64,000 bases of DNA. Origin: Chitinophagaceae bacterium (lineage in GTDB: Bacteria > Bacteroidota > Bacteroidia > Chitinophagales > Chitinophagaceae). Below, piece by piece: positions 1-64,000 of this stretch. Numbering within the stretch: position 1 is the first letter of the stretch; every line of letters begins with the position of its first letter. A program made the position numbers and the translations under genes. The notes below the pieces were generated by a model. It saw only the letters and a list, made by a program, of their open reading frames with translations, was not told the origin of the DNA and did not search any database. The stretch lies in NCBI GenBank assembly GCA_016787135.1, contig JAEUVK010000221.1, positions 1-64,000 on the forward strand, written 5' to 3'.

Positions 1-43
1 TGTTATAATTTGGTGTTTCAAAACCACTTAAACCCTTGCAATA

Positions 44-361
44 ATGAGAAAAGCCGATCTTGTAAACCAGATATCTGAAAAGACGGGGATTCCCAAAGTT
101 GATGTATTGGTTACCCTCGAAACCATGTTCAAAGAAGTAAAAGACACCCTCTCTGCAGGGGAAAATATATATATCCGTGGCTTCGGAAGCTTTATTACTA
201 AAAAGCGAGCTGCGAAGATCGGACGTAATATTAAAAAGAATATAGCTGTTCATATCCCTGAGCACTATATCCCTGCATTCAAGCCGGCCAAAGAATTTGT
301 GGCTGAAGTAAAAAAGTTAAAGGAAGTCAAACCCGATGAAGGTCCGGGAGAAGACGCTTAG
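44..361 (+). CDS. HU/IHF-family DNA-binding protein
   Basis: This 105-residue protein belongs to the HU/IHF family of small dimeric DNA-bending proteins that shape the nucleoid. The N-terminus (MRKADLVNQISEKTGI) is the usual helical dimerisation part. The stretch around residues 45-75 (IYIRGFGSFITKKRAAKIGRN) is the family signature leading into the DNA-binding beta-arm. A charged tail of about 15 residues follows the usual end of the fold. It starts at an ATG close to the window edge, so its promoter is only partly visible. It lies upstream of a TPR gene and an RNase G gene in the same direction. It could be any of several HU paralogues found in Bacteroidota, so I give no symbol. Confidence 0.93.
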   Translation: MRKADLVNQISEKTGIPKVDVLVTLETMFKEVKDTLSAGENIYIRGFGSFITKKRAAKIGRNIKKNIAVHIPEHYIPAFKPAKEFVAEVKKLKEVKPDEGPGEDA

Positions 362-412
362 TCTTTGTTTAATCCTTGCTATACTATTTACCGATTATCA
401 ATCTGTTTGGGG

Positions 413-420
413 TAACTTTG
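413..420 (+). promoter_or_regulatory. -7 promoter box TAACTTTG
   Basis: An exact match to the Bacteroidetes -7 consensus TAnnTTTG ends 22 bases before the GTG start of the TPR gene. I see no clear -33 TTTG at the right distance. Confidence 0.45.
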
Positions 421-442
421 CTCTCCTAAATTATAATGCGTA

Positions 443-1291
443 GTGAAGAAACCTCAGTTTATTACTATTGGAGTTGCTGTATGTCTGGTGTCTGTTATTT
501 ATTTTTTTGGAAGGACCACACCTAATAAACAGCCTGTTCAGGCGTCCAATAATCATTCGCATTCAACAGATACAGGTAATTTTACTGATACTATACTGAA
601 CATGGCTAAAGGGCAGATAAGCCCTGAGCAGGTGATGAGGATCACTACATTAGAAAACTCTATTTCCCGCGGGGCTGTAAAGGATCAGCAGTTAAAGGTA
701 TATCATCAATTGGCCCATTTCTGGGGTGATACGGCCGGTCTTTTTATGCCGTATGCCTGGTATGAAGCTGAAGCTGCCAGATTGGAAAATTCAGAAAATT
801 CCCTCACCTTTGCTGCCCGCTTATTTTTGGATAACCTGCAAGGCGAGCAAAACCCAAAATTCAGAAGATGGGAGGCGTTGCAAGCCAAAGATTTGTTTGA
901 AAGATCTTTGACCATAAACCCGGAAAATGATTCTGCCAAAGTAGGACTTGGCGCCTGCTACCTGTTCGGAAATATTTCTGACATGCCAATGGAAGGATTA
1001 GGAAAGATCAGGGAGGTGATTCAAAAAGACAGCACGAATGTGTATGCCCACATGATGCTGGCGAAGGGGTCAATGTTATCCGGGCAATACGATAAAGCTA
1101 TCAGCCGTTTGGAAACGATCATCAGGCTGGAGAGACATAATCTTGAGGCCATTTTGATGCTGGCGGATGTATTGGAAAGAACAGGTGATAAGAACGGAGC
1201 GGTAAAGTGGTATAATGTGAGCCTTGAGATTGTCCAAAGACAGGATGCAAGAGCAGAAATCGAAAAAAGGATAGCTGAATTGAAAAAGTAA
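443..1291 (+). CDS. TPR-repeat membrane-anchored protein
   Basis: This 282-residue protein has one N-terminal hydrophobic segment (about residues 6-23), so it is probably anchored in the inner membrane or secreted. TPR-like helical repeats occupy about residues 130-270: the segments beginning ALQAKDLFERSLTINPEN, AHMMLAKGSMLSGQYDKA and AILMLADVLERTGDKNGA each fit a TPR helix pair. TPR proteins are protein-interaction scaffolds; the partner cannot be told from sequence. I chose the GTG at 443, because the nearby ATG at 436 is in another frame and closes quickly. The -7 box at 413-420 supports this start. It sits between an HU gene and the small basic peptide/RNase G genes. Confidence 0.85.
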   Translation: MKKPQFITIGVAVCLVSVIYFFGRTTPNKQPVQASNNHSHSTDTGNFTDTILNMAKGQISPEQVMRITTLENSISRGAVKDQQLKVYHQLAHFWGDTAGLFMPYAWYEAEAARLENSENSLTFAARLFLDNLQGEQNPKFRRWEALQAKDLFERSLTINPENDSAKVGLGACYLFGNISDMPMEGLGKIREVIQKDSTNVYAHMMLAKGSMLSGQYDKAISRLETIIRLERHNLEAILMLADVLERTGDKNGAVKWYNVSLEIVQRQDARAEIEKRIAELKK

Positions 1292-1379
1292 AGTATCAAA
1301 AAGTTTGGGAAGCAGCTGATGTCCATCCCTGCAACCTTCAACTTATTATTATAAACAAGATTTAAAAAATTATTTGAGT

Positions 1380-1475
1380 ATGCCTTGTGGTAAGAAAAGG
1401 AAGCGTCATAAGATTGCGACGCACAAACGTAAAAAAAGACTGAGAAAGAATCGTCACAAGAAAAGAAACAAGTAG
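1380..1475 (+). CDS. 31-residue basic AURKAIP1/COX24-type ribosomal peptide
   Basis: A short frame starting with ATG at 1380 encodes 31 residues beginning MPCGKKRKRHKIATHKRK; more than half are Lys, Arg or His. I recognise it as the Bacteroidetes 'AURKAIP1/COX24 domain' peptide, which is related to the C-terminus of mitochondrial small-subunit protein mS38 and is therefore probably ribosome-bound. The role is inferred from the family and is not shown here. It lies between the TPR gene and the RNase G gene. It is easily missed because it is too short for most gene finders. The nonamer repeat at 1483-1518 begins just after its stop. Confidence 0.75.
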   Translation: MPCGKKRKRHKIATHKRKKRLRKNRHKKRNK

Positions 1476-1482
1476 GTTTAAT

Positions 1483-1518
1483 AAGTTTCGGAAGTTCCAT
1501 AAGTTCCAGAAGTTTTTA
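1483..1518 (+). repeat. Four tandem 9-base units (AAGTTnnnn)
   Basis: Four consecutive nonamers all begin AAGTT: AAGTTTCGG, then AAGTTCCAT, then two more variants. They lie between the small basic peptide and RNase G. The structure resembles the heptamer arrays elsewhere in the window but has period nine. Confidence 0.7.
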
Positions 1519-1699
1519 GCTTTTGAAATTTGTTGAATTTCCGGAGCCTGTTGAGCTTTCTTCAGTCAACCGGTTGTCTGCCGTACAAGTTTGCACCCCC
1601 ACCTCTGCTGCAACTTTATCCCTCCGCATTCACGTACGGTTTTACTGTCACCCGGTATTTACAGCAATAAGGTCAGATTCATTTATTGTACAGGCTGTA

Positions 1700-3253
1700 A
1701 TGAACAAAGAACTTATTATTAATGCAGCACCGCAGGGTGTTGAGATCGCCTTGCTGGAAGATAAGAAGCTGGTAGAACTGCATAGCGAAAAAAGCGATGC
1801 CCGTTTTGCCGTGGGGGATCTTTATCTCGGGAAAGTGAAAAAACTGATTCCGGGACTGAATGCCGCTTTTGTGGATGTAGGTTTTGAAAAGGATGCTTTT
1901 CTGCACTATACTGACCTGAGTCCGTATGCCCGCTCCTTGCTGAAATTTACCGCCCTGAGCATGAACGATAAAAGTGAAGCCGGGCTTGATTTCGGGAAAT
2001 TTGAAAATGAACCCGAGATTATTAAGACGGGGAAGATCAATGAAGTATTGGGAGGTAAGCCGAATATTCTCGTTCAGATTTTGAAAGAACCTATTGCTGC
2101 AAAAGGTCCAAGACTTAGTTGCGAAATTTCTTTGCCGGGACGTTTTGTTGTCATTACCCCGTTCAACAATATTGTTGCCGTTTCAAGAAAGATACATTCT
2201 TCCGAAGAAAGGAAGAGGTTGCAGAAGATAGTCGAAGCGATCAAACCAAAGAACTTTGGTGTTATCGTTCGTACTGCAGCAGAAGGAAAGAACACGGCAG
2301 AACTGCATGAAGACCTTTCAGCACTGGTGGAGATGTGGAAGACGATACAGAAAAATCTGAAAGGCGCAGTCGCCCCGGCCAAGATCCTGAGCGAACAAAC
2401 AAAAACAAACAGTATTCTCAGGGACTTGTTGAATGCTGATTTTAATAAGATCGTGGTGAACGACCGGAACATTTATACCGATACCAAGAATTATATACAG
2501 CGTATTGCTCCTGAAAAAGCTGATATTGTTTCTTTCTATCAGAATGGTTCACCCATTTTCGATTCATTCGGCATTACCAAACAGGTTAAATCTTCTTTTG
2601 GTAAAACAGTGAACCTGAATAGCGGTGCCTATCTCATTATTGAGCATACAGAAGCGCTGCATGTGATAGATGTGAACAGCGGCTATAAAAGCGTCAGCAA
2701 TAATCAAGAGCAAAATGCCCTTGAAACGAACCTGGAAGCAGCGGAAGAAATAGCCCGCCAGTTACGCCTCCGTGACCTCGGTGGTATAATTGTAGCTGAC
2801 TTTATCGATATGAAACTGCCGGAAAATAAACGGAAGCTGGTAGAGAAAATGGAAGAATTCATGGCCCCTGATAGAGCCAAGCACGCTGTACTTCCTATTT
2901 CCAAGTTCGGGCTGATGCAGATCACCCGGCAGCGTATGAAGCCGGAGATGAATATTAATACACAGGAAGTATGTCCGAGCTGTAACGGAACGGGCAAAAT
3001 ATCTTCTACTATATTATTAGAGGATGATATTGAGAAGAACCTGAATTACCTGATCACCCACAAACATGGCAGCCTGAAACTGGTGGTCAACCCGATTATG
3101 TATGCTTATCTTACCAAAGGATGGCCATGGTCAACCAGGATCGCTAAATGGAATAAAAAATTCAAACAAAAGACAAAACTGCAGCAGGACACGAACTATC
3201 ATCTTACCGAATACAAATTCTTTGATGAAAATGATGAAGAAATAAAGCTCTAA
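1700..3253 (+). CDS. rng: Ribonuclease G/E family endoribonuclease
   Basis: This 517-residue protein is an Rne/Rng-family endoribonuclease that cuts single-stranded A/U-rich RNA in rRNA processing and mRNA decay. An S1-type RNA-binding domain is near residues 35-120 (GDLYLGKVKKLIPGLNAAFVDVG). The catalytic DNase I-like core carries VIDVNSGY and GGIIVADFIDM, whose acidic residues bind Mg. A zinc-link CPSCNGTG follows near residue 420. There is no long RNase E scaffold tail, so it is G-like. The frame is open from 1523, but that extension shows no family similarity. MNKELIIN at 1700 is the normal N-terminus. A strong terminator follows. Confidence 0.95.
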   Translation: MNKELIINAAPQGVEIALLEDKKLVELHSEKSDARFAVGDLYLGKVKKLIPGLNAAFVDVGFEKDAFLHYTDLSPYARSLLKFTALSMNDKSEAGLDFGKFENEPEIIKTGKINEVLGGKPNILVQILKEPIAAKGPRLSCEISLPGRFVVITPFNNIVAVSRKIHSSEERKRLQKIVEAIKPKNFGVIVRTAAEGKNTAELHEDLSALVEMWKTIQKNLKGAVAPAKILSEQTKTNSILRDLLNADFNKIVVNDRNIYTDTKNYIQRIAPEKADIVSFYQNGSPIFDSFGITKQVKSSFGKTVNLNSGAYLIIEHTEALHVIDVNSGYKSVSNNQEQNALETNLEAAEEIARQLRLRDLGGIIVADFIDMKLPENKRKLVEKMEEFMAPDRAKHAVLPISKFGLMQITRQRMKPEMNINTQEVCPSCNGTGKISSTILLEDDIEKNLNYLITHKHGSLKLVVNPIMYAYLTKGWPWSTRIAKWNKKFKQKTKLQQDTNYHLTEYKFFDENDEEIKL

Positions 3254-3267
3254 AAACTAATCATATC

Positions 3268-3300
3268 AAAAAGCCTTCAAACTATTTGAAGGCTTTTGTT
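3268..3300. terminator. Bidirectional Rho-independent terminator
   Basis: A stem of 13 pairs (left arm ending in GCCTTCAAA, right arm TTTGAAGGC plus T-run) with a three-base loop lies between the convergent rng and M14 peptidase genes. A-rich and T-rich flanks would serve both strands. Confidence 0.85.
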
Positions 3301-3326
3301 ACAGTACTCCTGTCCCCTCACTTGTA

Positions 3327-5855
3327 CTATTGGCCTACCATAAATACAGCATTGCAAAACATGAGTTTTCCATTCTCCCAGAAATTCCTGAACAATACAT
3401 TGTCGGAAAGATAAGTTATCGTACCCCTGCCCATTTCCTGTACGCCGAATACCAATCCATCTTTCAGTTTCTTTTTCAGTTTGAATCCGACAAAGCCTGC
3501 AACCTGGTTATCCTTTTTGATCACGCCTGTGTTCCATCCATTTTCTTTGATAAAATCATAGATAGTATTATCCATTTTAAGTGTATAGTAGTAGCTGGGA
3601 TACCCGTACATCAGGGGATGAGTATTGTCAATATCTACTTTGAAAACTGAGCCGGGAGTGGTGCCAGGGACTTCATCTTTTTCCCTGTTCTCAAATGATT
3701 TCAATAGTAAGTAAGGGTCTTTTTTGCCGATAGTGTCTTTTTCTTCATCTTTTCTTAGCTTAACTGAACTCCAATCCTGTCTGGCTAATTGTAAAACGGC
3801 GGTCTCTAATGCTACTACACGGCCGCCATTCCTGATCCATTGGGCAAACTGATCAGAAGATGATTTGTCGCTTAAGAAACGATAATTCCCATCTGGCAGG
3901 ACCAGCACATCAACATCACTCCACTTGACACGGCTGAAATCATTAGCATTGATAAGCGTAACAGGGTACTCTAATTCTTTTTCAAAGAAATGCCATACTT
4001 CGCCGGCGGCATTGGGTCCAACACCCTCACCTGTCATTAGCGCTATTTTCAAGGCTTTCATCGGATGTACTTTCGAACTACCAAAATCATAGCCCTTATC
4101 CACCATGCCGGTTGTAATGGCATTCATCTTGATATTATTCTCATTACAGGCTTTGCTTACCAAAGACCAGAGATTGTTGCCGAACTTTTCATTTCCTTTT
4201 TTAATGATGATCACTGAGCCCCGGGCAAAAGACTGGCCATTCACTTCAAAGGGCATTTCAGCGAAACGGAGTTTGATACCCTGTTTCAGTAATTGTCCTG
4301 CTGTCTTGGCCGAAAACACACCTTGCCAGCGAATCACGTAGCCATAGGGATCTGCTGCGGTATTTTGTACAGGATCTGGTTTTGCCTTACCGCTGCTTAT
4401 GGCGATGGCCTGCTTGCTTGCATAAGCAGTAAGTCCATATGCATAAGGAAGTGACCAGGATGTAATATCATAAGTTAATGAATCAACCAGTTTAGACTGC
4501 GGCTCAAATAAAACTTTGACCATCGTAGCCTTGGATTGTGCAGAATTGACGATAATGTCTCCCGGAGTAACAGTAAAAGCATCTTCTTTCCCGGTATGGT
4601 AGTTAAATCCTTTACCGTTTCCGCTACCAGACCCGTATTCTATGGCATTTTTATCAAGCAGTTTTAAAAAAGAGCTGATCCTTTCAGCATCCGCCGGATT
4701 GTTCTTTATGACATAGCTTTTATATTCTCCTATTGATCCGCTGGCAGCATTAGCAAAGAAATTTCTAAATTCCTTGATAAGTGCCGGGGTATTCAGTGAA
4801 GAGATCTCAATAGTGCTTAGGGATGTTGTGTAATGATGAATGACACGATCGTATAGTGTCAGCGTATCTCCTTCATCTGTATCTGCACCTAATCCACCGG
4901 CACCACCGCCACCTTGCTCATAGGTCATGCCGATAGCGCCGTTATAAACTGGATAAGTATCACCATAAGAAGGATAGAATAGATCAAATATCTCTTTGGT
5001 AAAATACAGCCATCCATTCTTGTCAAAATACTTTGCATGGTTCTTTCCGATCGTTACCTGGAAATCCCGTTGCCACTGTGTGACCGCTTCATGATAAGGT
5101 TGTGCAGCCGGGGCGAAATAGTAGGGCTGGTTGATGCCTTGTTCGTGATAATCAACATGCACCTGCGGCATCCATTGATTATATTGGGCAATTCTTTGTT
5201 GACTTTCTACCTGTGTTTGCCAGGCCCAGTCACGGTTAAGATCAAAATTGTAGTGGTTGGTTCTGCCGCCAGGCCACGGTTCTCTATGTTCTCTTGCATC
5301 CAAACGTGGATTGTAATTGGTTCCGGCAATGGAGTTGAACCAGTTCACATAGCGGTCCCTTCCATCGGGATTGATACACGGATCTATGACCACTACTGTA
5401 TTCTTTAACCATTCTTTTGTTTGAGAATTTTTTGGATCAATCAATGCATATAATGTAAGCATAGCTGCTTCGGAAGAAGAAGTCTCATTACCATGTACAT
5501 TATAGCTCAGCCAGACAATAGCGGGAGTGCTTTCAGAAAGTGCCATTTTATCTTTCAACAGACTGGCTAATCTTAGGTTGTTCGTTCGGATGCTTTCAAG
5601 ATTGCTGATATTATCGGGTGATGAAATGAACGTGAGGTATAGTGGACGGTGTTCATTGGTTTCACCGTATTGCTGAAGTTTTACCATCAATGGGCTATTT
5701 TGAGCCACATACTGAAAGTAGCTGACTATTTTCCAGTGCGGTGTATAGCGGGTACCGATCTTGTAGCCTAAAAATTCTTCCGGTGATTTTATCTGTGCAA
5801 TACTTATAAGGTTAAAGAATAGTAACGCTACTAAAGGCAACAATTTCTTGGTCAT
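3327..5855 (-). CDS. Secreted M14-family zinc carboxypeptidase
   Basis: This is an 842-residue exported protein with a signal peptide (about residues 1-20, ending SIAQ). The M14 zinc carboxypeptidase domain fills about residues 40-360. Visible metal ligands are HGNE followed by a serine-rich helix near residue 119, and a His in VHVDYHEQG near 235. RxxDxNRD-like (NFDLNRDWAWQ) is the substrate-binding segment. The remaining 450 residues form a long C-terminal region with a glutamine amidotransferase-like flavour (VDVLVLPDGNYRFLSD), which is common in the large Bacteroidetes M14 peptidases. It probably digests peptides in the periplasm or outside. It lies downstream of the YugP gene on the same strand, separated by a strong hairpin. 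Confidence 0.9.
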   Translation of the reverse strand: MTKKLLPLVALLFFNLISIAQIKSPEEFLGYKIGTRYTPHWKIVSYFQYVAQNSPLMVKLQQYGETNEHRPLYLTFISSPDNISNLESIRTNNLRLASLLKDKMALSESTPAIVWLSYNVHGNETSSSEAAMLTLYALIDPKNSQTKEWLKNTVVVIDPCINPDGRDRYVNWFNSIAGTNYNPRLDAREHREPWPGGRTNHYNFDLNRDWAWQTQVESQQRIAQYNQWMPQVHVDYHEQGINQPYYFAPAAQPYHEAVTQWQRDFQVTIGKNHAKYFDKNGWLYFTKEIFDLFYPSYGDTYPVYNGAIGMTYEQGGGGAGGLGADTDEGDTLTLYDRVIHHYTTSLSTIEISSLNTPALIKEFRNFFANAASGSIGEYKSYVIKNNPADAERISSFLKLLDKNAIEYGSGSGNGKGFNYHTGKEDAFTVTPGDIIVNSAQSKATMVKVLFEPQSKLVDSLTYDITSWSLPYAYGLTAYASKQAIAISSGKAKPDPVQNTAADPYGYVIRWQGVFSAKTAGQLLKQGIKLRFAEMPFEVNGQSFARGSVIIIKKGNEKFGNNLWSLVSKACNENNIKMNAITTGMVDKGYDFGSSKVHPMKALKIALMTGEGVGPNAAGEVWHFFEKELEYPVTLINANDFSRVKWSDVDVLVLPDGNYRFLSDKSSSDQFAQWIRNGGRVVALETAVLQLARQDWSSVKLRKDEEKDTIGKKDPYLLLKSFENREKDEVPGTTPGSVFKVDIDNTHPLMYGYPSYYYTLKMDNTIYDFIKENGWNTGVIKKDNQVAGFVGFKLKKKLKDGLVFGVQEMGRGTITYLSDNVLFRNFWENGKLMFCNAVFMVGQ

Positions 5856-5916
5856 GCAAAAGTTTTTACGAAGTACGTAAAAAAGGGATAAGAAAACTGA
5901 GAAATTGGCAGGAGGT

Positions 5917-5962
5917 CCTGAAACGAATATGCCTCCGGTTGAGGAGGCATATTCGTTTCAGG
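5917..5962. terminator. 20-bp perfect inverted repeat, likely terminator
   Basis: Twenty bases (5917-5936) are repeated exactly as the reverse complement at 5943-5962 around a six-base loop. It lies 14 bases beyond the stop of the minus-strand YugP gene and before the M14 gene. No T-run follows on the minus strand, so termination is likely but unproven. It could also be a processing or stability hairpin. Confidence 0.6.
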
Positions 5963-5975
5963 GTTTCTTATTCTA

Positions 5976-6668
5976 TCAACCTCTGTCCCTACTACCAAGG
6001 TATAACATGATATATTGTACTAATGTAACAACAGCGGCTAGAGCGGCAACCACATAAGTAGTGGCAGCCCACTTCAAAGCGTCTTTTGCCATCGGATATT
6101 CAGAACTGTTGGTCACATTTGTCCGGTCTAACCAGGCCAAAGCTTTTTTACTGGCATCAAACTCAACAGGAAGTGTGATCAGTGAGAACAGAACTGTTAT
6201 TGCCATTAATATAATACCTATCAACAAAACTGTAGGATTACCAGAGTAAGCCATAATAACCCCAACAAGCAAAACCAGGTTTACAATATTAGAACTAAAC
6301 TGTACAACCGGAACCAACTTACTGCGCATAGTAAGCGGAGCATAGGCTGAGGCATGTTGTACAGCATGGCCACACTCGTGGGCAGCGACGGCGGCGGCAG
6401 AAACGCTTATACCATTATATACATCCGGGCTCAGGTTCACTGTCTTATTAACAGGGTTGTAGTGATCGGATAAAAATCCGTCGGATGAGGTTACCTTGAC
6501 ATCATATATTCCGTTCTCTCTCAACATTTTTTCAGCTATTTCCCGGCCTGTAAGTCCGTGAGAAAGAGGCACTTTGCTATATTTTGTAAACTTGCTTTTC
6601 AGTACCAGGGAAACCAGCATACTGATTCCTAAAAAGACCAGCGAAACGATCATAATTGACGGTGTCAT
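5976..6668 (-). CDS. YugP-type neutral zinc metallopeptidase (membrane)
   Basis: This 230-residue protein has an N-terminal transmembrane segment (residues 4-22), a zinc-binding HECGHAVQH motif near residue 97, and two or three further transmembrane segments (about 125-165 and 200-225). This layout fits the YugP/Zn_peptidase_2 family of small membrane metallopeptidases. The substrate is unknown. The conserved DHYNP segment (residues 68-72) before the zinc motif is typical of the family. An exact -7 box lies on the minus strand at 6702-6709, 33 bases upstream of the ATG. The gene is monocistronic or poorly coupled to the M14 gene, because a 20-bp hairpin separates them. Confidence 0.88.
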   Translation of the reverse strand: MTPSIMIVSLVFLGISMLVSLVLKSKFTKYSKVPLSHGLTGREIAEKMLRENGIYDVKVTSSDGFLSDHYNPVNKTVNLSPDVYNGISVSAAAVAAHECGHAVQHASAYAPLTMRSKLVPVVQFSSNIVNLVLLVGVIMAYSGNPTVLLIGIILMAITVLFSLITLPVEFDASKKALAWLDRTNVTNSSEYPMAKDALKWAATTYVVAALAAVVTLVQYIMLYLGSRDRG

Positions 6669-6701
6669 TTTTAAAAATTATTTGTTTTTCTGCTATTATA
6701 A

Positions 6702-6709
6702 CAAATCTA
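6702..6709 (-). promoter_or_regulatory. -7 promoter box TAGATTTG (minus strand)
   Basis: An exact TAnnTTTG match on the minus strand lies 33 bases upstream of the YugP-type peptidase start. Confidence 0.4.
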
Positions 6710-6971
6710 TTACCAATTGGATTAGAGCTTGTTTTTCAGCCGTTTTGTCATCTTAGCGACTCCCATCATAAAATACCTGCCTTGAATTTTAATACCCCAA
6801 TTAATATTATAAGTCAATTATTATCATAGTTTTATGGGAATGTATATTGACCAGCTTAGAATGAATTTTTACTGTTTCTTGTGTCTCAAAGTTATTCACA
6901 GCAGCAAAAAATTATTTTGAAATGTTGGGTAGAATTGTAACTTAGCAATAGAATTTAATGGGTTAGTAAGT

Positions 6972-7001
6972 AAAGGGGTCAATCGCAAGATTGGCCCTTT
7001 T
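6972..7001 (+). terminator. Rho-independent terminator with GCAA tetraloop
   Basis: Thirteen pairs, including two G-U, close on a GCAA tetraloop and run into five T residues. No recognised plus-strand gene precedes it, so it either ends an unannotated RNA or attenuates transcription towards radA. Confidence 0.65.
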
Positions 7002-7080
7002 TACATTCATCGAATTAGTTAATAATCAATAAGTTTCTTCAGCCTTTGCTCATCTTTTTTAATCAACAATTGTGATCAGT

Positions 7081-7088
7081 TACCTTTA
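7081..7088 (+). promoter_or_regulatory. -7-like box TACCTTTA before radA
   Basis: One mismatch from TAnnTTTG. It ends only four bases before the radA ATG, implying a very short or absent leader. Confidence 0.35.
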
Positions 7089-7092
7089 ACTT

Positions 7093-8466
7093 ATGAGTAA
7101 AGTTAAAACTGCATTCTTCTGTCAAAACTGCGGTTATGAAAGCGTGAAATGGATAGGTCAATGTCCTTCATGCGGACAATGGAACACCTTTGTTGAAGAG
7201 TTGATTCAAAAGGAAACAATAAAAAGCGGTAATGGATGGAAAGAATACAATGAGGATAAAAGAATAAACAAAACAATTTCACTTGGTGAAATAAAAAGCA
7301 GTGAAGAAAAAAGATTGATAACAAGTGACGCAGAACTGAACCGTGTGTTAGGTGGCGGCATAGTTCCCGGAAGTATAGTTTTAGTGGCAGGCGAACCGGG
7401 TATTGGCAAATCAACACTGTTTTTACAAAATGGATTGTGGTTAAAAGACGCTGTTGTTTTATATATAAGCGGGGAAGAAAGTGAGCAGCAGATAAAAATG
7501 CGGGCTGACAGATTGAAGTTGGAGAATGATAATTTTTACCTGCTGACAGAAACATCAACCCAAACGATCTTTCAGGAAATTAAAAAACTAAAACCTGATC
7601 TGGTGATTGTTGATTCTGTTCAGACATTGCAGACCCCCTTTATAGATTCGTCACCCGGCAGTGTATCGCAGATAAGGGAATGTGCCGCCGAATTTCAGCG
7701 TTTTGCCAAAGAAACAAATACTCCTGTCTTCCTGATAGGCCATATCACCAAAGATGGCAGTATCGCCGGTCCAAAGATCCTGGAACATATGGTAGATACA
7801 GTTTTGCAGTTTGAGGGCGATCGTCATTATGCTTACCGGATACTGCGCACATTAAAGAATCGTTTTGGTAGTACTGCAGAGTTGGGTATCTATGAAATGA
7901 CCGATGAAGGTATGAGAGGTGTTGCTAATCCCAGTGAAATATTGATAACGCAGAAAGAGGATCAGCTTAGTGGCATTGCCATTGCGGCGACCATCGAAGG
8001 CATGCGGCCATTACTTATAGAAGTTCAGGCATTAGTTACTCAGTCTGTATATGGAACGCCTCAGAGAACAGTTAGCGGGTTTGATCTCAGGCGCTTGCAG
8101 TTACTATTGGCAGTATTAGAAAAAAGAGGAGGTTTCCATTTTGGCGTAAAAGACGTTTTTCTGAATATAGCCGGCGGTTTAAAGGTAGAAGACCCATCAA
8201 TTGACCTGGCTGTTTTATGTGCCTTACTCTCATCTTATGAAGATGTTCCTTTGCCACAACATATTTGTTTTGCCGGCGAGATAGGGCTTAGTGGCGAAAT
8301 CAGAGCTGTTAACAGAATTGAGCAGCGAATTGCTGAAGCTGAGAAGCTGGGTTTTGAAAAGATCATTCTTTCCAAATACAATCAGAAAGGGCTATCCCGA
8401 AATAAGTTTGCGATAGAAATAATTATGATGGGCCGGGTGGAAGAAGTGTATCAATACCTATTTTGA
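7093..8466 (+). CDS. radA: DNA repair protein RadA
   Basis: This 457-residue RadA (Sms) is a RecA-like ATPase that drives branch migration during recombinational repair. A four-cysteine zinc finger lies at C10, C13, C24 and C27. Walker A (GEPGIGKST) is at about 100-108, and the RadA-specific KNRFG motif is near residue 255. The C-terminal third is the Lon-protease-like domain (GGLKVEDPSIDLAVL, GEIGLSGEIR). The length is normal. The stop overlaps the start of comF by one base, so the two are probably co-transcribed, which joins DNA repair with a competence-type gene. Confidence 0.97.
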   Translation: MSKVKTAFFCQNCGYESVKWIGQCPSCGQWNTFVEELIQKETIKSGNGWKEYNEDKRINKTISLGEIKSSEEKRLITSDAELNRVLGGGIVPGSIVLVAGEPGIGKSTLFLQNGLWLKDAVVLYISGEESEQQIKMRADRLKLENDNFYLLTETSTQTIFQEIKKLKPDLVIVDSVQTLQTPFIDSSPGSVSQIRECAAEFQRFAKETNTPVFLIGHITKDGSIAGPKILEHMVDTVLQFEGDRHYAYRILRTLKNRFGSTAELGIYEMTDEGMRGVANPSEILITQKEDQLSGIAIAATIEGMRPLLIEVQALVTQSVYGTPQRTVSGFDLRRLQLLLAVLEKRGGFHFGVKDVFLNIAGGLKVEDPSIDLAVLCALLSSYEDVPLPQHICFAGEIGLSGEIRAVNRIEQRIAEAEKLGFEKIILSKYNQKGLSRNKFAIEIIMMGRVEEVYQYLF

Positions 8467-9164
8467 TGATCAGTGTAAAGGAGATAAAAGAATCATTGCT
8501 ACATCTGCTGTTTCCGCATATATGTGCAGGATGTGGCAGTGACCTGCTCAATGCAAATGCTTCTCTTTGTCTGAAATGCATGGACGCTATGCCTGAAACC
8601 GGTTTCGAATTACATCCTGGTAATCCAGTGGAAAAAAAATTCTGGGGAAGATTATCCCTGCGATCAGGAACAGCACAGTACTACTTCACCCGTGAGTCAC
8701 TGATGCAGCACCTGATGCACCAGTTTAAATACCGGGGAAATAAAGAGCTTGGTTTACAATTAGGAAGAATGATGGGCATTAGTCTGAAACGATCTGATCG
8801 TTTCAATATAGATGCGCTGATCCCGCTGCCGCTTTTTGCATCGAAAGAAAAAAGACGTGGTTTTAATCAGTCACTTATTTTATGTGAAGGTATTGCTGAG
8901 GTACTGGATGTCCCTGTCTGGAAAGATGCAGTCATGCGTTCGCAGCATACGGATACCCAAACCAAAAAAGGAAGGGTAGAACGTTGGCAGAATATGGAAG
9001 GAAAGTTTGTATTGGTGAAGCCCGATATTGTTGCTGGCAAACACCTGCTGCTGGTGGATGATGTAGTAACTACCGGTGCTACTCTTGAAGCTTGTGGCGC
9101 CGAATTGCTGAAAGCTGTCAATACAAAACTCAGTGTGGCTACTCTTTGTTTCGCAGCTCATTAG
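8466..9164 (+). CDS. ComF family phosphoribosyltransferase-like protein
   Basis: This 232-residue protein has a four-cysteine N-terminal zinc motif (CAGCGSDLL then CLKC, residues about 19-38). Its C-terminal phosphoribosyltransferase fold carries the PRPP-binding loop LLLVDDVVTTGAT near residue 200. ComF proteins assist DNA uptake and recombination of single-stranded DNA. The exact reaction is unknown. I chose ATG at 8466, which overlaps the radA stop by one base, over the TTG three bases earlier. The FKYRGNKELG segment is a ComF hallmark. Confidence 0.92.
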   Translation: MISVKEIKESLLHLLFPHICAGCGSDLLNANASLCLKCMDAMPETGFELHPGNPVEKKFWGRLSLRSGTAQYYFTRESLMQHLMHQFKYRGNKELGLQLGRMMGISLKRSDRFNIDALIPLPLFASKEKRRGFNQSLILCEGIAEVLDVPVWKDAVMRSQHTDTQTKKGRVERWQNMEGKFVLVKPDIVAGKHLLLVDDVVTTGATLEACGAELLKAVNTKLSVATLCFAAH

Positions 9165-9221
9165 TTTTTGCCCTCCTTTCCACATTTCCTCTTTCGCCTC
9201 TTTGTTATTACTTTTATCGCA

Positions 9222-10613
9222 ATGAAAGCCATTACCCTGATCACCCTGTCCGCTGCGGCGCTGTTGATCGCCTGCAGAAAAGATTCTTTTATCACTTCTG
9301 GCGATGCAAGGGTTATTATTACTGCCGATACTTTGAAATACGATACTGTTTTCCCCACCACAGGCTCTGTCACACAACTCTTCAAGATCATCAATGACAA
9401 TGATCAGAAGCTTCGCCTTTCTTCTGTAAAGCTCATGGCGGGGCCTTCTTCTGCTTTTAAAATAAATGTGGATGGTTTTACCAGTTCTGAGGTAAACAAT
9501 ATAGAGATTGAAGCTAACGACAGTATATATGTTTTTGTACAGGTAAACGTAAATCAGAATACTGCTAACCTGCCATTTGTTATCCGCGACAGCATACAGG
9601 TAAGCTATAACGGTAATAACAGGCTGGTGCAATTAGAAGCCTGGGGGCAAAATGCCCATTTTTTCCGTGATAAAGAGATCTCTGCGGATGAAACATGGGC
9701 GAACGATCTGCCTTATGTGATACTGGGATATCTGCGGGTAAACGCAAACAGTAAGCTGACCATTGATAAAGGTTGCCGTATCTATGTTCATGCCGATGCA
9801 CCTATTATTGTAGATGGTACCTTACAGGTGAATGGGCTTAAGGATACGGCTGATCGTGTTTATTTCACAGGTGACAGGTTAGATGAGCCATATAAAAACT
9901 ACCCGGCTTCATGGCCGGGTATTTATTTCAGTGCAGGCAGCAAGGATAATGTTCTCAATTATGCCGCTATAAAAAATTCTTATCAATCAATTGCCGTACA
10001 GGACCCATCGCCGAACGCTAATCCGAAAGTTACATTGAATGAATGTGTGATCGATAATTCGTATGATGCAGGGATCATCGCCTCGAATTCAAGTATTGCT
10101 GCGAGAAATTGCCTGATCAGTAACTGCGGGAAGAATATAGCCATCATCAAGGGGGGAAATTATAGTTTCACCCATTGTACGGTAGCCAGCTATTCCAATG
10201 GCTATATACAGCATCGTGACCCTGTTTTGCAAGTGAGAAATTTTGATGGCAGCAATGCCACTGCCGATCTGAACGCTGTTTTTCGTAACTGCATCTTCTG
10301 GGGCGAGAATGGGATCGTGGATGATGAAGTAGTGGTCAATAAAGCAGGAGCTACAATATTCTCGGTCAATTTTGATCATAACCTGTGGAAAGTACGGACA
10401 GCTCCCTCCAATATTACTTCTAACCAGATCATTAATGATCAGAAGCCTCTGTTTGATACGATCGATGTGTCCAGGCAGTTCTACAATTTTCGCCTGAAGG
10501 ATGATTCGCCGGCAAAAAATAAAGGCGTGGCTACACCTGTCATCATTGACCTTGACGGGAAAACCCGGCCGGTTGGCCTGCCTGACCTTGGATGTTTTGA
10601 GATACAGCCATAG
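9222..10613 (+). CDS. Beta-helix surface or periplasmic lipoprotein
   Basis: This 463-residue lipoprotein has a signal peptide with lipobox LLIAC (Cys about residue 16). Residues 40-140 resemble an Ig-like adhesion domain. Residues 150-350 show the regular Asn/Ile-rich pattern of a right-handed parallel beta-helix (VIDNSYDAGIIASNSSIAARNC). The end (SPAKNKGVATPVIIDLDGKTRP..GCFEI) is the closing segment seen in choice-of-anchor Q proteins. The function is unknown; it may bind polysaccharide. The frame opens at a TTG at 9168, but the lipoprotein signal starts cleanly at ATG 9222, so I use that. Confidence 0.8.
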   Translation: MKAITLITLSAAALLIACRKDSFITSGDARVIITADTLKYDTVFPTTGSVTQLFKIINDNDQKLRLSSVKLMAGPSSAFKINVDGFTSSEVNNIEIEANDSIYVFVQVNVNQNTANLPFVIRDSIQVSYNGNNRLVQLEAWGQNAHFFRDKEISADETWANDLPYVILGYLRVNANSKLTIDKGCRIYVHADAPIIVDGTLQVNGLKDTADRVYFTGDRLDEPYKNYPASWPGIYFSAGSKDNVLNYAAIKNSYQSIAVQDPSPNANPKVTLNECVIDNSYDAGIIASNSSIAARNCLISNCGKNIAIIKGGNYSFTHCTVASYSNGYIQHRDPVLQVRNFDGSNATADLNAVFRNCIFWGENGIVDDEVVVNKAGATIFSVNFDHNLWKVRTAPSNITSNQIINDQKPLFDTIDVSRQFYNFRLKDDSPAKNKGVATPVIIDLDGKTRPVGLPDLGCFEIQP

Positions 10614-10657
10614 GCAAGGGCTAAAAATTATTGACCGATATAAGAACCCGGCTGGCG

Positions 10658-10665
10658 TATCTTTG
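10658..10665 (+). promoter_or_regulatory. -7 promoter box TATCTTTG
   Basis: An exact TAnnTTTG match, with a TTG about 24 bases upstream as a possible -33 element. It would serve the glutathione peroxidase gene that starts 44 bases downstream. Confidence 0.45.
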
Positions 10666-10709
10666 TCATTCTTCTTTTTTATAACCAATCATCATTTAAA
10701 AAATACAGT

Positions 10710-11276
10710 ATGAAAATTTTATTATTGTCATTGATCCTTTCGGTGACTCTAACCGGCTCTTCGATCTATGATTTCAAAGTGGCGGGGCTGGATGGAAACG
10801 ATATTGATTTTTCAAAATTCAAAGGCAAAAAGATCATGGTTGTCAATACAGCCTCGAAATGCGGAAATACTCCGCAATACGCTGACCTGGAGAAACTGTA
10901 TGAGAAATACAAGGACAAGCTGGTGATCGTCGGTTTTCCTGCTAATAATTTCAACCAGCAGGAGCCCGGCACCAAAGATGAAATAGCTGAGTTCTGTAAG
11001 AAGAATTATGGCGTCACTTTTCCTATGGCGGATAAGGTTTCTGTAAGAGGGGAGGATATTCATCCACTTTTCAAATGGCTGGTGGACCAGTCAAAAGAGC
11101 TGGCCAAAAATATTCCTTCAGACAATTCAAAAGACCTGGTATGGAAACGTTTCCTGCAGGACCCCGTTATCTGGAATTTCACCAAATTCCTGCTGGATGA
11201 AAAAGGAAACCTTGTCGCAGTATTTCATAACAAAGTGGGACCGATGAGCGAAGAAGTATTAAAATACCTGAACTAA
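10710..11276 (+). CDS. Glutathione peroxidase family protein (exported)
   Basis: This 188-residue protein has a short signal-like N-terminus (MKILLLSLILSVTLTGSS) and a glutathione peroxidase fold. The catalytic tetrad is visible: Cys in NTASKCGNT (about residue 50), Gln in FPANNFNQQEPG, Trp and Asn in WNFTKFL. It uses cysteine, not selenocysteine, and probably takes electrons from thioredoxin, reducing peroxides in the periplasm. A strong terminator follows at 11320. A second paralogue lies at 44655-45332. Confidence 0.9.
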   Translation: MKILLLSLILSVTLTGSSIYDFKVAGLDGNDIDFSKFKGKKIMVVNTASKCGNTPQYADLEKLYEKYKDKLVIVGFPANNFNQQEPGTKDEIAEFCKKNYGVTFPMADKVSVRGEDIHPLFKWLVDQSKELAKNIPSDNSKDLVWKRFLQDPVIWNFTKFLLDEKGNLVAVFHNKVGPMSEEVLKYLN

Positions 11277-11319
11277 TAAGCCCGATCCGGGATGGAAATG
11301 GATTAACAAGATTATCGGC

Positions 11320-11350
11320 AAAGCGATTCAAAACTTTGAATCGCTTTTTT
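11320..11350 (+). terminator. Rho-independent terminator
   Basis: A stem built on AAGCGATTCAA and its complement with a small A-rich loop is followed by six T residues, 44 bases past the glutathione peroxidase stop. Confidence 0.8.
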
Positions 11351-11385
11351 CATGTTATTTTGCAGGCCTTACGGAAAAAGAGATC

Positions 11386-12597
11386 ATGCAATTCAAAGAC
11401 ATCATAGGACAGGCCGATGTTAAGCGCAATCTGATCGAGTTGGTACAGCATAACCGGCTCAGTCATGCTTTGCTCTTTCTGGGCAAAGAAGGAAGCGGCG
11501 TATTGCCTATGGCATTATCCTTTGCGCAGTATGTAGTATGTGAAAAAGTGAGTGGTCAGTGGTCAATGGTCAATAAAGGACCTTCACTATTTGCAGACGA
11601 CCCCCCACAGGTAATAAGTAATCCGCAACCGGCAACTGACAGTTGCGGATCCTGCCCTGCCTGTACGAAATCACAGCAATTCGTTCATCCTGATATTCAT
11701 TTCAGCTACCCGGTTGTAACAAAAAAGCCTGGGACACCGCCGGTCAGTACTGATTATATTACTGAATGGAGAGAGTTCATCAAAGGTTACCCATATGGGA
11801 ATATATATGACTGGTTGCAGTTTATCGGTGCAGAAAATAAACAAGGAAATATCACAGCGAATGAATGCAATGATATCATCCGCAAGCTGAGTCTGAAAAG
11901 CTTTGAAAGCGAATACAAGGTTTTAATTCTCTGGATGCCGGAATACTTAGGTAATGAGGGGAATAAACTTTTAAAGCTTATAGAAGAACCGCCGCCGGAT
12001 ACATTATTCATACTGGTAGCAGAAAACGAATCATTAATTCTGCCAACAATCTTAAGCCGTTGCCAGCTGATCAAGATACCAGCGCTGGAAATAAAAGAAG
12101 TAGAAGAAGCCCTGATCAGCCGGAATAAAACTGTGCCGGAAACGGCAAGACAGGTAGCCAGTGTAAGTGAAGGTAATTACCGTGAGGCACTGCAAATGGT
12201 ACAACATGCCGATGAAGACTGGCAAAGTTTATTACGGGAGTGGTTGAATGCCATGCTGAAGACCGGCCCGATTGCACAAACAAGGTGGGTGGAAGAAATC
12301 AGTAAACATGGCAGGGAAAAGCAGAAACAGTTCCTTCGCTACTTTAATCACCTGCTGGAATTGGCTGTCAGGCTCCGGGTGATTGGTGGTGAGTCGAATA
12401 TTCCTGAGAAAGAAAGGGATTTTGCGGAAAGACTGAACAAGATAGCCGGAATAGAGCAGCAGCAGGCTATAATAGAAGAATTGGACAAGGCTGCCTATTA
12501 TATAGAAAGGAATGCTAATGCGAAGATCCTGTTCCATGCCCTCACGATTAAGTTATACCATATCATTCGGGACAAAATTGTATTTTTGGCGGATTGA
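11386..12597 (+). CDS. holB: DNA polymerase III delta-prime subunit (HolB-like)
   Basis: This 403-residue clamp-loader subunit of the replicative polymerase belongs to the AAA+ family. It starts FKDIIGQADVKRNLIELV and carries the zinc motif CGSCPACTK at about residues 86-94, and EEPPPDTLFILVAEN with the SRC motif (ILSRCQLIKIP) near 205-230. The P-loop is degenerate (GKEGSGVLPM), as is usual for delta-prime. Residues about 52-86 are an insertion made largely of two 7-base repeat arrays (11548-11575, 11611-11638), read in frame. Relatives normally pass quickly from FAQYVVCE to the zinc motif. A one-mismatch -7 box is at 11355-11362. Confidence 0.9.
   Translation: MQFKDIIGQADVKRNLIELVQHNRLSHALLFLGKEGSGVLPMALSFAQYVVCEKVSGQWSMVNKGPSLFADDPPQVISNPQPATDSCGSCPACTKSQQFVHPDIHFSYPVVTKKPGTPPVSTDYITEWREFIKGYPYGNIYDWLQFIGAENKQGNITANECNDIIRKLSLKSFESEYKVLILWMPEYLGNEGNKLLKLIEEPPPDTLFILVAENESLILPTILSRCQLIKIPALEIKEVEEALISRNKTVPETARQVASVSEGNYREALQMVQHADEDWQSLLREWLNAMLKTGPIAQTRWVEEISKHGREKQKQFLRYFNHLLELAVRLRVIGGESNIPEKERDFAERLNKIAGIEQQQAIIEELDKAAYYIERNANAKILFHALTIKLYHIIRDKIVFLAD
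11548..11575 (+). repeat. Heptamer array, 4 units, inside holB
   Basis: Four 7-base units run in perfect phase, for example GTCAGTG followed by GTCAATG. The unit is a relative of GGTGAGT used in mutL and at 39524. It is read as part of the delta-prime protein (SGQWSMVN). Confidence 0.8.
11611..11638 (+). repeat. Heptamer array, 4 units, inside holB (second)
   Basis: Four 7-base units run in phase, for example GCAACCG followed by GCAACTG. They start 63 bases (nine periods) after the first array. The words CAACCG and CTGACA recur at 41466-41514. Confidence 0.7.
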
Positions 12598-12824
12598 GAG
12601 AAAGATGAGTCGTGAATGGGATGTGTGAGCCTGGGAAAACCAGGAATTATTTGTAAAAGCTTATTGTGTTATTCGTTACTACATATATTCCTTCCAGTGT
12701 TCAGTTTTACATGCTGACCAGCGAACAGAACGTTGAAGTGTGCGACGCAACGAAAGCTTAATAATAATTCTTCAGCCGGGAGCCATCGTTTTCTCTGTCT
12801 TAAACGTAGTTTGAATTTGTAACA

Positions 12825-14177
12825 ATGGGTTGCAGTAATTGTGGAACCACTACTGGCGGTAAACCAAACGGGTGTAAGAGCAACGGCGGATGCAGTACCG
12901 GCGGCTGTAATCGTATGAATACATACGATTGGCTGCGGAACCTCCCCATTCCCGGAGTGGATATGGCCTGCAACGTGATCGAGGTAAGTTTCAACAAAGG
13001 CTCCCGTAAAGATTTTTTCCGCAATACCACACTCCAGCATTTTGACAAAGGCGATATGGTCTCTGTAGAAGGGGTGAGTGGTTTTGATGTAGGCGAAGTG
13101 TCGCTGACCGGTGAGATCGTACGACTACAGATGAAAAAAAGAGGGGCAAAGGAAGATAACCCGGAGATGAAAAAGATACTGCGACCGGCTACTGACCGCG
13201 ATCTGGATATCATGCGGCAGAACAAAGCGAGGGAGCCGGAAGCAGTGATACGCAGCCGCGCCATTGCGAAGCAGTTGAAACTGGATATGAAAATAAGCCA
13301 GGTGGAGATGCAGGCAGACGGAAGAAAAGCTACCTTTTTTTATATAGCTGATGGTCGTGTGGACTTTCGTGAACTGATCAAAGTATATGCTTCCGAGTTC
13401 AAGGTAAAAGTAGAAATGCGCCAGATAGGCGCCCGGCAGGAGGCAGGTAAAGTGGGTGGTGTGGGCAGTTGCGGTCGTGAATTATGTTGCAGCAGCTGGC
13501 TGACTGATTTCAAATCAGTGAATACAGCGGCGGCCCGTTACCAGAATCTTTCTATTAATCAGTCGAAATTAAGCGGGCAGTGTGGCCGTTTGAAATGCTG
13601 TCTGAATTACGAACTCGATACGTATTTAGATGCCTTGCAGCATTTCCCGGATAATTGTGATGTGCTGCAGGTAGCCAAAGGCAATGCTTACCTGATCAAG
13701 AAGGATATTTTCAAGAACCTGATGTGGTACACCTTGCCTGATAGCACCAAACAGTACCCTGTGACCATTGAAGGTGTCCGTAAAATAAAATCGCAGAACC
13801 AGCAGGGCATCATACCGGAAGCATTAGAAACAGTGGAGGTAACATCCAGCAAACCCAAAGAAGTAGAGCCAGAGTTTGTGGATGTAGTAGGACAGATCAG
13901 CCTGCGCAGCCTGGAAAAGAGCGATAAAAAACGCCGCCAGCAACAGCAGCAACAGAGAGGACAGGGGCAACGGCCACAGCAACGGCAAGCTGGCGGACAA
14001 CAACAAGGCGGGCAACAACAACGGCCACAGCAGAGAAACCAACAGCAAGGCGGACAGCAACAAAAAGGACAGCAGCCTAACCCCCAAAGAGGACAAAGAC
14101 CTAACCGCCCGGGAAACCAGCCAAACCCTAATCAGCAAAACCAGCAACGGCCACCAAAACCGGAAGGGAATAAATGA
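12825..14177 (+). CDS. ricT: PSP1-domain protein RicT with Q/G-rich tail
   Basis: This 450-residue protein carries a PSP1 domain (about residues 80-290) with the cysteine signature CGRELCCSSWL and GQCGRLKCCLNYE that ligates iron-sulfur in the Ric (YmcA-YlbF-YaaT) complex, which affects RNA processing and differentiation in Bacillus. The N-terminus is a Cys/Gly-rich extension (about 30 residues, five cysteines) typical of Bacteroidetes. The last 85 residues are almost entirely Gln, Gly, Pro, Asn and Arg, resembling an RNA-binding disordered tail. It follows the clamp-loader gene after 227 bases. Family membership is clear; the partners in this organism are unknown. Confidence 0.88.
   Translation: MGCSNCGTTTGGKPNGCKSNGGCSTGGCNRMNTYDWLRNLPIPGVDMACNVIEVSFNKGSRKDFFRNTTLQHFDKGDMVSVEGVSGFDVGEVSLTGEIVRLQMKKRGAKEDNPEMKKILRPATDRDLDIMRQNKAREPEAVIRSRAIAKQLKLDMKISQVEMQADGRKATFFYIADGRVDFRELIKVYASEFKVKVEMRQIGARQEAGKVGGVGSCGRELCCSSWLTDFKSVNTAAARYQNLSINQSKLSGQCGRLKCCLNYELDTYLDALQHFPDNCDVLQVAKGNAYLIKKDIFKNLMWYTLPDSTKQYPVTIEGVRKIKSQNQQGIIPEALETVEVTSSKPKEVEPEFVDVVGQISLRSLEKSDKKRRQQQQQQRGQGQRPQQRQAGGQQQGGQQQRPQQRNQQQGGQQQKGQQPNPQRGQRPNRPGNQPNPNQQNQQRPPKPEGNK
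13930..14160 (+). repeat. Low-complexity CAR-rich repeat coding a Q/G/P/R tail
   Basis: Imperfect CAA/CAG and GGC/GGA codon repeats encode the disordered tail of RicT, with recurring GGQQQ and RPQQR blocks. The tract looks prone to slippage. Confidence 0.75.
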
Positions 14178-14238
14178 TTATTCAGATAACCTGCGTAGAA
14201 GCTGGCGAATAAACGGGTAATCCTTTACATTGTTTCTT

Positions 14239-17139
14239 CTAATCTTTTAATGCGTTATAGATCGCATCCTGTATCTTTCCCCTGATCATCATTTGAGAAA
14301 GTTTGGGATTATCTCTTGTCGGGTAAACACGATTCGATAAGAAGATATAAACAAGGTCATATTTCGGGTCCACCCATACACAGGTGCCGGTGAAGCCGGT
14401 ATGGCCAAATGCCAGCGATGATACTTTCTCCGATGGATAAGGTTCTTTTCTGGTAGCATTATCTTTCTCCGGCTTATCAAAGCCTAATCCTCTTCTGCTT
14501 ACTTTGCTGTGATAGGCGGTGAAGTATTTGATCGTTTCTGCTTTCAAATACCTTTCACCATTAAATGTGCCGCCATTCAGCAGCATCTGGTACAACATAG
14601 CGAGATCATACGCATTGGAGAACAAACCTGCATGGCCTGCCACTCCGCCAAACAATGAGGCGCCTTCATCGTGTACATCGCCCTGCGTGGTCTGCCGGCG
14701 GAAATGTTTCTCTGTTTCGGTCGGCACCATTTGTCCCACAGCAAAACGTTCCCTTGGTTTAAAACCCGTGCTGCCCATCGCTATTTTTTTGTAGAAAGTT
14801 TTCTGTACATACTCATCCAGTGTCATCCCGGATAACTGTTCTACGATCTTACCCAGAAAAATAAAATCATTGTCGCTGTACACATATTTATTCCTTGGGC
14901 CCAGCGGGCTTTTCAGTATACGGCTGTAGATCGTATCCTGCCAGTCATTGCGCAGGTATATATTCTCTGCTACCCGTACAGTAAAGCCCGGCTTTGGTTT
15001 ATCGCTGTAAATAGCGGGATTGGGGATACCGGTCGCAGAGTCGATCGTTTCTTTATAAAAGGGAATAAAAGGAACCAATCCCGCCTGGTGTAACAGGATG
15101 TCATCAATATTCAGGCTGGCTTTATCTGTGCCTCTTACCCATGGGAGATAATCGCCCAGCTTTTTATTCAGATCCAATTTACCTTGTTCATACAGCTTCA
15201 TGACGGAAACCGTGGTAGCAGAAATTTTTGTCACGGAGGCGAGATCAAAAATACTTTCCAGGTTCATTGCTGGTGATGACTCATATTTATAATTGCCAAA
15301 TGCCTTGTGATAAATGATATTGCCACCCTGCACAGCGAGTACCACGCAACCGGGGAATGCTTTTTTGGCAATGGCATCATTGGCTATGGAATCAATAACA
15401 ACCAGCCTGCTTGTCTTCAATACTGTTTTTACCGGCAGATTATCTTCTTTAATGATCCCCGTTCCGTATGTAAAATTGCAAACGGTTACAGGTAATGTTC
15501 CCTTTGCTTTGAACTTTCCTTCCAGCAGGTCAGCAGCTACATGGCGGGTGATATCATCATCCTGGTAACAGGCTACTAAATTCTTAGCGTCACAAAAACC
15601 GGAAGCGGCTAATACATTACCAAAAACAAACGTAATGGTATTAAAAGCCTGTAGTTGTTTTACCAGGTCAATGGAAGATTGACTGATGCCGTAATTATTT
15701 GCCGGTCGCAGATTAAAATCATGAATACCAGCAATGATCACATCATAATTCCCATTCTTCAGTTTCTCAAGAATAGCTTCCGTTTCATTCATACTGTCTC
15801 TGTAGGAGTAGAAAAGCGTGTCAGCATTTAGATCCTCCACCATTCTTTTGCCAAACTCGTTCAGCTTTTTAGATGTACCAACGCCCACATAGGCAACTTT
15901 TTTATCGGCAAGCGGCAACAGCCCGTTTTGTTCATTGCGTAAAACCGTGATCGTTTGTCTGGCCGCTTCATACCTGATCTCATTGGTTTTGGCATTCAGG
16001 TCATTCAACAGGTTATTCAGCTCAATAGGTTTTACTTCGTTCAGACCAAGCTGGTATTTCGAGTTGAGTACCTTTCTTACCTTTTCATCAATATCCTGCC
16101 AGCTTAGTTTTTTTTCTTTGATCGCTTTTTTCACCGCTTCAATAGTCTCGGGCACACTGGCAGGCAGGCATAACATATCATTGCCGGCTACCAATGCTTC
16201 TACTGCAATGGTGCCATCCGGAAAATATTTGGCAACGCCTTTCATTTCCAAAGCATCGGTGAATGTCAGCCCATTGTAACCCATCTTGTTTTTTAAAAGA
16301 TCAGTGACATTGTTCTTTGAAATAGAGGTAGCCTTATTAGCTGTATTGTCAATAGCAGGTATATACAGGTGGGCGATCATTACGCTGCCAATACCTGCTT
16401 TGAAAGCTGCCCTGAACGGCAGCAGTTCCAGCGAATCCATCTGCTCAACAGATTTATTGATGACAGGGAGATCAAAATGCGAGTCCACATCCACATCACC
16501 ATGACCAGGAAAATGCTTGGCACAGGCCATAATGCCGGCATCCTGCATACCCTTTGTGTAAGCGACACCAAATTGCGCAACTTTATTTTTGTCTTCTCCA
16601 AATGAGCGGTAACCAATGACCGGGTTGTTAGGATTATTATTGATATCAATGACCGGGGCATAGTTGACATGCACGCCAATGCGCTTGCACTGTTCGCCTA
16701 CGGCCAGGCCCATTTTATAGATCAGCTCATCATTATTCAGCGATCCTAATGTAAGCTGGTAAGGGAATTTAGTAACACTATCCAGCCGCATACCCAGGCC
16801 CCATTCACCATCGATCGTTACCATCAGCGGGGTTTTGGCAATATTTTGATAATAGTTGGTAAGATTAGCCTGTCTGACCGGTCCTCCCTGGAAAAAACAC
16901 AATGCACCTACATTGTATTTTTTTATGTCATCTGCTACTTTGGCTACATGGTCAGGCCCAAGATTGGAATGTGCCCGTATCACCATCAACTGGGATATTT
17001 TCTCATCCTCGCTAAGCGAATTGAAAACGCTGTCCACCCATTGCTGTTGGTTCAGATTGCTTTTATATTGTGCAAAGGAAAAGGAATAAGCGGGAATAAA
17101 AGATAAAACGACAATAAGTCTTTTGAAACTGTAGTTCAT
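14239..17139 (-). CDS. GH3 beta-N-acetylhexosaminidase fused to class C beta-lactamase-like serine hydrolase
   Basis: This 966-residue exported protein has a signal peptide (residues 1-23). Residues about 30-380 are a NagZ-type GH3 domain with KHFPGHGDVDVDSH (His/Asp general acid pair, near 206-218) and nucleophile Asp in TFTDALEMKG (near 292). A GH3 C-domain-like linker follows. Residues about 590-966 are a penicillin-binding/beta-lactamase-family hydrolase with SVTK (near 635), YSD in place of YxN (near 756), and HTG (near 911). The fusion suggests coupled removal of GlcNAc and cleavage of peptide or ester groups from peptidoglycan fragments in the periplasm. Such fusions occur in other Bacteroidetes. 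The gene is divergent from mutL. Confidence 0.9.
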   Translation of the reverse strand: MNYSFKRLIVVLSFIPAYSFSFAQYKSNLNQQQWVDSVFNSLSEDEKISQLMVIRAHSNLGPDHVAKVADDIKKYNVGALCFFQGGPVRQANLTNYYQNIAKTPLMVTIDGEWGLGMRLDSVTKFPYQLTLGSLNNDELIYKMGLAVGEQCKRIGVHVNYAPVIDINNNPNNPVIGYRSFGEDKNKVAQFGVAYTKGMQDAGIMACAKHFPGHGDVDVDSHFDLPVINKSVEQMDSLELLPFRAAFKAGIGSVMIAHLYIPAIDNTANKATSISKNNVTDLLKNKMGYNGLTFTDALEMKGVAKYFPDGTIAVEALVAGNDMLCLPASVPETIEAVKKAIKEKKLSWQDIDEKVRKVLNSKYQLGLNEVKPIELNNLLNDLNAKTNEIRYEAARQTITVLRNEQNGLLPLADKKVAYVGVGTSKKLNEFGKRMVEDLNADTLFYSYRDSMNETEAILEKLKNGNYDVIIAGIHDFNLRPANNYGISQSSIDLVKQLQAFNTITFVFGNVLAASGFCDAKNLVACYQDDDITRHVAADLLEGKFKAKGTLPVTVCNFTYGTGIIKEDNLPVKTVLKTSRLVVIDSIANDAIAKKAFPGCVVLAVQGGNIIYHKAFGNYKYESSPAMNLESIFDLASVTKISATTVSVMKLYEQGKLDLNKKLGDYLPWVRGTDKASLNIDDILLHQAGLVPFIPFYKETIDSATGIPNPAIYSDKPKPGFTVRVAENIYLRNDWQDTIYSRILKSPLGPRNKYVYSDNDFIFLGKIVEQLSGMTLDEYVQKTFYKKIAMGSTGFKPRERFAVGQMVPTETEKHFRRQTTQGDVHDEGASLFGGVAGHAGLFSNAYDLAMLYQMLLNGGTFNGERYLKAETIKYFTAYHSKVSRRGLGFDKPEKDNATRKEPYPSEKVSSLAFGHTGFTGTCVWVDPKYDLVYIFLSNRVYPTRDNPKLSQMMIRGKIQDAIYNALKD

Positions 17140-17229
17140 ACCGGCTACTAATACTTTGGTGGAAAGGAAGTTAAAATTAGCCCTTTTGAGCCTAATGCGC
17201 TGCGAAGAGAGCCTTAAAGTTCAAATCCC

Positions 17230-17237
17230 TAATTTTG
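17230..17237 (+). promoter_or_regulatory. -7 promoter box TAATTTTG
   Basis: An exact TAnnTTTG match ends 19 bases before the GTG start of mutL. Confidence 0.45.
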
Positions 17238-17256
17238 GCGCCGAAGGAGAAGTATT

Positions 17257-19098
17257 GTGCCCGATAAAATTCTTTTATTACCCGATAATATTGCCAACCA
17301 GATAGCAGCCGGCGAGGTCATTCAGCGACCGGCCAGTGCTGTAAAGGAGTTATTGGAGAATGCGGTGGATGCCGGTGCAACGGATATCAGACTCATTATA
17401 CAGGATGCCGGAAAATCACTGATACAGGTGATAGACAACGGCGGAGGCATGAGTGAGACCGATGCCCGGATGTGTTTTGAACGTCATGCTACTTCGAAGA
17501 TCAAAAATATAGAAGATCTTTTTCATATAAAGACGATGGGTTTCCGTGGTGAAGCGCTGGCTTCGATAGCCGCGGTGTCACAGGTGGAGTTAAAAACTAA
17601 AAGAGAAAGCGACGAAACCGGTGTTTATATTGAAGTAGAGAATAGTGTAGTAAAAAAACAGGAGCCTGTTGCAGCACCTACGGGCACCAGTATTGCCATG
17701 AAGAATTTATTCTTCAATGTTCCGGCGCGGAGAAATTTTTTGAAAAGCAATGCTGCCGAGATGCGGCACATCGTAGATGAATTTACAAGAGTAGCTTTAT
17801 CGTTTCCGCACATATTCTTTTCCCTTACTGCAAACGGGCAGCAATTGTTTCATCTCGAAGCTGGCAGCCTGAAGCAACGTATCGTTCAGTTATTAGGCAA
17901 TAACTACAATGCAAAATTAGTAACGGTGAGGGAAGAGACTGATTATATGAATATCTATGGCTTTGCGGGTAAACCGGATACAGCAAAGAAGACAAGGGGG
18001 GATCAATATTTTTTTGTCAATAACCGGTATATCAAAAGCCCTTACCTGAACCATGCGGTAATGAATGCCTACCAGGAAATGATCGCTTCCGATAGTTTTC
18101 CGATGTATGTATTGTTCATTGACCTGAACCCTGAACAGGTGGATGTGAATGTACATCCCACCAAGCAGGAGATCAAGTTCGAGGATGAGAAGATTGTGTA
18201 TGCCTTTGTACAGGCCGCGGTGAAACATGCACTGGCACAATTCAGCGTTACACCCACACTTGATTTTGATCTCGATGCATCCATCCAGCAATTGCCGGCA
18301 ATACAACAACCTTTCACCCAAGAAAAGCAAACGGCTGTAACCTCTACATCTATCTTCAAAGGATTTACACAGAAACACCAGGCTCATTTTATCGAATCTT
18401 CCCAGAAAACAGAGTTAAAGCACTGGAAGGATTTTTATGAGAGTAACGAACAAGGAACACGGAATAATGAACAGAAGAAGGAAGAAGATGAATCCAGGTT
18501 TATAACTCACCACTTACCACTTACCACTCACCCGGATACAGAATTCACTCAACTACTCAACACATACATTGTCGCTCCTTCAGTAAACGGCTTTGTCCTC
18601 ATTCACCAGCAATCGGCGCATGAAAGAGTATTGTATGAACAATTGAAAACAACAGGTCAGGGCAAACCGGTTGCTACACAGCGCAGCATGTTCCCGGTTA
18701 CATTAGAGCTGGCTCTTGCTGATGCCGTATTGCTTCATGAATTGATCAGTGACCTGCTGGAGCTGGGCTACATGATCGAACCATTCGGAAAAAATAGTTT
18801 TGTCATCCAGGGTACGCCTGCCGACCTGGAACAAGGTAATGAAAAGAATATCATAGATAATTTACTGGAGCAGTATAAGCATTTCAGCAGCGAAGTAAAG
18901 TTTTCCAAACGGGAAAAATTGGTTCGTTCGCTGGCCAAACAACAGGCTGTAAAAGCCGGAATGAGGTTGACAGAAAGAGAAATGAAGCAATTGGTAAATG
19001 ACCTTTTTAATTGTGAACAGCCCAACATCACACCGGAAGGTAATCCCACCTACCTCGAATTTAAAAAGGATCAGTTGGATAAAATGTTTGGCAGATAA
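17257..19098 (+). CDS. mutL: DNA mismatch repair protein MutL
   Basis: This 613-residue MutL starts at GTG. The N-terminal GHKL ATPase shows ELLENAVDAGA, DNGGGM, GFRGEAL and the ATP-lid segment, followed by the transducer domain to about residue 330. The C-terminal dimerisation domain begins near residue 440 (HQQSAHERVLYEQL) and ends in CEQPNITPEGNPTYLEF. The usual endonuclease metal motif DQHAxxExxxxE is altered (HQQS replaces DQHA), and CPHGRP is absent, so nicking activity is doubtful. The linker at about residues 398-426 contains two arrays of tandem 7-base units. The -7 box at 17230 supports the start. Confidence 0.96.
   Translation: MPDKILLLPDNIANQIAAGEVIQRPASAVKELLENAVDAGATDIRLIIQDAGKSLIQVIDNGGGMSETDARMCFERHATSKIKNIEDLFHIKTMGFRGEALASIAAVSQVELKTKRESDETGVYIEVENSVVKKQEPVAAPTGTSIAMKNLFFNVPARRNFLKSNAAEMRHIVDEFTRVALSFPHIFFSLTANGQQLFHLEAGSLKQRIVQLLGNNYNAKLVTVREETDYMNIYGFAGKPDTAKKTRGDQYFFVNNRYIKSPYLNHAVMNAYQEMIASDSFPMYVLFIDLNPEQVDVNVHPTKQEIKFEDEKIVYAFVQAAVKHALAQFSVTPTLDFDLDASIQQLPAIQQPFTQEKQTAVTSTSIFKGFTQKHQAHFIESSQKTELKHWKDFYESNEQGTRNNEQKKEEDESRFITHHLPLTTHPDTEFTQLLNTYIVAPSVNGFVLIHQQSAHERVLYEQLKTTGQGKPVATQRSMFPVTLELALADAVLLHELISDLLELGYMIEPFGKNSFVIQGTPADLEQGNEKNIIDNLLEQYKHFSSEVKFSKREKLVRSLAKQQAVKAGMRLTEREMKQLVNDLFNCEQPNITPEGNPTYLEFKKDQLDKMFGR
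18448..18475 (+). repeat. Heptamer array, 4 units, inside mutL linker
   Basis: Four 7-base units run in perfect phase, for example GAACAAG and GAACACG. They are translated in frame as part of the interdomain linker (NEQGTRNNEQ). Confidence 0.8.
18505..18532 (+). repeat. Heptamer array, 4 units, inside mutL linker (second)
   Basis: The units are ACTCACC, ACTTACC twice, then ACTCACC. The reverse complement is GGTGAGT/GGTAAGT, the same word found at 39524-39530 and 39559-39565 and close to that in holB. Confidence 0.9.
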
Positions 19099-19107
19099 GT
19101 AATCCGG

Positions 19108-19689
19108 TCAGAAGGCCCTCATAGCTTGTACTACTTCTGTCTGCGGCGCCATAGCAGAAACAACAACCGTGTCCTTTACGGGTAAAGTAATAGTTTTCTG
19201 TAAAACGGCTACGGCTTCTTTCCTCTGCACAGGGGCCTTTTTAGATATGATCGTTTGGGGAGTATCCTTTGTTTTGTCTTTATGTATAGCAGGAGTACTT
19301 ATCGTAATTGTTTCATTGATGTCGTACTGATGAGTGACAAACGAAGTGTTTGACATTTCGGTGTGATCATCACTGACCGGCTCTCCGGCAGTATTGTATG
19401 TCTTTGCCGGTTGTAATTCTTTTTTGTTATTTGAATTGCGGTCAGTCTTATCTTTTTGCCTGAACCCGATATAAGTGCCGGTGGCAGAAGCAAATAAGGT
19501 AAATAATACAATGGCAAGAATCCCGGTCTTGCTGCCGAACCAAAGCAACCATTTCTTTCTCTTGCTTTCGGGCATTTCCTTATCCAGCTTTCCTTTCATC
19601 TCTTTCCATGTTGTATCCATGTCGGCAGACAAAAGTTCGCTGAATTTGTTGTTGATCAGATCTCCGTAGGTGTTATAGTTCCGTTCCAT
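19108..19689 (-). CDS. Single-pass membrane protein, candidate anti-sigma factor
   Basis: This 193-residue protein has a cytoplasmic N-terminus with an acidic, helical stretch (KFSELLSADMDTTWKEMKGKLDKEMP) and one transmembrane segment at about 51-72 (FGSKTGILAIVLFTLFASATGTYIGF). A low-complexity Thr/Lys-rich periplasmic tail follows. I do not recognise a named family. It starts immediately after the stop of the ECF sigma factor gene, and the topology is that of a membrane anti-sigma factor, so this role is inferred from context only. Confidence 0.65.
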   Translation of the reverse strand: MERNYNTYGDLINNKFSELLSADMDTTWKEMKGKLDKEMPESKRKKWLLWFGSKTGILAIVLFTLFASATGTYIGFRQKDKTDRNSNNKKELQPAKTYNTAGEPVSDDHTEMSNTSFVTHQYDINETITISTPAIHKDKTKDTPQTIISKKAPVQRKEAVAVLQKTITLPVKDTVVVSAMAPQTEVVQAMRAF

Positions 19690-20265
19690 TTAAAATATCG
19701 TTCTTTTTTCAAAACAGTTAGTTAGTTGTCTTTTCGCTTCACTCAGGTGCCATTTACTGGTGCCTTCGTTTATCTGGAGCAATTGTGCGATCTCTTTGTG
19801 TTTATATCCCTCTATGACATACAGGTTGAATACTGCTGCCGACATTTCAGGTAATTGCCTCAGGAAATATAAGATCTCTTCTGCCGATTTATCGATCAGT
19901 GTTTCCGGCTGTATGGATGGTTCATTGTGGCTTCTCCATTCTATATTGACCACCTTGAGTTTTCTTTTCCGCAGGAAATCGATTGCAGTTCTGACCATGA
20001 TGGTGTGTATCCAGGTGTACAGACCGGCTTTGGACGCATCATACTCTTTGATGCTCTGGAACACTTTCAGTAAACCTTCATGTAACACTTCGATGGCATC
20101 TTCCTGGTTCTTTGTATAACGGAAACACAATGCCAGCATCGGTTGATAATACCGTTTGTATAACTGCTCCTGCGACTTTCGGTCGTTGGCAGCGCAGCCT
20201 TGGATCAGCTGCTGTTCAGCTATGGCATTTCCAGGTACAGACATTCTTCGCAGGGATTCGGACAA
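19690..20265 (-). CDS. ECF-type RNA polymerase sigma factor
   Basis: This 191-residue sigma-70 family protein has region 2 at about 30-100 (LYKRYYQPMLALCFRYTKNQEDAIEVLHEGLLKVFQSI) and region 4 at about 130-185 (FNLYVIEGYKHKEIAQLLQINEGTSKWHLSEAKRQL). It directs RNA polymerase to a small regulon, probably envelope related. It is followed without a gap by a membrane protein that may be its anti-sigma factor. No TonB receptor or FecR-like gene lies beside it. Upstream is a 620-base gap without a supported gene. Confidence 0.92.
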   Translation of the reverse strand: MSESLRRMSVPGNAIAEQQLIQGCAANDRKSQEQLYKRYYQPMLALCFRYTKNQEDAIEVLHEGLLKVFQSIKEYDASKAGLYTWIHTIMVRTAIDFLRKRKLKVVNIEWRSHNEPSIQPETLIDKSAEEILYFLRQLPEMSAAVFNLYVIEGYKHKEIAQLLQINEGTSKWHLSEAKRQLTNCFEKRTIF

Positions 20266-20885
20266 TCAAAAACTGTTATTTACGAACAGTAATTTCTGCT
20301 AAAGTAAAGTCGAATTACCATGAATGCAATAGTAGAATTACTTACGGCATTCAAAGAGCACATTTTCACCGGATAAATTTTACTTCACAGAAATCGCTCT
20401 CTAAAAAGGTCCGCAGCCAGCCATTCATCTGGCCGCAGACACGAACTCCCGTTATAGAGTTTTTTATAGAGAACATAAACAAATAGCGATAAGGTTCCTG
20501 TGGTTTTTCCGGATAAGAGATCTTAAAATGATCAGTGTAAACATTTTTTCATGTTCTTGATTTTTGGGTGATGGTTTTCAGCGGATAAGCGGATTTCGGG
20601 CTCAATGACGGTTGTTGCATTATCACAGGGGACGGGTAAAAACGGGTATTAAAAAGTGATAAGCATCTGTTCATTGCGGCTTTCATCAATTGGATCAGGT
20701 CTTTCTTTCGGATGGATCGTTGGTCTTTCGAAGGATGATCAGCGGTTTATTCTAAGGATTGGATCAGGTGTTTCTAAGGAAGCTGGATATGATAAGTTAT
20801 ACGGGGGAGGAGAAGGAAAGGTTGGTAAAACCGGAAGATTTTTTATAGAAGTAAACTAAAACTTTCTTTGTCAGTAGCTTAAGGA
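20266..20885. other. 620-base gap without a supported gene
   Basis: This gap lies between the sigma factor and the PBP4 gene, both on the minus strand. It carries an 18-base direct repeat (20689-20706 and 20758-20775, one mismatch). An open frame at 20656-20859 (67 codons) is repetitive and has no family likeness. I call no gene here. It may be decayed sequence or a regulatory region. Confidence 0.5.
20689..20775 (+). repeat. Direct repeat pair of 18 bases, 69 apart
   Basis: ATTGGATCAGGTCTTTCT at 20689-20706 recurs at 20758-20775 with a single change. It lies inside the gene-free gap. Confidence 0.7.
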
Positions 20886-22244
20886 CTAATATTTTTCCCG
20901 AAGCCCCTGCACAAACTTCTCTACGGCCCTTCTGACATCGGTGGCGGAGTTATTGTGATTATTGACAAGAATAGAGAAGATTAATAGTTTCTTCTTTTTA
21001 GTGTACAGGAATCCGCTGAGTGACACGACGCCGCTGAGGGTGCCGGTCTTGGCATAGATATACCCGCCTTCGGGTTTATAATAGCTACTTAATGTGCCTT
21101 CGCCGCCGGTAGGAAAGATGGTCTTTATCCGTTCCATCCCGAATTCATTCTTCATCCTGGTGAGGATGGAAACAAAATCCTGCGGGGTAAATAAATTGTA
21201 ACGGCTGAGCCCGGAGCCATCCGCCCAGCGGGGTTTTTGCGGCAGGTCTTTGAAGTCTGTTTTTAATAAACTGTCAATGATCTTCTCATCACTCATATAG
21301 CCCAGCAGTTCATTACTCACCATCAGTAAGCTTTGCTCCGCAAAAAAATTATCGCTACGGTGCATCATAGGTTTGAGGAGGGAGTCGGTGGGTTGGGAGT
21401 GGATACGCTTAAGATCATTTCTGATACTATGCCTAAAGCCCCGCATTTGAGCAGAAGACCCTATGCTGACTTTTTTTTTCAGAGTATCCTTTAATAGATC
21501 CAATGCTGATTGAATACCAGCTGTCACAAATGGGACAAGCTGTTCCTTTTTCTTTTCAGTTCCTTCGCTCAACAAAAAGGAATTTATTCCCACGGCTCTC
21601 TTAACATTGAAATTTTTATTTTTTTCATCTATGTTGAAATTCACTTCCCAGGTTATTTCCGGGATGGAATAAATAACGGGTTGTTCTTCTTCGTCTTCTT
21701 TTTCCTGTATCCATTTAATAACATTACCATAAACCGGTAAGGGGCTTCTTTCAGCCATATAATATTCATTATAATCATTCCAGGCCCATCCCGAACCTAA
21801 CGGTTCATCTTTCCAGTTATTATCGGCTATATAAATGCTTCTTGTTTCTTTCCTGAGGTGATCAATCAGTCGATGTATCTTAAAATCCGGATGCAGTAAT
21901 GTGGGATCGCCGGCAGGAACAGCAAGAATTGCCGTATCCTTTTCAAGAATCAAAGCTACGGTCAAACTATCCCCCAGGTACTTCATCGCAGCATAACAGG
22001 TCGGTATCTTGGTATTGCTGGCGGGTACAAAATATTTATCGCCCTGGTAATTGAACCAGTATTTGTTGGTAGCCGGTTCATAGATGCTGATACCGGTATG
22101 CGCCGTTTGCAGGGCTGGGGCAGACAATATGTTTTCTTTGGCAGAATGGGCTATTTGCTTTTGAACAGAACACGAGGAGAGAAAAATGATGAATGATGAA
22201 TTAAGAATGATGAACCTGATCAGGCTTTTCCGGTGACGGTACAT
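20886..22244 (-). CDS. D-alanyl-D-alanine carboxypeptidase/endopeptidase (PBP4, S13) lipoprotein
   Basis: This 452-residue peptidase S13 (DacB-like) protein trims peptidoglycan stem peptides. The active-site SxxK is SNTK (about residue 80), followed by SDN (near 300) and KTG in AKTGTLSGV (near 405). The lipobox is FLSSC, about residue 25. I start at ATG 22244 and not 22262. The upstream codons lie in a heptamer array, and a second array (22185-22212) encodes the hydrophobic core of the signal peptide. It probably acts in the periplasm, lipid-anchored. It follows the oxidoreductase gene closely on the same strand. Confidence 0.88.
   Translation of the reverse strand: MYRHRKSLIRFIILNSSFIIFLSSCSVQKQIAHSAKENILSAPALQTAHTGISIYEPATNKYWFNYQGDKYFVPASNTKIPTCYAAMKYLGDSLTVALILEKDTAILAVPAGDPTLLHPDFKIHRLIDHLRKETRSIYIADNNWKDEPLGSGWAWNDYNEYYMAERSPLPVYGNVIKWIQEKEDEEEQPVIYSIPEITWEVNFNIDEKNKNFNVKRAVGINSFLLSEGTEKKKEQLVPFVTAGIQSALDLLKDTLKKKVSIGSSAQMRGFRHSIRNDLKRIHSQPTDSLLKPMMHRSDNFFAEQSLLMVSNELLGYMSDEKIIDSLLKTDFKDLPQKPRWADGSGLSRYNLFTPQDFVSILTRMKNEFGMERIKTIFPTGGEGTLSSYYKPEGGYIYAKTGTLSGVVSLSGFLYTKKKKLLIFSILVNNHNNSATDVRRAVEKFVQGLREKY
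22185..22212 (+). repeat. Heptamer array, 4 units, in signal peptide of PBP4 gene
   Basis: The units are AATGATG twice, AATTAAG, then AATGATG. Together with 22249-22283 it forms an inverted pair around 36 bases. Read on the minus strand it encodes FIILNSSFII. Confidence 0.9.
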
Positions 22245-22248
22245 TTTT

Positions 22249-22283
22249 AACTCATCATTCATAACTCATCATTCTAAACTATA
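22249..22283 (+). repeat. Heptamer array, 5 units, inverted partner
   Basis: Units such as AACTCAT then CATTCAT alternate. The embedded word CATCATT is the complement of AATGATG in the partner array at 22185. It overlaps the stop codon of the oxidoreductase gene. Confidence 0.85.
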
Positions 22284-23322
22284 ATGAAACAACTTTTCCC
22301 TTTTCCGCACTCTCCAGCGCCGCTTCAATGATCTTTATCGTTTTAATGCCATCTTCAGCAGGCACAGGATTGGACCCTTGCCCGGTCAGTGACTTGCAGA
22401 GATCATCAAAATAACCCATGTAATTACCCGGAGCAGAGGTTTGCTGTTTGCGGAGGATCTCACCATTGATCTCTGTATGCAATAATCCATCCGGGTGAGA
22501 AGGCGCATCGCACCAGCTTTCCAGGGAGGGAATATCTCCTGCCAGCAACTGCTGCTCCTGCATGTCTGAGCGTTGCTGCAGGAAACTTCCTTTCATACCA
22601 TGTAGTATGTAAGCCGGCACCGTTTCCTTTGCTATACAGGTAGCCTTCAGCCGAACCCTCATCTTATCGTAATAAAAAAGTATTTCAAAATAATCCCTCG
22701 CCTGTACATCTTCCCGCATCTTCCATACATCGGCAAATAATGCTTTTGGCCAGCCAAACAATTGTAGTGCCTGGTCCACCAGGTGCGGGCTGAGGTCATA
22801 AATGATACCGGCGCCAGGCAGCTCGCCTTCTTTGTGCGGTTTACCACTGTATTTTGGCCGGTAGCGGTCATACCTTATTTCTACTTCCCGCAGCTCGCCC
22901 AGTAATTTTTCTTCCACTACTTTTTTTACGGCCCGGTAATCGCCATCATAGCGGCGATTCTGGAAAATGCTTAACTGTACTTTTTGTTTTTTGGCAAGTT
23001 CTGTCAGTTCTTCGGCATCCTTTACTTTAATGGTAAAAGGCTTTTCAACTAACACATTCTTCCCTGCCAGCAGGGCCATCTTTACCTGTTCAAAATGGAG
23101 ATGGGTGGGTGTATTGACAATGATGAGCTGTAATTCTTTGTCGGCGCACAATTCTTCTACCGAACGGTATAGTTTCGATCCGGGATATCTTTCTCTTGAA
23201 TCATTGTTATTTCTTTCAACAATAGCCGATAATTCAAATCCCGGGTGTGCTTCAATAAAGGGGGCATGAAATAATTTGCCACTCATGCCGTAGGAACAGA
23301 TGCCGGTCTTGATCGTATTCAT
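22279..23322 (-). CDS. Gfo/Idh/MocA family NAD(P)-dependent oxidoreductase
   Basis: This 347-residue protein has an N-terminal Rossmann fold (TGICSYGMSGKLFHAPFIEAHPGF, about 5-28) and the EKP motif in LVEKPFTIK (near 93-101). The C-terminal half is the alpha/beta substrate domain. Family members oxidise or reduce sugars and related compounds; the substrate is not readable. A -7-like box (TATTTCTG, one mismatch) on the minus strand at 23328-23335 ends five bases before the ATG and overlaps the first unit of a heptamer array. The last codons overlap another array. Confidence 0.9.
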   Translation of the reverse strand: MNTIKTGICSYGMSGKLFHAPFIEAHPGFELSAIVERNNNDSRERYPGSKLYRSVEELCADKELQLIIVNTPTHLHFEQVKMALLAGKNVLVEKPFTIKVKDAEELTELAKKQKVQLSIFQNRRYDGDYRAVKKVVEEKLLGELREVEIRYDRYRPKYSGKPHKEGELPGAGIIYDLSPHLVDQALQLFGWPKALFADVWKMREDVQARDYFEILFYYDKMRVRLKATCIAKETVPAYILHGMKGSFLQQRSDMQEQQLLAGDIPSLESWCDAPSHPDGLLHTEINGEILRKQQTSAPGNYMGYFDDLCKSLTGQGSNPVPAEDGIKTIKIIEAALESAEKGKVVSL

Positions 23323-23328
23323 ATAATC

Positions 23329-23417
23329 AGAAATAAGGAACTAAAAATAAGAAATGAGAAAGTTACAATATCCCCAACTTTCTCATTCCTTATTTCTCAT
23401 TTTATATTTTTTATTTA
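23329..23417. repeat. Inverted pair of heptamer arrays (no gene inside)
   Basis: Five units at 23329-23363 (for example AGAAATG then AGAAAGT) face six units at 23376-23417 (for example AACTTTC then TCATTCC). The inner 20 bases of the arms pair with one mismatch around 12 bases. It fills the gap between the oxidoreductase and the arginase-fold gene. The hairpin could also end transcription. Confidence 0.88.
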
Positions 23418-24551
23418 ACTCCTTTCCTGTGCCCTCAACCATCTCTCCGGTATTTCATTACTGCTGGCAAGCATGTAATCTTTATAACTGCAGGCAATAA
23501 AGCTCTTATTGGGCAGTTGCATCCACCATCTGCCCGTTTTTTTGCTTTGCAGGAACATCGTCTCTACTTCCGCAAATGCCATGTGGTATTCATTGAATGA
23601 ATCCCTTTCGTCTAATTTGGCTTCCCGCTTACCACGGCTGCGGCCGTCCAGTATGTACCAGATCATATGGCTGATCTGCTTGGCGGTCAGGTCGTCTTTA
23701 TCATGCTCGGGGTTGTAGCCATATATGCCGATCGTATTCACATTCGGACTCATCCCGGCGTATCGTAATAATGCACAGGCTTCTTCGCCGGTAAAACCAT
23801 TAGGTGAAACTGAACTGGCAGGTGCAAAGGCATTAGCGATGGCGGAAATGTCAAAACTTACCAGGTTGCTGTTGCGTATCACCGGTTCCATCTCATCAAT
23901 GCTTTCTTTGACATGGCCGACACGATAACAGTCAAAGCGGAGCTTGTCCATTGTTTCCAGCATCCGGGGATGTACATAATAGCTCTGGAACCCGATATGA
24001 TTGTAATGACGGATATAATTGGGCTCACCGGTCAGCATTTCCATCAGGAAATTCTCGTGATGGAACGGCGAATCAATATTCAGGTCAATCAGCGCATCAA
24101 TGCAGGTCGCTTCGATCGGCTTTTTATTTTCTGAATAGGCATAGTATTGAGAAAGCGTCAGGTCATGGCTGCCGCCAAGGATAATGACGGTTTTGCCATC
24201 GCCGATCAGTTCCTGTACCACTGTTTTCAGGGCAGCGTAAGTGTCGGTGTACAATGAACCGGTTCGGATATTGCCGATGTCGGCGATCTTAATGTCGGTA
24301 TGCCAATAGAACAAAGAGTATAGCTGGTGACGTATCACATCCGGCGCATTGCTCTCAATATGGACAACGCCGCTGCCACGCTGCTCACCGCAACCTACGA
24401 GTACGATCTGTACGTCATCAAGGTCAGGGAACTCATCTTCATATACGGCAATGCTCTTTCCGAACTGACCATCTTTGTACCCTTCATCCAGCGATATGCG
24501 GTGAACATTCAACGGGGACAAAAAATCGGAGATGTTGAGGTGGTCTGACAT
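23415..24551 (-). CDS. Arginase/agmatinase-fold protein with degenerate metal site
   Basis: This 378-residue protein has the ureohydrolase fold. The metal motifs are changed: GGSHDL (near 122) keeps the first His, but the expected DAHxD is DALID (near 151) and SxDxDxxDP is SFDISAIAN (near 231). It may therefore have lost or altered its metal-dependent hydrolysis. Databases often call such Bacteroidetes proteins formimidoylglutamase. I start at ATG 24551 (MSDHLNISDFL); the longer frame to 24602 reads a heptamer array. A -7-like TATCTTGC ends five bases upstream. The four-helix-bundle gene overlaps its first 68 bases. Confidence 0.8.
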   Translation of the reverse strand: MSDHLNISDFLSPLNVHRISLDEGYKDGQFGKSIAVYEDEFPDLDDVQIVLVGCGEQRGSGVVHIESNAPDVIRHQLYSLFYWHTDIKIADIGNIRTGSLYTDTYAALKTVVQELIGDGKTVIILGGSHDLTLSQYYAYSENKKPIEATCIDALIDLNIDSPFHHENFLMEMLTGEPNYIRHYNHIGFQSYYVHPRMLETMDKLRFDCYRVGHVKESIDEMEPVIRNSNLVSFDISAIANAFAPASSVSPNGFTGEEACALLRYAGMSPNVNTIGIYGYNPEHDKDDLTAKQISHMIWYILDGRSRGKREAKLDERDSFNEYHMAFAEVETMFLQSKKTGRWWMQLPNKSFIACSYKDYMLASSNEIPERWLRAQERS

Positions 24552-24957
24552 AATATGCAAGATAGTGGAAAATGGAAAGTGGAATATGGGGGTTGTGCTC
24601 ACTTATCAGATTGCCGATCATTTTACTGAGCATCCGGAATACAGATCCCGGAAAAGATTCCAGTTTTTCAATTTCGTTCTTTTTCAAATACTCCAGGGCC
24701 ATTGATAGTTCAATTTGGGTATCTACTTCAACCAATGAACTACGGGATATCTCATAAAAACGTTTCTTTTCAGGCTTTGAATGCCTGGCAGCGCCTTCAG
24801 CGAGATTACTGCAAACAGATATAGCCGCACGTCTCAACTGAGTTACGAGGACAAACTGTTCTTCTTTAGGAAAGGCTTTAGTAAGCCGATATACCTCTTC
24901 TACAAGATCAAGCGAAATTTTATAAACTTCCAGTTTTTTGTGTGCAAGTTGTAGCAT
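24484..24957 (-). CDS. Four-helix-bundle protein (23S rRNA IVS / S23 family)
   Basis: This 157-residue frame begins MLQLAHKKLEVYKISLDLVEEVYRL. Residues about 5-120 match the four-helix-bundle family first seen in 23S rRNA intervening sequences and related to the DGR accessory protein Avd. The hallmarks AAISVCSNLAEGAAR and FYEISRSSLVEVDTQIE are present. The family binds nucleic acid through a basic surface. The last 35 residues are abnormal: they translate the heptamer array at 24564 and then run out of frame into the arginase-fold gene, so the natural stop is missing. A -7-like TACCTTTT lies at 24972-24979 on the minus strand. Inverted heptamer arrays flank the gene, suggesting a mobile unit. 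Confidence 0.85.
   Translation of the reverse strand: MLQLAHKKLEVYKISLDLVEEVYRLTKAFPKEEQFVLVTQLRRAAISVCSNLAEGAARHSKPEKKRFYEISRSSLVEVDTQIELSMALEYLKKNEIEKLESFPGSVFRMLSKMIGNLISEHNPHIPLSIFHYLAYYVRPPQHLRFFVPVECSPHIAG
24564..24591 (+). repeat. Heptamer array, 4 units, left arm around four-helix gene
   Basis: The units are AGTGGAA, AATGGAA, AGTGGAA, then TATGGGG. Its outer edge shares one base with the -7-like box of the arginase-fold gene. The inner 15 bases match the complement of the right arm with one difference. Confidence 0.88.
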
Positions 24958-24990
24958 AGTAAAGGTTTTCCAAAAGGTAGGTCATTAGCC

Positions 24991-25025
24991 CCATTTTCCA
25001 CTCTCCTTTCTCCTCTTTCCAACCC
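24991..25025 (+). repeat. Heptamer array, 5 units, right arm around four-helix gene
   Basis: Units such as CCATTTT then CCACTCT all start with CC. It is the inverted partner of 24564-24591 and ends one base before the pheS -7 box. Confidence 0.82.
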
Positions 25026-25026
25026 T

Positions 25027-25034
25027 TATCTTTG
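25027..25034 (+). promoter_or_regulatory. -7 promoter box TATCTTTG of pheS
   Basis: An exact consensus match ends four bases before the pheS ATG, so the mRNA is probably leaderless or nearly so. The heptamer array directly upstream occupies the place of the -33 region. Confidence 0.55.
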
Positions 25035-25038
25035 CAAT

Positions 25039-26070
25039 ATGGAAGAACTGATTAGTAAGATAGAAAAGTATAAAACTGAGATCGCCGGTTCGGAGGCGTC
25101 TGATGCTAAAGGGGTGGAAGAGTTCCGCATCAAATGGCTGGGTACAAAAGGCATCATCAAAGAGGTAATGGGCGAGATGAAGAATGTGCCTGCTGATAAA
25201 AAGAAAGAGTTCGGGCAGGTGCTGAATGAGTTCAAACTTTTTACCGAGAGCAAATATGAAAGCCTGAAAGAAGCAACTGGTAATGGCCAGCTTTCTTCCG
25301 CCAGTGCTATTGACCTGTCGCTTCCCGGCGATCCAATGCCTTTGGGTTCCCGTCATCCCATCACCCTGATGAGGAACCGCATTGTTTCCATTTTTCAGCG
25401 CCTGGGTTTTGCAGTAGCCGAAGGCCCGGAGATAGAAGATGACTGGCATAATTTCGGCGCTCTCAACCTGCCGCCCCATCATCCTGCCCGCGACATGCAG
25501 GATACTTTTTATATACAGCAAAATCCCGATTGGGTATTGCGTACGCATACCAGCAGTGTGCAGATACGGGAAATGGATAAAGGCAAACTGCCGATCCGTA
25601 TGCTGATGCCCGGCCGTGTATATCGCAATGAAACGGTGAGTGCCAGAAGCCATTGTTTTTTTCACCAGGTAGAGGGCTTGTATATAGACGAGAATGTTTC
25701 TTTCGCCGACCTGAAGCAAACGTTATACTTTTTTGTAAAAGAAATGTACGGAAAGGATGTCAAGGTCCGTTTCCGGCCTTCTTATTTCCCTTTTACCGAG
25801 CCCAGCGCCGAGATGGACGTTACTTGCTTTATCTGCGGTGGCACGGGTTGTAATATCTGCAAAAAAACCGGCTGGGTAGAGATACTCGGTTGCGGTATGG
25901 TACACCCCAACGTATTATCCAACTGCAATATTGACCCCAATAAATACACCGGTTTTGCCTTTGGAATGGGCATCGAACGACCTGCCATGCTGAAATACGG
26001 TGTCAACGATCTGCGCCTGTTCAGCGAGAATGATGTACGGTTCTTGAGACAGTTTACGAGTGCGATATAG
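25039..26070 (+). CDS. pheS: Phenylalanyl-tRNA synthetase alpha subunit
   Basis: This 343-residue class II aminoacyl-tRNA synthetase subunit charges tRNA-Phe as an alpha2beta2 enzyme. The N-terminal coiled coil spans about 1-85. Motif 1 lies in HPITLMRNRIVSIFQRLGF, motif 2 in VYRNETVSARSHCFFHQVEGLYID, and motif 3 in GFAFGMGIERPAMLKYG near 313-329. A CxxCxGTGCxxC insertion near 262-275 is a zinc-ribbon-like feature seen in this phylum. pheT is not adjacent. The -7 box is four bases from the start codon and follows a heptamer array. Confidence 0.97.
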   Translation: MEELISKIEKYKTEIAGSEASDAKGVEEFRIKWLGTKGIIKEVMGEMKNVPADKKKEFGQVLNEFKLFTESKYESLKEATGNGQLSSASAIDLSLPGDPMPLGSRHPITLMRNRIVSIFQRLGFAVAEGPEIEDDWHNFGALNLPPHHPARDMQDTFYIQQNPDWVLRTHTSSVQIREMDKGKLPIRMLMPGRVYRNETVSARSHCFFHQVEGLYIDENVSFADLKQTLYFFVKEMYGKDVKVRFRPSYFPFTEPSAEMDVTCFICGGTGCNICKKTGWVEILGCGMVHPNVLSNCNIDPNKYTGFAFGMGIERPAMLKYGVNDLRLFSENDVRFLRQFTSAI

Positions 26071-26085
26071 ATAACGAAAGTTATC
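26070..26085. terminator. Small hairpin between convergent genes
   Basis: GATAAC and GTTATC pair around a GAAA tetraloop. The hairpin spans the stop codons of pheS and the next minus-strand gene, only ten bases apart. There is no clear T-run, so termination is uncertain. Confidence 0.35.
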
Positions 26086-26980
26086 GATTGAAGTGATATT
26101 TTATTCCGACTTCTCCGCTGCTATATTTAAAATCATGTAACCCTTGCTGAAATCCTAACAACAAGCTGGATCGTTTTAACCTTTTCTCCAATGTAGTACG
26201 GAACACGATTGGCTTGTCGCCACTGTTCTCCAGATATCCTAAATAGCCGGCGATATAGGTTTGTATGCGCAGAGAATTTTTATTCCATTCCAGCCCGTTG
26301 CCAAATAAAAAAGCATCGTTCTGCCGGTGCTTATCAGAGATCATTTGCCAGGTATAAAATCCTGCCATACCGATCCATTTGAGTGAGGGATTTTTGAGCG
26401 GCTTACCATACGAGATATCAAAATAATATCCCGGCCCATCTGTGTAACGGGCTGTTCCCAGCCCGCCGCCTGCCGGAAAACGATAGCCGATCCGTAATGC
26501 CAGGTGAATATGCTCTTCCCATTTTTTCAGCAACCGGATATTCGTGTTCAGGTGAATATCGCCTGCAGCATGACGGTCATAATATTTCAGGTAGAAAACA
26601 TGTCTCTCTGTTTTTGTGACATGACTCATTGTAAAATGTTCATAAGGCACCCACATGGCATCAAAAGAGATCACGTTTTTCACCAGGGGATAGTTGGCGT
26701 ACACCACCAGGTTCTGTGTATTATCACCTTTTGAGAAATGAAAATTACCGGTTATGCCAATGTAAGCTGTGCTATCAGGGCTGCCATTACCGGTACGGGG
26801 AACCGGTAATGCGTTGGGGCCAAGATAAGCTGGCTGGGTAATGAGATACCTTGTCCAGTGGGTGACGCCATCCCATTTCACTGTTTGTACCCACCATTCC
26901 GGTGTCTGTGCTACGCCACTGATGCTAAATAGGCAAAGAATAGAGATGATGAATGCTCTTATTAAAGTTCGGATGGGCAT
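26081..26980 (-). CDS. Exported protein, probable outer-membrane beta-barrel
   Basis: This 299-residue protein has a signal peptide (residues 1-24, ending SGVAQ). The mature part has alternating hydrophobic/polar strands rich in aromatic residues (FYLKYYDRHAAGDIHLNTNIRLL, WIGMAGFYTWQM) and ends in a strand closing ..GIKYHFNR, as outer-membrane barrels do. I recognise no named family. It follows a membrane protein gene by two bases on the same strand, so the two probably form an operon. Confidence 0.7.
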   Translation of the reverse strand: MPIRTLIRAFIISILCLFSISGVAQTPEWWVQTVKWDGVTHWTRYLITQPAYLGPNALPVPRTGNGSPDSTAYIGITGNFHFSKGDNTQNLVVYANYPLVKNVISFDAMWVPYEHFTMSHVTKTERHVFYLKYYDRHAAGDIHLNTNIRLLKKWEEHIHLALRIGYRFPAGGGLGTARYTDGPGYYFDISYGKPLKNPSLKWIGMAGFYTWQMISDKHRQNDAFLFGNGLEWNKNSLRIQTYIAGYLGYLENSGDKPIVFRTTLEKRLKRSSLLLGFQQGLHDFKYSSGEVGIKYHFNR

Positions 26981-26982
26981 GA

Positions 26983-27627
26983 CTATTTTTTCATCAACTG
27001 CATTCGTTTATAACTGAAGAATGCAGCAACCAGCAAAGCGATCACTGCTACATAGAACCAGGCCGTGAAGCTGAGCGTAAACCCACTGCCTTCGGTCATC
27101 GCAAAACGGTCACCTGCTTCCTGTGTTCCGGAAATAAGATCTTTTGATTTCTTTTGCAGGTCGAGCATCAGACCGATCAAAGCGCCTGCCGATAAAACAC
27201 CTGCACCTATACTTACAGCCGCCCAGGCTTTGCCGGAAGTAAAAGAAAGCGCCAAACCTGCTACTGCCAGCGCCAGTGCAACGATAGCATAGCTGTTGGG
27301 TTCCTGTGGCTTCATATCTTTTTTCCAGTTCTCTTCTCTTCTTTCATTTCCCAGTGCCCCTCCGATCGAAGGCATATTGGCCTTCCAGTCGCTACCCATC
27401 GCTAATCCAATACCTGTATTGGTGAACGACATGCTGAGCTGACCAAGATTGAACAGGCTGTTCTGTTTTTCTTCCGGCGCTTTGCATTTCAGTTCTGCAA
27501 AGGGTAAAAGAAACAAAAGCACTCCAACAGCAAAGGTGACTGTGGATGGGATCTTTGTTCCGAATACACCCGTTGGTGCGGACTGATAAGGCGGAGAATA
27601 AGAAGCAGGGGTTTGTGTTTCACTCAT
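26983..27627 (-). CDS. Conserved hypothetical membrane protein
   Basis: This 214-residue protein has about four hydrophobic segments (about 29-45, 113-130, 134-152, 183-204). The N-terminus is Ser/Pro/Tyr-rich, and a charged loop after the first segment contains CKAPEEKQ. I see no catalytic motif and recognise no family. The next gene on the same strand begins two bases after its stop, suggesting an envelope-related operon. Confidence 0.7.
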   Translation of the reverse strand: MSETQTPASYSPPYQSAPTGVFGTKIPSTVTFAVGVLLFLLPFAELKCKAPEEKQNSLFNLGQLSMSFTNTGIGLAMGSDWKANMPSIGGALGNERREENWKKDMKPQEPNSYAIVALALAVAGLALSFTSGKAWAAVSIGAGVLSAGALIGLMLDLQKKSKDLISGTQEAGDRFAMTEGSGFTLSFTAWFYVAVIALLVAAFFSYKRMQLMKK

Positions 27628-27704
27628 ACCGGTAATTTTGCTTTAAGGTAAATTAATCTTTGCAAAAAAGGAGATGTTATCTTTACCCGTAATTACACCA
27701 GGAA

Positions 27705-28547
27705 ATGATCAATAAAATTTGTGTTTGCGGTGCAGGAACAATGGGCAGCGGTATTGCACAGGCCGCTGCGCAATCGGGGTTTACTACCATATTGTACGAG
27801 TTGAATACGGATGTACTCGAAAGAGCAAAATTTTCTATCGAAAAGAACCTGGGGTATTTAGTTGAAAAAGGAAAAATAACGGCGGCTGACAGGGCTAGGA
27901 TCATTGAGCAAATTCAATTCACCGGGAATATCCGGGATTGCCTCGCTGATGTATTCATCGAAGCAATCATTGAAAAGCCTGAAGCCAAGATCGCTTTATT
28001 CGATCAGCTTGCTGAATTGAACCGAAGCGAATGTGTATTTGCCAGCAATACTTCTTCTTTGTCCATTACAGCTATTGCCCGGCACGTCAAAAACCCGGAA
28101 CGGGTGATTGGGATGCATTTTTTTAACCCGGCACCTGTTATGAAACTGGTAGAAATTGTGACAACTATACATACATCCCGAAAAGTAAGGGAGCAGGTCA
28201 TTGAACTGACGAAACAAATGGGAAAAACACCTGTTGTGTGCAAGGATTCGCCGGGTTTTATTGTGAACCGGGTAGCGAGACCCTATTATATTGAATCATT
28301 AAGATTGGTGGAAGAGGGGCTGACAGGTTTTGGGCAAATGGACGGGTTGCTTGAAGCAACTGGTTTCAGGATGGGCCCTTTCAAACTAATGGACCTGATC
28401 GGTAATGATGTGAACTATGCGGTGAGTTGCTCGGTGTATGAACAGCTAAATAAACCGGAACGGCTAATGCCTTCTTTTATCCAGGAACAAAAAGTGAAAG
28501 AGGGAAAGCTTGGAAAAAAATCAGGAGAAGGGTACTATAAATATTAA
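27705..28547 (+). CDS. 3-hydroxyacyl-CoA (3-hydroxybutyryl-CoA) dehydrogenase
   Basis: This 280-residue enzyme oxidises L-3-hydroxyacyl-CoA with NAD in fatty-acid or butyrate metabolism. The NAD-binding motif GAGTMGSGIAQAAAQSGF is at residues 8-25. The catalytic His-Glu pair is in GMHFFNPAPVMKLVEIV near 137-153, and the dimerising C-domain begins VNRVARPYYIE. It is normal length for the free-standing FadB-C-type dehydrogenase. A TATCTTTA box (one mismatch) lies at about 27678-27685. The next gene starts 21 bases downstream in the same direction. Confidence 0.94.
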   Translation: MINKICVCGAGTMGSGIAQAAAQSGFTTILYELNTDVLERAKFSIEKNLGYLVEKGKITAADRARIIEQIQFTGNIRDCLADVFIEAIIEKPEAKIALFDQLAELNRSECVFASNTSSLSITAIARHVKNPERVIGMHFFNPAPVMKLVEIVTTIHTSRKVREQVIELTKQMGKTPVVCKDSPGFIVNRVARPYYIESLRLVEEGLTGFGQMDGLLEATGFRMGPFKLMDLIGNDVNYAVSCSVYEQLNKPERLMPSFIQEQKVKEGKLGKKSGEGYYKY

Positions 28548-28568
28548 ATCTTCAATCAGACATAGTAA

Positions 28569-29549
28569 ATGGTTTTGGTAACCGGAGGCACAGGATTTTT
28601 AGGAGCTTACATTATAAAAGCCCTTGTCGAAAAGAACTATGAGGTAAAGGCTATCCGTCGCAGTAGTAAATTGCCGGTCTTTATTTCTAAAGAGATATTC
28701 GATAAAGTGGAGTGGCTGGATGGAGATGTGCTGGATGTGATTTCTTTGGAAGAGGCGATGGAAGGGGCAGATACGGTTATCCATGCCGCTGCGATAGTGT
28801 CGTTTGGCAATAGAGACAAAGCCAGGATGTACCAGGTAAATGTGGAAGGAACGGCCAACGTAGTGAATATGGCCCTGGAGAAAAACGTAAAACGCTTTGT
28901 GCATATCAGCTCTATTGCTGCTATTGGCAGAAGAGAAGACGGTGGCCATGTAAATGAAGAAAAGAAATGGGAAGAGAGCAAGGTGAATACCCATTACGCT
29001 AAAAGTAAATACCGGTCGGAATTAGAAGTATGGAGGGGAATGGGAGAAGGGTTGAATGCTGTCATCATGAACCCAAGCACTATTCTTGGCTATGGCGACT
29101 GGAACGGCGGTAGCTCAGCTATTTTTAAAACGGTATATAATGAATTCAAATGGTACACGTCAGGACTGAATGGGTTTGTGGATGTCGAGGATGTGGCGAC
29201 GGCAGCGGTACTGTTGATGGAAAGCAAGATCAATGAACAGCGTTTTATCATTAACGGGGATCACTGGCCTTTTCGAAGACTGATGGATACCATGGCTGAG
29301 AATTTCAAGAGGAAAAGACCATCGAGACAAGCCACACCACTTTTATTGAATATTGCGTGGCGGATGGAAAAACTGAAATCTTTTTTTACCGGCAAAAAAC
29401 CACTGCTGACAAAGGAAAGCGCTAAGGTGGCCGTCAGTAAAACTTATTTTGACAATGCAAAATTCCTTGCGGCTTTCCCGCAGTTTTCCTTTACACCACT
29501 GGACCAAACGATACAGAACGCTTGTTCGAAATATATGGCACAGCTTTAG
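28569..29549 (+). CDS. NAD-dependent epimerase/dehydratase-family reductase
   Basis: This 326-residue extended SDR has the Rossmann motif TGGTGFLGAYI at residues 5-15 and the catalytic YAKSKYRSE (YxxxK) near 143-151. HISSIAAIG supplies the Ser. The sequence most resembles the dihydroflavonol-4-reductase-like group that acts on varied ketones or sugar nucleotides. The substrate cannot be assigned. It is probably co-transcribed with the upstream hydroxyacyl-CoA dehydrogenase. Confidence 0.9.
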   Translation: MVLVTGGTGFLGAYIIKALVEKNYEVKAIRRSSKLPVFISKEIFDKVEWLDGDVLDVISLEEAMEGADTVIHAAAIVSFGNRDKARMYQVNVEGTANVVNMALEKNVKRFVHISSIAAIGRREDGGHVNEEKKWEESKVNTHYAKSKYRSELEVWRGMGEGLNAVIMNPSTILGYGDWNGGSSAIFKTVYNEFKWYTSGLNGFVDVEDVATAAVLLMESKINEQRFIINGDHWPFRRLMDTMAENFKRKRPSRQATPLLLNIAWRMEKLKSFFTGKKPLLTKESAKVAVSKTYFDNAKFLAAFPQFSFTPLDQTIQNACSKYMAQL

Positions 29550-29657
29550 CTCAGGGAATTATGAAATGTAAAGAGGTCCTTAAAAGTGATTTTTCAGGCA
29601 TAAATACTATATCGCCATCGCCTGTTGAACAGTATCTTTAGCTATCAATTCCAGACT

Positions 29658-30731
29658 ATGCAAAAACTACGTCACGTCTTTGTTTTTCTTTTACTGGTAT
29701 CATCTGTTATCTCTTATGCGCAATACACTGTGTACGGCAGGATCGTTGACTCGGCTACCAAAGAGCCAATGGGTGGTGCATCTGTCTTTTGCCAGAATAC
29801 AACGATCGGTACGGCTACCAATAAGCAGGGTGAGTTTTCCCTTTCCCTGAAATCGGGGGGGTATGAACTGATCATTTCCTATACAGGTTACCAGACCAAA
29901 CAGATAAAGATCAATCATTCTGACGGCAGGATACCTGATATTGAAATGATAAAAGAAGATAAAAGTCTTGGGGAAGTGGTGATCAAAAGCAGTAACGAAG
30001 TAAAAGATGGATGGGAGAAATATGGTAGCTTTTTCCTGGAGCATTTTATCGGGGCTACCCCTAACGCTGCCAAATGCACATTGATGAACCCGGAAGTATT
30101 GAAGTTCTATTTCCTGAAGAAAAGTAACAAACTCAGGGTGCTGGCGACGGATGCCCTGCAGATAGAGAACAAAGCGCTTGGCTATAATATGCGGTACCAG
30201 TTAGATTCTTTTATCTATTATTATAATAATGATATCAATTTATATAGGGGTTATTGTCTCTATTCAGAAATGGAAGGTAATGACAGTCTTAAAAGGGCAT
30301 GGTATGTCAACCGGAGGAATGCCTATTCTGGGTCCAAACTCCATTTCATGCGCAGTTATTATGACAGTACTGTAGCCGAAGAAGGTTTTTCAATTGACCT
30401 GCTGGATGAGAATAATGCCACTAAGTTCAACCGGGTGAGTGATGTGTATGATACTTTATATTACGGTGCTCTTGACAGCACCGGCCAGATCGAGATATGG
30501 TTTCCGAGAAAGATAAGTGTGACCTATGCCAAAAAGAAGCCCGAACCCGAATACCTTAAAAAATATAATCTGCCGAAGAACGTACCCATACAGATCTCTT
30601 ATATAGAACTTATTGACGGTATAGCCATCAAAGAGAATGGCTATTATTATGAGCAGAAGGATTGGATCAACCAGGGTTACTGGAGTTGGAAAAACCTGGC
30701 AGATCAATTGCCTTATGATTATGCACCATAA
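29658..30731 (+). CDS. Exported protein with carboxypeptidase-regulatory-like domain
   Basis: This 357-residue protein has a signal peptide (residues 1-21, ending SYAQ). Residues about 23-105 are a CarboxypepD_reg-like beta-sandwich (VYGRIVDSATKEPMGGASVFCQNTTIGTATNKQGEFSL). The remainder is a conserved Bacteroidetes domain of unknown function, probably facing the periplasm or outer surface. I use ATG 29658 and not 29625, because a -7-like TATCTTTA lies at 29633-29640 inside the longer frame and the signal peptide begins at 29658. Confidence 0.87.
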   Translation: MQKLRHVFVFLLLVSSVISYAQYTVYGRIVDSATKEPMGGASVFCQNTTIGTATNKQGEFSLSLKSGGYELIISYTGYQTKQIKINHSDGRIPDIEMIKEDKSLGEVVIKSSNEVKDGWEKYGSFFLEHFIGATPNAAKCTLMNPEVLKFYFLKKSNKLRVLATDALQIENKALGYNMRYQLDSFIYYYNNDINLYRGYCLYSEMEGNDSLKRAWYVNRRNAYSGSKLHFMRSYYDSTVAEEGFSIDLLDENNATKFNRVSDVYDTLYYGALDSTGQIEIWFPRKISVTYAKKKPEPEYLKKYNLPKNVPIQISYIELIDGIAIKENGYYYEQKDWINQGYWSWKNLADQLPYDYAP

Positions 30732-30786
30732 AGGGTATTATCTAGATGATCTCATAAACCATTCTGACTATCTATCTGTTCTGGGC

Positions 30787-31734
30787 TCATTTTTTGCCCA
30801 TTACCTTTTCCCATAATTCGGGAATACGTTTGATCCATACAAATTCTTTCATTTTTTCCCTGGCATCTTCAACCGGAGAGCCGAAATAAACTTTTTTGCC
30901 GGGAATAGAATCTTTGACACCGCTTTGTGCATATACCACTGCGCCTTCACCGATGGTCAATGTTTTACTTACGCCTACCTGTCCCCACAGAATAACATTG
31001 TCTTCTATGGTGGTGGCCCCGGCTATACCCACCTGCCCGGCAAACAGGCAATTTTTTCCTACCGTCGTATCATGCCCGATATGTACAAGGTTATCCATTT
31101 TGGTGCCTGTCCCGATAATAGTATCACCGGTAACGCCCCGGTCAATGGTGCATCCGGCCCCGATCTCCACACTATTTTCAATGACCACCCGGCCGCAGCT
31201 TGTCATCTTTTTATAATGTACATCGCGGCTGGTCTTTTTGTTGTAATAAAATGCATCACTGCCGATAACAGTGCCTGCCTGTACAATAACATTGTCGCCT
31301 ATGACCGTGTAGTCGAGGATCGTCACATTAGGATGGATGAGACAGTTTTTACCAATGGTCACATAGTTGCCGATATAGGCATTGGGCATGATCACTGTTC
31401 CTTCGCCCACTTTCGCAGTATCGCTTACTGGTTTCATAGATGGTTGAAAAGGCCTGAAATGATCCACTATTGTCAGGTAAGCTTCAAAAGGCTCTTCTAC
31501 TACAAGCAATGCTTTGCCTTCCGGGAATTCCGTTTTCTTATTGATGATAATAAAACTGGCTGCTGAGTTGATACAGGTATCATAGTATTTCGGGTGATCA
31601 ACAAAAGCAAGGTCTCCTTCCTCTACTTTATGTATCTCATTAATACCGGTGGCTGAAGCAGTGCTGTTGCCGATAAGTTCAGCCCTGATCAATTGAGCGA
31701 TCTGCCGGAGGGGAACAGGTTTTTCAAAACGCAT
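30787..31734 (-). CDS. lpxD: UDP-3-O-acylglucosamine N-acyltransferase (LpxD family)
   Basis: This 315-residue LpxD-type acyltransferase adds the second hydroxyacyl chain to the lipid A precursor. The N-terminal uridine-binding domain (INEIHKVEEGDLAFVDHPKYY) is followed by a left-handed beta-helix of hexapeptide repeats (about 105-270; IGNYVTIGKNCLIHPNVTI). The catalytic His is probably in HIGHDTTVG near 220. Bacteroidetes often carry two LpxD-like genes and this resembles the secondary type, so the acyl substrate may differ. I start at ATG 31734, because the exact -7 box at 31750-31757 lies upstream of it and inside the longer frame. Confidence 0.85.
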   Translation of the reverse strand: MRFEKPVPLRQIAQLIRAELIGNSTASATGINEIHKVEEGDLAFVDHPKYYDTCINSAASFIIINKKTEFPEGKALLVVEEPFEAYLTIVDHFRPFQPSMKPVSDTAKVGEGTVIMPNAYIGNYVTIGKNCLIHPNVTILDYTVIGDNVIVQAGTVIGSDAFYYNKKTSRDVHYKKMTSCGRVVIENSVEIGAGCTIDRGVTGDTIIGTGTKMDNLVHIGHDTTVGKNCLFAGQVGIAGATTIEDNVILWGQVGVSKTLTIGEGAVVYAQSGVKDSIPGKKVYFGSPVEDAREKMKEFVWIKRIPELWEKVMGKK

Positions 31735-31749
31735 ACTAACGGGTTTTGG

Positions 31750-31757
31750 CAAAGGTA
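31750..31757 (-). promoter_or_regulatory. -7 promoter box TACCTTTG of lpxD
   Basis: An exact TAnnTTTG on the minus strand, 15 bases upstream of the chosen lpxD start. It argues against the longer N-terminus. Confidence 0.5.
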
Positions 31758-32134
31758 ATAAGGTGTTACATGGCTCCTGCATATTAAAAGGGTCATTTGA
31801 AGGAATGAAACACATCTTTTACTGAAATATTTCCCGGCAAGAAAAGAACGCTTATGCTTTGTTGGTATATGATGTTTGTTATGCCATGAATAGTGAAGAT
31901 AGTATTGAAATACATTTATCAGGTATGATTGATGACATAATGGAAACCTTTGCCGGCCGGTGTTTCATTGAATGTAAAAACCGGGCGTAGAATGATACAT
32001 GAAGTAAATGGCATGAAGAAGCAGTACAAAACTTATTAAGCCCGGCTTTCCTATCCACAGTAAAAATCAAAATGTGAATAAAATTTTTATAAAATATTTT
32101 TTGGATAGCCAAAAATATATTTAATATTGTGGAA

Positions 32135-32208
32135 GGAAATTTATTTCCTGTACTTACTAACCCATCCATATAAATGTTCCCTTCGATTCTTCGGAGGGAT
32201 TTTTTTTG
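32135..32208 (+). ncRNA. Candidate small RNA with 5' hairpin and terminator
   Basis: A TTTG at 32100-32103 and TAATATTG at 32122-32129 (one mismatch from the -7 box, 18-base spacing) could start a transcript near 32135. It would hold a hairpin GGAAAT/ATTTCC, a single-stranded stretch, and a terminator stem with eight T. No reading frame fits. This is a structural guess, not a recognised family. Confidence 0.35.
32178..32208 (+). terminator. Rho-independent terminator
   Basis: TCCCTTCG pairs with CGGAGGGA around six bases and is followed by a run of T. No annotated plus-strand gene lies upstream. Confidence 0.75.
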
Positions 32209-32330
32209 CCTTTACCTCTCGTACGCCCGGCAAATCAGACGAAGCTACTGCAGAGTAGTACTTATGGTATTATAATAAGAGCATCGAAATTCAATAATTC
32301 AAATACCTTTACTTCAATAAAAGAGTATTC

Positions 32331-33206
32331 ATGCTGAAATCAATGACCGGCTTTGGAAGGGCTGAAAAGAATGTTACCAGTAAAACCTTCCTGATTGACA
32401 TCAAATCACTCAATGGAAAGCAATTTGAATTGTCCCTGAAACTTCCTTCCATACTCAAACCGTTTGAATTTGATATACGCCGCTTGCTTTCTGAGAAGCT
32501 GGCCCGTGGCAGTGTGGATTGCACCATAAGCCTGAAAGATACCGGCAATGCCAGGCCTGTTACGATCAATACTGATCTTGCCAGGGCCTACTATCAGCCA
32601 TTAGCCGACCTGTCAAAAGCGCTGAACCTGGACCCTTCTCATATTTTAAGCACATTAGTAAAACTTCCTGAAGTGATCACCCCAAGCAGTGAAACGCTTT
32701 CCGACAAAGAATGGGAGGATTTTCAGAAAGTACTGCTGCTGGCGGTTGATGACCTGAATGCTCATCGCCTCGATGAAGGCAAAGTACTCGAAGATGACCT
32801 GGTTGTCCGCATCAATAATATACTAAAACAGCAGGAAGAGGTGATCAGGCTGGAACCACTCCGCCAACAAAAGATAAGAGAAGGTATTACACGTTTGCTG
32901 GAGGAGAATGTGGGCAAGGAAAATTATGATGGCAACCGGCTGGAACAGGAACTTATTTATTATATAGAGAAAATAGACATCAGTGAAGAGCAGGTTCGTC
33001 TGAAGAACCATTGCGACTATTTCATTTCCATACTAGGGGAAAAGGAAGAGTCAAAGGGAAAAAAGCTTTCTTTCATTCTTCAGGAAATAGGACGGGAGAT
33101 CAATACTACCGGCTCCAAAGCTTATGACTCTACCATCCAGAAGTGTGTTGTGTTGATGAAAGATGAACTGGAAAAAGCAAAGGAACAGGTATTGAATGTA
33201 TTATAA
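32331..33206 (+). CDS. yicC: YicC/YloC-family endoribonuclease
   Basis: This 291-residue protein opens with the family hallmark MLKSMTGFGRAE and ends with the conserved helix region GREINTTGSKAYDSTIQKCVVLMKDELEKAKEQVLNVL. YicC proteins are ring-forming endoribonucleases that affect small-RNA and mRNA stability. Residues 190-240 hold acidic positions (NRLEQELIYYIEKIDISEE) typical of the catalytic DUF1732 part. It starts a group with gldH and a two-component system. A -7-like TACCTTTA lies 19 bases upstream of the ATG. Confidence 0.94.
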   Translation: MLKSMTGFGRAEKNVTSKTFLIDIKSLNGKQFELSLKLPSILKPFEFDIRRLLSEKLARGSVDCTISLKDTGNARPVTINTDLARAYYQPLADLSKALNLDPSHILSTLVKLPEVITPSSETLSDKEWEDFQKVLLLAVDDLNAHRLDEGKVLEDDLVVRINNILKQQEEVIRLEPLRQQKIREGITRLLEENVGKENYDGNRLEQELIYYIEKIDISEEQVRLKNHCDYFISILGEKEESKGKKLSFILQEIGREINTTGSKAYDSTIQKCVVLMKDELEKAKEQVLNVL

Positions 33207-33256
33207 GATGGATGTACAAGGGTTATTTTTCTTGATTACTTTTAAAAAAAATTCCT

Positions 33257-33739
33257 TTGAGATTTATAGCAAAAACCCGTGTTTACCTGATCGGATCTAT
33301 CAGCTATCTGCTTGTGGTTTCCTCCTGTACCACCGTTGACCTGTATGAAAAAACAGTCCCGGTTCCCGGGCATGCCTGGCAAAACAGTTTCCGGCCTTCT
33401 TTTGATTTTATGATAAAGGATACGGCCTCACCTTACCAGCTTTACATGGTGCTCCGGCATAATGAGAAATATCCTTACACCAATATTTACGTCAACCTTT
33501 ATATACAAGCCCCGGGCCAGGACAGTGCATTGATCATTCAGCGTGATCTTACGCTGGCTACCAGTGAAAAGGGCTGGTTGGCTACAGGCACAGATGATAT
33601 ATATGAACACCGGGTGCCACTTGGCGAGGCTCAGACATTAAAGGCAGGTAAATACACATTCACTCTCGAACAGATCATGCGGGATAACCCCCTCCCTAAT
33701 ATATTTGATGTAGGTATCCGCGTCGAAAAGAAACCATGA
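33257..33739 (+). CDS. gldH: Gliding motility lipoprotein GldH
   Basis: This 160-residue lipoprotein starts at TTG (MRFIAKTRVYLIGSISYLLVVSSC), with the lipobox Cys near residue 24. The mature part, with WQNSFRPSFDFMIKDTASPYQLYMVLRH and the closing LEQIMRDNPLPNIFDVGIRVEK, is the GldH family. GldH is needed for gliding in Flavobacterium johnsoniae and is found widely in Bacteroidota, also in non-gliding species. The sensor kinase starts one base after its stop codon, so they share a transcript. Confidence 0.9.
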   Translation: MRFIAKTRVYLIGSISYLLVVSSCTTVDLYEKTVPVPGHAWQNSFRPSFDFMIKDTASPYQLYMVLRHNEKYPYTNIYVNLYIQAPGQDSALIIQRDLTLATSEKGWLATGTDDIYEHRVPLGEAQTLKAGKYTFTLEQIMRDNPLPNIFDVGIRVEKKP

Positions 33740-33740
33740 C

Positions 33741-34739
33741 ATGCCCATCAATGATGCAGTAAAGAAAAAGTTACGCCGCGCCACGATCCTTTATTGGACA
33801 CTCCTGATCTATATTGTCGCCGCTCTTGTGTGGTGGTTCATTACACTCGAAAAACAGAATAATGAAATGAAACGCCTCCAGGTTTTGCAGTTGGATACCC
33901 GCATTGACAGGAATGCGGATACTGTTGAGTATGCTGCAGAAATGGTAAGGATAAATAATGAGCACAAAAGGAACAAGGCCAAGTATGCCGGTGAAGGGGT
34001 CGTTTTTTTTATCCTTATACTGGTTGGTGCTTCTTTTGTCTATCGTTCTGTCAGGCGCCAGTTCTATATACAATTGCAGCAGCAGAACTTCCTGATGGCT
34101 GTTACACATGAGTTAAAGACTCCTATTTCAGTAATTAAACTGAACCTTGAAACTATTCAGAAATATTCGCTGGACGCGGAAAAACAAAAGAAACTTCTGG
34201 CGGTGATGCTGAAAGAGACATCAAGGTTGAATTTTCTGACCAATAATATACTTGTTGCATCCCAGCTGGAAGGTGGAGGATATAAGTTCTCGGATGAGGA
34301 GCTTGACCTCTCTGACCTGCTTAAAGATTGCATTCAGGATTTCAGGACCCGTTTTCCGGAAAGGGAATTCAGGTCGCAGATCGAACCTGATGTGGATATA
34401 AAAGGGGATGCTTTATTGCTCCAGATGCTGATCAATAACCTGCTGGAAAACGCTGTTAAGTATTCACCGAAAGAAACGCCGGTAACGGCACTTTTGAAAA
34501 AGGAGAAGAGTGACGTAAAGCTGCAGATCGTTGATGAAGGCCAGGGTATTGTTGATGAAGAAAAGAAAAAAGTGTTCACAAAATTTTACCGGATCGGTAA
34601 TGAAGCTACCCGGAAAACACAGGGAACCGGTCTGGGACTCTATCTTTGCAGTAAGATAGCCTATGATCATAATGCCGACATTTCGGTGACAAACAATATA
34701 CCACACGGCAGTAACTTTGTTGTTACGTTTAGTTTATGA
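33741..34739 (+). CDS. Membrane sensor histidine kinase
   Basis: This 332-residue kinase has two transmembrane segments (about 14-34 and 83-103) enclosing a short periplasmic sensor of about 45 residues. The HisKA box VTHELKTPISVIKLN carries the phosphorylated His near residue 123. The HATPase has N box NLLENAVKY, G1 DEGQGI and G2 GTGLGLYL. There is no HAMP or PAS domain. The start of the response regulator overlaps its stop by four bases, so the two form a cognate pair. The signal is unknown. Confidence 0.95.
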   Translation: MPINDAVKKKLRRATILYWTLLIYIVAALVWWFITLEKQNNEMKRLQVLQLDTRIDRNADTVEYAAEMVRINNEHKRNKAKYAGEGVVFFILILVGASFVYRSVRRQFYIQLQQQNFLMAVTHELKTPISVIKLNLETIQKYSLDAEKQKKLLAVMLKETSRLNFLTNNILVASQLEGGGYKFSDEELDLSDLLKDCIQDFRTRFPEREFRSQIEPDVDIKGDALLLQMLINNLLENAVKYSPKETPVTALLKKEKSDVKLQIVDEGQGIVDEEKKKVFTKFYRIGNEATRKTQGTGLGLYLCSKIAYDHNADISVTNNIPHGSNFVVTFSL

Positions 34740-35443
34740 GCACAGACAAAAGCATATCTATTCTCCTGGTGGAAGATGAAGAGAACCTTCACGAAGCGCT
34801 GAAATTGAATCTTGAACTCGAAGGATATACCGTTACATCAGCTTATGACGGGGCGGCTGCCCTTAAGGCAGTGAATGGGGAATACTTTGATCTGATCATA
34901 CTGGATGTGATGCTGCCGGAGATGGATGGCATCAGTGTGGCAGAAACGGTACGCATCAGCAATAATGAAGTGCCGATTCTTATTCTCAGTGCTAAAAATA
35001 CCAGCGCCGACAGGGTATTGGGTTTAAAGAAAGGAGCTGATGATTATCTCACCAAACCATTTAACCTGGAAGAACTTTTATTGAGAGTGCATAAGCTTAT
35101 CGACAAGAATAAAAAGATACAGGATAAGACCTCACTCGGCAATAGCTATTCTTTCGGGGATAATATCATTGACTTCAAAGCACAGGAAGCTACCACCAAA
35201 GCCGGCCAGAAGGTCCAGCTGAGCAAAAAAGAAACAATGCTGCTGAAATTGCTTATTGAAAACAAAAATGAAGTGGTGCCGAGAGAAAAGATATTGCAGG
35301 CGGTATGGGGGTATAATGTTTATCCTACTACCCGCACCATCGATAATTTTATACTTAACTTCCGCAAATACTTTGAAGAAGACAGCCGGAATCCCAAATA
35401 CTTTCATTCCGTCAGAGGGGTGGGTTATAAGTATTCTGAGTAG
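34736..35443 (+). CDS. OmpR/PhoB-family response regulator
   Basis: This 235-residue protein has a receiver domain (residues 8-120) with acidic pocket EDEEN, phospho-acceptor Asp in LIILDVMLPEMDG (near 56) and Lys in DDYLTKPF (near 106). A winged-helix DNA-binding domain (about 140-235) ends with the signature RTIDNFILNFRKYFEEDSRNPKYFHSVRGVGYKY. It is regulated by the overlapping histidine kinase. It converges on batD with only two bases between the stops. Confidence 0.96.
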   Translation: MSTDKSISILLVEDEENLHEALKLNLELEGYTVTSAYDGAAALKAVNGEYFDLIILDVMLPEMDGISVAETVRISNNEVPILILSAKNTSADRVLGLKKGADDYLTKPFNLEELLLRVHKLIDKNKKIQDKTSLGNSYSFGDNIIDFKAQEATTKAGQKVQLSKKETMLLKLLIENKNEVVPREKILQAVWGYNVYPTTRTIDNFILNFRKYFEEDSRNPKYFHSVRGVGYKYSE

Positions 35444-35445
35444 TA

Positions 35446-37179
35446 TTATTGACCAGCCTTTATTTGCTCCAGCACTTTTTTTACCCCTACCAATAGTTCC
35501 TGCTTATCATGAATGAACTCGGCCATTGTAAAAGCAGCTGCTTCACATTGCTCCAGTATGGCAATGATCTCCTGTGCCCGATCAGGCGAAATTTGTTTTG
35601 ACCGCAGTATCTCCTCTTTATTTATGCGGGTTCCCGAAAGATGAAGTGTGCTGCTCAACTGATCCCAGATTATCTTTTGTACTATAATATAGAACCGGCT
35701 CCCGTTCTCTTTCAGGGCTATATAGGCAGGTTGCAGGGCATCGTCAATAGTTGATCCCTTTTCTTCAACCGGCCGCTTTACGGACATAGTAGTCCTTTTT
35801 TTGACACGCCAGAGGATTGTCAAAACAGATAGTATTAAACCACCGGCAGCCCACCATAGTATTCCTTGTTTGTTTTTTTTATCGTCTTCAGCTTGTGCAA
35901 TTGTTACCGTTTCTTTTTCTTTTTCGTTGATTTTTATTTCAACCGGCTTAGTGGATACGGTGCGGTACTTATTGCTGTCAGTATCAAAGAATGTAAACGA
36001 AACAGGGGGAATAGTATAACTGCCGGACCTGGGCGCAACAAAGGGAAAACGGAAAGCTTTTTCGCCCATCAGCGGAACATGTGTTTTGTCCAACGTATCC
36101 GTTATTACGGCTTCAAAACCTTCTACTCCTACGGGCCACTGTATGACCGGGCCTGTTAGTTGTATGAAATTGCCTTTACCCGAAATGACTATCACCAGTT
36201 CACCTTCTTCATTACGGGCCAGTTCATTTTTCTTTAAATAGGCGCTGATATTGAACGTACCGGTAGCGCCGGAAAATAAGGGTGGCTTGTTCTTTTCAGG
36301 ATAAGGTTTGACCGTAATGGCTACTCTGTCAGTACTGATGCTGCTCTCGTAAGTTACTGTGGTATTATCTCCGTTCTTTTCTTCCCTGTTTTCAAAAACT
36401 CCTTCCACTATCTCCTGTTCCGTCCTTTTATTGACCCCGCTCCGGGAAAACTCTACTTTGTTCAACACTTCCATGGCATCTATCGTAAACATCCCGGATT
36501 GCAGCGGGTATAATTGAACTGTCCGGATAGTATGTACAATAAATGCTTTTCCACCTATGCTCTCCGTGTTCGACACCTTATCATCTATGTTTACGATATC
36601 CTGTACGGAAAAGCCGTAAAAGCCCGGGTTTTTGACAATATCGGATTTTGACTGTAGCCTTGAGTACAGTTTGAAAGTAGCTACTACTGGTTCGCCGATA
36701 TAGCAATTCTTTTTAGTCACCATGACTTTCACGAAAAGGTTGCGGCGGATCTTTTCATAAGGGTCTTCGCCGGGATGAAGAAAGTATTCGGAATTGTTTT
36801 CAACTTCCCGGTTACTGTCAAATACGTCTATAAACTGGTCGTCACTTTGAATGAATTTGCCATTCATCTTTGCTATGGCGCCGGGAATGCGATAGCGGCC
36901 CGGTTTTTCAGCTATGAGTGTAAACACATAATTCTTTACTGGTATGGCGCCATTCGGCGTTTTCCCATGATAAATACTTGGGCCATTGATCAGCCGGAGC
37001 CCTTCAAAAAGAGGGTTGTAAAAAGCATCATTGTCAGCTGTACTTTCAATGACGTATTCTACCGGAAAAGATCTGCCTGTTTCCACTGTGGGCTGCACTA
37101 TTGTTTTAAATACCACCTGTGCATCCAAAGCCGGAAGAAGACAGAAAAAGAGTAATATGGAGAAAAGAATAGTCCGCAT
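35446..37179 (-). CDS. batD: BatD-family protein
   Basis: This 577-residue membrane protein has a signal peptide (residues 1-20), a large periplasmic region of Ig-like beta domains (about 25-425; FVKVMVTKKNCYIGEPVVATFKLYSRL is a hallmark), one transmembrane segment near 440-460 (ILWWAAGGLILSVLTILWRVKK), and a cytoplasmic helical tail. BatD is named for oxygen tolerance in Bacteroides and normally belongs with BatA-C, MoxR and DUF58 genes. None of these is adjacent here, which is a little unusual but not rare. Confidence 0.85.
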   Translation of the reverse strand: MRTILFSILLFFCLLPALDAQVVFKTIVQPTVETGRSFPVEYVIESTADNDAFYNPLFEGLRLINGPSIYHGKTPNGAIPVKNYVFTLIAEKPGRYRIPGAIAKMNGKFIQSDDQFIDVFDSNREVENNSEYFLHPGEDPYEKIRRNLFVKVMVTKKNCYIGEPVVATFKLYSRLQSKSDIVKNPGFYGFSVQDIVNIDDKVSNTESIGGKAFIVHTIRTVQLYPLQSGMFTIDAMEVLNKVEFSRSGVNKRTEQEIVEGVFENREEKNGDNTTVTYESSISTDRVAITVKPYPEKNKPPLFSGATGTFNISAYLKKNELARNEEGELVIVISGKGNFIQLTGPVIQWPVGVEGFEAVITDTLDKTHVPLMGEKAFRFPFVAPRSGSYTIPPVSFTFFDTDSNKYRTVSTKPVEIKINEKEKETVTIAQAEDDKKNKQGILWWAAGGLILSVLTILWRVKKRTTMSVKRPVEEKGSTIDDALQPAYIALKENGSRFYIIVQKIIWDQLSSTLHLSGTRINKEEILRSKQISPDRAQEIIAILEQCEAAAFTMAEFIHDKQELLVGVKKVLEQIKAGQ

Positions 37180-37257
37180 CGGAGCAACTAAAGTAAAACA
37201 GGGTTTCCAAAAGCCGCTATTAATAATATGCGGCCGGGATAATACCCTTTTGTATGG

Positions 37258-37968
37258 CTACAGGTCGCCTAATTGCGGCCTGATGATAATATCTTCCACA
37301 CAGGCCTGTGGTGAAAGCTGTGAAGCTGCATAGATCATTTTGGCAATGTCCTCCGCTTCCATGATTCGTTTGGAAGAGTTGTCAAAATTACCCCACGAAT
37401 CCGTCATGACCGCACCCGGATGAACAGAAGTTACTTTAATGCCATAAGATTTCATTTCCTCACGCAGGTTCTTGCTGAAGCCATACAATGCAAATTTGCT
37501 GATGCTATAGGCCCCTCCATTTTCATACGCATGTAAGGAAGCAACTGAACATATATTGAAGATATGACGTCCAGGTTCTGTCGAAGGGCGTTTCATCATT
37601 TCAGGCAGCAGCGTTCGTGTCAGGTGGTAAGCGCTATACAGGTTAGTTGCTATCTGGTTTTCGAGGGTCCCTTCCGGTTCGTTGTACACACTTCCGGGTT
37701 CAAAGAGGCCGGCATTGTTTACCAGAATGTCTGGTACCGCAAAATCAAGACACCAGTTGCCTAACGCCATTGCTTCTTCTTTTTTGCTCAGGTCAAAAGG
37801 TTTTGCCCTAATGGTTGCACCCGGGTATTTCGTCATAAGCTCTTCGGTGGCCTTATACAAGGCTACTCCGTTTCGTGAACTCAGGAACAGATCATATTCC
37901 TGTGCAGCAAATATCTCTGCTACGGCTTTTCCTATTCCTCTGGAAGCTCCCGTAATAACAACATTCAT
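37258..37968 (-). CDS. Classical short-chain dehydrogenase/reductase
   Basis: This 236-residue SDR has TGASRGIGKA at residues 6-15, NNAG near 85, a Ser in CSVAS and catalytic YSISKFAL (YxxxK) near 152. It resembles the 3-ketoacyl-(ACP) reductase-like group, including the FabG-type cofactor loop, but the substrate is not assignable. The longer frame to 38010 translates repeat sequence, so I take MNVVITGASRG at 37968. It is divergent from yjjG, with a heptamer element between the two starts. Confidence 0.9.
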   Translation of the reverse strand: MNVVITGASRGIGKAVAEIFAAQEYDLFLSSRNGVALYKATEELMTKYPGATIRAKPFDLSKKEEAMALGNWCLDFAVPDILVNNAGLFEPGSVYNEPEGTLENQIATNLYSAYHLTRTLLPEMMKRPSTEPGRHIFNICSVASLHAYENGGAYSISKFALYGFSKNLREEMKSYGIKVTSVHPGAVMTDSWGNFDNSSKRIMEAEDIAKMIYAASQLSPQACVEDIIIRPQLGDL

Positions 37969-37973
37969 ATTTT

Positions 37974-38036
37974 CAGATTTTACAGTGTAGATTGCGAACC
38001 CGTAATGCAAATCTAAAATCTGCCATCTGCAATTGG
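37974..38036. repeat. Heptamer element between SDR and yjjG starts
   Basis: Four phased units at 38009-38036 (AAATCTA, AAATCTG, CCATCTG, CAATTGG) face an imperfect inverted copy at 37974-37996 beginning CAGATTT. It fills the space between two divergent start codons. Confidence 0.75.
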
Positions 38037-38038
38037 AA

Positions 38039-38749
38039 ATGAAATACCGTCACCTTTTCTTCGATCTTGATCATACCCTATGGGATTTTGAGGCCAATGC
38101 CCGTGCTACCCTTGCAGAATTGTATGATTCCCTGTCATTGAAAGAAAGAGGGGTTTATGATTTTGAGCTTTTTTACCGGAATTACCTGGCCCATAATGAT
38201 AAACTATGGGAAAGGTATCGAAACGGGTACGTAAAGCAGGAAGAATTGCGGGTGAAAAGAATGTGGCTGTCACTGCTGGATTTTAAAATAGCCGATGATA
38301 AGCTGTCAAAAGAAATGAGTGACCGGTTTCTGGATATGCTGCCGACCCGGAACCTGCTTTTCCCTTATGCCAAAGAGATATTGGACTACCTGTCCGGTAA
38401 ATATTACCAGTTGCATCTTATCACCAATGGTTTTGAAAAAACACAGCACAGCAAACTGAAATACTCCGGGCTTGATATTTATTTTAAAGAAGTGATCACC
38501 TCTGAAGGCTCCAACAGCCTGAAGCCACAGAAAGAGATATTTGAATTTGCGTTTCAGAAAACAGGAGCAAAGCCGGAACAGAGCATTATGATCGGGGATA
38601 CGATCGATGTGGATATACTCGGCGCCATCAATGCCGGGATTGACCAGGTGCATGTAAACCATCTTACAAAAGAACCGGTGCCGGTTATGGACAAAACACT
38701 GCCTACTTATACTGTTTATTCACTGAAAGAATTAAAGGAAATTTTTTAG
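38039..38749 (+). CDS. YjjG-type HAD-family nucleotidase
   Basis: This 236-residue HAD phosphatase carries motif I FFDLDHTLWDFEANA (residues 7-21), motif II Thr in LITNGFEKTQ near 122, and motifs III/IV in KPQKEIF and MIGDTIDVDILGA near 183-195. YjjG enzymes dephosphorylate non-canonical pyrimidine nucleotides as house cleaning. I start at ATG 38039, two codons after the TTG that opens the frame, since the TTG belongs to the heptamer array. Confidence 0.9.
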   Translation: MKYRHLFFDLDHTLWDFEANARATLAELYDSLSLKERGVYDFELFYRNYLAHNDKLWERYRNGYVKQEELRVKRMWLSLLDFKIADDKLSKEMSDRFLDMLPTRNLLFPYAKEILDYLSGKYYQLHLITNGFEKTQHSKLKYSGLDIYFKEVITSEGSNSLKPQKEIFEFAFQKTGAKPEQSIMIGDTIDVDILGAINAGIDQVHVNHLTKEPVPVMDKTLPTYTVYSLKELKEIF

Positions 38750-38834
38750 CCGTTAAGCTGATTGTCTGAGTTATTGGGTCTGTCTTTTGATGACCGATCA
38801 TCTAATCTTCAAATCGGTTCATTATCCAATCGCC

Positions 38835-39491
38835 CTACCAGGTAGCGATCACCGTCACACCACCCTGAGGTTTGTCGCCAATCTTAGCAAGGATCTTTGC
38901 ATCTAATGGCAGCAGCAGGTCAACCCGTGAACCGAATTTGATAAAGCCCATTTCATCGGTTTGCTTCACCTGCTGGCCGGCCTGAAGATAATTGATGATT
39001 CGTTTGGCCAATGCCCCGGCGATCTGTTTTACCAATATCTCTTTGCCTTCTTTGCGATAAACTACCGTATGCCTTTCGTTTTCAGTAGATGATTTAGGGT
39101 GCCAGGCCACCAGGTATTTCCCTTTGTGGTATTGGCTGTAAGAAACTTCCCCGCTGACCGGATTTCGGTTCACATGTACATTCAGCGGGCTCATGAAGAT
39201 GGATACCTGAATGCGGCGGTCGGTAAAATATTCATCAGCCTGTACTTCTTCAATGGCCACTACTTTACCGTCAGCAGGCGCTACGATAGCATTATCCTGT
39301 ATGGTCAGTTGTCTTTTCGGAATGCGGAAAAAAGATATGATGAAAAAGAATAGCCCCAGTGTCAGGATAAAAATGATCCAGGTAACGACAGGCTGCCCGA
39401 AGCTGAAAAAATAAAACGAAAGCAGGTTGATAACGCCGAATATGATCGCTGCTACTGCAATCGAAGTATAGCCTTCCTTATGAATGGTCAT
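38835..39491 (-). CDS. psd: Phosphatidylserine decarboxylase family protein
   Basis: This 218-residue short-form phosphatidylserine decarboxylase makes phosphatidylethanolamine. Two transmembrane segments lie near residues 10-50. FMSPLNVHVNRNPVSG is the family signature, and KFGSRVD near 187 holds the Gly-Ser self-cleavage site that yields the pyruvoyl group. The longer frame to 39584 translates a heptamer element. The exact -7 box on the minus strand at 39509-39516 lies between that element and ATG 39491, which fixes the start. It follows cdsA in the phospholipid pathway. Confidence 0.93.
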   Translation of the reverse strand: MTIHKEGYTSIAVAAIIFGVINLLSFYFFSFGQPVVTWIIFILTLGLFFFIISFFRIPKRQLTIQDNAIVAPADGKVVAIEEVQADEYFTDRRIQVSIFMSPLNVHVNRNPVSGEVSYSQYHKGKYLVAWHPKSSTENERHTVVYRKEGKEILVKQIAGALAKRIINYLQAGQQVKQTDEMGFIKFGSRVDLLLPLDAKILAKIGDKPQGGVTVIATW

Positions 39492-39508
39492 TGAGTTGGA
39501 TTGTGGTG

Positions 39509-39516
39509 CAAATATA
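39509..39516 (-). promoter_or_regulatory. -7 promoter box TATATTTG of psd
   Basis: An exact TAnnTTTG on the minus strand, 17 bases upstream of the start. The heptamer element at 39517 begins at the very next base. Confidence 0.5.
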
Positions 39517-39579
39517 GTGAAATGGTGAGTGGTGCCCTTCGCTTCGCTCTGGGTGACGGGTGAGTGGAGAATGAGGTCA
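39517..39579 (+). repeat. Heptamer element, direct units GGTGAGT, with interruption
   Basis: Nine 7-base periods hold GGTGAGT at 39524 and again at 39559, with GGTGCCC and GGTGACG between. The phase is kept across a 14-base interruption rich in TTCGCT. It fills the gap between the psd promoter and the cdsA stop. Confidence 0.8.
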
Positions 39580-39580
39580 T

Positions 39581-40456
39581 TCACATGAAAAATTGAACAT
39601 ATAGCCAGACAAAAGGAGTAGCAAGAAGCAGCGAGTCAAAACGATCTAAGAAACCGCCATGACCCGGCATCAGGTGGCCGCTGTCTTTTACACCGGCCAT
39701 ACGTTTGAGCTTGGATTCGAGAAGGTCGCCAAAGGTGCCGGCGATGGATGCAATCAATGAAATGCCTATCAAATATTTCCAAAATAAAAGAGGCTGAAGA
39801 AAAAAACTAATAACTGCAACACTAAGAGTTATACCTCCAATTGTCCCTTCCCAGGTTTTCTTAGGTGATATCTTTGACAATGGAGTTTTTCCAATCAAGG
39901 AGCCGACTATGTAAGCCATTGTATCGTTTATCCATATTGATAGAATTATAAGTAAAGGGATATAAAAACCCTTATCTCTTCCAAAATATTCTCCACCTTC
40001 TGTGTTGATTACAATAAGGTCAGAGGTTCTTAAATTCATCATCAATCCCCAGCTCAGTGAAATATAGAGGAATCCCAATGCTGCAGTGCCAAAAGCTTTT
40101 AGTTTTACTGGTTGTTTTTGAAAAATTCCCAGCAATAGTAAGGCAAACCCCGCTGCTGAAACCGAAAATGAAAAGCTCTCTTTCAGTCCGTAACCACTGA
40201 GCTTATAAGCCGACCTGCAAAACCATAGTAGCAAACCATAGCCCATTACCATAAACCCCAGTTTTGTATAGGGGTGAAAGATCGTTTGCTGTATTTTCTC
40301 AGTCAGTTTTAAATACTCCCACCAGCAACCAAAATGGATAATAGAAAATAAAACGAGAAAACTCCAGTGATTCCATAACAAACCGGTCAGCATCACTGCG
40401 ACAAATACTATCGCTGTAAATGCCCTTGTCCTGAATGTTTGCCAGTTGAATGCCAT
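39581..40456 (-). CDS. cdsA: Phosphatidate cytidylyltransferase
   Basis: This 291-residue polytopic membrane enzyme makes CDP-diacylglycerol from phosphatidate and CTP. About seven hydrophobic segments are visible. The C-terminal signature SKLKRMAGVKDSGHLMPGHGG followed by FLDRFD fits the CdsA pattern, including the catalytic Asp residues. It lies upstream of psd on the same strand, two steps apart in phosphatidylethanolamine synthesis. psd nevertheless has its own promoter box beyond the repeat. Confidence 0.95.
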   Translation of the reverse strand: MAFNWQTFRTRAFTAIVFVAVMLTGLLWNHWSFLVLFSIIHFGCWWEYLKLTEKIQQTIFHPYTKLGFMVMGYGLLLWFCRSAYKLSGYGLKESFSFSVSAAGFALLLLGIFQKQPVKLKAFGTAALGFLYISLSWGLMMNLRTSDLIVINTEGGEYFGRDKGFYIPLLIILSIWINDTMAYIVGSLIGKTPLSKISPKKTWEGTIGGITLSVAVISFFLQPLLFWKYLIGISLIASIAGTFGDLLESKLKRMAGVKDSGHLMPGHGGFLDRFDSLLLATPFVWLYVQFFM

Positions 40457-40472
40457 GGAATTAATTGTTGTG

Positions 40473-41378
40473 TTAGTATATTGCTTTTACCTCTGCGGAT
40501 TCTTTTCTGAATAGCATAAATAAACCGATCAGCGCCGGTACTGCCAAAAAGCCCCATGCTGAAGAACCGGTATCTTCTTTAATTACATCCAATGCTTTGC
40601 CCTGCCGGGTATAATAATAAAATACCGTTATTGCCAGCGCATTATTGATAAAATGGGCAAGTATGCTAAGCCATAACCTGCCGGAATAATAATAAAGCCA
40701 TCCAAGTACTATACCCAGTAAAAACCTGAACAGGAAACCATAAAAGGAGAAATGCGCCAGGCTGAAGATGGTACTTACAATAATAATGGCCAGCCAGGGT
40801 TTACCTGTTGACCTTGTAAGAAAATTCTGTAAACCTCCCCGGAATAAAGTTTCTTCACAAAGCGCTGGCAGGAAGGCCATGATGACCAGCGCAAGAACAT
40901 AATCAGTCATACTCTTCAAACCGAGAATGGCATATACCTGCCGGTTGTAATCATTTTCCGCTTTATCAAATGTTACTCTCCAGTCTGCAGGTACAGGAAT
41001 GAGATGGTTGACATAGCTCAATGCACCACCGACAAAAATGGCGGCTGCAGTGATGAGGCAAACAAGTCCCGCTTGCTTCAGTGTTGCATGTGATGAAAAA
41101 CCTAACAGTGTAAATGGTTGCCGGTTGATCAGCCATGCTACAACAATGGCAGGAATAAAAAAGCCAAGCATGGATACCAGTTGCATGATCTTATAAACAG
41201 TGGAATAAGCGGGGTCGGCCATCCCTTTTATATATTGATCAAAATTTTTACCGGTCATTGAGATCCAGACCATTTTGGCTATTTCAGCAGAAAAAATGAT
41301 CCCGGCAATAGCAAAAGCAATCAGCATAAAAAATCCGGCGGAATAAGAAAGGCCTTTGGGGCGGCTGTCATACGTCAT
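40473..41378 (-). CDS. CPBP-family intramembrane glutamic endopeptidase
   Basis: This 301-residue polytopic protein has about eight hydrophobic segments. The CPBP (Abi/CAAX protease) motifs are EETLFRGGLQN near 194-204, FSLAHFSFYGF (His) near 229, and HFINNALA near 263. Members cleave membrane substrates or act in self-immunity; the target is unknown. It ends 17 bases before cdsA on the same strand. An exact -7 box on the minus strand at 41410-41417 lies 31 bases upstream and abuts a heptamer array. Confidence 0.88.
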   Translation of the reverse strand: MTYDSRPKGLSYSAGFFMLIAFAIAGIIFSAEIAKMVWISMTGKNFDQYIKGMADPAYSTVYKIMQLVSMLGFFIPAIVVAWLINRQPFTLLGFSSHATLKQAGLVCLITAAAIFVGGALSYVNHLIPVPADWRVTFDKAENDYNRQVYAILGLKSMTDYVLALVIMAFLPALCEETLFRGGLQNFLTRSTGKPWLAIIIVSTIFSLAHFSFYGFLFRFLLGIVLGWLYYYSGRLWLSILAHFINNALAITVFYYYTRQGKALDVIKEDTGSSAWGFLAVPALIGLFMLFRKESAEVKAIY

Positions 41379-41409
41379 TTTCGGCGATTAAATCGTAAGT
41401 TTGTAGGCT

Positions 41410-41417
41410 CAAATTTA
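41410..41417 (-). promoter_or_regulatory. -7 promoter box TAAATTTG of CPBP gene
   Basis: An exact consensus match on the minus strand. Its outermost base is also the first base of the heptamer array at 41417. Confidence 0.45.
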
Positions 41418-41514
41418 GTCGTCAGTTGTCATGTGTGAGCTGTCACAATAAAATAAATAGCCCATCTGACACGTAACAACAATCACCTGGCAACCGACAC
41501 CTGACAACTGTGGT
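41417..41514. repeat. Inverted pair of heptamer arrays between CPBP and dus genes
   Basis: The left array 41417-41451 (AGTCGTC, AGTTGTC and similar) faces the right array 41466-41514 of seven units (CTGACAC, CTGGCAA, CTGACAA and similar) across 14 bases. The words are complementary (TTGTCAG against CTGACAA). The GTG start of the dus gene lies in the last unit. Confidence 0.85.
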
Positions 41515-42550
41515 TAAAATAGGAAACATACAATTACCGGATTTCCCTCTCTTACTGGCCCCTATGGAGGATGTAAGCGATCCGCCGTTCCGTGCCGTAT
41601 GCAAAGACAACGGAGCTGACCTGATGTACACGGAATTCATTTCATCTGAAGGGTTGATACGTGATGCGATCAAGAGCCGGAAGAAACTCGACATTTTCGA
41701 ATATGAACGCCCTGTTGGCATCCAGATATTTGGTGGCGATGAAGAAAGTTTATCATTGGCGGCAAAGATCGTAGAGGTGACCAGCCCCGACCTGCTGGAT
41801 ATCAATTTTGGATGCCCGGTTAAAAAAGTGGCCCTAAAAGGCGCCGGGGCCGGAGTATTAAAAGATCTCGACCTGATGGTGAGATTGACATCAGCCGTAG
41901 TTAAATCAACTTCATTGCCCGTTACGGTTAAAACAAGATTAGGGTGGGATGATCATACAAAGAACATTGAAGAAGTAGCAGAACGTTTACAGGATGTGGG
42001 CATCAAAGCGCTGGCTATACACGGACGTACCCGTACGCAGATGTATAAAGGGGAAGCCGACTGGACATTGATCGGGAAAGTGAAAAATAATCCGCGTATC
42101 CATATTCCCATCTTTGGTAATGGTGATATCGACTCACCGGACAAAGCGCTGGAATATAAGAATCGTTATGGTATAGACGGCATCATGATCGGCCGGGCAG
42201 CCATTGGTTATCCCTGGGTATTTAACGAGATCAAACATTTCATGCAAACAGGCGAACATCTTCCATCACCCACTATTGAAGACAGGGTAGCGGTTTGCCG
42301 CAAGCATTTACATAAATCGGTGGAATGGAAGAACCCTGTAGTAGGTGTGAATGAAATGCGCCGTCACTATGCCAATTACCTGAAAGGATTGCCGAATATT
42401 AAAGAGTACCGGAATAAACTTGTTACGCTAAAAACAGTGGAGGAAATTGATGAAGTGCTGAATGAGATCGGGACAACCTATTCAGGATTTGAATTTGAAA
42501 AAACGACTATCCAACTGGTCAATTATCATGAGAAATGCCCGGTGGAGTAG
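41510..42550 (+). CDS. tRNA-dihydrouridine synthase (DusB type)
   Basis: This 346-residue flavoenzyme reduces uridine in tRNA D-loops. It opens with VKIGNIQLPDFPLLLAPMEDVSDPPFRAVCK. INFGCPVKKVALKGAGAGVL near 102-121 contains the catalytic Cys, and IHGRTRTQMYKG and GNGDI hold FMN-binding residues. The start is GTG at 41510, which gives the normal MVKIG N-terminus. The codon lies within the last unit of a heptamer array, so the repeat reaches exactly to the coding start. A MutS-like gene follows 24 bases downstream. Confidence 0.94.
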   Translation: MVKIGNIQLPDFPLLLAPMEDVSDPPFRAVCKDNGADLMYTEFISSEGLIRDAIKSRKKLDIFEYERPVGIQIFGGDEESLSLAAKIVEVTSPDLLDINFGCPVKKVALKGAGAGVLKDLDLMVRLTSAVVKSTSLPVTVKTRLGWDDHTKNIEEVAERLQDVGIKALAIHGRTRTQMYKGEADWTLIGKVKNNPRIHIPIFGNGDIDSPDKALEYKNRYGIDGIMIGRAAIGYPWVFNEIKHFMQTGEHLPSPTIEDRVAVCRKHLHKSVEWKNPVVGVNEMRRHYANYLKGLPNIKEYRNKLVTLKTVEEIDEVLNEIGTTYSGFEFEKTTIQLVNYHEKCPVE

Positions 42551-42574
42551 CGGTGCGTTTCAAATCTTTCATCA

Positions 42575-44356
42575 ATGTCTTTAGTTACCTACCAGCAACT
42601 TTTTTCCCAATACACTGCAGAACACAGCTTACTCAATAAAAAGCTTGGCTGGCTGAGCTTTTTACGCTTATTGCTTTTTACGGGGGCTATTGTATGTGGT
42701 TATTATTATCTGGTGAATGACAGCGGGTATTGGATAGTGACCTGCCTGTTGCTTTTAGCGGTGTTTCTCTACTGTATCCGTCTATATGATCAGATAAAGG
42801 AGAAAGCTGATTTTACAAAAGCGCTTATTGACATCAATAGCAGCGAGATCAGTTTCCTGAAAGAAGGCGTTTCAGTTTACGCAAATGGTAAAGAGTTTAT
42901 CGACCCGCATCATCCTTATTCTTACGACCTCGACCTTTTTGGCGAAGGTTCATTATATAAACATCTCAACCGGGCCACAACAGCATTTGGTAAAGAAACC
43001 CTTGCCGGGTCGCTGCTTCATCCGGATGTCACAGTTATTGCGCAAAGACAGGAAGCCATAAAAGAACTTTCCGGCAAGGTCGGTTCCCGGCAACATATAC
43101 AGGCATCAGGCAGTATTTATGTCACAGAGGCCGCTGACCTGGATAAACTGAAGAGCTGGATCAAATCAGCGCCGGCATTTAAAAGTGCTGGTTCTTATTA
43201 TATATTGCTGGTATTTCCCTTCGCTACACTTGCTGTATTATGTTCTTATTTCTTTTCAGGAAGCGACAGGCTGTTGAATGTATTCTTCGGCCTTTTTGTG
43301 CTTAACCTGTTCATTACCTTTTCTTTTATCCGGACTATGATGAAGCAAATGTCTGTTTCATCGGTAATCACAAAAGTGCTTCAGCAGTTTGCAGAACAAT
43401 TAAAAGAAGTGGAGAAACAATCTTTTCGTTCATCTCTATTGCAGCAATTGCAAAGCAGGTTAAAACAGGATACTTTCAATGCTTCGCAGTTCATCCAGCA
43501 ACTGGCTTCTTTGTTCAGGTATCTCGATTTTGTCCTGAACCTTGTCGTAAGTACTTTTCTTAATGGCCTTTTCCTTTTTCATGTACATATCCTTTTTGCG
43601 CTGGACCAGTGGAAAAAGAAACATGCAGGGAAAATAATGGACTGGCTGCATGTGATCGGGGAGTTTGAAGCGCTTCATTGTTTTGCTAATCTCGCTTTTA
43701 ATAATAAGGATTTTTGTTTTCCTCAATTATCAAATGAAGAAGGACTATCAGCGACCGGCATGGGCCATCCATTGATCCGGAGGGAGAAAAGGATCTGTAA
43801 TGATGTTTCATTTCAGCAGGAAAAATTTATTGTGCTCACTGGTTCCAATATGTCTGGGAAAAGCACCTTTCTCCGGACATTAGGTATCAACCTTGTGCTG
43901 GCAAGAACTGGTTCCGTGGTTTGTGCTAAAAATTTTGCTTTATACCCCTACGAGCTGCATGTCAGCATGCGCATTACCGATTCACTACAGGACAGTGAGT
44001 CTTTTTTTTATGCAGAACTTAAAAGACTGCAGGCTATCATTGAACACCTTAAGTCTGACCGCAAGACCTTTGTTATACTTGACGAGATATTACGAGGTAC
44101 TAACAGTAATGACAAACATAACGGAACTATCGGTCTTATCCGGAAGCTGGCAGCCTATGAATGCTGCGGCATTATTGCGACACATGACCTGACCATTGCT
44201 GATATGTCTGCAGCATATCCTGGCTATATGGGCAACAAATGTTTCGAGTCTGTCATAGCAAATGACGAACTGATCTTTGATTACAAGCTAAAAGAAGGAG
44301 TCTGCAGTAAACTGAATGCGTCTTTCCTGATGAAGAGAATGGGTATTATCGAATGA
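42575..44356 (+). CDS. Membrane-associated MutS-like ATPase
   Basis: This 593-residue protein has a MutS-type ATPase at the C-terminus: Walker A TGSNMSGKSTFLRTLG near 421-436, Walker B FVILDEILRGTNSNDKHNGT near 497-516, and GIIATHDLTIADM. It lacks the mismatch-recognition domain. Instead the N-terminal half has hydrophobic pairs at about 27-70 and 205-255 that look like transmembrane helices, with a MutS core/lever-like helical part between. Such proteins are widespread in Bacteroidota and their function is not known. A role in mismatch repair is unlikely from the topology. Confidence 0.85.
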   Translation: MSLVTYQQLFSQYTAEHSLLNKKLGWLSFLRLLLFTGAIVCGYYYLVNDSGYWIVTCLLLLAVFLYCIRLYDQIKEKADFTKALIDINSSEISFLKEGVSVYANGKEFIDPHHPYSYDLDLFGEGSLYKHLNRATTAFGKETLAGSLLHPDVTVIAQRQEAIKELSGKVGSRQHIQASGSIYVTEAADLDKLKSWIKSAPAFKSAGSYYILLVFPFATLAVLCSYFFSGSDRLLNVFFGLFVLNLFITFSFIRTMMKQMSVSSVITKVLQQFAEQLKEVEKQSFRSSLLQQLQSRLKQDTFNASQFIQQLASLFRYLDFVLNLVVSTFLNGLFLFHVHILFALDQWKKKHAGKIMDWLHVIGEFEALHCFANLAFNNKDFCFPQLSNEEGLSATGMGHPLIRREKRICNDVSFQQEKFIVLTGSNMSGKSTFLRTLGINLVLARTGSVVCAKNFALYPYELHVSMRITDSLQDSESFFYAELKRLQAIIEHLKSDRKTFVILDEILRGTNSNDKHNGTIGLIRKLAAYECCGIIATHDLTIADMSAAYPGYMGNKCFESVIANDELIFDYKLKEGVCSKLNASFLMKRMGIIE

Positions 44357-44358
44357 CC

Positions 44359-44604
44359 CTAACTGAGTTTGATCTTCATTGTTTTCATTAGTCCATAAAT
44401 AGAAACAAGGGTCCAGGTGCCTTCCAGTATTACAAAGGGCCAGTAATTGATGAGCAATGAGGCATAACAGGCCAGTGCAGCTCCGGTCACATTCAGCACA
44501 TAATACGATTTGCCGTTGCTGTCCATCCATCTTGCTGTACTCAGGAAGAAGGCTAGCAAGATCAGGCCGACGCCAATGGTGCCGATAATATCATTGTAGT
44601 GCAT
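44359..44604 (-). CDS. Small CBU_0592-type membrane protein
   Basis: This 81-residue protein has three hydrophobic segments (about 6-22, 37-53, 56-72) and the pattern NGKSYYVLNVTGAALACYASLLINYWPFVILEGTW, which I recognise as the CBU_0592 family of small membrane proteins of unknown function. It converges with the MutS-like gene, with two bases between the stops. Confidence 0.75.
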   Translation of the reverse strand: MHYNDIIGTIGVGLILLAFFLSTARWMDSNGKSYYVLNVTGAALACYASLLINYWPFVILEGTWTLVSIYGLMKTMKIKLS

Positions 44605-44654
44605 AGCCGGAATTTTTGGAAAGGTAGTTGATGAATACGGATTTGCCTGCTGTC

Positions 44655-45332
44655 TTACTTTCTGATCGCTTCCAATATGTCTTTGCTGACAGGAGAAACA
44701 GAGGGCCCGAAATAATTGGTCAATTTCCCTTCTTCATTGACGAGATATTTGGTAAAATTCCAGGAAGGAGGTTCGTTGTTCCAGCCATTTTTAGACGAAT
44801 CGGTCAACCATTGAAAAACGGGGTGCTGATCGGCAGATCTGATGACCGTATTTTTTTTCACCAACGGGAATGTGATGCCGTAATTGACCTTGCAGAACTG
44901 GGCGATCTCTTCATCGGTTCCTTTTTCCTGCTCTTTAAAATCGTTGGCAGGAAATCCGATGACCGTTAATTTATCTTTATACCGGTCAGATAATTTCTGC
45001 AAATCATCATATTGATCGGTATAGCCGCAGTTACTGGCTGTATTCACCAGTAAAACTTTTTTGCCCTTCAGTGTAGCAAAGTCCAGGGTATCACCGTTGT
45101 TCAATATAGCTTTTAATGAATAAAAAGACACAGCAGGCTGTTTATTGCCGGAAAGTTCTTTGGTATTCTTTCCAGTGAGCCTGGCGAACCACATCCAGGC
45201 GGGATAAACAGCTTTCAATACTTTTTGCCGGTAGGTCATATTCCTGGAATTACGGTTGATGATCTCCACGTAAACTGCAAAGATTACCAGTAAAACTAAA
45301 AGAACAATAATAAAACGCTTAAGTTTTCTCAT
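44655..45332 (-). CDS. Membrane-anchored glutathione peroxidase-like protein
   Basis: This 225-residue protein has an N-terminal transmembrane anchor (residues 6-26), a basic linker, and a glutathione peroxidase domain from about residue 65. The tetrad is Cys in NTASNCGYT, Gln in FPANDFKEQEKG and Trp-Asn in WNFTKYLV. It resembles the exported paralogue at 10710-11276 but is anchored. It is probably a thioredoxin-dependent peroxidase facing the periplasm. It starts seven bases after the aldehyde dehydrogenase stop on the same strand, suggesting joint expression against lipid peroxidation products. Confidence 0.88.
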   Translation of the reverse strand: MRKLKRFIIVLLVLLVIFAVYVEIINRNSRNMTYRQKVLKAVYPAWMWFARLTGKNTKELSGNKQPAVSFYSLKAILNNGDTLDFATLKGKKVLLVNTASNCGYTDQYDDLQKLSDRYKDKLTVIGFPANDFKEQEKGTDEEIAQFCKVNYGITFPLVKKNTVIRSADQHPVFQWLTDSSKNGWNNEPPSWNFTKYLVNEEGKLTNYFGPSVSPVSKDILEAIRK

Positions 45333-45338
45333 TGTATT

Positions 45339-46721
45339 TTATTTCAGAAAAAACTTCAAAAGTTTCAGTTTTCCTTTCATCGGCGGGTATTTGATGTCCG
45401 GGTCGAACCATGCCGGTGTCTTCATTACCGCTTTTCTATGTGTGAATACATCAAAACTTCTTTTACCATGATAGCTACCGATACCGCTTTGCCCAATGCC
45501 GCCAAAAGGAAGATGGTGATTAGTGAATTGCCAGGCAGCATTATTCACACATCCGTTGCCGAATTGCACTTTTTCGATCCATTCTTTTTGTTTTTTACTA
45601 CTGCCGGTGAAAACATAAAATGAAAGAGGGTTCGGGTTACGTTTAATAATATCTATTGCTTCCTGCTGTTCACGAAAAGTGAATATGGGTAGGACCGGCC
45701 CGAATATCTCTTCACTCATCACCGGTGCATCAGGATAAACTTCATCCAGTAGTGTAGGTTCAATAAAAAGGCTTTGCCTGTTGTATCGCCCCCCATAAAC
45801 TATTTTTCCCTGCGATAGGTAACTGATCAGTTTATCAAACCTTTTTTCATTAATTATTTTACAATAACCGCCCGATTCTGCGGGATTGCTACCATAAAAC
45901 TTTACGATTGACTTTTTGATCAGCTCCAGCAGCTTGCCTTTTACATCCTCGTGAACAATAAGATAATCCGGAGACACACACATTTGGCCTGCATTGGCAA
46001 ATTTGGCAACTGTAATACGACGAGCTGCAACTTTCAGGTCAGCATCTTTTTCTACAATGCAGGGATCTTTGCCCCCAAGCTCCAGGGTGACCGGAACCAG
46101 GTCTTTTGCGGCTAATTGGTAAATGGCTTTTCCAACGGGGATACTGCCTGTATAGAATACGTGATCAAAACGAAAAGTATTTATCATCGCCGGTATCACT
46201 GCTGCCCCGTCGCCCTGCATTACTGTCGCCAGCTCCGGTGGGAAACTTTCCGAAATCATCTTTTCGATCAGGGTTGCGGTAGCCGGAGCAAATTCGCTCG
46301 GTTTAATTACAATACAGTTGCCGGCGGCAATGGCGCCTACAACAGGTATCAGCAATAGTTGTAAAGGAAAATTCCAGGGGCCAATGATCAATACAACGCC
46401 AAGGGGTGAAGGATATAAATAAGATGAGGACGGGAGGTTAAGTAAATTAGTGCCAACCTTTTCAGGCTGCATCCATTGTTTCAGATGTTTAATGGTATGA
46501 TTGATCTCCTGTAGCAGCAGCCCGGTCTCCGTTACCCAGGTTTCTTCCGGGCTTTTCCTGAGATCGGCATGCAGTGCGTCATATATTTCCTGTTCATGAT
46601 CTAAAATGGATCTTTTCAATTTTTTTAGCTGTTCAAGCCGGAAGGCATATGATCTTGTCATGCCGCTGTCGAAATATCTGCGATGGGCGGCCAGTTGATC
46701 TTTTTGGGTGTCAATATTCAT
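45339..46721 (-). CDS. Aldehyde dehydrogenase family protein
   Basis: This 460-residue NAD(P)-dependent enzyme oxidises aldehydes to acids. Visible motifs are GPWNFPLQL (near 115), FTGSIPVGKAI (near 190), the catalytic Glu in LELGGKDP (near 210), the catalytic Cys in NAGQMCVSPDY (near 244) and EEIFGPVLPIF. It fits the class 3, fatty-aldehyde-type group. I use ATG 46721 (MNIDTQKDQ); the longer frame to 46838 adds residues without family similarity. It pairs with the membrane glutathione peroxidase. Confidence 0.93.
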   Translation of the reverse strand: MNIDTQKDQLAAHRRYFDSGMTRSYAFRLEQLKKLKRSILDHEQEIYDALHADLRKSPEETWVTETGLLLQEINHTIKHLKQWMQPEKVGTNLLNLPSSSYLYPSPLGVVLIIGPWNFPLQLLLIPVVGAIAAGNCIVIKPSEFAPATATLIEKMISESFPPELATVMQGDGAAVIPAMINTFRFDHVFYTGSIPVGKAIYQLAAKDLVPVTLELGGKDPCIVEKDADLKVAARRITVAKFANAGQMCVSPDYLIVHEDVKGKLLELIKKSIVKFYGSNPAESGGYCKIINEKRFDKLISYLSQGKIVYGGRYNRQSLFIEPTLLDEVYPDAPVMSEEIFGPVLPIFTFREQQEAIDIIKRNPNPLSFYVFTGSSKKQKEWIEKVQFGNGCVNNAAWQFTNHHLPFGGIGQSGIGSYHGKRSFDVFTHRKAVMKTPAWFDPDIKYPPMKGKLKLLKFFLK

Positions 46722-46929
46722 GGCAAGAATAAATGGGGCTTCAAGGTAGTTGAAAAAAGCAGACCATCCGGTGTCATTTTTATCAGCCTGCTGCCGGCAC
46801 TGTCGTAGATTTTCATAGGTAAACATACACATGTCCATAGTTATACAGTAAAGAGGAAAATTTTTTTAATGACCCGGCGAAAATGGACGCATTTTTGTTA
46901 TATATCTTCATCATTTAAAAATCAATACA

Positions 46930-47262
46930 ATGAAACCAAGAATCTCCACAGCCATCCTGGCATTATTGTTAACCATTACTGCTACGAATGCTCATGCAAT
47001 TGTCATCACCGATGGAAGCCCGAAGAAAGAGACGCCTGCTGAAATGACCGAGGCACAGAAAGCGGCAAGATTAGAAGAGATCAGGGTACGTGTAAATGAG
47101 ATTAAAGCCATGGATAAATCGGAACTGACTAGAGCTGAGAGGAAAGAACTGAAAAGGGAACTCAGGGGGATGAAGAAGGAAGCCAGAACTATGCAGGGCG
47201 GAGTATATCTTTCAGTAGGTGCTATCATCATCATCATACTCGTATTGATACTGATCCTTTAA
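46930..47262 (+). CDS. Small exported protein with coiled coil and C-terminal membrane helix
   Basis: This 110-residue protein has a signal peptide (residues 1-23, ending AHA), a highly charged helical middle (about 38-85; EIRVRVNEIKAMDKSELTRAERKELKREL) and a C-terminal hydrophobic stretch of about 17 residues (VGAIIIIILVLILIL) that ends the protein. I know no function for it. A clear terminator follows at 47309. Confidence 0.75.
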   Translation: MKPRISTAILALLLTITATNAHAIVITDGSPKKETPAEMTEAQKAARLEEIRVRVNEIKAMDKSELTRAERKELKRELRGMKKEARTMQGGVYLSVGAIIIIILVLILIL

Positions 47263-47308
47263 TATATATTCATAGCCCTTAACCTTCGTCCCGTCTGAAG
47301 GGACTATG

Positions 47309-47341
47309 ATTGCCTGTGGATTTTTCACAGGCAATTTTTTT
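47309..47341 (+). terminator. Rho-independent terminator
   Basis: ATTGCCTGTG pairs perfectly with CACAGGCAAT and is followed by seven T. It ends the small exported protein transcript and shows that the next gene cannot start at 47310. Confidence 0.9.
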
Positions 47342-47383
47342 ACGGGCTGTAATATCTTTAACGCTGTTACAAGACACCACCAT

Positions 47384-47391
47384 TAAATTTG
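47384..47391 (+). promoter_or_regulatory. -7 promoter box TAAATTTG
   Basis: An exact consensus match, five bases before the TTG start of the M23 peptidase, pointing to a leaderless transcript. Confidence 0.5.
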
Positions 47392-47396
47392 CGCTA

Positions 47397-49226
47397 TTGA
47401 AACGATCAAATCTTCACATCGCCGTATTCTTTTTTTCTTTTTTTGCAATACCCTCCTGTTTGCCGGAAAATGTATTGGCGCAGCCGCCAACTAACTACCC
47501 GCAGAATTATTTTCGCTGGCCGCTGAATATTAAGCCGGAGATAGTAGCCAATCTCGGTGAACTTCGTGCCAATCACTGGCATATGGGGCTGGATATCCGC
47601 ACCAACCAGAAAGAGAACCTGCTGGTGTATGCAGCAGCCGGGGGGTATATTTCAAAGATCCGCATCGAAAGGTTTGGTTTCGGTCGCTGTATCTGGATCA
47701 CTCATCCTAACGGCTACACTACATTATATGCTCATCTCAATAATTTTTTTCCGGCATTGGAGCAATATGTGACGGAACAGCAATACAAACAGGAAACATG
47801 GGCGATCGAACTTGACTTTCCAAAAGAGAAGTTTCCTGTAGCTAAAGGACAGTTCATTGCCTATAGCGGCAATACCGGCGGATCGGCTGGACCGCATGTG
47901 CATTTCGAGATCAGGGATACCAAAACAGAGGAGTGTATTAACCCTATGTTATTCGGCATGCCGTTGCCGGATAATGTGAAGCCCTCTTTATTAAAACTGG
48001 CCTTATATGATCGCAGCCGGAGCATATATGAACAGTCGGCACAGATCTTTCCATTGAGAAATACCGACAGCGGGTATGTCATTTCTAAAATACCGGTATT
48101 GAAAACCGGACTCAGTAAATTAAGTTTCGGCCTGCAGGCTATTGATAAAATAAGCGGCTCTAACAATGAGAATGGTATTTATTCAGCCAAATTGTTTTTT
48201 GATGAACAACCGGTCATAGATTTTACGATGGAACGTATCAGTTATGCCGAAACAAGGTACCTGAATGCACATATTGATTATAAATACCGGTATAATGGCG
48301 GGCCGTATTTTCAAAATCTGTTTCAATTACCCGGAGATCATTGCGGGGTTTATCACAAGGAGAATGGTGATGGTGTGATCAGGCTTACTGATTCGGCTGT
48401 CCATTCTGTTCGTGTGGAAGTAAAAGATGTCAATGCAAATACATCACAGTTAAGATTCCTGGTCCGGTATGACGAAAGTCTTGCTAAAGCAATTACACCA
48501 ATGCAGTCGCAGCAGTTTGTTCCGGATTATGTAAACCTGCTGGAAAAGCCCGGTTTTGAGGTTTATCTGCCCGAAACCTGCCTGTATGATTCAGTGCATT
48601 CATTTTATTACCGTAATAATTCCTTTCCTGAAGGTGCTGTATCGGCGATCCACCAGGTAAATGAAGCATCAGTGCCTGTGCATAGTGATCTGACAGTTCG
48701 TATAAAACCTGACAGAGCAATCGGTGCAGAAATAAAAGACAGAATAGTCATTCAAAGAACTTACCGGAACAGTACTGATGTAAGAAAAGCAATATGGGAA
48801 GGAGAATGGATGTCCGCTAAGTTCAGGGACTTTGGCTTTTTCCAGGCATTTATTGATGAAGACCCTCCGGTAATAAATGACCCAGGCAAAGGGGATACCA
48901 TCAATCTCAGCCCGGTGAGCCGTATTGTATTTACGCCAGCGGATAATTTTGGGTTAAAAAATTTCAGGGCAGAATTGGATGGGAAATGGCTGCGGTTTAC
49001 CAACGATAAAGGCAGGAATTTTATATATAGCTTTGATGAACGCTGTCCGTATGGAGTCCATGAATTAAAGGTAACTGTGGAAGATATAGTGGGAAATGTT
49101 ACTACCCGATCATGGTGGTTCAAAAAATATCCTTATACGCCACCGCCAAAGAAAAAGGCAGTGAAGAAAAAAGGAACTTCTAAGAAAACTGTTGCAAAAA
49201 AGAAAACGACGACCAAAAAGAAATAG
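47397..49226 (+). CDS. Exported M23 metallopeptidase with Lys-rich tail
   Basis: This 609-residue protein has a signal peptide (KRSNLHIAVFFFSFFAIPS). The LytM/M23 domain at about 40-190 has zinc ligands in HWHMGLDI (His, Asp) and GPHVHFEI (HxH), for cutting peptidoglycan cross-bridges. Two or three beta domains follow, then a Lys/Thr-rich tail (KKKAVKKKGTSKKTVAKKK) that may bind acidic polymers. I chose TTG 47397: the -7 box at 47384-47391 and the terminator at 47309 lie in the longer frame. The peroxiredoxin gene follows after two bases. Confidence 0.88.
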   Translation: MKRSNLHIAVFFFSFFAIPSCLPENVLAQPPTNYPQNYFRWPLNIKPEIVANLGELRANHWHMGLDIRTNQKENLLVYAAAGGYISKIRIERFGFGRCIWITHPNGYTTLYAHLNNFFPALEQYVTEQQYKQETWAIELDFPKEKFPVAKGQFIAYSGNTGGSAGPHVHFEIRDTKTEECINPMLFGMPLPDNVKPSLLKLALYDRSRSIYEQSAQIFPLRNTDSGYVISKIPVLKTGLSKLSFGLQAIDKISGSNNENGIYSAKLFFDEQPVIDFTMERISYAETRYLNAHIDYKYRYNGGPYFQNLFQLPGDHCGVYHKENGDGVIRLTDSAVHSVRVEVKDVNANTSQLRFLVRYDESLAKAITPMQSQQFVPDYVNLLEKPGFEVYLPETCLYDSVHSFYYRNNSFPEGAVSAIHQVNEASVPVHSDLTVRIKPDRAIGAEIKDRIVIQRTYRNSTDVRKAIWEGEWMSAKFRDFGFFQAFIDEDPPVINDPGKGDTINLSPVSRIVFTPADNFGLKNFRAELDGKWLRFTNDKGRNFIYSFDERCPYGVHELKVTVEDIVGNVTTRSWWFKKYPYTPPPKKKAVKKKGTSKKTVAKKKTTTKKK

Positions 49227-49228
49227 TA

Positions 49229-49693
49229 ATGGTGACACTGAAAGAAGGAGACAAAGCTCCGATGTTCGCAGGAACTGACCAGGACGGGAGGAAGGTTTCA
49301 TTAGCTGATTATAAAGGGAAGAAACTGGTACTGTATTTTTACTCAGAAGCAGGATCGCCTACCTGCACCATTGAATCGTGCAACCTCAGGGATAATTTCA
49401 GTTTATTGAAAAAGAAAGGTTTTGAAGTGGTGGGTGTAAGCCCCGATGACGAGGCGGCGCAGAAGAAATTTGCGATCAAATATAAACTGCAGTTCCCGCT
49501 GATTGCTGATACCACTCATGTGATAGTTGAAGAGTATGGAGTGTGGGACCGGAAAAAAATGTTTGGCCGGGAGTATATGGGTGTGCTGAGAACGACCTTT
49601 ATCATTGATGAAAAAAGTGTAATAAAAAAAATATTTACAAAGCCGAGGAATAAAGCCCATGCTGAGGAGATACTTTCTGTTATGTCTGCCTGA
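49229..49693 (+). CDS. Peroxiredoxin (Bcp/PrxQ type)
   Basis: This 154-residue thioredoxin-fold peroxidase has the peroxidatic Cys in GSPTCTIESCNLRDN (near residue 46) and a likely resolving Cys five residues on, the PrxQ arrangement. The usual TPGCT is SPTCT. It is cytoplasmic, with no signal peptide. It starts two bases after the M23 gene stop. It reduces hydroperoxides with electrons from thioredoxin. Confidence 0.9.
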   Translation: MVTLKEGDKAPMFAGTDQDGRKVSLADYKGKKLVLYFYSEAGSPTCTIESCNLRDNFSLLKKKGFEVVGVSPDDEAAQKKFAIKYKLQFPLIADTTHVIVEEYGVWDRKKMFGREYMGVLRTTFIIDEKSVIKKIFTKPRNKAHAEEILSVMSA

Positions 49694-49777
49694 CGAATGC
49701 TCGGAATCTCCCTTACCAGTGCAATATCATTAAGCAACCAGTTTCCTTTTGCAAACGATAGTATAGGATACTTAAAT

Positions 49778-50776
49778 ATGCAAAAGATGAGACATTCTGT
49801 ATTGCTGATCTGTTTTTTCCTGCCGTTGACAGGTTTGGCACAGGATAGTACCCTGAATAGCCTGATGAAGGATATGGACAATGAAGGGAAGGAAGGGAAA
49901 AGACCTGTTCACATATTCAATGGAGTAAAAGCGATCAATGCGAATACTACTGAAATGACGGGCAAAGGGAAAATGGATTTCAGGATCACCCACAATTTTG
50001 ATGATATCGATGGCCGGGGTGGTATCTTCGGCCGTTTTCTTGGTTTGGATAATGCGAGGGATGTCCGTATCGGTTTTCACATCGGGCTTTCTGACCGGCT
50101 GGATGTAAATGTAGCGAGAATAAAAGGGGCTGGTTCAGTTGGTAAGTTATACGAACTGGCGGTTAAATATTTGCTGATACAGCAATTGGAAAATGACACG
50201 AAACACCCATTGTCTGTTGCTTTGTTTGTCAATGCCGCTGTCTCTTCAGCCAAAGCCTCTGCTTTCCCGAATTTTGAGAATAGCTTCCGGAGTTTTTCTG
50301 ACAGAATGAGCCAGACAGTTCAGTTGATAGTAGCCCGCAAATTTGGTAAAGTAAGTTTACAATTGAACCCAACCTTTGTCAATACTAATTATACCATATT
50401 AAATGATGATGAAAATATGTTTGCTATTGGAGGCGCTGCCCGCATACCGGTGACACGAAACCTGAACATTGTTGTTGATTATTTTCATCCTTTCCGTTCA
50501 AAATCAAGTAAGGATTTCTTTAAGACAATAGATGCAACGTATAACCCTCCGGCAGATGTAGTGTACAATCCATCGGTTATAAAATTTTATGACCCTCTCG
50601 GCATCAGCTTTGAGATATTAACAGCAGGGCATATTTTCAATCTGAATTTTACCAATGCTGCCGACATACTTGAAAACAGGTTCATTCCGCGTACCACAAG
50701 TTCATGGTCAAAAGGAAAGTTCCGGTGGGGTTTCACTATCGCCAGGAAATTTGTAATATGGCGGCCTAAAAAGTGA
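49778..50776 (+). CDS. DUF5777-type outer-membrane beta-barrel protein
   Basis: This 332-residue protein has a signal peptide (MRHSVLLICFFLPLTGLAQ). The mature part has many amphipathic strands (FRITHNFDDIDGRGGIFGRFLGLDNARDVRIGFHIGLSDRLDVNVAR) and fits the DUF5777 family, probable outer-membrane barrels often found with c-type cytochrome or lipid-hydroperoxide genes. I use ATG 49778; ATG 49787 is equally possible. The frame open from 49697 adds non-conserved residues. Confidence 0.8.
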   Translation: MQKMRHSVLLICFFLPLTGLAQDSTLNSLMKDMDNEGKEGKRPVHIFNGVKAINANTTEMTGKGKMDFRITHNFDDIDGRGGIFGRFLGLDNARDVRIGFHIGLSDRLDVNVARIKGAGSVGKLYELAVKYLLIQQLENDTKHPLSVALFVNAAVSSAKASAFPNFENSFRSFSDRMSQTVQLIVARKFGKVSLQLNPTFVNTNYTILNDDENMFAIGGAARIPVTRNLNIVVDYFHPFRSKSSKDFFKTIDATYNPPADVVYNPSVIKFYDPLGISFEILTAGHIFNLNFTNAADILENRFIPRTTSSWSKGKFRWGFTIARKFVIWRPKK

Positions 50777-50782
50777 TCAATA

Positions 50783-51082
50783 TTGAAGTATCGTATTAAG
50801 GAGAATTCTTTTTTTGCAAGAATAGCAGCCCGAAAGTTAAAAAGCCGGAGAGCTGCTATCGTATTTGGTCATACCATTCATTTATGCGGAGCAACAAAGG
50901 AAGAGTTTCTGGAAAACCAACGGTGGTTGCGGCATGAACTTAAACATATTGAGCAATTTCAGCACTATGGGTTTACCTGGTTCATTGTTTTATACCTGTG
51001 GGAATCCTTGAGGAAAGGATACCGAAATAATAAATATGAAATAGAAGCAAGGGAAGCGGAAAATACTCAGATCACCCATTGA
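50783..51082 (+). CDS. Small HExxH protein (DUF4157-like)
   Basis: This 99-residue protein starts at TTG. It contains RHELKHIEQFQHYG near residues 49-62, an HExxH zinc-binding motif as in DUF4157-type putative peptidases, followed by a hydrophobic stretch (FTWFIVLYLWESLRKGY). Proteolytic activity is not established for such small forms. It follows the DUF5777 gene by six bases and its end overlaps the convergent birA gene by 16 bases. Confidence 0.75.
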   Translation: MKYRIKENSFFARIAARKLKSRRAAIVFGHTIHLCGATKEEFLENQRWLRHELKHIEQFQHYGFTWFIVLYLWESLRKGYRNNKYEIEAREAENTQITH

Positions 51083-51840
51083 ATTTCTCCATGATCAAAC
51101 TGCTCTTCAATGGTATGCTGAACGATCAGCCTGCCTTCCGCAGTTACCCCTTTAATGATCGCTTCAAAAACCCGGGTATCTTTTTTTAGTTTTACTTTTT
51201 CATTTCTTTTATAAAGGTGGGATAGATATTCTGCAAAAACTATATTGAACTCTTTTGTAATTAGTTCATGGTAGCAGTGGTTGAACGTAAGGCAAAGTTC
51301 TTTTGCGAGAATAACGGGTTCAAAATTCTTCCCGGTAATTTGTTTCAGCGAAACCGGGTTCAACAGATCACCCGGAAAACTCGTCTCGTTGATATTGATA
51401 CCTATTCCTATCACCGCCCATTCCCAGCTGCTTGTTCCTGTTTTCTGGCTCCTGATGATAGATTCTATTAAGATGCCGCCTGCCTTTCTGTCTTTCCAGT
51501 AAAGGTCGTTTGGCCACTTGATCCTGGTGTCTTCGCCGGCATATTTGCTGAACCATTCAGCAACGGAAATAGCTGCGCAGGCACTAAGCTGAAATTGTTG
51601 TGAAACCTGCAATAGCACAGGTTTTATAATAATACTCAGGGCAATATTATCTCCTTTTGAAGAGGCCCATGTCTTACCCCTCTGACCTTTGCCAGCCACC
51701 TGTTCATGAGCGAATATGGCCATACCATGTTCCGCCAAACCAGCATGAATCTGTGTCAGGGCATAATTATTGGTACTGTCAACTGTCTGTAGCTCAATAA
51801 ATGGGCTGCCTGTCGGTGATGGAGAGGGGGGGTATGGCAA
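51067..51840 (-). CDS. birA: Biotin--[acetyl-CoA-carboxylase] ligase
   Basis: This 257-residue enzyme attaches biotin to the carboxyl carrier protein. The biotin/ATP site is GKGQRGKTWASSKGDNIALSI near 48-68, followed by KWPNDLYWKDRKAGGILIE near 114-132. There is no N-terminal helix-turn-helix, so it is not the repressor form. A short SH3-like C-domain ends the protein. It starts at TTG 51840; a one-mismatch -7 box (TTATTTTG) lies on the minus strand at 51858-51865. It is divergent from rsfS. Confidence 0.93.
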   Translation of the reverse strand: MPYPPSPSPTGSPFIELQTVDSTNNYALTQIHAGLAEHGMAIFAHEQVAGKGQRGKTWASSKGDNIALSIIIKPVLLQVSQQFQLSACAAISVAEWFSKYAGEDTRIKWPNDLYWKDRKAGGILIESIIRSQKTGTSSWEWAVIGIGININETSFPGDLLNPVSLKQITGKNFEPVILAKELCLTFNHCYHELITKEFNIVFAEYLSHLYKRNEKVKLKKDTRVFEAIIKGVTAEGRLIVQHTIEEQFDHGEIQWVI

Positions 51841-51848
51841 TTAATTGC

Positions 51849-51856
51849 TATTTTTG
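51849..51856 (+). promoter_or_regulatory. -7 promoter box TATTTTTG
   Basis: An exact consensus match on the plus strand, 109 bases before rsfS. It is a candidate promoter of the rsfS-ftsH group. Confidence 0.35.
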
Positions 51857-51925
51857 GCAAAATAATGAGTTTCGTGTTTATGGGTGATGGTTTTTTGTTA
51901 GTGATCCCGCCTGGTAAACCTCCCG

Positions 51926-51960
51926 CCATAAACTGCAGACTATAAACCATAAACTGAATA
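51926..51960 (+). repeat. Heptamer array, 5 units, upstream of rsfS
   Basis: The units CCATAAA, CTGCAGA, CTATAAA, CCATAAA and CTGAATA run in phase and end five bases before the rsfS start codon. No inverted partner is visible. Confidence 0.8.
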
Positions 51961-51965
51961 ACTAT

Positions 51966-52370
51966 TTGGAACAACTTACTTTACTGACCAACCGGAAAAG
52001 GAAAAGTGCAGCCCGGTTAACGAAGAGCTCAAAGATCATCAAAACCATAATTGCCGCTATCCAGGATAAAAAAGGGGAGAATATCATTTCCCTGAACCTG
52101 CGAAAGATCAATGAAGCCGTAGCAGATTTTTTTATCATCTGTGAGGCCGGTAACCAGCCACAGATAAGAGCCATAGCGGAAAATGTGGAAAGGCTTGTTA
52201 AGGAAAAATGCGGAGAGAACCCCTATCATCATGAAGGTTTCAGCGGGCTTCAATGGGTGCTGATCGATTATGTAAATGTGGTGGTACATGTAATGACGCC
52301 GGAGACACGTAAGTTTTATAAACTGGAAGATATGTGGAGCGATGCAGCTGCTGAAGATCATAGCGAATAA
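51966..52370 (+). CDS. rsfS: Ribosomal silencing factor RsfS
   Basis: This 134-residue RsfS (Iojap family) protein binds ribosomal protein uL14 and blocks subunit joining when nutrients are low. The family core is DKKGENIISLNLRKINEAVADFFIICEAGN near 34-63, then YHHEGFSGLQWVLIDYVNVVVHVM near 87-110. The start is TTG, right behind a heptamer array. No ATG lies before the conserved core. ftsH follows 69 bases downstream. Confidence 0.93.
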   Translation: MEQLTLLTNRKRKSAARLTKSSKIIKTIIAAIQDKKGENIISLNLRKINEAVADFFIICEAGNQPQIRAIAENVERLVKEKCGENPYHHEGFSGLQWVLIDYVNVVVHVMTPETRKFYKLEDMWSDAAAEDHSE

Positions 52371-52439
52371 TGTTAAATATTGTACAACCCGCAACATTTT
52401 CTCATAATAATTATTAAATAGCAGGAACACCGAAATAAT

Positions 52440-54515
52440 ATGTCACAAGAGCCATATAATAAAAACGAAAAGAACAATTTACCCAGGTTTAGCGGCCGCA
52501 AAGAGGATGACCCTAACCAACCTCCCAAAAAAGGCCCCCGGTTCAGTATATACTGGATATATGCTATCATTTTTGCCGTGCTGATCGGGTTCCAGTTATT
52601 TGGACCTTTCTCACCTAATACGGCCCAGACCAACACACTTGCTTTTAAGAAAATGCTGTCTGACGGAGATATTGATAAGTACGTCATTGTGGACAACCGG
52701 AAAACAGTAAAAGTTTACCTGAAAAAAGCAAGCTTGGCTAAATACAAGGAACAACTCAACAAAGGTATCAGCGGAAAGTATAATGAAGAAGGCCCTCACA
52801 TGTCTTTTAAGATCACCGGCGCTGAAACGTTTCAGAAGGAAATGGATGACTTTTTTAAAGCCAATCCTACTGCTGAAGTACCTTATACCGTGGACCCCGA
52901 AAGCGATTGGATCAGCAAGTCTTTATCATTCTTGTTGCCTATTCTTCTTTTCATCGGCCTCTGGATTTTGCTGATGAGAAAAATGGGCGGTGGTGCAGGT
53001 GGTGGAGGTGGTCCCGGCGGCATTTTCAACATCGGAAAATCAAAAGCTACCTTATTTGATAAAGGAACCAAAGTAAACATCACATTTGCTGATGTAGCCG
53101 GACTGGATGAAGCCAAGGTAGAGGTAATGGAGATCGTTGATTTTTTAAGAAGCCCGAAAAAATATACAGCATTAGGCGGTAAGATACCCAAAGGGGCATT
53201 ATTGGTAGGTCCTCCGGGAACCGGTAAAACATTACTTGCTAAAGCAATGGCAGGGGAGGCACAGGTGCCTTTCTTCAGTCTTAGTGGTTCTGATTTCGTG
53301 GAAATGTTCGTAGGTGTTGGTGCCAGCCGTGTAAGGGACCTGTTCAAACAGGCAAGAGAAAAAGCTCCCTGTATCATATTCATTGATGAAATAGATGCGA
53401 TTGGCCGTGCCAGGGGAAAGAATGTTATGATGAGTAATGATGAAAGGGAAAGTACCCTGAACCAGTTACTCGTTGAGATGGATGGTTTCGGAACAGATGT
53501 GGGTATTATTGTACTGGCCGCAACCAACCGTCCTGATGTGTTAGATAGTGCTTTATTACGTCCTGGCCGTTTTGACAGGCAGATAACTATTGACAAGCCG
53601 GATTTGAAAGGCCGTGAAGCGATCTTTAAAGTGCATCTGAAACCGATCAAGATCTCGAAAACACTGGATATTCATAAACTGGCCGAGCAAACACCGGGTT
53701 TTGCCGGCGCTGATATTGCCAATGTCTGTAATGAAGCCGCATTGATAGCTGCCCGTAAGGGTAAAGATGCGGTGGATATGGAAGACTTCCAGGATGCAGT
53801 GGATAGAGTAATTGGAGGATTGGAAAAAAAGAACAAGATCATTTCACCCGATGAAAAGAGGATCATTGCATACCATGAAGCAGGCCACGCCATTTGCGGC
53901 TGGTACCTGGAACATGCGTATCCTTTATTAAAGGTTACTATCGTTCCGAGAGGCACTGCAGCTCTGGGCTATGCGCAATACACTCCCAAAGAGCAATACC
54001 TGTATAATACTGATCAGTTGATTGACCAGATATGTATGACGCTGGGAGGTAGGGCGAGTGAAGATATTTTCTTTGGTAAAATATCTACCGGTGCGCAAAA
54101 TGATCTGCAGCAGATCACACGTATTGCTTATGCTATGGTCAGTGTGTACGGCATGAACGAGAAAGTAGGAAATGTAAGCTTCTATGATCCCCAGCAGGAA
54201 ACCACTTTCACGAAGCCCTATTCTGAAGAGACCTCAAAAATGATCGATGAGGAAGTGAGGAAGCTGATCGATGAAGCATACGATAAAACCAGGAAGCTTC
54301 TGACAGATAAGAAAGGACAAGTTGAGAAATTAGCGGAGGCGTTGCTTGAAAGAGAAGTGTTGTTCCAGAGTGATGTAGAAGCCCTGATCGGAAAACGTCC
54401 TTTTGAAGAAAAGAAAGTGCTTGACCCGGAAGGAACTAAACCATCGGAGACAGGTGAGATATCCGCCGGCGTTCCTCCTTACAGCAGCGATGTGACCAAT
54501 AAATCATTGCCCTAA
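52440..54515 (+). CDS. ftsH: ATP-dependent zinc metalloprotease FtsH
   Basis: This 691-residue membrane AAA+ protease degrades unassembled membrane proteins and regulators. Two transmembrane helices (about 38-56 and 160-178) flank a periplasmic domain. Walker A GPPGTGKT is near 257-264, Walker B FIDEIDAIG near 315, the SRH ATNRPDVLDSALLRPGRFDRQ near 363-383, and the zinc motif HEAGH near 478. A Gly-rich linker (GGGAGGGGGPGG) follows the second helix. The length is typical for Bacteroidetes. lutC follows 10 bases downstream. Confidence 0.98.
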   Translation: MSQEPYNKNEKNNLPRFSGRKEDDPNQPPKKGPRFSIYWIYAIIFAVLIGFQLFGPFSPNTAQTNTLAFKKMLSDGDIDKYVIVDNRKTVKVYLKKASLAKYKEQLNKGISGKYNEEGPHMSFKITGAETFQKEMDDFFKANPTAEVPYTVDPESDWISKSLSFLLPILLFIGLWILLMRKMGGGAGGGGGPGGIFNIGKSKATLFDKGTKVNITFADVAGLDEAKVEVMEIVDFLRSPKKYTALGGKIPKGALLVGPPGTGKTLLAKAMAGEAQVPFFSLSGSDFVEMFVGVGASRVRDLFKQAREKAPCIIFIDEIDAIGRARGKNVMMSNDERESTLNQLLVEMDGFGTDVGIIVLAATNRPDVLDSALLRPGRFDRQITIDKPDLKGREAIFKVHLKPIKISKTLDIHKLAEQTPGFAGADIANVCNEAALIAARKGKDAVDMEDFQDAVDRVIGGLEKKNKIISPDEKRIIAYHEAGHAICGWYLEHAYPLLKVTIVPRGTAALGYAQYTPKEQYLYNTDQLIDQICMTLGGRASEDIFFGKISTGAQNDLQQITRIAYAMVSVYGMNEKVGNVSFYDPQQETTFTKPYSEETSKMIDEEVRKLIDEAYDKTRKLLTDKKGQVEKLAEALLEREVLFQSDVEALIGKRPFEEKKVLDPEGTKPSETGEISAGVPPYSSDVTNKSLP

Positions 54516-54525
54516 AATCAAAGCG

Positions 54526-55161
54526 ATGAATGTTTCCACCTCCAAAGAGAATATTTTAAAAAAGATACGCAAGGCGTTGAGTCATTCAACGCCTCTTCCT
54601 TTTCCGAAAAGTGAAGGAACAGAGTCGGTCTTTCTGCCATTACAGCAGGAAATGGCTGTTGAGTTTGCCGAGCAATTCTCCAAACTGCAGGGGCGATTTG
54701 TTTATTGTATCAATGAGCAGGAGCTGGCATTCCAGCTGACGAGCCTTATTAAAAAGCAGGATTGGAATAAAGTTTTTTGCGTGGAAGATAAACTGGTCGC
54801 ATCCGTGGCGTCTCAACTGGAGGACAGGCTGGTAAGAACTGATCTTGCTAATTGCGATGTATCCATTACCGGCTGTGAGTGCCTCGTAGCCAGAACCGGT
54901 ACTATGGTTTTAAGTGCTGCCCAGCAAAGCGGCCGCACCGTCAGTGTATATGCACCTGTTCATATTTGCATTGCCTATACCAGACAGCTTGTGTATGATG
55001 TAAAGGATGGGCTGCAGTTAGTAAAAGATAAATATGGGGAACAGTTGCCTTCGCTGATCAGTTTTGCTACCGGCCCAAGCCGGACCGCAGATATTGAAAA
55101 AACACTGGTGGTGGGCGTGCATGGCCCCAAAGAGGTGTACCTGTTCCTCGTGGAGTCATGA
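54526..55161 (+). CDS. LUD-domain protein (LutC/YkgG family)
   Basis: This 211-residue protein belongs to the LUD (lactate utilisation) family: the N-terminus STSKENILKKIRKAL and the end ISFATGPSRTADIEKTLVVGVHGPKEVYLFLV are typical. In Bacillus, LutC works with LutA and LutB to oxidise L-lactate. Here no lutA or lutB is adjacent, and the gene is placed behind ftsH, as is common in Bacteroidota, so a lactate role is uncertain. Translation is probably coupled to ftsH. Confidence 0.88.
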   Translation: MNVSTSKENILKKIRKALSHSTPLPFPKSEGTESVFLPLQQEMAVEFAEQFSKLQGRFVYCINEQELAFQLTSLIKKQDWNKVFCVEDKLVASVASQLEDRLVRTDLANCDVSITGCECLVARTGTMVLSAAQQSGRTVSVYAPVHICIAYTRQLVYDVKDGLQLVKDKYGEQLPSLISFATGPSRTADIEKTLVVGVHGPKEVYLFLVES

Positions 55162-55193
55162 TTTAATTGGTAATTGTTTCGTAATATTCACTT

Positions 55194-55625
55194 ATGAAAC
55201 ATCCCACGGTTTATCATTTGTTTGTTTACGGATCATTACGCAGCGGTTTTCAAAGCCATGCGTATGAATATATCAGCCGTTTCTTCCATCTTGTTGGTCA
55301 TGCTAAAGTGAAAGGAAAGCTCTATGATCTTGGGCCTTATCCTGCTGCTCTGCCAGATACAGGGGATAATTACATAATAGGCGAACTGTATAACATAAAG
55401 GAAGAATCTGAATTCTCATGGGCTATCGGCCAACTGGACGACTATGAAGGAGTGAATGTGGAAGAAGGAGAAGTGCAACTGTATCGCCGGGAGGCGGCAG
55501 AGGTTTATATCAATGATGATAAAGTAATGGCCTGGATATATTGGTACAATGGAGATGTGAGCGGAATGCCGGTAGTAGAGTCAGGTGATATTTTGGAATA
55601 TATACAAGCTAAAAAAAAGCCCTGA
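55194..55625 (+). CDS. Gamma-glutamylcyclotransferase-family (AIG2-like) protein
   Basis: This 143-residue protein has the hallmark HLFVYGSLRSGF near residues 8-19 and the catalytic Glu probably in QLDDYEGVN near 84-92. The family forms 5-oxoproline from gamma-glutamyl amines or peptides. Small stand-alone members often lack a proven substrate. It is in the same direction as lutC with a 32-base gap. Confidence 0.87.
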   Translation: MKHPTVYHLFVYGSLRSGFQSHAYEYISRFFHLVGHAKVKGKLYDLGPYPAALPDTGDNYIIGELYNIKEESEFSWAIGQLDDYEGVNVEEGEVQLYRREAAEVYINDDKVMAWIYWYNGDVSGMPVVESGDILEYIQAKKKP

Positions 55626-55701
55626 GTATATAGATGGCCCTGACTTGTGTAAGGGGTTATCCGCTTTATATATTTTGTTAGTTTACTGAATTAATCCCCA
55701 A

Positions 55702-55709
55702 TATCTTTG
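55702..55709 (+). promoter_or_regulatory. -7 promoter box TATCTTTG with -33 TTTG
   Basis: An exact -7 box with TTTG at 55674-55677, 24 bases upstream. It would serve lpxH, starting 40 bases downstream. Confidence 0.5.
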
Positions 55710-55749
55710 AGTCATAAAACCCTGTAAACGTACTGGCCCGCTTGATATC

Positions 55750-56535
55750 ATGAACCTAACCGCTGATAAGAAAATATATTTCATCTCAGACTTTCACCTC
55801 GGTGCACCCGACCATGCATCAAGTCTTCAAAGAGAAAAGATCATCGTTGAATTTCTTGATTCTGTCAAAAGTGACGCTGCAGAGATATTCATTGTCGGCG
55901 ACATGTTCGATTTCTGGTATGAATACAGGAAGGTGGTGCCCAAAGGATTTGTCCGTTTACTCGGCAAACTGGCTGAACTGACCGATGCCGGTATTCCCAT
56001 GCATTTCTTTGTAGGCAATCATGATATGTGGATGAAAGATTATCTGCAGAAAGAGCTTAATATTCCGGTATATTTCCATCCAAAAGAATTTGAAAGAGGT
56101 AAAAAAAAATTCTTTATAGGCCATGGTGATGGATTAGGCCCGGGCGATCATGGCTACAAACGGCTGAAAAAAGTTTTCCGAAATCCGGTTTGTCAATGGC
56201 TATTTGGACTTTTACCCCCGATGGTTGGCATGGGAATCGCTAATTATATGAGCCGCCGGAGCCGGGTGAAAACGGGTTCTTCCGAAGAGGTTTTTCTGGG
56301 AGAAGAGAAAGAGTGGCTGATCATATACTGCAAGGAAGTATTAAAAAAAGAAAATTTTGATTTTTTTGTATTTGGTCATAGACATCTGGCGCTGGATCAT
56401 CGTCTGAATGAAAGCAGCCGCTATATCAACCTGGGGGATTGGATCCGTTATTATACCTATGCAGTTTTTGACGGGCAAAGTATGACGCTCAGATCATTTA
56501 AAGGCAATGATGACAAGATCATCCGGAATTGGTGA
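55750..56535 (+). CDS. lpxH: UDP-2,3-diacylglucosamine diphosphatase (LpxH-type)
   Basis: This 261-residue calcineurin-like metallophosphatase cleaves UDP-diacylglucosamine to lipid X in lipid A synthesis. The metal ligands are in SDFHLGAP (13-20), GDMFDFWYEY (near 52-61), GNHDMW (near 91-96), GHGDGLG (near 124-130) and FGHRHLALDH (near 213-222). Its last codon overlaps the next start by four bases (GTGA). lpxD is at 30787, so the pathway is represented twice in the window. Confidence 0.93.
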   Translation: MNLTADKKIYFISDFHLGAPDHASSLQREKIIVEFLDSVKSDAAEIFIVGDMFDFWYEYRKVVPKGFVRLLGKLAELTDAGIPMHFFVGNHDMWMKDYLQKELNIPVYFHPKEFERGKKKFFIGHGDGLGPGDHGYKRLKKVFRNPVCQWLFGLLPPMVGMGIANYMSRRSRVKTGSSEEVFLGEEKEWLIIYCKEVLKKENFDFFVFGHRHLALDHRLNESSRYINLGDWIRYYTYAVFDGQSMTLRSFKGNDDKIIRNW

Positions 56536-57344
56536 AAAGAATAATCAACATATCAGTTTTTATTATCCTCCTGGCCTTTTACGGTAATGCACAGGAAGAC
56601 ACTGCTTTTCGCCTGATCAAAAAGATCAAAGCTGATGTTGCCACCTTTGCGGTGGATAACCTGGACAACATCTATCTGCTCAGCAGTACCAACCAGTTGA
56701 AAAAGATCAACGCCAACGGAGATTCAGTGGCTATTTATAATGATGTAAAAAAATTCGGGCAGGCAACTTTGATAGACGTTTCTAACCCGCTCAGAGTGCT
56801 GTTGTATTATAAGGATTTTGCCACTATCGTGATATTAGACCGTTTTTTGAATGTTCGCAATACGATCGACCTGCGCAGGTATAACATTTTACAGGCAAGA
56901 GCTATCGGTCAGTCATATGACAACAAAATATGGGTGTATGATGAAGTAGAGAACAAGCTGAAAAAGATAGACGAAGACGGCAGACTTTTGCTGGAAACTC
57001 CGGATTTTCGCCAGTTATTTGATCCGGCCCCATTCCCACAAAGGATATTCGACCAGGATCAGTACATTTATCTTTATGATTCAGCTCAGGCCGTTTTTGT
57101 TTTTGATTATTACGGAACCTTTAAAAATAAGATATTGATCAGCCGTTGGCAGAATTTTAAAGTAGCCGGTCAATATATTTTCGGATCAGATGTGAACAAT
57201 CTCTATCGTTACGATATCAAAACTTTCTTCGTAGATGAATGGAGGATGCCCCCGGAAATTGCCACAGCAAAATCGTTTAGTTTCACGGCTTCACGACTTT
57301 ATGCCTTACGAAAGGAGGGAATTGATATTTTCAGCTTTCGCTGA
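56532..57344 (+). CDS. Exported protein with beta-propeller-like repeats
   Basis: This 270-residue protein has a signal peptide (KRIINISVFIILLAFYGNAQ). The mature part shows recurring blocks such as VDNLDNIYLLSSTNQLKKINANGD, SYDNKIWVYDEVENKLKKIDEDG and FGSDVNNLYRYDIK, which suggest beta-propeller blades. I recognise no named family. The start is GTG 56532, overlapping the lpxH stop by four bases, which implies coupled translation and an envelope role. Confidence 0.78.
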   Translation: MKRIINISVFIILLAFYGNAQEDTAFRLIKKIKADVATFAVDNLDNIYLLSSTNQLKKINANGDSVAIYNDVKKFGQATLIDVSNPLRVLLYYKDFATIVILDRFLNVRNTIDLRRYNILQARAIGQSYDNKIWVYDEVENKLKKIDEDGRLLLETPDFRQLFDPAPFPQRIFDQDQYIYLYDSAQAVFVFDYYGTFKNKILISRWQNFKVAGQYIFGSDVNNLYRYDIKTFFVDEWRMPPEIATAKSFSFTASRLYALRKEGIDIFSFR

Positions 57345-57359
57345 CAAGGGCTTATTCGG

Positions 57360-57367
57360 TATTTTTG
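57360..57367 (+). promoter_or_regulatory. -7 promoter box TATTTTTG
   Basis: An exact consensus match ends 21 bases before the start of the mechanosensitive channel gene. Confidence 0.45.
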
Positions 57368-57388
57368 CCCTTCAAATGATGTTATTAC

Positions 57389-58486
57389 ATGAATGATCTG
57401 CTAGAAAGGATATGGCTGGGTAATTCCATCAGGAGTTACCTTATTGTGGCTGTTGTCATTTTTTTTGTGCTCGTTTTCAAACGTTATATATCCCGCTATT
57501 TCGCCGGACTATTATTTCAATTGGTAAACAGGATATGGAAGAACCTGGATAGATCTTCTTTTGTAAGCCTGGTCGTAAAACCGCTGGGTATGTTCCTGCT
57601 GATACTTGTCTCCATTGTCGCGTTGCATAAACTCCGTTTTCCCGAAGAGTTGAACGGGGAATTATATGGCTATAGCATTAATAGCATTTTGCACAGCACC
57701 GGCACCATTATCCTGATCGTTTCATTTATCCGGCTGTTGCTACGCATCATTACTTTTATATCTCTTATTCTCGAAAGAAAAGCTGATCAGACGCCTGATC
57801 AGACGGATAATCAGCTGGTGGTTTTTTTCCGCGATTTTTTCAAAGTAGTGATAGCTATCATCGGGGTACTGATGGTATTGAAATTTGCCTTCGGATTTGA
57901 TATCAGCAGTGTACTGACAGGATTAAGTATCGTTGGTGCTGCCATTGCATTGGCCCTGCGGGAAAGTTTAGAGAACCTGATCGCTTCGTTTATTATTTTT
58001 TTCGATAAGCCATTTACCCTGGGCGATCTTGTAAAAGTGCAGAACATTACCGGGAATGTAGAAAAGATAGGCTTACGAAGCACCCGCATCCGGACAGACA
58101 ATAAAACATACGTTACTGTTCCCAATAAACAGATGGTAGATAGCATTCTTGATAACCTTACCCTTCGCACACAGTTAAAAGGAGAACTACGCTTGCAAAT
58201 CGGTTTGTCAGCTTCTTCATCTCAGTTGCAGAACCTGGTAAGCCGGATCAGAAAGATACTTGAGCATGAAAAGATCGAAAGCGCCACGGTTTCACTCAAT
58301 GATATTGCAGTAAATGCTTTCCTTGTCAATGCGGATTATTTCACCAGCCCGATGACCCATCGTGAATATCTGGCAGTAAAAGAGGAAGTCAACCTGCAGG
58401 TATTGAAACTAATGGAGGAAATGAAGATCGAAATTGCCGGGGCCAGCACCGATATCAGGATAGATGGTGCCATTAATGCGAAGTAA
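57389..58486 (+). CDS. MscS-family mechanosensitive ion channel
   Basis: This 365-residue protein has four or five transmembrane segments (about 17-32, 60-82, 97-115, 145-170, and the pore-lining helix at about 172-205, GLSIVGAAIALALRESLENLIASFIIFFDKPF). The beta domain follows (FTLGDLVKVQNITGNVEKIGLRSTRIRT), then a C-terminal alpha/beta domain. Gly/Ala spacing in the pore helix is typical. It relieves osmotic stress. Its end overlaps the convergent thioredoxin-like gene by 14 bases. Confidence 0.93.
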   Translation: MNDLLERIWLGNSIRSYLIVAVVIFFVLVFKRYISRYFAGLLFQLVNRIWKNLDRSSFVSLVVKPLGMFLLILVSIVALHKLRFPEELNGELYGYSINSILHSTGTIILIVSFIRLLLRIITFISLILERKADQTPDQTDNQLVVFFRDFFKVVIAIIGVLMVLKFAFGFDISSVLTGLSIVGAAIALALRESLENLIASFIIFFDKPFTLGDLVKVQNITGNVEKIGLRSTRIRTDNKTYVTVPNKQMVDSILDNLTLRTQLKGELRLQIGLSASSSQLQNLVSRIRKILEHEKIESATVSLNDIAVNAFLVNADYFTSPMTHREYLAVKEEVNLQVLKLMEEMKIEIAGASTDIRIDGAINAK

Positions 58487-59009
58487 TGTCAATCGAATTA
58501 ACAATCTCCGCCAATTCCTTATCGAACATGCCGTATTTACCATATTCTACCACACGTCCCACTTCTTTTCCTTTTTTCATTACAAGGATAGTTGGTACAT
58601 TGGTGACACCCATGGATTCAGATAAATAGCCAAGCGTCTTCTTATCCCTGTCGGTTCCGATCAGGGAAATTTTATCTTTTGAATAACCGGCTGCATCGAG
58701 AAGGCTGAAAAGTTTGGGTATGATAAAATGCGAATCTTCGCACCAGGTACCCATAAAGGCGATGATCTGTAAAGAATCACTGTGCTTTTTTAAACCAGCG
58801 ACTGCATCAGCATTGGGGCTATATGCTTTGAAATTGGCGGCGTACCATTTATTGTAAAATAAAGAGTCCTTTTCGAGGATTTCCCTTGACAGGACACCTT
58901 TAAAAAGTTTGCCTTCGCTATTATCAGGCAAGATCTCGTATTGGTTTTGCCCCAAAGCGGAAGAAACGGCAATAAATCCAATCAGCAGGGTGTTGATTAA
59001 TCTTTTCAT
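58473..59009 (-). CDS. Exported thioredoxin-fold protein with CxxS motif
   Basis: This 178-residue protein has a signal peptide (MKRLINTLLIGFIAVSSALGQ) and a thioredoxin-like domain from about residue 70 (LQIIAFMGTWCEDSHFIIPKLFSLL, near 80-104). The active site is WCEDS, so only the first Cys of CxxC is present. The cis-Pro loop TNVPTILV is intact. A single-Cys site suits a monothiol exchanger or a trap rather than a disulfide oxidoreductase. I start at ATG 59009, where the signal peptide begins. Confidence 0.87.
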   Translation of the reverse strand: MKRLINTLLIGFIAVSSALGQNQYEILPDNSEGKLFKGVLSREILEKDSLFYNKWYAANFKAYSPNADAVAGLKKHSDSLQIIAFMGTWCEDSHFIIPKLFSLLDAAGYSKDKISLIGTDRDKKTLGYLSESMGVTNVPTILVMKKGKEVGRVVEYGKYGMFDKELAEIVNSIDITSH

Positions 59010-59093
59010 GATAGTCAGGTAAAAAAGTAAAAATAAAAGCAAGCCGTCAGAAGATGAAATGATAGCTGTTAAAGTTGCACGAGAGTAAAAATA

Positions 59094-59639
59094 TCAGAGT
59101 GATGCCTTTAGTTCCAGGAAAAAAGACTTTATCTTTTCCAGCGACTGTATCATGGCAAACTTCTCTTCTGCATTCTTATTTTTCTTCAGGTAATCTTTGG
59201 CGCCTTCGATCGTGAATTTGCGGCGGCGCAGCAGGTCATAGATCATGACGAGATTCTTGATGTCCACCGGGCGGAAAAAACGATCACCTTTGCGGTTCTT
59301 TCTTGGCTGTAGTATGTCGAATTCCGTTTCCCAATAGCGGATCAGGGACTGGTTTTCCCTGAACATGGTAGCTACTTCTCCTATGGCGTAGTATTGTTTT
59401 TTAAAAAGTTCCTCGTCGGCTGGTACATTGATCAGGTCGGCCGTCAGCCCTGCTTCTTTGAGTGAACGGCGGCCTCTCGGTGAGCGGGGCTTTTTATCTG
59501 CAACCGGAATAACAGGAACGACAGACTCCAGCTTTTCTTTTTTTCCCTCTGCAGCAGCTATAATGGGTTCAATAGCCTTTGTTTCTTTTTCATGTACGGC
59601 ATCAAACTCAAACGTTATTTGCGTCAGTGGTTTACCCAT
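59094..59639 (-). CDS. MerR-family transcriptional regulator
   Basis: This 181-residue protein has a disordered Lys/Arg/Pro-rich N-terminus of about 75 residues and a MerR winged helix at about 82-150 (YYAIGEVATMFRENQSLIRYWETEFDILQPRKNRKGDRFFRPVDI). A short helical tail follows in place of an effector domain. This form is a common single-copy regulator in Bacteroidota whose targets are unknown. It lies downstream of the M23 gene on the same strand. Confidence 0.9.
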   Translation of the reverse strand: MGKPLTQITFEFDAVHEKETKAIEPIIAAAEGKKEKLESVVPVIPVADKKPRSPRGRRSLKEAGLTADLINVPADEELFKKQYYAIGEVATMFRENQSLIRYWETEFDILQPRKNRKGDRFFRPVDIKNLVMIYDLLRRRKFTIEGAKDYLKKNKNAEEKFAMIQSLEKIKSFFLELKASL

Positions 59640-59773
59640 AGTGTTATATCAAAGATACGGACGACGGGCTGAGAAGAACGTAAGAATACGAATGTGTGGA
59701 AAAGTTGATGGGGAAAGCAGGTTCTATGCCCAATGGCTAAAAGGTTTCAGTTAATCGCTGACAGTGCTTTTCT

Positions 59774-60745
59774 TTAATCAAGACTTTGGTTGGAAGCTGC
59801 TGCCTGTTTCAACAGCATATCAAATTGCTCGGGGCTAAGGTCATTATAGAAGAAATAAACGGGATCGATCTTCTGGCTGTATTTATGTACTTCATAATGG
59901 CAATGGGGACCTGTTGATTTGCCAGTGCTGCCGACCCATCCGATCACTTCACCCCGCTTAACGGCCTGGCCTGATCTTGCTTTTACCCTGACCATGTGGC
60001 CATACAATGTCTCATAACCATAACCATGGCTGATGACGACATGATTACCGTAACCATTACCTGTATTACCGGCAATTTTAATGGTGCCGTCAGCAGTGGC
60101 ATAAATGGGGGTACCCTGCGGCGCTGTAAAGTCAAGGCCGGCGTGCATCTTCACCGTTTTATAGATCGGGTCAATGCGATGACCGAACCCGGAGGCGATA
60201 CGCTTCAGGTCTTTATTGCTTACGGGTTGTATCGCAGGTGTATGTGACAGGAGTTTTTCTTTATTATTGAGCAGCTTGTCTATTTCGGCATACGATTGTT
60301 GCTGCACACTGATGCGACTGCTCAGGCTGTTAAGCGTAGTTACGATAGAGGTGACCAGTTCTTTATCCTTCATCCTTTCGATGGTCGCTATTTCGATCTG
60401 TTCTTCCAGCACCTTTGCCCTGGCGCTGTCAGGTATAGGATTGGCCTCAAAAATAGAACGATACACATCATTGTCCCTTTTTTCCAGCTCGGTCATTTTT
60501 TGTTCCAGGTCCTGCACTTTATCCTCCAGGTCGCGGTAATTATCTTTCAACAGCTCATTTTGGATGCCGAGTAATCTTTCATTGGGCGAACCCACAAAGC
60601 GAAAAGCAATAAAGGAAATGAACATAGCCGTAACAAAAGCTGCGGCCAGAAAACCAAAGATGCGCAGGATCTTGATACGCAGCGGCGTCTCCAGCTTCTC
60701 GTAACGAAGCGTGTTGGTGTTATAGTAATATTTGATCTTTTTCAT
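59774..60745 (-). CDS. Membrane-anchored M23 peptidoglycan endopeptidase
   Basis: This 323-residue protein has one transmembrane segment near 29-50, a coiled coil at about 55-150 (NELLKDNYRDLEDKVQDLEQKMTELEKRD), and a C-terminal LytM/M23 domain with zinc ligands in HAGLDF (His, Asp) and GPHCHYEV (HxH near 283). It resembles cell-division or elongation-linked DD-endopeptidases that act in the periplasm while anchored in the inner membrane. I start at MKKIKYYYN (60745), the usual N-terminus of this family. The frame opens at 60820. Confidence 0.92.
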   Translation of the reverse strand: MKKIKYYYNTNTLRYEKLETPLRIKILRIFGFLAAAFVTAMFISFIAFRFVGSPNERLLGIQNELLKDNYRDLEDKVQDLEQKMTELEKRDNDVYRSIFEANPIPDSARAKVLEEQIEIATIERMKDKELVTSIVTTLNSLSSRISVQQQSYAEIDKLLNNKEKLLSHTPAIQPVSNKDLKRIASGFGHRIDPIYKTVKMHAGLDFTAPQGTPIYATADGTIKIAGNTGNGYGNHVVISHGYGYETLYGHMVRVKARSGQAVKRGEVIGWVGSTGKSTGPHCHYEVHKYSQKIDPVYFFYNDLSPEQFDMLLKQAAASNQSLD

Positions 60746-60830
60746 AAAACCATTGCCGGTAAAGGCTCTGGTGAGAATATTGTGATCCGTTCCTGTGCAG
60801 CAGGCCAGCCGGATAAACATTCATAATCAT

Positions 60831-60838
60831 TACCTTTG
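60831..60838 (+). promoter_or_regulatory. -7 promoter box TACCTTTG of alaS
   Basis: An exact TAnnTTTG match, 69 bases upstream of the alaS start. Confidence 0.45.
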
Positions 60839-60907
60839 CCGACTTCTGCAGGGTTGACAAATATAGGTTCTTAAACAGCAAAAATCAACCCATTTACAGG
60901 AGCTTAT

Positions 60908-63508
60908 ATGATGAATAGCGCAGATATACGCAACAAGTTTCTGGATTTTTTCCATTCCAAAGGGCATGAGATCGTGTCTTCGGCGCCCATCGTGGTCAAA
61001 AATGACCCCACCCTGATGTTCACCAATGCGGGGATGAACCAGTTCAAGGATTATTTTCTGGGCAATAAGAAAGCGCCGCACCCAAGAGTAGCCGATACAC
61101 AAAAATGCCTGCGGGTAAGCGGTAAACATAATGACCTGGAAGAAGTAGGCGTGGATACCTACCATCATACTATGTTCGAGATGCTGGGCAACTGGAGTTT
61201 TGGCGACTATTTTAAAAAAGAAGCCATTGCCTGGAGCTGGGAACTGCTGACAGGCGTGTATAAATTAGATAAGAGCCGTCTGTATGTTACCATTTTTGAA
61301 GGCGATGCCAAAGAAGGCCTGCCCAAAGATGAAGAAGCTTATAATGAGTGGAAGAAATGGATACCTGAAGACAGGATATTGATGGGAAATAAAAAGGATA
61401 ATTTCTGGGAGATGGGTGATACCGGTCCCTGCGGCCCCTGTACGGAGATACATTATGATACCCGTCCCGAGGCCAACAATGACGGACATGCCCGGGTGAA
61501 TAACGATGATACCGGCATGGTGATGGAAATATGGAACAATGTGTTCATCCAGTTCAATAGGCTGAAAGATGGTAGTCTTGAACCATTGCCTGCCAAACAT
61601 GTGGATACCGGTATGGGACTCGAAAGACTGGTGAGGGTATTGCAGGGGAAGACCTCTAACTATGACACCGATATTTTTACCCATACCATTACTGAGGTTG
61701 AGAAGATAACTGCTAAAAAATATGATTTTGGTGACAGCAAACAGGCTGTTGCCTTCCGCGTCATTGCTGATCACTTAAGGGCCATATCATTCACCATCGC
61801 TGATGGGCAATTACCTTCTAATACCGGCGCCGGTTATGTCATACGGCGTATTCTTCGCAGAGCAGTTCGTTACTATTATTCGTATTTAGATTATAAGCAA
61901 CCCTTGCTGAACCAACTGGTGCCTGTACTGGCCGGGCAATTTGAAAATGTTTTTCCGGAATTACAGAAACAGGTAGATTTTGTAACGAAAGTGGTGAAGG
62001 AAGAGGAGGATGCGTTTTTAAGGACGTTGGATAAAGGGCTTAAAAGAGTAGATGATTTGATTGCACAGGGAAGTATATCAGCAAAAGAATCCTTTGAACT
62101 ATACGATACCTATGGCTTCCCGTTTGATCTTACACAGTTAATCGCTGCTGAAAACAATTTGAAAGTAGATGAAGAAGGTTTTAAAGCAGAAATGCAGCAA
62201 CAAAAAAACCGCTCCCGCGCAGCAACAGCTGTTGATACAGAAGACTGGGTTGTATTAAAAGAGGGTTCTAATAAGTTTGTTGGTTATGATTCATTAGAAA
62301 CACAGGCCGAAGTACTGAAATACCGCAAAATAAAAGCCAAAGGAAAAGAGGCGTACCAGTTTGTATTGGATACTACGCCTTTCTATGCCGAAAGCGGCGG
62401 ACAGGCAGGAGATACCGGTGTACTGCTGTTTGGTGATGAAGAAATAAATGTACTGGACACTAAAAAAGACAATGACCTGATCATTCATTTCGCAGAGAAA
62501 CTGCCCTGGCAGGTGACGGGTACCGTCATAGCGAGAGTGAATGCTGATAAAAGAAAGAATACGGCCCTGCACCACTCGGCTACGCATCTATTACACGCCG
62601 CATTAAGAAATGTGCTGGGCAGTCATGTAGCACAGAAAGGTTCATTGGTGAACGAAGAACGGTTGCGTTTTGACTTTTCACATTTTGCAAAGGTCACGGA
62701 TGAAGAAATTGCACAGATAGAAGCCATCGTGAATGAAAAGATCAGGGAGAATATTCCTGTTGTTATCAAAGAGATGCCAAAGGAAGAGGCTATAAAGCTT
62801 GGGGCCATGGCATTATTTGGTGAAAAATATGGTGATGTGGTAAGAGTAGTGATCATGGACCCGGGTTATTCTGTTGAATTATGTGGCGGTACGCATGTAG
62901 GAGCCACCGGCGAGTTAGGTATCTTTAAACTGACCAGTGAATCGGCGGTAGCGGCAGGTGTACGTCGTGTGGAGGCGGTTTGTGGCAGGCAGGCAGAAGA
63001 TTATATTAATGAACAATTAGGTTTGCTGAAAACAGTGCGTGAATCACTCAAAAACCCTAAGGATATTCAGAAGGCAGTAGAAAATCTCTCAGAAGAAAAT
63101 ACTGAGCTGAAAAAAAAGCTGGATCATGCTGAGAACAGGATGCTGGTGGGAGTACGTAATGAATTACTGCAGAAAGATGAGATCATCAACAGCATCAATT
63201 TCGTTGGTGATATAATAGAAGTAAATAATGCCGATGCGCTGAAAAAACTTTGTTTCGACCTGAAGAATCATCTGCGGGATCATGTGGCAGTATTATGTGC
63301 CAATATCGGGGGTAAACCATTTGTTGCGGTAGGTATTTCCGATACGGTAGTGGCAGCAAAGAACCTGGATGCCGGTAAGATCATCAAAGTGCATGTGGCG
63401 CCATTGATAAAGGGTGGTGGAGGCGGACAAAAAACGTTAGCTACAGCAGGCGGGCAGGACCCATCGGATTTAAATAAGGTGATTGAAAAAATAAGGTCGT
63501 TGCTTTAA
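60908..63508 (+). CDS. alaS: Alanyl-tRNA synthetase
   Basis: This 866-residue class II synthetase charges tRNA-Ala. The catalytic core occupies residues 1-240 (SADIRNKFLDFFHSKGHEIVSSAPIV; FTNAGMNQFKDYFLG). The editing domain carries HHSATHLLHAALR near 558-570 and CGGTHVGATGELG near 662-674, whose His and Cys bind zinc. The C-Ala domain ends with the Gly-rich KGGGGGQKTLATAGG. Two ATG codons stand in tandem at 60908 and 60911; the second gives the more typical MNSADIR. The length is normal. Confidence 0.98.
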   Translation: MMNSADIRNKFLDFFHSKGHEIVSSAPIVVKNDPTLMFTNAGMNQFKDYFLGNKKAPHPRVADTQKCLRVSGKHNDLEEVGVDTYHHTMFEMLGNWSFGDYFKKEAIAWSWELLTGVYKLDKSRLYVTIFEGDAKEGLPKDEEAYNEWKKWIPEDRILMGNKKDNFWEMGDTGPCGPCTEIHYDTRPEANNDGHARVNNDDTGMVMEIWNNVFIQFNRLKDGSLEPLPAKHVDTGMGLERLVRVLQGKTSNYDTDIFTHTITEVEKITAKKYDFGDSKQAVAFRVIADHLRAISFTIADGQLPSNTGAGYVIRRILRRAVRYYYSYLDYKQPLLNQLVPVLAGQFENVFPELQKQVDFVTKVVKEEEDAFLRTLDKGLKRVDDLIAQGSISAKESFELYDTYGFPFDLTQLIAAENNLKVDEEGFKAEMQQQKNRSRAATAVDTEDWVVLKEGSNKFVGYDSLETQAEVLKYRKIKAKGKEAYQFVLDTTPFYAESGGQAGDTGVLLFGDEEINVLDTKKDNDLIIHFAEKLPWQVTGTVIARVNADKRKNTALHHSATHLLHAALRNVLGSHVAQKGSLVNEERLRFDFSHFAKVTDEEIAQIEAIVNEKIRENIPVVIKEMPKEEAIKLGAMALFGEKYGDVVRVVIMDPGYSVELCGGTHVGATGELGIFKLTSESAVAAGVRRVEAVCGRQAEDYINEQLGLLKTVRESLKNPKDIQKAVENLSEENTELKKKLDHAENRMLVGVRNELLQKDEIINSINFVGDIIEVNNADALKKLCFDLKNHLRDHVAVLCANIGGKPFVAVGISDTVVAAKNLDAGKIIKVHVAPLIKGGGGGQKTLATAGGQDPSDLNKVIEKIRSLL

Positions 63509-63660
63509 GAGAAATAAAAGCCTTTGGGAGGTTTGTGTTCTTTATTCTTTTCTTTTTTCCTCGGCCAGGGACGCTGCCTCGTTTCAAGATACACCCACAT
63601 GCAGACAGCTATTGCTATAATGCAAATAACTATAGCAGCTATAGCTAAGAAATTGACCAT
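63505..63660 (-). CDS. Putative 51-residue single-pass membrane peptide
   Basis: An ATG frame on the minus strand encodes 51 residues: a hydrophobic helix of about 20 residues (NFLAIAAIVICIIAIAVC) followed by WVYLETRQRPWPRKKEKNK and a basic tail. The composition is that of a real small membrane protein, and Trp/Tyr at the interface support this. It overlaps the alaS stop by four bases on the opposite strand. I know no family, and no promoter box is obvious. The competing plus-strand frame at 63524 looks like its shadow. Confidence 0.45.
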   Translation of the reverse strand: MVNFLAIAAIVICIIAIAVCMWVYLETRQRPWPRKKEKNKEHKPPKGFYFS

Positions 63661-63772
63661 AAGCAGGTGGGTAGTGGTGGTTGCTTGTCCACTTCAAAAA
63701 TGCGCAATTATTTGCTATTACCAATGCCCGGAGGCTTAGGAAAACTACTACAGCGACCTATTATTTTCGGTT

Positions 63773-64000
63773 ATGAATGTAATAATTGAGACAGACCGCT
63801 TGTTGCTGCGGACATTTACTATAGATGATGCTCCATTGATATATGACCTGAACCTTGACCCCGAAGTCACCCGGTACACTCATGACCCTATTAAAAGCAT
63901 TGAGCATGCCAAAGAGATATTGGAAAAAGTCATCCTGCCTCAGTATGTTCTATATAATCATGGCCGCTGGGCTGTACATATAAGACGTGATCTTGAATTT
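63773..64000 (+). CDS. GNAT-family N-acetyltransferase (truncated by window end)
   Basis: The first 76 residues read MNVIIETDRLLLRTFTIDDAPLIYDL, the opening of RimJ/RimL-type GNAT acetyltransferases (ETxRLxLR motif). It continues through PEVTRYTHDPIKSIEHAKEIL. The acetyl-CoA site lies beyond the window edge. The substrate is unknown; relatives acetylate protein N-termini or small amines. A one-mismatch -7-like box (TATTTTCG) lies just before the start. Confidence 0.85.
   Translation, partial: MNVIIETDRLLLRTFTIDDAPLIYDLNLDPEVTRYTHDPIKSIEHAKEILEKVILPQYVLYNHGRWAVHIRRDLEF

What the first reader, a model, noticed from the sequence alone, without database searches (positions are those of the whole stretch)
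24564..25025. Four-helix-bundle gene enclosed by inverted heptamer arrays: candidate mobile unit
The left array (AGTGGAA-type) and right array (complementary CC-starting units) match in inverted orientation, with the inner 15 bases differing at one position. Between them lies a single gene of the 23S-IVS/S23 four-helix-bundle family, which is related to the DGR accessory protein Avd and occurs as scattered copies in Bacteroidota. The unit sits exactly between two divergent genes (arginase-fold and pheS). Gene-free inverted array pairs elsewhere (23329, 22185, 41417) look like internal deletion forms. Inference: the four-helix protein and the arrays form one element, perhaps mobilised in trans.
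Basis: partly seen in the sequence, partly recalled or inferred. Interest (0 to 1): 0.78.

Follow-up and report, generated by a model that had tools for sequence, protein, structure and literature searches.

The report
Heptamer-ended mobile elements carrying S23 genes
A small gene of unknown function (the S23, or "four-helix bundle", family) lies between two mirror-image arrays of 7-base repeats, and comparison across hundreds of genomes shows that gene plus arrays form one compact mobile DNA element with many gene-free relatives, a kind for which I found no published description and whose mobility enzyme is unknown.

Summary
The window gene (24957-24602, minus strand) belongs to PF05635. All five copies in this genome and most of 66 copies in relatives are enclosed by inverted arrays of 6-9-base, mostly 7-base, units; 54 of 66 exceed the 99th percentile of control intervals. 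The arrays differ from copy to copy but match within a copy. In genome G011 two copies at unrelated sites are 80% identical over ~450 bp, with sharp ends exactly at the outer array ends, plus a family of 84-87 bp gene-free hairpins with the same arms; a sister species lacking this gene has no arm matches. A clean insertion is seen against empty sites in three same-genus genomes. Array sequence tracks protein subtype (Mantel r 0.32, 0/2000), and gene-free arrays are rare where the gene is absent. Best reading: a mobile element whose ends are arrays recognised by its own four-helix protein; gene-free hairpins are its non-autonomous relatives. No transposase or reverse transcriptase is consistently present. 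The chemistry of movement is unknown, and an RNA-regulator reading is not excluded.

The parts
24564..24592 (+). left terminal array (inward-reading G/A-rich heptamers AGTGGAA AATGGAA AGTGGAA TATGGGG)
   Evidence: period and pairing statistics
24602..24957 (-). PF05635/TIGR02436 four-helix (S23/IVP) gene; formal ORF continues to 24484 because of a 1-base 3' frameshift relative to the G005 orthologue
   Evidence: predicted fold matches 2GSC (TM 0.94) and Avd 4DWL (TM 0.77)
24989..25025 (-). right terminal array, inverted relative to the left one (CCCCATTTTCCACTCTCCTTTCTCCTCTTTCC)
24564..25025 (-). the whole element (arm, gene, arm), about 460 bp
   Evidence: size and ends agree with the sharp-ended 447-450 bp copies in G011; conserved at this site in G005, absent from this junction in 14 other Chitinophagaceae genera
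23415..24551 (-). flanking arginase-fold gene (PF00491), co-directional with the element's gene
25039..26070 (+). flanking pheS, divergent
   Evidence: identity by reading; used as the marker for the junction
22185..22274 (.). gene-free inverted array pair (AATGATGAATGATGAATTAAGAATGATGA / TCATCATTCATAACTCATCATTC)
23345..23395 (.). gene-free inverted array pair
41420..41510 (.). gene-free inverted pair (GTCAGTTGTCATGTG / GACACCTGACAACTG)
   Evidence: by reading

Best explanation
The feature is a compact mobile element of about 450 bp. Its ends are two inverted arrays of about 26-35 bp made of 7-base (sometimes 8- or 9-base) units; its only gene encodes the S23/IVP four-helix protein. Shown here: the arm-gene-arm unit exists as sharp-ended copies at unrelated places, is polymorphic at orthologous junctions, and has gene-free hairpin relatives with the same arms. 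Also shown: the array sequence depends on the protein subtype, and arrays of the type tested are rare in genomes without the gene. Inferred: the protein (a pentamer in solved homologues) binds its cognate inward-pointing arrays at both ends and brings about, alone or with a host enzyme, movement of the unit and of gene-free hairpins in trans. Insertion is mainly into tight slots between a stop codon and the next start codon, usually in the operon's orientation, without a visible target duplication. The strand-transfer chemistry is unknown.
For: Copy-specific inverted flanks in 54 of 66 copies. Period 7. Two G011 copies 80% identical over ~450 bp with ends exactly at the outer arm ends and unrelated flanks. 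About 35 further short matches in G011 restricted almost entirely to the two arms (the weaker ones only E 0.01-1), several of them opposed pairs; seven examined in full are 84-87 bp hairpins with a shared loop; the sister species G127 has no arm matches. Clean insertion at a stop/start overlap in G005 with three empty same-genus sites. Presence/absence at seven same-genus junctions. Protein subtype predicts array sequence (Mantel r 0.32, 0 of 2000; >60% identical proteins, cosine 0.46 against about 0.22 below 40%). AGTGG arrays: 68/114 gene-bearing and 7/35 gene-less genomes, 27 against 0 genomes with 8 or more, Fisher p 4e-5, and the count follows the presence of a window-type protein (Spearman 0.51; partial 0.36 given gene number). 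Of 49 long-loop inverted arrays, 43 enclose this gene. dN/dS 0.06-0.24 in eight pairs (one with saturated dS), 0.064 between the two G011 copies.
Against: No recognisable nuclease or recombinase. No target-site duplication seen. No transposition event has been observed. Some copies have stayed at one site through strong synonymous divergence while under purifying selection, which suggests a host-level or regulatory role beyond simple selfishness. Gene-free arrays far outnumber genes, and many are single-armed. Within the window's own genome the window element has only weak arm relatives. Genome counts are not corrected for phylogeny.
Confidence: 0.64

Rival explanations
1. RNA regulator: the S23 protein is an RNA-binding ring (in the manner of TRAP, from my own knowledge) that recognises tandem heptamers in mRNA. 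Arrays near start and stop codons are its regulatory sites, and the arrays around its own gene give autoregulation or an excisable stem as in 23S rRNA intervening sequences.
For: About 88% of copies are co-directional with the flanking genes and sit a median of 2-4 bp from stop and start codons. The element RNA pairs its ends, z -3.7. Long-resident copies are under purifying selection. A regulatory role was proposed for TAACTGA heptamers upstream of start codons in other bacteria (PMC4679880).
Against: Sharp-ended dispersed copies and clean insertions. A family of hairpins in one genome absent from its sister. Arrays inside coding sequence. Arrays at one junction replaced by unrelated ones in close relatives. 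The regulator and mobile readings are not mutually exclusive.
Confidence: 0.15
2. Passenger: hairpin arrays are made and moved by an unidentified host system or by replication slippage and template switching; the S23 gene merely occupies some hairpins.
For: Gene-free arrays outnumber genes. The protein has no known catalytic domain. Period-8 and -9 hairpins without the gene occupy some of the same junctions.
Against: Arrays are rare or absent where the gene is absent. Array sequence follows protein subtype. Almost no other gene is enclosed (43 of 49 long-loop arrays hold this gene). No common candidate mover: several IVP-rich genomes lack a convincing Y1 transposase and several lack RVT_1.
Confidence: 0.17
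3. Ordinary promoter or terminator hairpins, or a chance repeat beside an ordinary gene.
For: Arrays lie beside promoter-like -7 motifs (TATCTTTG of pheS at 25027-25034, by reading).
Against: Statistics; sharp-ended copies; the same arrangement in many phyla.
Confidence: 0.02

Closest known systems
23S rRNA intervening sequences (IVS) encoding S23p (Coxiella, Leptospira; PMC4990558)
   Same: Same protein family, single ORF, terminal inverted repeats (28 bp in Coxiella), 428 nt long; called a selfish element and suspected mobile.
   Different: Inserted in intergenic slots rather than in rRNA; ends are short-period tandem arrays with copy-specific sequence; many dispersed copies and gene-free derivatives.
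REPs/REPtrons with RAYT transposases, and MITEs (PMC3733652)
   Same: Short palindromic dispersed elements, some inside genes, with a dedicated protein gene flanked by the same repeats; non-autonomous copies outnumber the gene.
   Different: No Y1/HUH transposase in the element; arms are heptamer arrays whose sequence varies with protein subtype.
Rickettsial palindromic elements (mentioned in PMC3733652)
   Same: Palindromic repeats that can lie in frame inside coding genes; mover unknown.
   Different: Here the repeats are tied to a specific protein family.
Avd of diversity-generating retroelements (4DWL, 8UB7)
   Same: Same four-helix fold (TM 0.77-0.84, Z 15).
   Different: About 8-9% identity; below the curated Avd cut-off; no RT found in many copy-rich genomes.
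TAACTGA heptamer direct repeats of Beggiatoaceae, Cyanobacteria and Bacteroidetes (PMC4679880)
   Same: Seven-base tandem repeats in intergenic regions near start codons.
   Different: Direct repeats of one fixed heptamer, not inverted around a gene.

Membership tests
PF05635 / TIGR02436 S23 (IVP) protein family | Match above the curated cut-off | tested here: met
   117.5 bits against 33.8; 106 against 24
PF05635 / TIGR02436 S23 (IVP) protein family | Four-helix bundle fold | tested here: met
   pLDDT 92.7, TM 0.94 to 2GSC, Z 20.9
23S rRNA intervening sequence | Lies inside a 23S rRNA gene | tested here: not met
   Lies between pheS and an arginase-fold gene
Diversity-generating retroelement (Avd) | Avd above its equivalog cut-off | tested here: not met
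   26 bits against 80 for NF033474; 22.2 against 40 for bAvd
Diversity-generating retroelement (Avd) | A reverse transcriptase in the system | tested here: not met
   IVP-rich genomes G002, G017, G047, G049, G050, G063, G075, G010 and G055 have no RVT_1 match; G000 itself was not searched
REP/RAYT (REPtron) | Y1 (HUH) tyrosine transposase | tested here: not met
   Not in the element; genomes with many copies lack a convincing PF01797 match: none in G047 and G075, only weak ones (E 1e-7 to 1e-8) in G017 and G049
TIR-type mobile element with MITE derivatives | Terminal inverted repeats bounding sharp-ended dispersed copies | tested here: met
   G011 copies L368 and L370
TIR-type mobile element with MITE derivatives | Gene-free copies sharing the same ends | tested here: met
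   84-87 bp hairpins in G011
TIR-type mobile element with MITE derivatives | Target-site duplication | tested here: inconclusive
   None visible at the L044, L376 and G011 sites, but flanks are diverged
TIR-type mobile element with MITE derivatives | Transposase encoded in the element | tested here: inconclusive
   Only the S23 gene is present; no known catalytic domain, but residues Q40, R43, S47, N51, E54 and E77 are 88-100% conserved in 98 copies
TIR-type mobile element with MITE derivatives | Observed transposition | not testable with these tools
   Needs a mobility assay

The most novel reading that the evidence does not exclude
The S23 four-helix protein is itself the recombinase or the essential sequence-specific mobility factor of a new class of minimal mobile elements found across bacterial phyla. 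Its terminal recognition sites are element-specific tandem heptamers, and 23S rRNA intervening sequences are a branch of this class.
Probability: 0.33. Interest if true: 0.93.

Novelty: new variant of a known kind. Interest (0 to 1): 0.84.

Why it matters
The S23 family has had solved structures for about 20 years and no known function. Here it acquires a testable one: a protein whose subtype predicts the sequence of the DNA arrays around its gene, tied to movement of very small elements. It would explain a large class of unexplained heptamer hairpins in Bacteroidota genomes, connect them to 23S rRNA intervening sequences and to Avd, and possibly reveal a new mobility enzyme.

Tried and rejected
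Chance or promoter-like repeats: rejected by random-interval, swapped-flank and shuffle controls. Mobilisation by RAYT-type transposases: not consistent across genomes. Dependence on a reverse transcriptase: not consistent in the 16 genomes searched. First inverted-repeat screen with a strict periodicity filter classified most arms as non-periodic because units vary; replaced by paired alignment and a lag spectrum. The search for related loci with a mixed alignment failed for lack of conserved stretches; repeated with the window protein. A clean empty site for the window element within its own genus was not obtained: the junction was compared only with other genera, and in G005 it is filled. 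A mechanical scan counted six long-loop arrays without the gene; at least some are mis-pairings: L094 is a gene-free hairpin inside hemC, L081 spans about 1.4 kb, and one, L129, encloses a small unrelated ORF. Literature searches found no description, but subscription papers and preprints are not held.

Full report
CHECK OF THE OBSERVATION. The arrays at 24564-24592 and 24989-25025 are real, inverted, and enclose a PF05635/TIGR02436 gene. The gene reads with the arginase-fold gene and against pheS. The window copy carries a one-base 3' frameshift relative to the G005 orthologue, so its formal ORF runs through the array.

IS IT MORE THAN CHANCE? This genome (G000) has five PF05635 genes, and reading their flanks shows inverted arrays around all five, each with its own sequence. 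For 66 copies (these five and 61 in relatives) the up-flank was aligned to the reverse complement of the down-flank. Median score was 17.2, against 8.5 for flanks swapped between copies and 8.0 for random intervals of the same loci; 54 of 66 exceed the 99th percentile of controls. Missed cases include copies whose arrays are visible by eye (L044, L004, L005). Over 118 arms, identity at lags 7, 14 and 21 is 0.46, 0.43 and 0.39 against 0.285. By copy the best period is 7 in 77, 8 in 16, 9 in 3 and 6 in 2. Inward-reading arms are poor in C (9%), with G exceeding C in 90 of 98. The same layout appears in many of 70 named loci from Bacteroidota, Alphaproteobacteria, Verrucomicrobiota, Planctomycetes and others; several of those loci, including some from Omnitrophota and Nitrospiria, show no clear arms.

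IT MOVES AS A UNIT. In G011, two copies at positions 3.61 and 4.95 Mb are 80% identical over ~450 bp; similarity starts and stops exactly at the outer ends of the arms, and the flanks are unrelated. A search with one copy finds about 35 further short matches in G011 confined almost entirely to the arms; the strongest are at E 1e-6 to 0.007 and the weaker ones at E 0.01 to 1. Several form opposed pairs. Seven examined in full are 84-87 bp hairpins sharing a conserved loop, that is, the element minus roughly the ORF. The sister species G127, which has eight other PF05635 genes, has no arm matches. In G005 an element sits in a junction where G000, G003 and G006 have directly overlapping genes (ATGA); the insertion is clean and even supplies the upstream stop codon. 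At a gene-free G011 copy the sister species again has the overlap without the insertion. The window junction is empty in 14 other genera that keep pheS beside the arginase-fold gene; some of those hold unrelated gene-free arrays there. At one junction, G000 has the gene and G005 a gene-free hairpin of the same heptamers. At two others, relatives have a different protein and different arrays in the same slot.

PROTEIN AND ARRAY BELONG TOGETHER. Across 98 copies protein identity and array composition correlate (Mantel r 0.32, 0 of 2000 permutations; mean cosine 0.46 above 60% identity against about 0.22 below 40%). Close relatives of the window protein have mostly ARTRGNN-type arrays, with exceptions such as L185. 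Some of these pairs are orthologous sites, so vertical descent contributes to the correlation. Over 149 Chitinophagaceae genomes the AGTGG-type array occurs in 68 of 114 with PF05635 genes (1494 hits) and 7 of 35 without (15 hits, at most 6); among gene-bearing genomes the count follows the best window-type protein (Spearman 0.51; partial 0.36 given gene number). In sampled sequence, lag-7 arrays are 4.6-9.4 per 100 kb in three gene-bearing samples and zero in 320 kb from four gene-less genomes. These counts are not corrected for phylogeny. Of 49 long-loop inverted arrays, 43 enclose this gene; most of those come from loci that were fetched because they hold the gene, so the unbiased part is the window and the G000 and G011 samples (5 with the gene, 1 without).

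WHERE IT INSERTS. The outer arm ends lie a median of 2 bp from the upstream stop codon and 4 bp from the downstream start codon, and the gene is co-directional with its neighbours in about 88%. Gene-free copies can also lie inside coding sequence, for example in hemC. No target duplication was seen.

HOW IT LIKELY WORKS. The predicted fold is that of Xcc0516 (2GSC) and BT_0352 (2RLD), and beyond them Avd; the pentameric state of Xcc0516 is from PMC4990558. Residues Q40, S47, N51, E54 and E77 are 97-100% conserved and R43 and G55 88%. I infer that the oligomer binds cognate inward-pointing arrays at both ends. Whether it cuts DNA itself or recruits a host enzyme is open. A Y1 transposase is absent or only weakly matched, and RVT_1 is absent, in several copy-rich genomes. 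Purifying selection (dN/dS 0.06-0.24 in eight pairs, one with saturated dS) shows that the protein matters, also in copies long resident at one site, which is the strongest reason to keep a regulatory role in mind.

COMPARISON WITH THE KNOWN. The nearest relatives are 23S rRNA intervening sequences with S23p (PMC4990558), whose mobility was suspected but not shown; CPR rRNA insertions also encode this protein (PMC11270868). REP/RAYT and MITE systems work alike in anatomy (PMC3733652) but have a known transposase. No paper in the library searched describes PF05635 elements with heptamer ends.

Noticed in passing
L041 site family: L360, L343, L364, L362: One intergenic junction carries five different arrays in five same-genus genomes, including period-9 GTCAnnnnn arrays without a gene: apparently a hot slot.
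   Followed up: partly
L355, L349, L354: Gene-free hairpins of a CGCAAAG type (period about 8) occupy junctions that hold S23 elements in relatives; their protein partner, if any, is unknown.
   Followed up: no
L094 5671-5790: A gene-free heptamer hairpin lies in frame inside hemC of G009 (same contig coordinates as Foetidibacter luteolus), apparently adding a peptide to an essential enzyme.
   Followed up: partly
window 18444-18538: Two heptamer arrays lie inside the MutL-like ORF (17257-19098), perhaps in the inter-domain linker.
   Followed up: no
window 11543-11639: Further AGTGGTC-type array with a different array about 30 bp downstream.
   Followed up: no
L129 12637-13068: Inverted arrays enclose a small non-S23 ORF, the one possible other cargo seen.
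   Followed up: partly
L061 (G001:C175): Two S23 elements lie about 2 kb apart on the same strand, with different arrays.
   Followed up: no
L258, L262: Single-arm AGTGG arrays appear to lie inside coding sequence (L258 looks like tsaB), by reading.
   Followed up: no
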